Assembly (NCBI GenBank): GCA_003153875.1
Contig: PMBY01000403.1
Location: forward strand, 1 to 10,329
Direction of reading: 5' to 3'
Length of the DNA stretch: 10,329 nucleotides
Source of the DNA: Myxococcales bacterium
GTDB taxonomy: Bacteria > Myxococcota > Polyangia > Fen-1088
The notes under the pieces are model-generated. The model had not been told where the DNA came from and ran no database searches. It saw only the letters and a list, made by a program, of their open reading frames with translations. The first letter of the stretch is position 1, and each line of letters opens with the position of its first letter. The translations under genes and the position numbers were made by a program. Shown in pieces: positions 1 to 10,329 of the stretch.

Positions 1-180
1 CTCTCGCATCAGGTGGTGGTAGACCAGCTTGGCGAAATGGTTGACGCCAAACTCATGTTCCGCGAGGGGGACCGCTTCTTGTCCCTGGCAGTTGCGGTGC
101 GGCCCGAGCTGGCTCTGCTGCGAATTCGCGAGGAGCAGGCGAGCGCCACGCCCGAGGCGGCGCCGAGCCCCACGCGATGA
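1..180 (+). CDS. 3' end of an unrecognised gene (last 59 codons)
   Basis: The first reading frame is open from the window edge to a TGA at 178-180 and gives 59 residues. The segment reads as ordinary globular protein: a hydrophobic and charged stretch (RFLSLAVAVRPELALLRI) followed by an Ala/Pro-rich tail ending in SPTR. I do not recognise the family from this fragment. The gene runs in the same direction as the D-Ala-D-Ala ligase gene 55 bp downstream, so the two may share a transcript. The lack of internal stops and the normal protein-like composition support coding, but 59 codons in GC-rich DNA is weak evidence by itself. Confidence 0.55.
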   Translation, partial: LSHQVVVDQLGEMVDAKLMFREGDRFLSLAVAVRPELALLRIREEQASATPEAAPSPTR

Positions 181-235
181 AGGATTAGCAGGCCACAAAC
201 TGGAAGCCGGCGTTCGCGGGTAGTAGGGTCAGGCC

Positions 236-1342
<1,107 letters not shown>

Positions 1343-1348
1343 TCGACG

Positions 1349-1585
1349 CTATCCTGCCTGTCCCGTCCAGCGCATGTACGCGCGCCGCACGTACGCGAAC
1401 CGCTCGCCCACTGTCGAGTAGCGGCGGCAGAACCAGCGCACCAAGGCCTGGGTGTGTTCGATCTCATCCGGCGAAAGTGGAATCGCCAGCCGTCGCTTCC
1501 ACTCGTCGAGTGGGACCGGCTGCTCGGCCAAGGCCTTGAGTCGGGCGCGCGTCTCAGGCGAGGCTGGGCCGATGAGTTCGCTCAT
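1349..1585 (-). CDS. small protein of unknown function
   Basis: This gene encodes 78 residues, is convergent with ddl, and leaves only 6 bp between the two stop codons. The frame extends further upstream, but the ATG at 1585 is preferred. It is preceded at about 8 nt by ACGGAG, and a plausible -10/-35 pair lies just upstream. The extra upstream codons would have to be transcribed from beyond that promoter. The protein is soluble and rich in Arg and Glu (for example ETRARLKALAEQPVPLDEWKR), with an aromatic/basic C-terminal helix (RFAYVRRAYMRW). I see no signal peptide, membrane segment or catalytic motif and do not recognise the family. Its role is unknown. Confidence 0.6.
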   Translation of the reverse strand: MSELIGPASPETRARLKALAEQPVPLDEWKRRLAIPLSPDEIEHTQALVRWFCRRYSTVGERFAYVRRAYMRWTGQAG

Positions 1586-1617
1586 GGCTTGCGCTCCGTG
1601 CGTTCCACGAAGGGAAG

Positions 1618-1646
1618 TATATAGCTTTTTCACACAGACGGCGCAA
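1618..1646 (-). promoter_or_regulatory. candidate sigma-70-type promoter for the small unknown gene
   Basis: On the minus strand a TTGCGC hexamer (1641-1646) and a TATATA hexamer (1618-1623) are separated by exactly 17 bp, in a locally AT-rich patch. Transcription would start about 25 nt before the ATG at 1585. The -35 matches the consensus at only three positions, so this is a plausible but unproven promoter. Confidence 0.4.
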
Positions 1647-1842
1647 TGGCCTGCCTTCTCAGTGCGAGTTTCTGTCGCATTATCCGACAATTGGGGCATG
1701 TTTATCCTACAAGGATTTTGGTCGCCTCCCCGGAAGGGTTCGTGGGCAACCCCGCGAAATCAGACGCATGCTCCGATTGATCTCGGCCGCCAAAGCGTGC
1801 GACTATCGCTGGGATATTAAATATTTTTCGGGGGATAATAGC

Positions 1843-1851
1843 GTTATGCGG
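1843..1851 (+). other. left boundary (core site) of the cassette array
   Basis: The sequence GTTATGCGG begins the first cassette. Its first seven bases resemble the integron core site GTTRRRY, where recombination occurs after the G. It is the exact reverse complement of CCGCATAAC at 2280-2288, the R'' end of the attC at the 3' end of the same cassette, as expected if the cassette once circularised. The AT-rich bases just before it (about 1812-1842) would be in the position of an attI site, but I cannot identify attI direct repeats. The boundary could instead be the right end of a decayed attC. Confidence 0.6.
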
Positions 1852-2271
1852 ATCCGACCCACGAGGAATGCTGCCACAACAGGGTTCCGAAGAATTGAAC
1901 CTGCTGATATCCAGCACGCGCAGTTGCGCGAACGGGCGAGTCCGGAAATGCAGGCTGCACACACAGAGCTGTTCGTGGCGACCAAGGGTTCGGAGCAGGT
2001 CGGACTACTCTCTCTTGATTTCCCTCCCGTGCCCCAGCCGCTGGAACTCTACGAGGTATTTGTGGTCTCCGAGTGTCGCTGCCAGGGCATCGGGGCATTT
2101 CTTCTCGAACAAGCCGAAATGGTCGGACGACGCCGGGGCTATCAGTCGATCCAATTGAAGCCGCATCCGCTCGACCCGGAACAGCGGCAAGAGTACCTGG
2201 TTGAATGGTATAGTCGCCATGGGTATTCACGGAGTTCCTCGGCGCCGGACTTCATGAGTAAGATGCTGTGA
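1846..2271 (+). CDS. GNAT-family N-acetyltransferase (cassette 1)
   Basis: This 141-residue protein is predicted to transfer an acetyl group from acetyl-CoA to an unidentified amine substrate. The acetyl-CoA binding motif A is clear: a hydrophobic strand LELYEVFVVS leads into RCQGIGA (residues 78-84; consensus Q/RxxGxG/A), followed by a helix LLEQAEMVGRRRGY. A C-terminal WYSRHGYSR segment matches the usual F/Y-Y-xx-x-G-F/Y end of the fold. The start is placed at the ATG at 1846. A longer frame back to 1768 would cross the predicted recombination boundary and adds no family-like sequence. That ATG lies inside the GTTATGC core site, so any ribosome binding site (a GGGGG run at 1830-1834, about 11 nt away) belongs to DNA outside the cassette. 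GNAT proteins are common integron cargo. The substrate cannot be told; antibiotic modification is possible but not shown. Confidence 0.85.
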   Translation: MRIRPTRNAATTGFRRIEPADIQHAQLRERASPEMQAAHTELFVATKGSEQVGLLSLDFPPVPQPLELYEVFVVSECRCQGIGAFLLEQAEMVGRRRGYQSIQLKPHPLDPEQRQEYLVEWYSRHGYSRSSSAPDFMSKML

Positions 2272-2279
2272 CGAATGGA

Positions 2280-2346
2280 CCGCATAACATGCCGTTGACG
2301 GTCGGCCGCGGACGGCCGCCCGCAGCTTTGCGGCAAGGCGTTGATT
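2280..2346 (+). repeat. attC-like recombination site 1 (end of cassette 1)
   Basis: R'' is GCATAAC (2282-2288). Four bases later comes CCGTTG, the spacing seen in classical attC left arms (TAAC-N4-CGTT). The right arm reads GCAGCTTTGCGGCAAGGCG, then TTGATT, resembling the classical right-arm pattern (GCTTAACTCAAGCGTTA). TGCCG (2290-2294) can pair with CGGCA (2331-2335). CGGCCG (2303-2308 and 2313-2318) forms a central stem with a 4-nt loop. R' (GTTGATT, 2340-2346) matches GTTRRRY at six of seven positions but pairs only partly with R''. Confidence 0.72.
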
Positions 2347-2356
2347 GAGGAGATCG

Positions 2357-2932
2357 ATGCCAACAGCTGAGCAAGTACTCCTGAGCGCTCTCCGTGAAAC
2401 CGCGCGCTACTATGGACCAAGGGGAGGCCGAGCACCCAAGGGCTTCACAAGACCCAAGAGCAACGAGGCCGCCGGATGGACCAGGGCAGAACTCAGCTTC
2501 TTGAAGGATAGGCTTGAACAGGCGGGGCATGTGGTGAAACGCGAGCGAGAAGTTGAAAACCGATTGCCTCCCGACTTGGTGGTGGTCGAGGGCGACGGTC
2601 GCATCACCGTACACCTTGAGCGGGAGACGCGCGGGTTCGAGTGGAATCACGTTCTCGGAGCGCTCCTCAAGATGCTGCTGCTTCCAGATCCACCGGCCGA
2701 AGTTACTTTCCTCGTGATCGCAAACACGGAAGTCGCAAACAGCGGATCTGGACCCAATTTGAACAATGTCCTCGATCTGTCCAAGAAGCTTCTTCAACGG
2801 GTGAGAGGCGTCAAGCGTCTCTACGTTGCCGCATGGTGCGGGCGGTCCCGCTGGGACGATACGCGGATCTTTCGGCTGTCCTCAACTGGCCGAATGCGCG
2901 ACGCGATCAAGAAATTGCGGGTCTTCCCCTGA
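2357..2932 (+). CDS. unknown cassette protein, possible PD-(D/E)XK nuclease-like fold (cassette 2)
   Basis: This 191-residue soluble protein begins at the ATG at 2357, preceded by GAGGAG at 2347-2352 that sits immediately after the core site; a TTG at 2345 is a less likely start. I do not recognise a named family. The N-terminal half has basic and Gly-rich segments (YYGPRGGRAPKG). Next come a helix (ELSFLKDRLEQAGHVV, about 45-60), a charged strand KREREVENRL, and then PPDLVVVEGDGRITVHLERE (71-90). A Pro-Asp pair (72-73), a hydrophobic hairpin and E-x-E (88-90) resemble the restriction-endonuclease-like core, although the usual final Lys is Glu here. The C-terminal half alternates strands and helices (EVTFLVIANTEV, RLYVAAWCGR) and has no membrane segment. 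The gene fills a single-gene cassette between two attC-like sites. Nuclease function is inference; an unrelated alpha/beta fold is possible. Confidence 0.75.
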   Translation: MPTAEQVLLSALRETARYYGPRGGRAPKGFTRPKSNEAAGWTRAELSFLKDRLEQAGHVVKREREVENRLPPDLVVVEGDGRITVHLERETRGFEWNHVLGALLKMLLLPDPPAEVTFLVIANTEVANSGSGPNLNNVLDLSKKLLQRVRGVKRLYVAAWCGRSRWDDTRIFRLSSTGRMRDAIKKLRVFP

Positions 2933-2944
2933 GGCGACAACTGC

Positions 2945-3046
2945 CCATAATGCCGTTGCATCTGGCAATCCCGCCGCAGGGACATCGTGTAGAATCGAGG
3001 CGCCGCCTCGGCGGCGGGCTTGCAGCTGAACCGCAAGCCGTTATGC
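2945..3046 (+). repeat. attC-like recombination site 2 (end of cassette 2)
   Basis: Left arm CCATAAT (2945-2951) pairs with the R' box GTTATGC (3040-3046) over six positions, counting one G-T wobble. GCCGTTGCATCTG (2952-2964) pairs with CAGCTGAACCGC (3023-3034), with two mismatches and one unpaired G at 2958. An extra base in the left arm is a known feature of attC sites. The right arm GCTGAACCGCAAGCCGTTA closely follows the classical pattern. CGCCGCC (3001-3007) and GGCGGCG (3010-3016) form an inner hairpin. The R'' box lacks the usual final C. Confidence 0.75.
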
Positions 3047-3063
3047 GCACATCATTCAACTAA
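3043..3063 (+). promoter_or_regulatory. six-codon leader ORF starting in the attC core site, stop overlapping the next start
   Basis: The ATG inside the core site GTTATGC opens a mini-ORF of six codons (MRTSFN) that ends in TAA at 3061-3063. The last A of that stop is the first base of the cassette 3 start codon (TAATG). Cassette 3 has no visible Shine-Dalgarno sequence, so translational coupling from this mini-ORF could start its synthesis. In class 1 integrons a short ORF in attI1 is known to help translation of cassettes that lack a ribosome binding site. A similar role here is inference. Confidence 0.45.
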
Positions 3064-3800
3064 TGGCTCCGCGGAGACGACCACCAAACCAGGCGCGACT
3101 GATAGCCTTATTGCTAAGGCTCGATCAGATTGGGGAGGACGTCGGGCAGTTCATTGGCAGCGCCGAGGCCTCGCTGAGTCATGACTCCTTGGACGACCTC
3201 GCGAAGCGTCCGAAAGAACTGATTCAGCAGTTTCAGAAGGCGGTGACGGCGAGCCTCGGAGTCGCCAAGATGGCGGCTGCCGGCTTTGCGGGTCAATCGG
3301 AGAGCGAACCGCCGCCAGAGCACGACAAGTTCCAGCGCTGGATGCTGGAGATTAGTCCTCACGAGTTGATGACTCTTCTCCTGCGTACTTTTGTCATCGT
3401 AGCCTGCGCAGAGCTTGAACGCTTTCTTCGCGAGATGGCGCGCTGGCATCTGACTGACAAGGAGATTCAACGCGTTAGAGCAGATCGCGACAGGCCTCCA
3501 AACCTCGCTCACTCGAACGCGAAAGCGAAGGCTCAGCTCATCGATCTCGTGTGCCCTACTGTTGGTCGACCCTCCGTGTGGCCGCGGCGGTTGCGCCTCG
3601 TATTCGGATTTCGATTCCCGAAGCCATTGGTCACTTCTCTGCGCATACTTGTACAGTGGCGTCACGAGTTTTCACACAGGAACTGCGCACCCCTCGCTGT
3701 CGACTGGAGCGGCGATCCGGATGCGATAGAGTCGATCATTACTTGGTGGCTCGCCTGTATCGCCAGCAGTGACATGGTGGTCGCCCGTACGCGTCGATAG
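3063..3800 (+). CDS. HEPN-like protein with RX4H motif, putative RNase (cassette 3)
   Basis: This 245-residue, mostly helical protein starts at the ATG at 3063 within TAATG, with no clear ribosome binding site of its own. Near the C-terminus WRHEFSHR gives R200-x4-H205, the RX4-6H signature of HEPN-domain ribonucleases, where the Arg and His are catalytic. Upstream helices include LMTLLLRTFVIVACAELERF (about 104-123), a bundle compatible with the four-helix HEPN fold. The N-terminal third (LIALLLRLDQIGEDVGQFIG) is another amphipathic helix region. HEPN proteins act in toxin-antitoxin, abortive infection and other defence settings, usually cutting RNA. No partner such as a MNT nucleotidyltransferase is encoded next to it. 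The gene stands alone in a cassette between attC-like sites. I do not recognise a named subfamily, and the nuclease role rests mainly on the motif. Confidence 0.72.
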   Translation: MAPRRRPPNQARLIALLLRLDQIGEDVGQFIGSAEASLSHDSLDDLAKRPKELIQQFQKAVTASLGVAKMAAAGFAGQSESEPPPEHDKFQRWMLEISPHELMTLLLRTFVIVACAELERFLREMARWHLTDKEIQRVRADRDRPPNLAHSNAKAKAQLIDLVCPTVGRPSVWPRRLRLVFGFRFPKPLVTSLRILVQWRHEFSHRNCAPLAVDWSGDPDAIESIITWWLACIASSDMVVARTRR

Positions 3801-3805
3801 CGGTG

Positions 3806-3921
3806 GCGCATAACCAATAGGCGTTTGATCCGGTCGCAGGAATAGAAACCCTGTCTGTCTGGCGCCTGGCGGCGGCACAGGTGCCAGAGGCCTGTGGCGG
3901 ATCGACCGTGCCTCGTAGCAC
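3806..3921 (+). repeat. attC-like recombination site 3, degenerate right end (end of cassette 3)
   Basis: The left end GCGCATAAC (3806-3814) is the exact reverse complement of GTTATGCGC, the first bases of the same cassette (3040-3048). GATCCGGTCGCAGG (3828-3841) pairs, with one bulge and a wobble, with CCTGTGGCGGATC (3891-3903). Inside it CTGGCGCCTG (3859-3868) and CAGGTGCCAG (3878-3887) form a 10-bp stem with one G-T pair and a 9-nt loop. The expected R' box would fall at GTAGCAC (3915-3921), which matches GTTRRRY at only five of seven positions. The site looks like an attC whose right core has decayed, closing the array. Confidence 0.6.
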
Positions 3922-3981
3922 GATTCCCCAACCAAGATTGATTCCCCAGCAACTTGTTCAACCGGTTTCCGATGACTCCGC

Positions 3982-4227
3982 GTGAGCCCCACGATTCTTC
4001 GGATCGGCGGATACCGGTTCTACTTCTTCTCGCGCGAGGAGCCGAGGGCGCATGTGCACGTGCAACATTCCAACGGACAGGCAAAGTTCTGGCTGGAACC
4101 AGACGTGCAGCTCGCGCAGAATTATGGCCTCGGTCACCGTCAAGTCTCGACGGCGTTTCGGCTGATCAAGGAGAACGAAGATGAAATCCGCGCTGCGTGG
4201 GAAGACCATTTCGACCGTCGAGGTTAG
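3982..4227 (+). CDS. DUF4160 family protein
   Basis: This 81-residue protein starts at a GTG. The N-terminus SPTILRIGGYRFYFFSREEPRAHVHVQHSNGQAKFWL is the characteristic start of DUF4160, including the His-Val-His-Val segment and the E-P-D-V-Q-L-A-Q-N-Y-G-L stretch (residues 39-50). The C-terminal helix RLIKENEDEIRAAWEDHF is also typical, so the protein is full length. The biochemical role of the family is unknown. DUF4160 genes are often found next to DUF2442 genes, as here, and such pairs have been suspected to be toxin-antitoxin-like. The start is fixed by the match to family N-termini; the ribosome binding site is poor. Its last 47 bases overlap the following gene. No attC-like site could be recognised after the pair, so it may not be part of the cassette array. 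Confidence 0.88.
   Translation: MSPTILRIGGYRFYFFSREEPRAHVHVQHSNGQAKFWLEPDVQLAQNYGLGHRQVSTAFRLIKENEDEIRAAWEDHFDRRG
4168..4173 (+). promoter_or_regulatory. strong ribosome binding site for the DUF2442 gene
   Basis: AAGGAG lies 7 nt before the ATG at 4181, inside the DUF4160 coding sequence. It decides the start of the downstream gene and indicates that the 47-bp overlap is real. Confidence 0.7.
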
Positions 4228-4531
4228 CAAGGTCTCCCCTATGGGATTCTGGCTGCACGTTGACGATCGCGACCTGTTGGTGCCGTTCAAGCAATTCCCG
4301 TGGTTCGCGGACGCCACGATACGGCAGATCACAGCCGTGGAGAGACCCAGCCCCCACCACCTTCGCTGGCCCGACCTCGATATCGATCTCGCCCTCGCGT
4401 CCATCGAGCATCCTGAGCGGTTCCCGCTCATGAGCCGTGTGCTGCCTGGCCTGCCTCTGCAGCGGGCGCAGCTGCCACATCGGCGACCGCGGAAAGCCAG
4501 CCCGTCATCTCGGAGGCCGGCGCGCGACTGA
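4181..4531 (+). CDS. DUF2442 family protein
   Basis: This 116-residue protein's first 85 residues match DUF2442: a strand pair EVSKVSPMGFWLHVDDRDLL, the PFKQFPWF motif (about 35-42), then WPDLDIDL (63-70) and IEHPERFPL. Function is unknown. It is the regular neighbour of DUF4160, and the two are probably made together and may form a complex or a toxin-antitoxin-like pair (inference from association only). The ATG at 4181 has a good AAGGAG at 7 nt, which supports the 47-bp overlap with DUF4160. The last 30 or so residues (Arg/Pro/Ser-rich, ending RRPARD) do not look like the family. They probably reflect loss of the original stop and read-through into the GC-rich intergenic region. Confidence 0.87.
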   Translation: MKSALRGKTISTVEVSKVSPMGFWLHVDDRDLLVPFKQFPWFADATIRQITAVERPSPHHLRWPDLDIDLALASIEHPERFPLMSRVLPGLPLQRAQLPHRRPRKASPSSRRPARD

Positions 4532-4606
4532 GGCCACCTGAGTCTTTCCGGCGTCCCAGGCAACCTCGAGGTCGGCTAGCGTGGGCGGTGGCGGTAGCGG
4601 TAGCGA

Positions 4607-4717
4607 TTCGCGTGCCGCGGCCTGCGTGGGCGACCCGCGTGAGCGTGAGCGGCCCGCTCCCCGCCTACCGCGTACCGCACACGAACTCGCTCACCCTCAC
4701 GCACTCGCGCACGCGAA
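4607..4717. repeat. nested inverted repeats in the intergenic region between convergent genes
   Basis: An outer perfect 9-bp inverted repeat, TTCGCGTGC (4607-4615) with GCACGCGAA (4709-4717), encloses an inner 13-bp pair, GCGTGAGCGTGAG (4637-4649) with CTCACCCTCACGC (4690-4702), with one mismatch. A short GAGCGG-C-CCGCTC palindrome lies within. A repeated GGTAGC hexamer (about 4593-4604) lies just left of it. No gene is supported here. The structure may help end transcription from both sides. Confidence 0.45.
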
Positions 4718-4748
4718 CCGCGGGCCGGGGACCGCAGATCCAATCGAT

Positions 4749-4770
4749 GGGCGCCGGAGCACCGGCGCCC
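4749..4770 (-). terminator. stem-loop downstream of pgk, probable terminator
   Basis: GGGCGCCGG and CCGGCGCCC form a perfect 9-bp GC stem with a 4-nt loop. The flanks CCAATCGAT and ATCGAATTGG extend the pairing with a small bulge. It begins 25 bp past the pgk stop. There is no T-run on either strand, so it is not a textbook intrinsic terminator. It could instead protect the 3' end of the mRNA. Confidence 0.5.
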
Positions 4771-4795
4771 GTGATCGAATTGGCGCCCCGGCCTG

Positions 4796-6061
4796 CTACT
4801 TCTGGTCCAGCACTTCAATCGGCGGCATGGCCTTGCCTTCGAGATACTCCAGGCTGGCGCCGCCGCCGGTCGACACGTGGGTCATCTTGTCGGCCAGGCC
4901 CATCTTTTCGACCGCTGCGGCCGAGTCACCGCCGCCGATCACCGTGATGGCGCCGCGCCCCGTGGCCGCAGCAATCGCCTTGGCCACGGCCAAGGTGCCG
5001 GCCGCGTAGTCGGGCGACTCGAACACGCCCATGGGACCGTTCCATACGATGGTGCCGGCCTTGCCGATGATGTCGCTGAAGGCAGCCACCGTCTTGGGGC
5101 CGATGTCCATGCCCATCAGCCCGTCGGGAATCGCCTCGCCGGGCACCACGGTGGGCTTGTCGCCGGTCATGGCCTTAAAGTCAAAGTTGGCCGCTGCGCT
5201 GTGGTCCGAGGGCAGCACGATCTTGCCGCCTGCCTGTCCCAGCAGCTTCTTCATCTCTTCGACTTGGTCTTCCTCGACCCGGCTCTTGCCCACGGCCACC
5301 CCGCGCGCCTTCAGCAGGGTGTAGGCCATGGCCCCGCCGATGAGGATGTGGTCCACCTTGCCGAGCAGGTTGGAGATGAGCTTGATCTTGTCGCTGACCT
5401 TGGCCCCGCCCAGGATGGCCACGAAGGGCCGCTTGGGGCTGGACACGGCTTCGTGCAGATAGCGGATCTCCTTTTCCACTAGATACCCAGCGACCGCGGC
5501 GCCGCCCTTCTTCTGGATGGCCTTGGCCGTGCCGTACATGCTGGCGTGCTTGCGGTGGCAGGTGCCAAAGGCGTCATTGACGTACACGTCGCCCAGCTTG
5601 GCCAAGCCAGCCACGAAATCGTCGTGGGTCTTCTGCTGTTCGGGTGTCAGCTTCTTGTCGGGATTCTTCTTGGCCTTGTCGGGCATGGTCTCGCCCGCGT
5701 GGAAGCGCACGTTCTCCAGCAGCGCGGTCTCGCCCGGCTTGAGCGAGGCCACTAGCGCCTCGGCGGCCGGACCGATGACCTCGTTGGGCCCGAGCTTCAC
5801 CGGCTTGCCCAGCAGTTCGCCCAGGCGTACGGCGCAAGGCTTGAGGCTGCCTTCGGGATCAAAGGCGCCATCAGGCCGGCCCAGGTGGCTCATCAGTACC
5901 AGCTTGCCGCCCTGGTCTAGCACTTGCTTGATGCTGGGGAGCGCGGCGCGGATGCGCCGGTCGTCGGTGATCTGACCGCCCTTCAAAGGCACGTTGAAGT
6001 CCACGCGCATGAGCACGGTCTTGCCGCTGACGTTGATGTCTGCAAGGGTCTTGGTCGCCAT
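4796..6061 (-). CDS. pgk: phosphoglycerate kinase
   Basis: This is a cytoplasmic glycolytic enzyme that transfers phosphate between 1,3-bisphosphoglycerate and ADP to give 3-phosphoglycerate and ATP. The 421-residue product is full length. The N-terminal substrate domain has RVDFNVP (19-25), SHLGRPDG (58-65), [11 protein letters not shown] and [18 protein letters not shown]. The nucleotide domain has [32 protein letters not shown] (from 376) and STGGGAS (397-403). A Lys/Glu-rich insertion ([15 protein letters not shown], roughly 128-150) makes it a little longer than minimal bacterial enzymes but falls where eukaryotic-type and other long forms vary. The ATG at 6061 is preceded by GAGAGG at about 8 nt. 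The gene stands alone: no gap or tpi gene lies beside it, and a palindromic element separates it from the upstream gene, so it should have its own promoter. A weak TACTAT -10-like hexamer occurs on the minus strand at 6116-6121. Confidence 0.98.
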
Positions 6062-6160
6062 GTTGTCTGCCTCTCGCTGATGGTTCGTCGCAGCCCCGGC
6101 GGGGCACGCGGGCAGATAGTAGCGGATCTCAGGGAAAAACGCAGGCCCCTGCTGCCTGGT

Positions 6161-6325
6161 CTAGTGCCTCCAGTCACAATTCCAGCCAGGTTTGGGCCGC
6201 CCATGCATCCCGCCCTGCTTCGTTGCTCCTCGGTTACATACGTCGAGTATGCGCCCTCGTCGCGCCTCGCAGGACGGGCGCCTGAACGACCGAAACCTGG
6301 CCGATCTTCTGACTGGAGGCACTAG
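6161..6325. mobile_element. 165-bp near-palindromic, MITE-like element
   Basis: The element begins CTAGTGCCTCCAGTCA (6161-6176) and ends with the exact reverse complement (6310-6325). Pairing continues inward with mismatches. CCAGGTTTGGGCCG pairs with its opposite arm at about 12 of 14 positions, then CCCGCCCTGC at 9 of 10. The centre is CATAC-GTCGA-GTATG. The whole unit can fold into one long hairpin and encodes no convincing protein. Ends in CTAG are compatible with a TA or CTAG target duplication, as made by IS630/mariner-type elements, but only one copy is in the window. Its right end lies 4 bp past the stop of the TPR-type gene, so its transcript could also act as a terminator. A smaller 7-bp inverted repeat (6306-6312 and 6330-6336) overlaps that stop codon. 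Confidence 0.65.
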
Positions 6326-6329
6326 CCGA

Positions 6330-7394
6330 TCAGAAGGTGCCCTTGAGTGCGAGTGAACCTGGGCCCAGCCACAGCGCCGCACGTGTGTCACCCTCGCGTT
6401 TCGGAGTCCACAGCAGCAACGTCACACCCACGGCTGCGCCGACGCCGCCAACGATCAGTCCCACGGTCGAGAGGGTCCGCATCGAGTTGTAGGTGTCGAC
6501 CTTGCTCTTGCTGACCGTGGGGGGACACCCGTTCTTGCAACTGTTGCGCAGGCTGGAGTCCGACAACACCACGATCCCGGTCACGCCTCCCATGATCAAT
6601 CCGGCCGCCCCCAGCGAAACCGCAATCCAACCCCAGGCCTGTTGCGCTCCGCCGCCCGAAGTCGCCTGGGCCGGCGTGGACGTCGTCAACGTTGCAGCGC
6701 TTGGTGATTCTGTCCCCGCCGGCGAAACGGGCTGTGCCATTGGCGCCGCAGCCATGGGCGCCACAGCCACCGGCGGTCGGGCCGGGCTCGCCGCCTGCAC
6801 CGGTGGCCGCCCACTGAACGCCACCACCGCCTCCTTGTGATCTCCCTCTCTGAGATACACCGTCTGCTCCGAATTCTCGTCGCCATACTTTCCCACCACC
6901 CGCCGCCACCCAGGATCGGCCGGCAGATCGATCCCGAACAGCGCGCTCGCGATCATGGCGCCATCGATGGTCAGGGCGACGTCATTGGCCGCAGCCCCCT
7001 CGACCCGCACGCGCAGTACCGGAATGCGTGGTTGTAGATCGGCCAGTTCTTTGGCCGCGTCTGCCTGAGCGTGTTGCTGCGCATCTCCAAGCCAGAGATC
7101 ATTCGGGGTCAGCCGCGTGGCCTGCCGATACAACTCGGACGCCGCAACCAACTGACCATGCTTGGCTAACGCCCGCGCTGCCCACAGGGCCAGGGTTGGC
7201 ACTTTCGCCACCTCGTACGCCCGCTGGAACTTGCGTCCCGCTTCTTCGAAACGCCCGGCATCGAAATCCCGCTTGGCTTCATTCGACAGGGCGCGCGCCG
7301 CGCCCTTTACGCTGTCGTCGATGGCTCGGGCGGTGCCAGTCCAAAGCCCAACAAGGGTCAGTACCAAAACCAGACTAGCAAGCTTGCCATGCAT
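6330..7394 (-). CDS. secreted/membrane TPR-type protein with two C-terminal hydrophobic segments
   Basis: This 354-residue protein has an N-terminal signal peptide (KLASLVLVLTLVGLWTGTARA, cleavage probably after ARA, residues 22-24). A helical TPR-like region follows: SNEAKRDFDAGRFEEAGRKFQRAYEVA, then LVAASELYRQATRLTPND. Next is a beta-rich segment resembling PEGA-type domains (PRIPVLRVRVEG to EQTVYLREGDHKEAVVAFSG). After this comes a Pro/Ala/Met-rich linker and two hydrophobic stretches (WGWIAVSLGAAGLIMGGVTGIVVL and STVGLIVGGVGAAVGVTLLLW) separated by a loop with two Cys. This architecture is common in Myxococcota, often beside Ser/Thr kinase genes. The kinase gene ends 30 bp upstream on the same strand, so the two are probably one operon, and this protein may work at the cell envelope with it. 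No enzymatic motif is seen and the precise function is unknown. The ATG at 7394 fits the signal peptide. Confidence 0.82.
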   Translation of the reverse strand: MHGKLASLVLVLTLVGLWTGTARAIDDSVKGAARALSNEAKRDFDAGRFEEAGRKFQRAYEVAKVPTLALWAARALAKHGQLVAASELYRQATRLTPNDLWLGDAQQHAQADAAKELADLQPRIPVLRVRVEGAAANDVALTIDGAMIASALFGIDLPADPGWRRVVGKYGDENSEQTVYLREGDHKEAVVAFSGRPPVQAASPARPPVAVAPMAAAPMAQPVSPAGTESPSAATLTTSTPAQATSGGGAQQAWGWIAVSLGAAGLIMGGVTGIVVLSDSSLRNSCKNGCPPTVSKSKVDTYNSMRTLSTVGLIVGGVGAAVGVTLLLWTPKREGDTRAALWLGPGSLALKGTF

Positions 7395-7424
7395 CGGTCA
7401 TTGCACCTTTCATCAATACATCGT

Positions 7425-8876
7425 CTAGAAACCCGCAGGGTCGTCTTGTCTTTTCGAAGCCGGGGGAGGACTGTAGCCACTGGGCGCGGCCACTGGACGC
7501 TGGAAGTGCGGGAACGTCTCTTTCGCTGCAGGCCCGTGCCGACGATTCGACGCACCTGCGCCCGCATGTGCCAGCCTCGTACTCGGCCGCGCCCCAGTCA
7601 CCACCGGTGGCGCCGCCACGCTATTAGCTCGGCTGGGAAGAACAACCGGCGTCCCCACGCCCGCGTCCCGCGGCGCCTCCTGTCGCGCAGGCACCACCGC
7701 AGCGACAGCCGCAGCCTCGGGGGCCGCAATTTTCAGTGTCGCTGGCGTCGCTTGCGGCGCAGCCTCGGGGCTGGGGCGCAACAGCAGAAACAGCACCAGC
7801 CCAAGCGCCGCCGCGCTCCCGCCTACATAGAGCGGCCAGCGTGGGGTTCGCGAGGCCTGCAACAGCACATCCTCGTCGTCCGCCGCCTTCAACTCGCCGG
7901 TGGCATGCGAGAACGTCGTCTTCGACGGACCCGCCATGGTCCGGTCAGAACCCGGCGCTGGGCTTGCCCCCACTGCCGGCATGTCGTCCGATATCGACGG
8001 TCGATCCAGAACTGCCGGGCCTGCCTCGCCCCGCATCGCCCCCATGAACGAGGCAATGCTTTCGAATCGCTCATCGCGCGACCGCGACAGCGCCCGCTTG
8101 ATCGCCGCCTCCACGTGCACCGGCACATTGGCTGCGAACTCGCGCACGGGCGCGGGCGTCGCGGTCAAGTGCATGATCAGCATCTCCGTCCCGGAGGCCG
8201 CCAGGTACGGCGTCTGTCCCGCCAGAATTTCGTAAATGATGATCGCGAACGAATAGATGTCCGAACGCAGGTCGACATCCGCGCTGTCCTTGCACTGCTC
8301 CGGCGACATGTACGCCGGGCTGCCCATGATCAGTCCCGCTTGCGTTCGCATGGTTCCGCCCGTGCCGCCCGCGCGCTTTATCTTCGCAATCCCGAAATCC
8401 AGTATCTTCACCCGCTCACCACCAGGCGCAGCAGCGTCGGGCACCAGAAACAAGTTCTCAGGCTTCAGATCGCGGTGCACGATCCCGGCGGCGTGGGCCG
8501 CTGCCAGGGCGGAGCCGGCCTGGCGCGCGATCTCCATGGCCTGCGGCAGCGGGAGACGGCCCCTGTCCGCCAGGCGTTTCTGCAGCGACACCCCTTCGAG
8601 AAACTCCATCAGGATGTAGGGCGCGCCCTCGGCTGTCACACCAGCGTCGAAGACTTCAATGATGTTGCGATGACGGATGGCACTGGCCGCCCGCGCTTCG
8701 TTGAGAAACCGCCGCACCAGCTCCGCATCCCGCGCCAGCGCCGTGTGCAGAACCTTGACGGCTGCGCGCCGCTCGATGAGCGGATTCTCGGCAAGATACA
8801 CCTCTCCGAAACCGCCTTCGCCGAGCAGCCGGATGATGCGGTAGTTGCCGAAGAGCTGGCCTGCTTCGAGCGCCAT
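7425..8876 (-). CDS. eukaryotic-type serine/threonine protein kinase
   Basis: This is a Hanks-type kinase of 483 residues from the ATG at 8876, which has GGGGA at 7 nt; a TTG 42 nt upstream is in frame but less likely. The catalytic domain fills about residues 12-275. The Gly-rich loop is GEGGFGEV (19-26), the ATP lysine is K41 in AAVKVL, and the helix C glutamate is E60. The catalytic loop is HRDLKPEN (134-141), followed by DFG (160-162) and SPAYMSPEQ (186-194, in place of APE); all essential residues are present. HRD with Lys two places later indicates Ser/Thr specificity. One transmembrane segment (about 346-366, LYVGGSAAALGLVLFLLL) leads to an Ala/Pro-rich tail of about 117 residues, outside the cytoplasm, with no recognised sensor domain. 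It probably signals from the envelope by phosphorylating cytoplasmic targets. The downstream TPR-type gene is likely co-transcribed. Substrate is unknown. Confidence 0.96.
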   Translation of the reverse strand: MALEAGQLFGNYRIIRLLGEGGFGEVYLAENPLIERRAAVKVLHTALARDAELVRRFLNEARAASAIRHRNIIEVFDAGVTAEGAPYILMEFLEGVSLQKRLADRGRLPLPQAMEIARQAGSALAAAHAAGIVHRDLKPENLFLVPDAAAPGGERVKILDFGIAKIKRAGGTGGTMRTQAGLIMGSPAYMSPEQCKDSADVDLRSDIYSFAIIIYEILAGQTPYLAASGTEMLIMHLTATPAPVREFAANVPVHVEAAIKRALSRSRDERFESIASFMGAMRGEAGPAVLDRPSISDDMPAVGASPAPGSDRTMAGPSKTTFSHATGELKAADDEDVLLQASRTPRWPLYVGGSAAALGLVLFLLLRPSPEAAPQATPATLKIAAPEAAAVAAVVPARQEAPRDAGVGTPVVLPSRANSVAAPPVVTGARPSTRLAHAGAGASNRRHGPAAKETFPHFQRPVAAPSGYSPPPASKRQDDPAGF

Positions 8877-9146
8877 GGGTATTCCCCGATAGGTTACTCC
8901 TAGCGGCGGCGCGGACAAGTTGATTCGCGGCTGCTAGCCCCGTCGTCTGACGGTCGTCGCACGTGGCAGTGTGTACGCTCATGTGCGTCGCTGGTCCAGG
9001 CGGATTGTGCAGCGCGCTTGGCGGAGGCACAGGGGCACACAGGGGGCTACAAGATTGACAAGAAGTGGAACTGTCGGCAGCGTGTCCGAGGTCTAGCCTT
9101 GACCGTCGAAAAGCCAGTGGTGGTGCCAGCTCTGAGGAGACAGGAG

Positions 9147-10329
9147 ATGAACCGAATGAATCTTCCGGTGGTTCTGTTTGCGAGTTTCGGATTGCTGGCC
9201 GCTTGCTCCAGCGGCATTACCGATGCTCCACACCCAGGGGGCTCAAGTAAGACCGGCGGTAGCTCAGGCGGTGGAACCAGCTCGGACGCTGCGATCGGCT
9301 CAGGCGGAACGACCAGCTCGGCGGGCGAGATCGGCTCAGGCGGTGTGATCGGCTCAGCCGGGATGGCCAGCTCGGCGGGCGAGATCGGCTCAGGTGGTGG
9401 AACCAATTCAGGCGGTGCAATCGGCCCAGGCGGCGGGACCAACTCTGGTGGTGCGATCGGTTCAGGCGGCGGGACCAGCTCGGGTGGCGCGATCGGCTCA
9501 GGCGGCGGGACCAGCTCGGGCGGAACATTTCTTGTTGGTGGAAAAGATGCAGGGGGCGCCTCAGAGGTTAGGGATGGCGGCTCGTTGGTTGACGGCCCAG
9601 GCACCGGTGGCAGTGCCACACCAGACGCTTCTGTGGACATCGCCGTGGGTGGACAGGGCGGCGGCGCTGAGGTGGGCAGCCCGGTCGACTGCCACGCGCC
9701 GCCCGCCCTTGTGAATGGTTTGGTCAGCGCTCCACTCACGACATTCGGCGCGGTGGCGACATATGGTTGCAACCTTGGCTATTCCCTCACGGGATTGGCC
9801 ACGCGCACTTGTCAGGCCAGTGGCACCTGGAGCGGCACGCCTCCCACTTGCCTTCTGGTGGACTGCGGTGCGCTGCCCGCCATTGCCAACGGCTTGGTCA
9901 AGGCGGTCGCTACCACATACGGCGCGACGGCGACATATGCCTGCAGCGCCGGCTATTTCCTCACCGGCACGCCCACCCGCACTTGTCAGGCCGACGGCAC
10001 CTGGAGCGGCTCAACACCTGTTTGCTCAATTCAGATGCCGAATCTAACGATCAACAAGGTTGGCGCTGGCACGGTGGCCAGCACGCCCGCCGGCATCAAC
10101 TGCGGAACCACCTGTCAGGCGACCTTCGCTGCCGGAACCGTCGTGACCCTTGCGGCCACGCCGGATGCCAACCAGACCTTCATGGGTTGGGATAGCACGG
10201 CCTGCTCAGGAACCGGAATGTGCACCCTCACGCTCACCAGCAACACGGTGGTGCGAGCCTCCTTTTCCCCACCGCCCAACATCATGTTCACGACCTCGAC
10301 CACGCAAACGCCGGCTTTGGGCGGACTGA
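9147..10329 (+). CDS. Gly/Ser-repeat lipoprotein with Sushi (CCP) and InlB-type repeats, 3' end outside window
   Basis: A frame open from the ATG at 9147 to the window edge gives 394 codons. GGAG lies immediately before the ATG; AGGAGA at 9135-9140 is a better-spaced ribosome binding site. The N-terminus is a lipoprotein signal with lipobox LAAC, Cys20 being the lipidated residue. A Gly/Ser-rich tandem repeat (residues 39-128) and a Gly/Asp linker follow. Two Sushi/CCP modules come next (182-236 and 240-293), each with the CxxPP/LxxxNG start, TYxCxxGYxLTG middle and RTCQAxGTWSGxxPxC end, giving four Cys each. Residues 299-373 match the divergent InlB B-repeat type (GTVASTPAGINCG, TFMGWDSTACSG, TVVRASF). 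The last residues (MFTTSTTQTPALGGL) appear to open another extracellular domain that is cut off. The protein probably projects from the outer membrane and binds proteins or glycans; that role is inference. Confidence 0.88.
   Translation, partial: MNRMNLPVVLFASFGLLAACSSGITDAPHPGGSSKTGGSSGGGTSSDAAIGSGGTTSSAGEIGSGGVIGSAGMASSAGEIGSGGGTNSGGAIGPGGGTNSGGAIGSGGGTSSGGAIGSGGGTSSGGTFLVGGKDAGGASEVRDGGSLVDGPGTGGSATPDASVDIAVGGQGGGAEVGSPVDCHAPPALVNGLVSAPLTTFGAVATYGCNLGYSLTGLATRTCQASGTWSGTPPTCLLVDCGALPAIANGLVKAVATTYGATATYACSAGYFLTGTPTRTCQADGTWSGSTPVCSIQMPNLTINKVGAGTVASTPAGINCGTTCQATFAAGTVVTLAATPDANQTFMGWDSTACSGTGMCTLTLTSNTVVRASFSPPPNIMFTTSTTQTPALGGL
9261..9530 (+). repeat. 36-bp in-frame tandem repeat in the lipoprotein gene
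   Basis: Seven imperfect 36-bp units plus one exact half unit (18 bp, 9333-9350) make up exactly 270 bp. The encoded 12-residue unit is about GSGGGTSSGGAI. Later units (9387-9530) are more alike than earlier ones, suggesting recent duplication at the 3' side. The half unit suggests an older 18-bp (six-residue) period. All copies keep the reading frame. Confidence 0.85.

Follow-up and report, generated by a model that had tools for sequence, protein, structure and literature searches.

An attC cluster with a retained attI leader beside ddl in a Myxococcales genome, best explained by loss of the integron integrase

The array and its chromosomal surroundings

The window, meaning the whole stretch of 10,329 bases analysed here, carries three genes on its + strand between ddl and a pgk-like gene (Table 1). 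They encode a GNAT acetyltransferase and two further proteins, ORF2 and ORF3. The initial annotation had described these three genes, with ddl and a 78-residue frame as their upstream neighbours, and all of them are present as claimed. Overlooked at that stage was an attI leader, which precedes the first gene and sets the start of the array at 1843-1844. A scan based on ddl retained 80 loci (numbered L below, with G for genomes and C for contigs). The closest of these, L001 to L008, stand at 80-96% protein identity, and their titles name Myxococcales in seven of eight cases and Proteobacteria in one.

Table 1 Features of the window from ddl to the pgk-like gene (R1, covariance model of attC sites)
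Feature	Position	Strand	Description
ddl (D-alanine--D-alanine ligase)	236-1342	+	Left chromosomal neighbour; conserved in L001-L008
Conserved 78-residue frame	1349-1585	-	Next gene in L001 and L002, nucleotidyltransferase-like (name assigned by eye), is deleted in the window
Scar	1601-1625		By eye, in alignments with L001 and L002, similar to the beginning of the missing nucleotidyltransferase-like gene; abuts base 1600
attI leader	1659-1842	+	Profile core 1746-1841; directly 3' of intI in intI-bearing relatives; 71% to L097
First R' box	1843-1849	+	GTTATGC; expected crossover G1843 / T1844
Cassette 1	1844-2340	+	GNAT acetyltransferase gene 1846-2271; Pfam PF00583, E 4e-08; 468/504 identical cassette in L131
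attC1	2282-2346	+	R'' GCATAAC 2282-2288, R' GTTGATT 2340-2346; R1 41.8 bits, E 4.1e-09
Cassette 2	2341-3040	+	ORF2 2357-2932, 191 residues; weak restriction-endonuclease-like fold
attC2	2945-3046	+	R'' CCATAAT 2945-2951, R' GTTATGC 3040-3046; R1 35.3 bits, E 2e-07; 82% to attC in L101
Cassette 3, 3' end truncated	3041-3864	+	ORF3 3063-3800, 245 residues; weak HEPN-like match
attC3 left half, right arm lost	3808-3864	+	R'' GCATAAC 3808-3814; 3812-3864 96% identical to L101 12331-12279, divergent beyond
DNA past right-hand break	3865-3981		3871-3908 like L001 13549-13585; from 3921 on like L002 from 12214 on
DUF4160 and DUF2442 genes	3982-4531	+	Not part of the array; also present at sister locus L002
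pgk-like gene (name by eye)	4796-6061	-	Right chromosomal neighbour

Recombination sites and cassettes

The attC sites were assessed with a covariance model (R1) built from 13 sites in the arrays of G003, G001, G010 and G006, all beside integron integrases, and from no site of the window. Two of 15 initial sites (L101:12243-12335 and L098:834-966) had been dropped for poor alignment, and one of these two excluded sites is the attC of G003 that matches the left half of site 3. The L098 site at 834, which was found via a search for complementary boxes and lies outside the training set, scores 52.1 bits with R1. With filters off and E-values that are rough, the search of the window recovered sites 1 and 2, two of the three sites, while the third-best match reached only 11.3 bits. 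Outside L001-L008 and the integron loci, the best score was 23.2 bits (L038), among 58 sources with 964,358 bases. Site 3 was not reported by R1.

The three sites share the left arm noticed in the initial annotation, with the R''-like boxes listed in Table 1. The palindrome that the same annotation had placed after every gene stands for sites 1 and 2 and fails for site 3, which is half an attC completed by unrelated DNA; its right arm is lost, since similarity to the attC of L101 ends at 3864. The sites follow single genes in one orientation and have the R''-L''...L'-R' structure, in two cases as recovered by R1 and in the third as a half site. Judged by their sequence, sites 1 and 2 are attC sites, and site 3 retains no more than the left half.

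Circularisation brings the R' box at the 5' end of a cassette together with the R'' box at its 3' end, so the two should be reverse complements. This complementarity was found for 14 of 15 cassettes in sister arrays, a count in which one cassette had itself been located by the complementary-box search and from which the pair after an L101 site without clear R' (R'' at 10938 of the reversed locus) was excluded. In the window, the boxes of cassettes 1 (1843 / 2282) and 3 (3040 / 3808) are complementary at all seven bases. On the + strand, GTTATGC is confined to 1843 and 3040, as GCATAAC is to 2282 and 3808. The boxes of cassette 2, GTTGATT and CCATAAT, fail to pair.

Cassette 1 has a copy in the sister genome G005, on contig C175 (L131), which is not the contig that carries ddl in that genome. 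The local similarity covers window positions 1845-2344 at 93%, and each of its ends is only a few bases from a cassette border. In a global alignment, 468 of 504 columns are identical and the 60-base flanks drop to 40% and 49%. On C175, another cassette (attC at L131 3931-3995) lies between this copy and attI. Cassette 1 thus has mobile borders within R' boxes and has moved as a unit, which was found for this one of the three cassettes. The same comparison speaks against a fixed block of three genes, the outcome named beforehand as contrary to an integron: in G005, cassette 1 belongs to another array, and neither ORF2 nor ORF3 had a match across the 14 sister genomes searched. The G005 copy is eroded at its R' box, since this reads GCTATGC. 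The cassette 1 genes of the window and G005 differ in 18 codons, 13 of them with a residue change, and these differences give no sign of strong purifying selection.

One of the cassettes encodes an acetyltransferase and the other two encode orphan proteins with weak signs of being nuclease-like, so arrays of this kind can supply uncharacterised genes. ORF2 has no Pfam match. ORF3 matches HEPN_RiboL-PSP at E 0.007, below the curated cut-off, and its RHEFSH sequence fits the R-X4-H motif of HEPN RNases; RHEFSH is retained in P0005, the one distant homologue of ORF3. At E 0.01, a database of ~5.8 billion proteins held three relatives of ORF2 and two of ORF3, and among these matches P0001 and P0004 are the window's own proteins (100% identical). 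Read from the sequence, the ATG start codon of the GNAT gene (1846) lies inside the R' box at 1843-1849. In cassette 3, a six-codon frame opened by the R' box overlaps the start of ORF3 (TAATG, 3061-3065). Both arrangements may have an effect on translation.

The attI leader and the integrase gene in sister genomes

Window positions 1659-1841 are 71% identical (E 2.6e-25) to the DNA right behind the intI stop codon in G008:C339 (L097), and the leader can likewise be aligned with the post-intI DNA of G003, G006, G001 and G007. A sequence profile (R2) made from seven sister leader copies, none of them from the window, matches the window at 1746-1841 with 82.5 bits (E 1.4e-25), and this leader core is conserved among the sister copies. 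A border of the AATAG..G^TT type is found in nine of 15 aligned leaders, the window included; two have lost the GTT (G004:C459 and G005:C175), and four stop earlier at a contig end. By sequence, attI directly adjoins the first cassette. In the relatives that have it, intI occupies the corresponding position and is read towards attI, with the same orientation as the cassettes.

No intI stands beside attI in the window. The initial annotation had noted the lack of an integrase, and this was borne out by tblastn, which gave no IntI similarity at E 1e-4 over the 10,329 bases and a best E of 0.14 in the 1.6 kb before 1746. Of what appears to be the intI terminator hairpin, only the right arm is left, at ~1664 (by eye). 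A scan for consensus promoters over 1580-4600 of the + strand found none.

R1 attC matches occur in at least 11 of 12 sister genomes, and an integron integrase (TIGR02249) over the curated cut-off occurs in six of the 12. No integrase passes the cut-off in G002, G004 or G005, assemblies whose completeness is not stated; the close relatives are metagenome-assembled genomes, and absences of intI among them are soft. With 150 candidates scored per genome, R2 matches the leader in at least 13 places in six of the 12 genomes. When the window is included, intI is a stub or absent at 12 of 14 leader copies, a tally biased towards loss in that five of the seven R2 source copies lack a full intI and in that R2 misses diverged leaders behind intI in G001:C45, G006, G007 and G010. 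A long intI lies upstream of the leader in G008:C339 and G003:C398, the latter covering model positions 50-314 only. Four leaders have only a 3' stub of intI at E < 1e-4: G002:C171 (with 324 upstream bases only), G004:C459, G008:C355 and G003:C269 (in two frames). A further stub, in G001:C4, is doubtful (E 0.06), and the remaining seven leaders, including that of the window, show no intI in this search; about seven codons can be made out by eye in G005:C338. G008 and G003 each hold one leader with a long intI and one with a stub only.

The flanks of the leaders were compared over mostly 2-5 kb at E 1e-8. The leaders of G004:C459 and G008:C355 proved to lie at one orthologous locus, by which the proposal that all intI-less leaders sit at independent loci was rejected. 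The ddl locus is common to the leaders of the window and G005:C163, and another locus is common to G006:C150 and G007:C118. The other intI-less copies share no flank at this threshold, barring intI matches and a few short ones of less than 100 bases. In G001, intI lies in two parts on separate contigs that share one end sequence (by eye), which looks like an insertion.

A search of 39 genomes, G001 and its relatives, gave integrases over the cut-off in 11, and several genomes have more than one: G006 and G010 in two places each, and G016 in three. In G014 and G017, which have long contigs, some attC matches follow intI and others occupy contigs on which TIGR02249 finds nothing at E 1e-60.

An attC-like match lies in the ddl-pgk interval of L001 (13358-13421, 35.0 bits), three lie in that of L005 (26.7, 24.9 and 22.0 bits, one on the opposite strand), and the ddl locus of G005 has a leader remnant. 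The common ancestor probably had integron DNA at ddl, since the leader there is shared by the window and G005:C163 and attC-like matches occur in the ddl-pgk intervals of L001 and L005. No locus read has an intact intI at ddl, so loss in place, as opposed to the arrival of an already truncated unit, is what we infer.

Origin of the array

Clusters of attC sites lacking an integron integrase are defined as CALINs by IntegronFinder (PMC9024848). The window resembles them in holding at least two attC sites with no intI nearby in its 10,329 bases and in its few cassettes, as expected of degraded integrons; it differs in that attI and the leader behind intI have been kept, a sign that intI was lost. 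Three routes to such clusters are put forward in PMC8618304, namely off-target insertion, intI loss and rearrangement. An integron survey counts nearly a third of intI genes as pseudogenes and puts more than one intI in a fifth of carriers (PMC2426708). CALINs formed by intI loss, and intI decay in general, are already known.

In Treponema, intI runs in the direction of the cassettes and T. phagedenis keeps an intI-less remnant (PMC3607928). The window is alike in the orientation of intI towards attI in its relatives and in the attC sites and cassettes left after intI loss. It belongs to another phylum, its attI leader is still recognisable, and some genomes hold related leaders in more than one place. 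For Xanthomonas, intI is reported to have been inactivated repeatedly, with CALINs at several loci (PMC12444791), and the sister lineages studied here likewise show recurrent intI decay and cassette clusters away from intI. In Xanthomonas, all but two cases have intI downstream of ilvD, whereas the leaders of the present clade have several kinds of flank. PMC9668308 mentions Myxococcota with regard to homologous attC sites, and our search of the open-licence literature found no description of the integrons of this clade. As far as we can tell, what is less usual is that attI has been kept and that one genome can hold leaders at several places. To our knowledge, most integrase-less clusters are hard to assign, attI being poorly conserved. 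Here, attI, the leader and the graded states of intI in sister genomes (complete, stub, nothing) make the route of intI loss visible, and the several leader places in the same genomes would allow activity in trans to be probed.

The initial annotation had left a choice between an integrase-less attC cluster and part of a split integron, and neither the covariance-model search nor the comparison with related genomes ran against this. We regard the array as an attC cluster without integrase that has kept its attI, best explained by loss of intI. More specifically, it is very probably the decayed form of a sedentary chromosomal integron, of the kind whose intI reads towards attI. The ancestral intI would have lain to the left of 1659, with a leader behind it that ran up to attI (G1843^T1844). 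Circular cassettes would have been inserted by the integrase between the G and TT of the R' box and excised likewise by IntI, and a promoter in the leader would have served the first genes. Later, intI would have been lost, the neighbouring nucleotidyltransferase-like gene deleted, and the last attC cut by the right-hand break. This would have left attI, two complete cassettes and a truncated one fixed between ddl and pgk, an array that would be static with intI gone and attC3 broken, unless an integrase acts on it in trans. Counting against such decay are the mismatched R boxes of cassette 2, the lack of a consensus promoter in the scan, and the weakness of intI absences in metagenome-assembled genomes.

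That the palindromes lie by chance between ordinary chromosomal genes is barely credible. The folds are modest when compared with shuffles: the bottom-strand z is -1.84 for site 1, -3.03 for site 2 and -0.23 for site 3 (3805-3931), the last with a top strand that is more stable than most shuffled versions (-2.59). Against this stand the R1 scores of 41.8 and 35.3 bits, far from the next match in the window and from that in L038, and the cassette borders shared with G005, by which chance is refuted for sites 1 and 2. Off-target insertion, in which an IntI elsewhere placed the cassettes at a non-attI site beside ddl, is very improbable. For Xanthomonas, intI-less clusters at a distance from the main integron are on record (PMC12444791), but the DNA left of the first cassette in the window is an attI leader, and intI loss is favoured because attI and the post-intI leader are retained.

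A split or non-autonomous integron deserves more weight and is still unlikely: its array would be worked in trans by an integrase elsewhere in the same cell, and attI arrays without intI would be stable and multiplied in this clade. Such an integron would suit the intact G^TT border of attI and the two intact R-box pairs, the multiple integrases of G006, G010 and G016, the pairing of a long-intI leader with a stub-only leader in both G008 and G003, and the attC matches of G014 and G017 on contigs without TIGR02249. It fits poorly with the broken attC3, the mismatched boxes of cassette 2, the mutated R' of the cassette 1 copy in G005, and the lack of an over-cut-off integrase in G002, G004 and G005, with the completeness of those assemblies not stated. 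Doubtful to a slightly greater degree is the broader proposal that the clade carries multiplied non-autonomous integrons, with attI leaders and short arrays, no intI or only its last codons, several places per genome, and cassettes shuffled in trans. If it were true, the closely spaced starts of the intI stubs would mark the left end of a copied unit and not random decay; these starts lie near the catalytic tyrosine.

attC bodies and R boxes

The bodies of two attC sites, one at 3812-3864 of the window (within the left half of attC3) and the other at 12331-12279 of L101, the array of sister genome G003, are nearly identical across genomes. Their R boxes differ, with GCATAAC in the window and GCCCAAC in L101, and each matches the 5' end of its own cassette. 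Near-identical attC bodies together with cassette-matched R boxes may have a bearing on attC acquisition by cassettes.

intI and attI-leader remnants in sister genomes

The remaining 3' parts of intI (stubs) in G002:C171, G004:C459, G008:C355 and G001:C4 (genome and contig) start within approximately ten codons of each other. Two of the four stubs compared come from one orthologous locus, and the match of a third is doubtful, so this closeness may be due to chance. In G001, intI is broken at around residue 265, across contigs C45 (L098 1-44) and C101 (start of L102). At the break, both contig ends open with the sequence CCGGGGACTCGGCATAAT; it looks as though an insertion element lies at this point.

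The ddl-pgk interval of fen_1125 (L005 12287-13862) holds weak attC-like matches, which surround a methyltransferase-like and a GNAT-like gene (both named by eye). The attC-like sites precede a remnant of the attI leader, the DNA directly 3' of intI in relatives.

Further elements of the window

A stretch of roughly 160 bases, bounded by inverted ends (TAGTGCCTCCAGTCA...TGACTGGAGGCACTA), has the appearance of a small palindromic mobile element. Sister locus L001 lacks it and its two flanks abut there; no further copies were found among the sister loci compared. The DUF4160 and DUF2442 gene pair is possibly of toxin-antitoxin type. DNA of sister locus L002 is 94.7% identical to this pair, which there adjoins a piece similar to the pgk 3' end.

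Coordinates of features in the window and in L005
Feature	Location	Remark
DUF4160 + DUF2442 gene pair	window 3982-4531	
Palindromic element (putative)	window 6161-6325	
Predicted protein with repeats rich in serine and glycine, and with two sushi-like (CCP) modules	window 9146-10328	by eye
attI-leader remnant	L005 13794-13862	downstream of the attC-like matches
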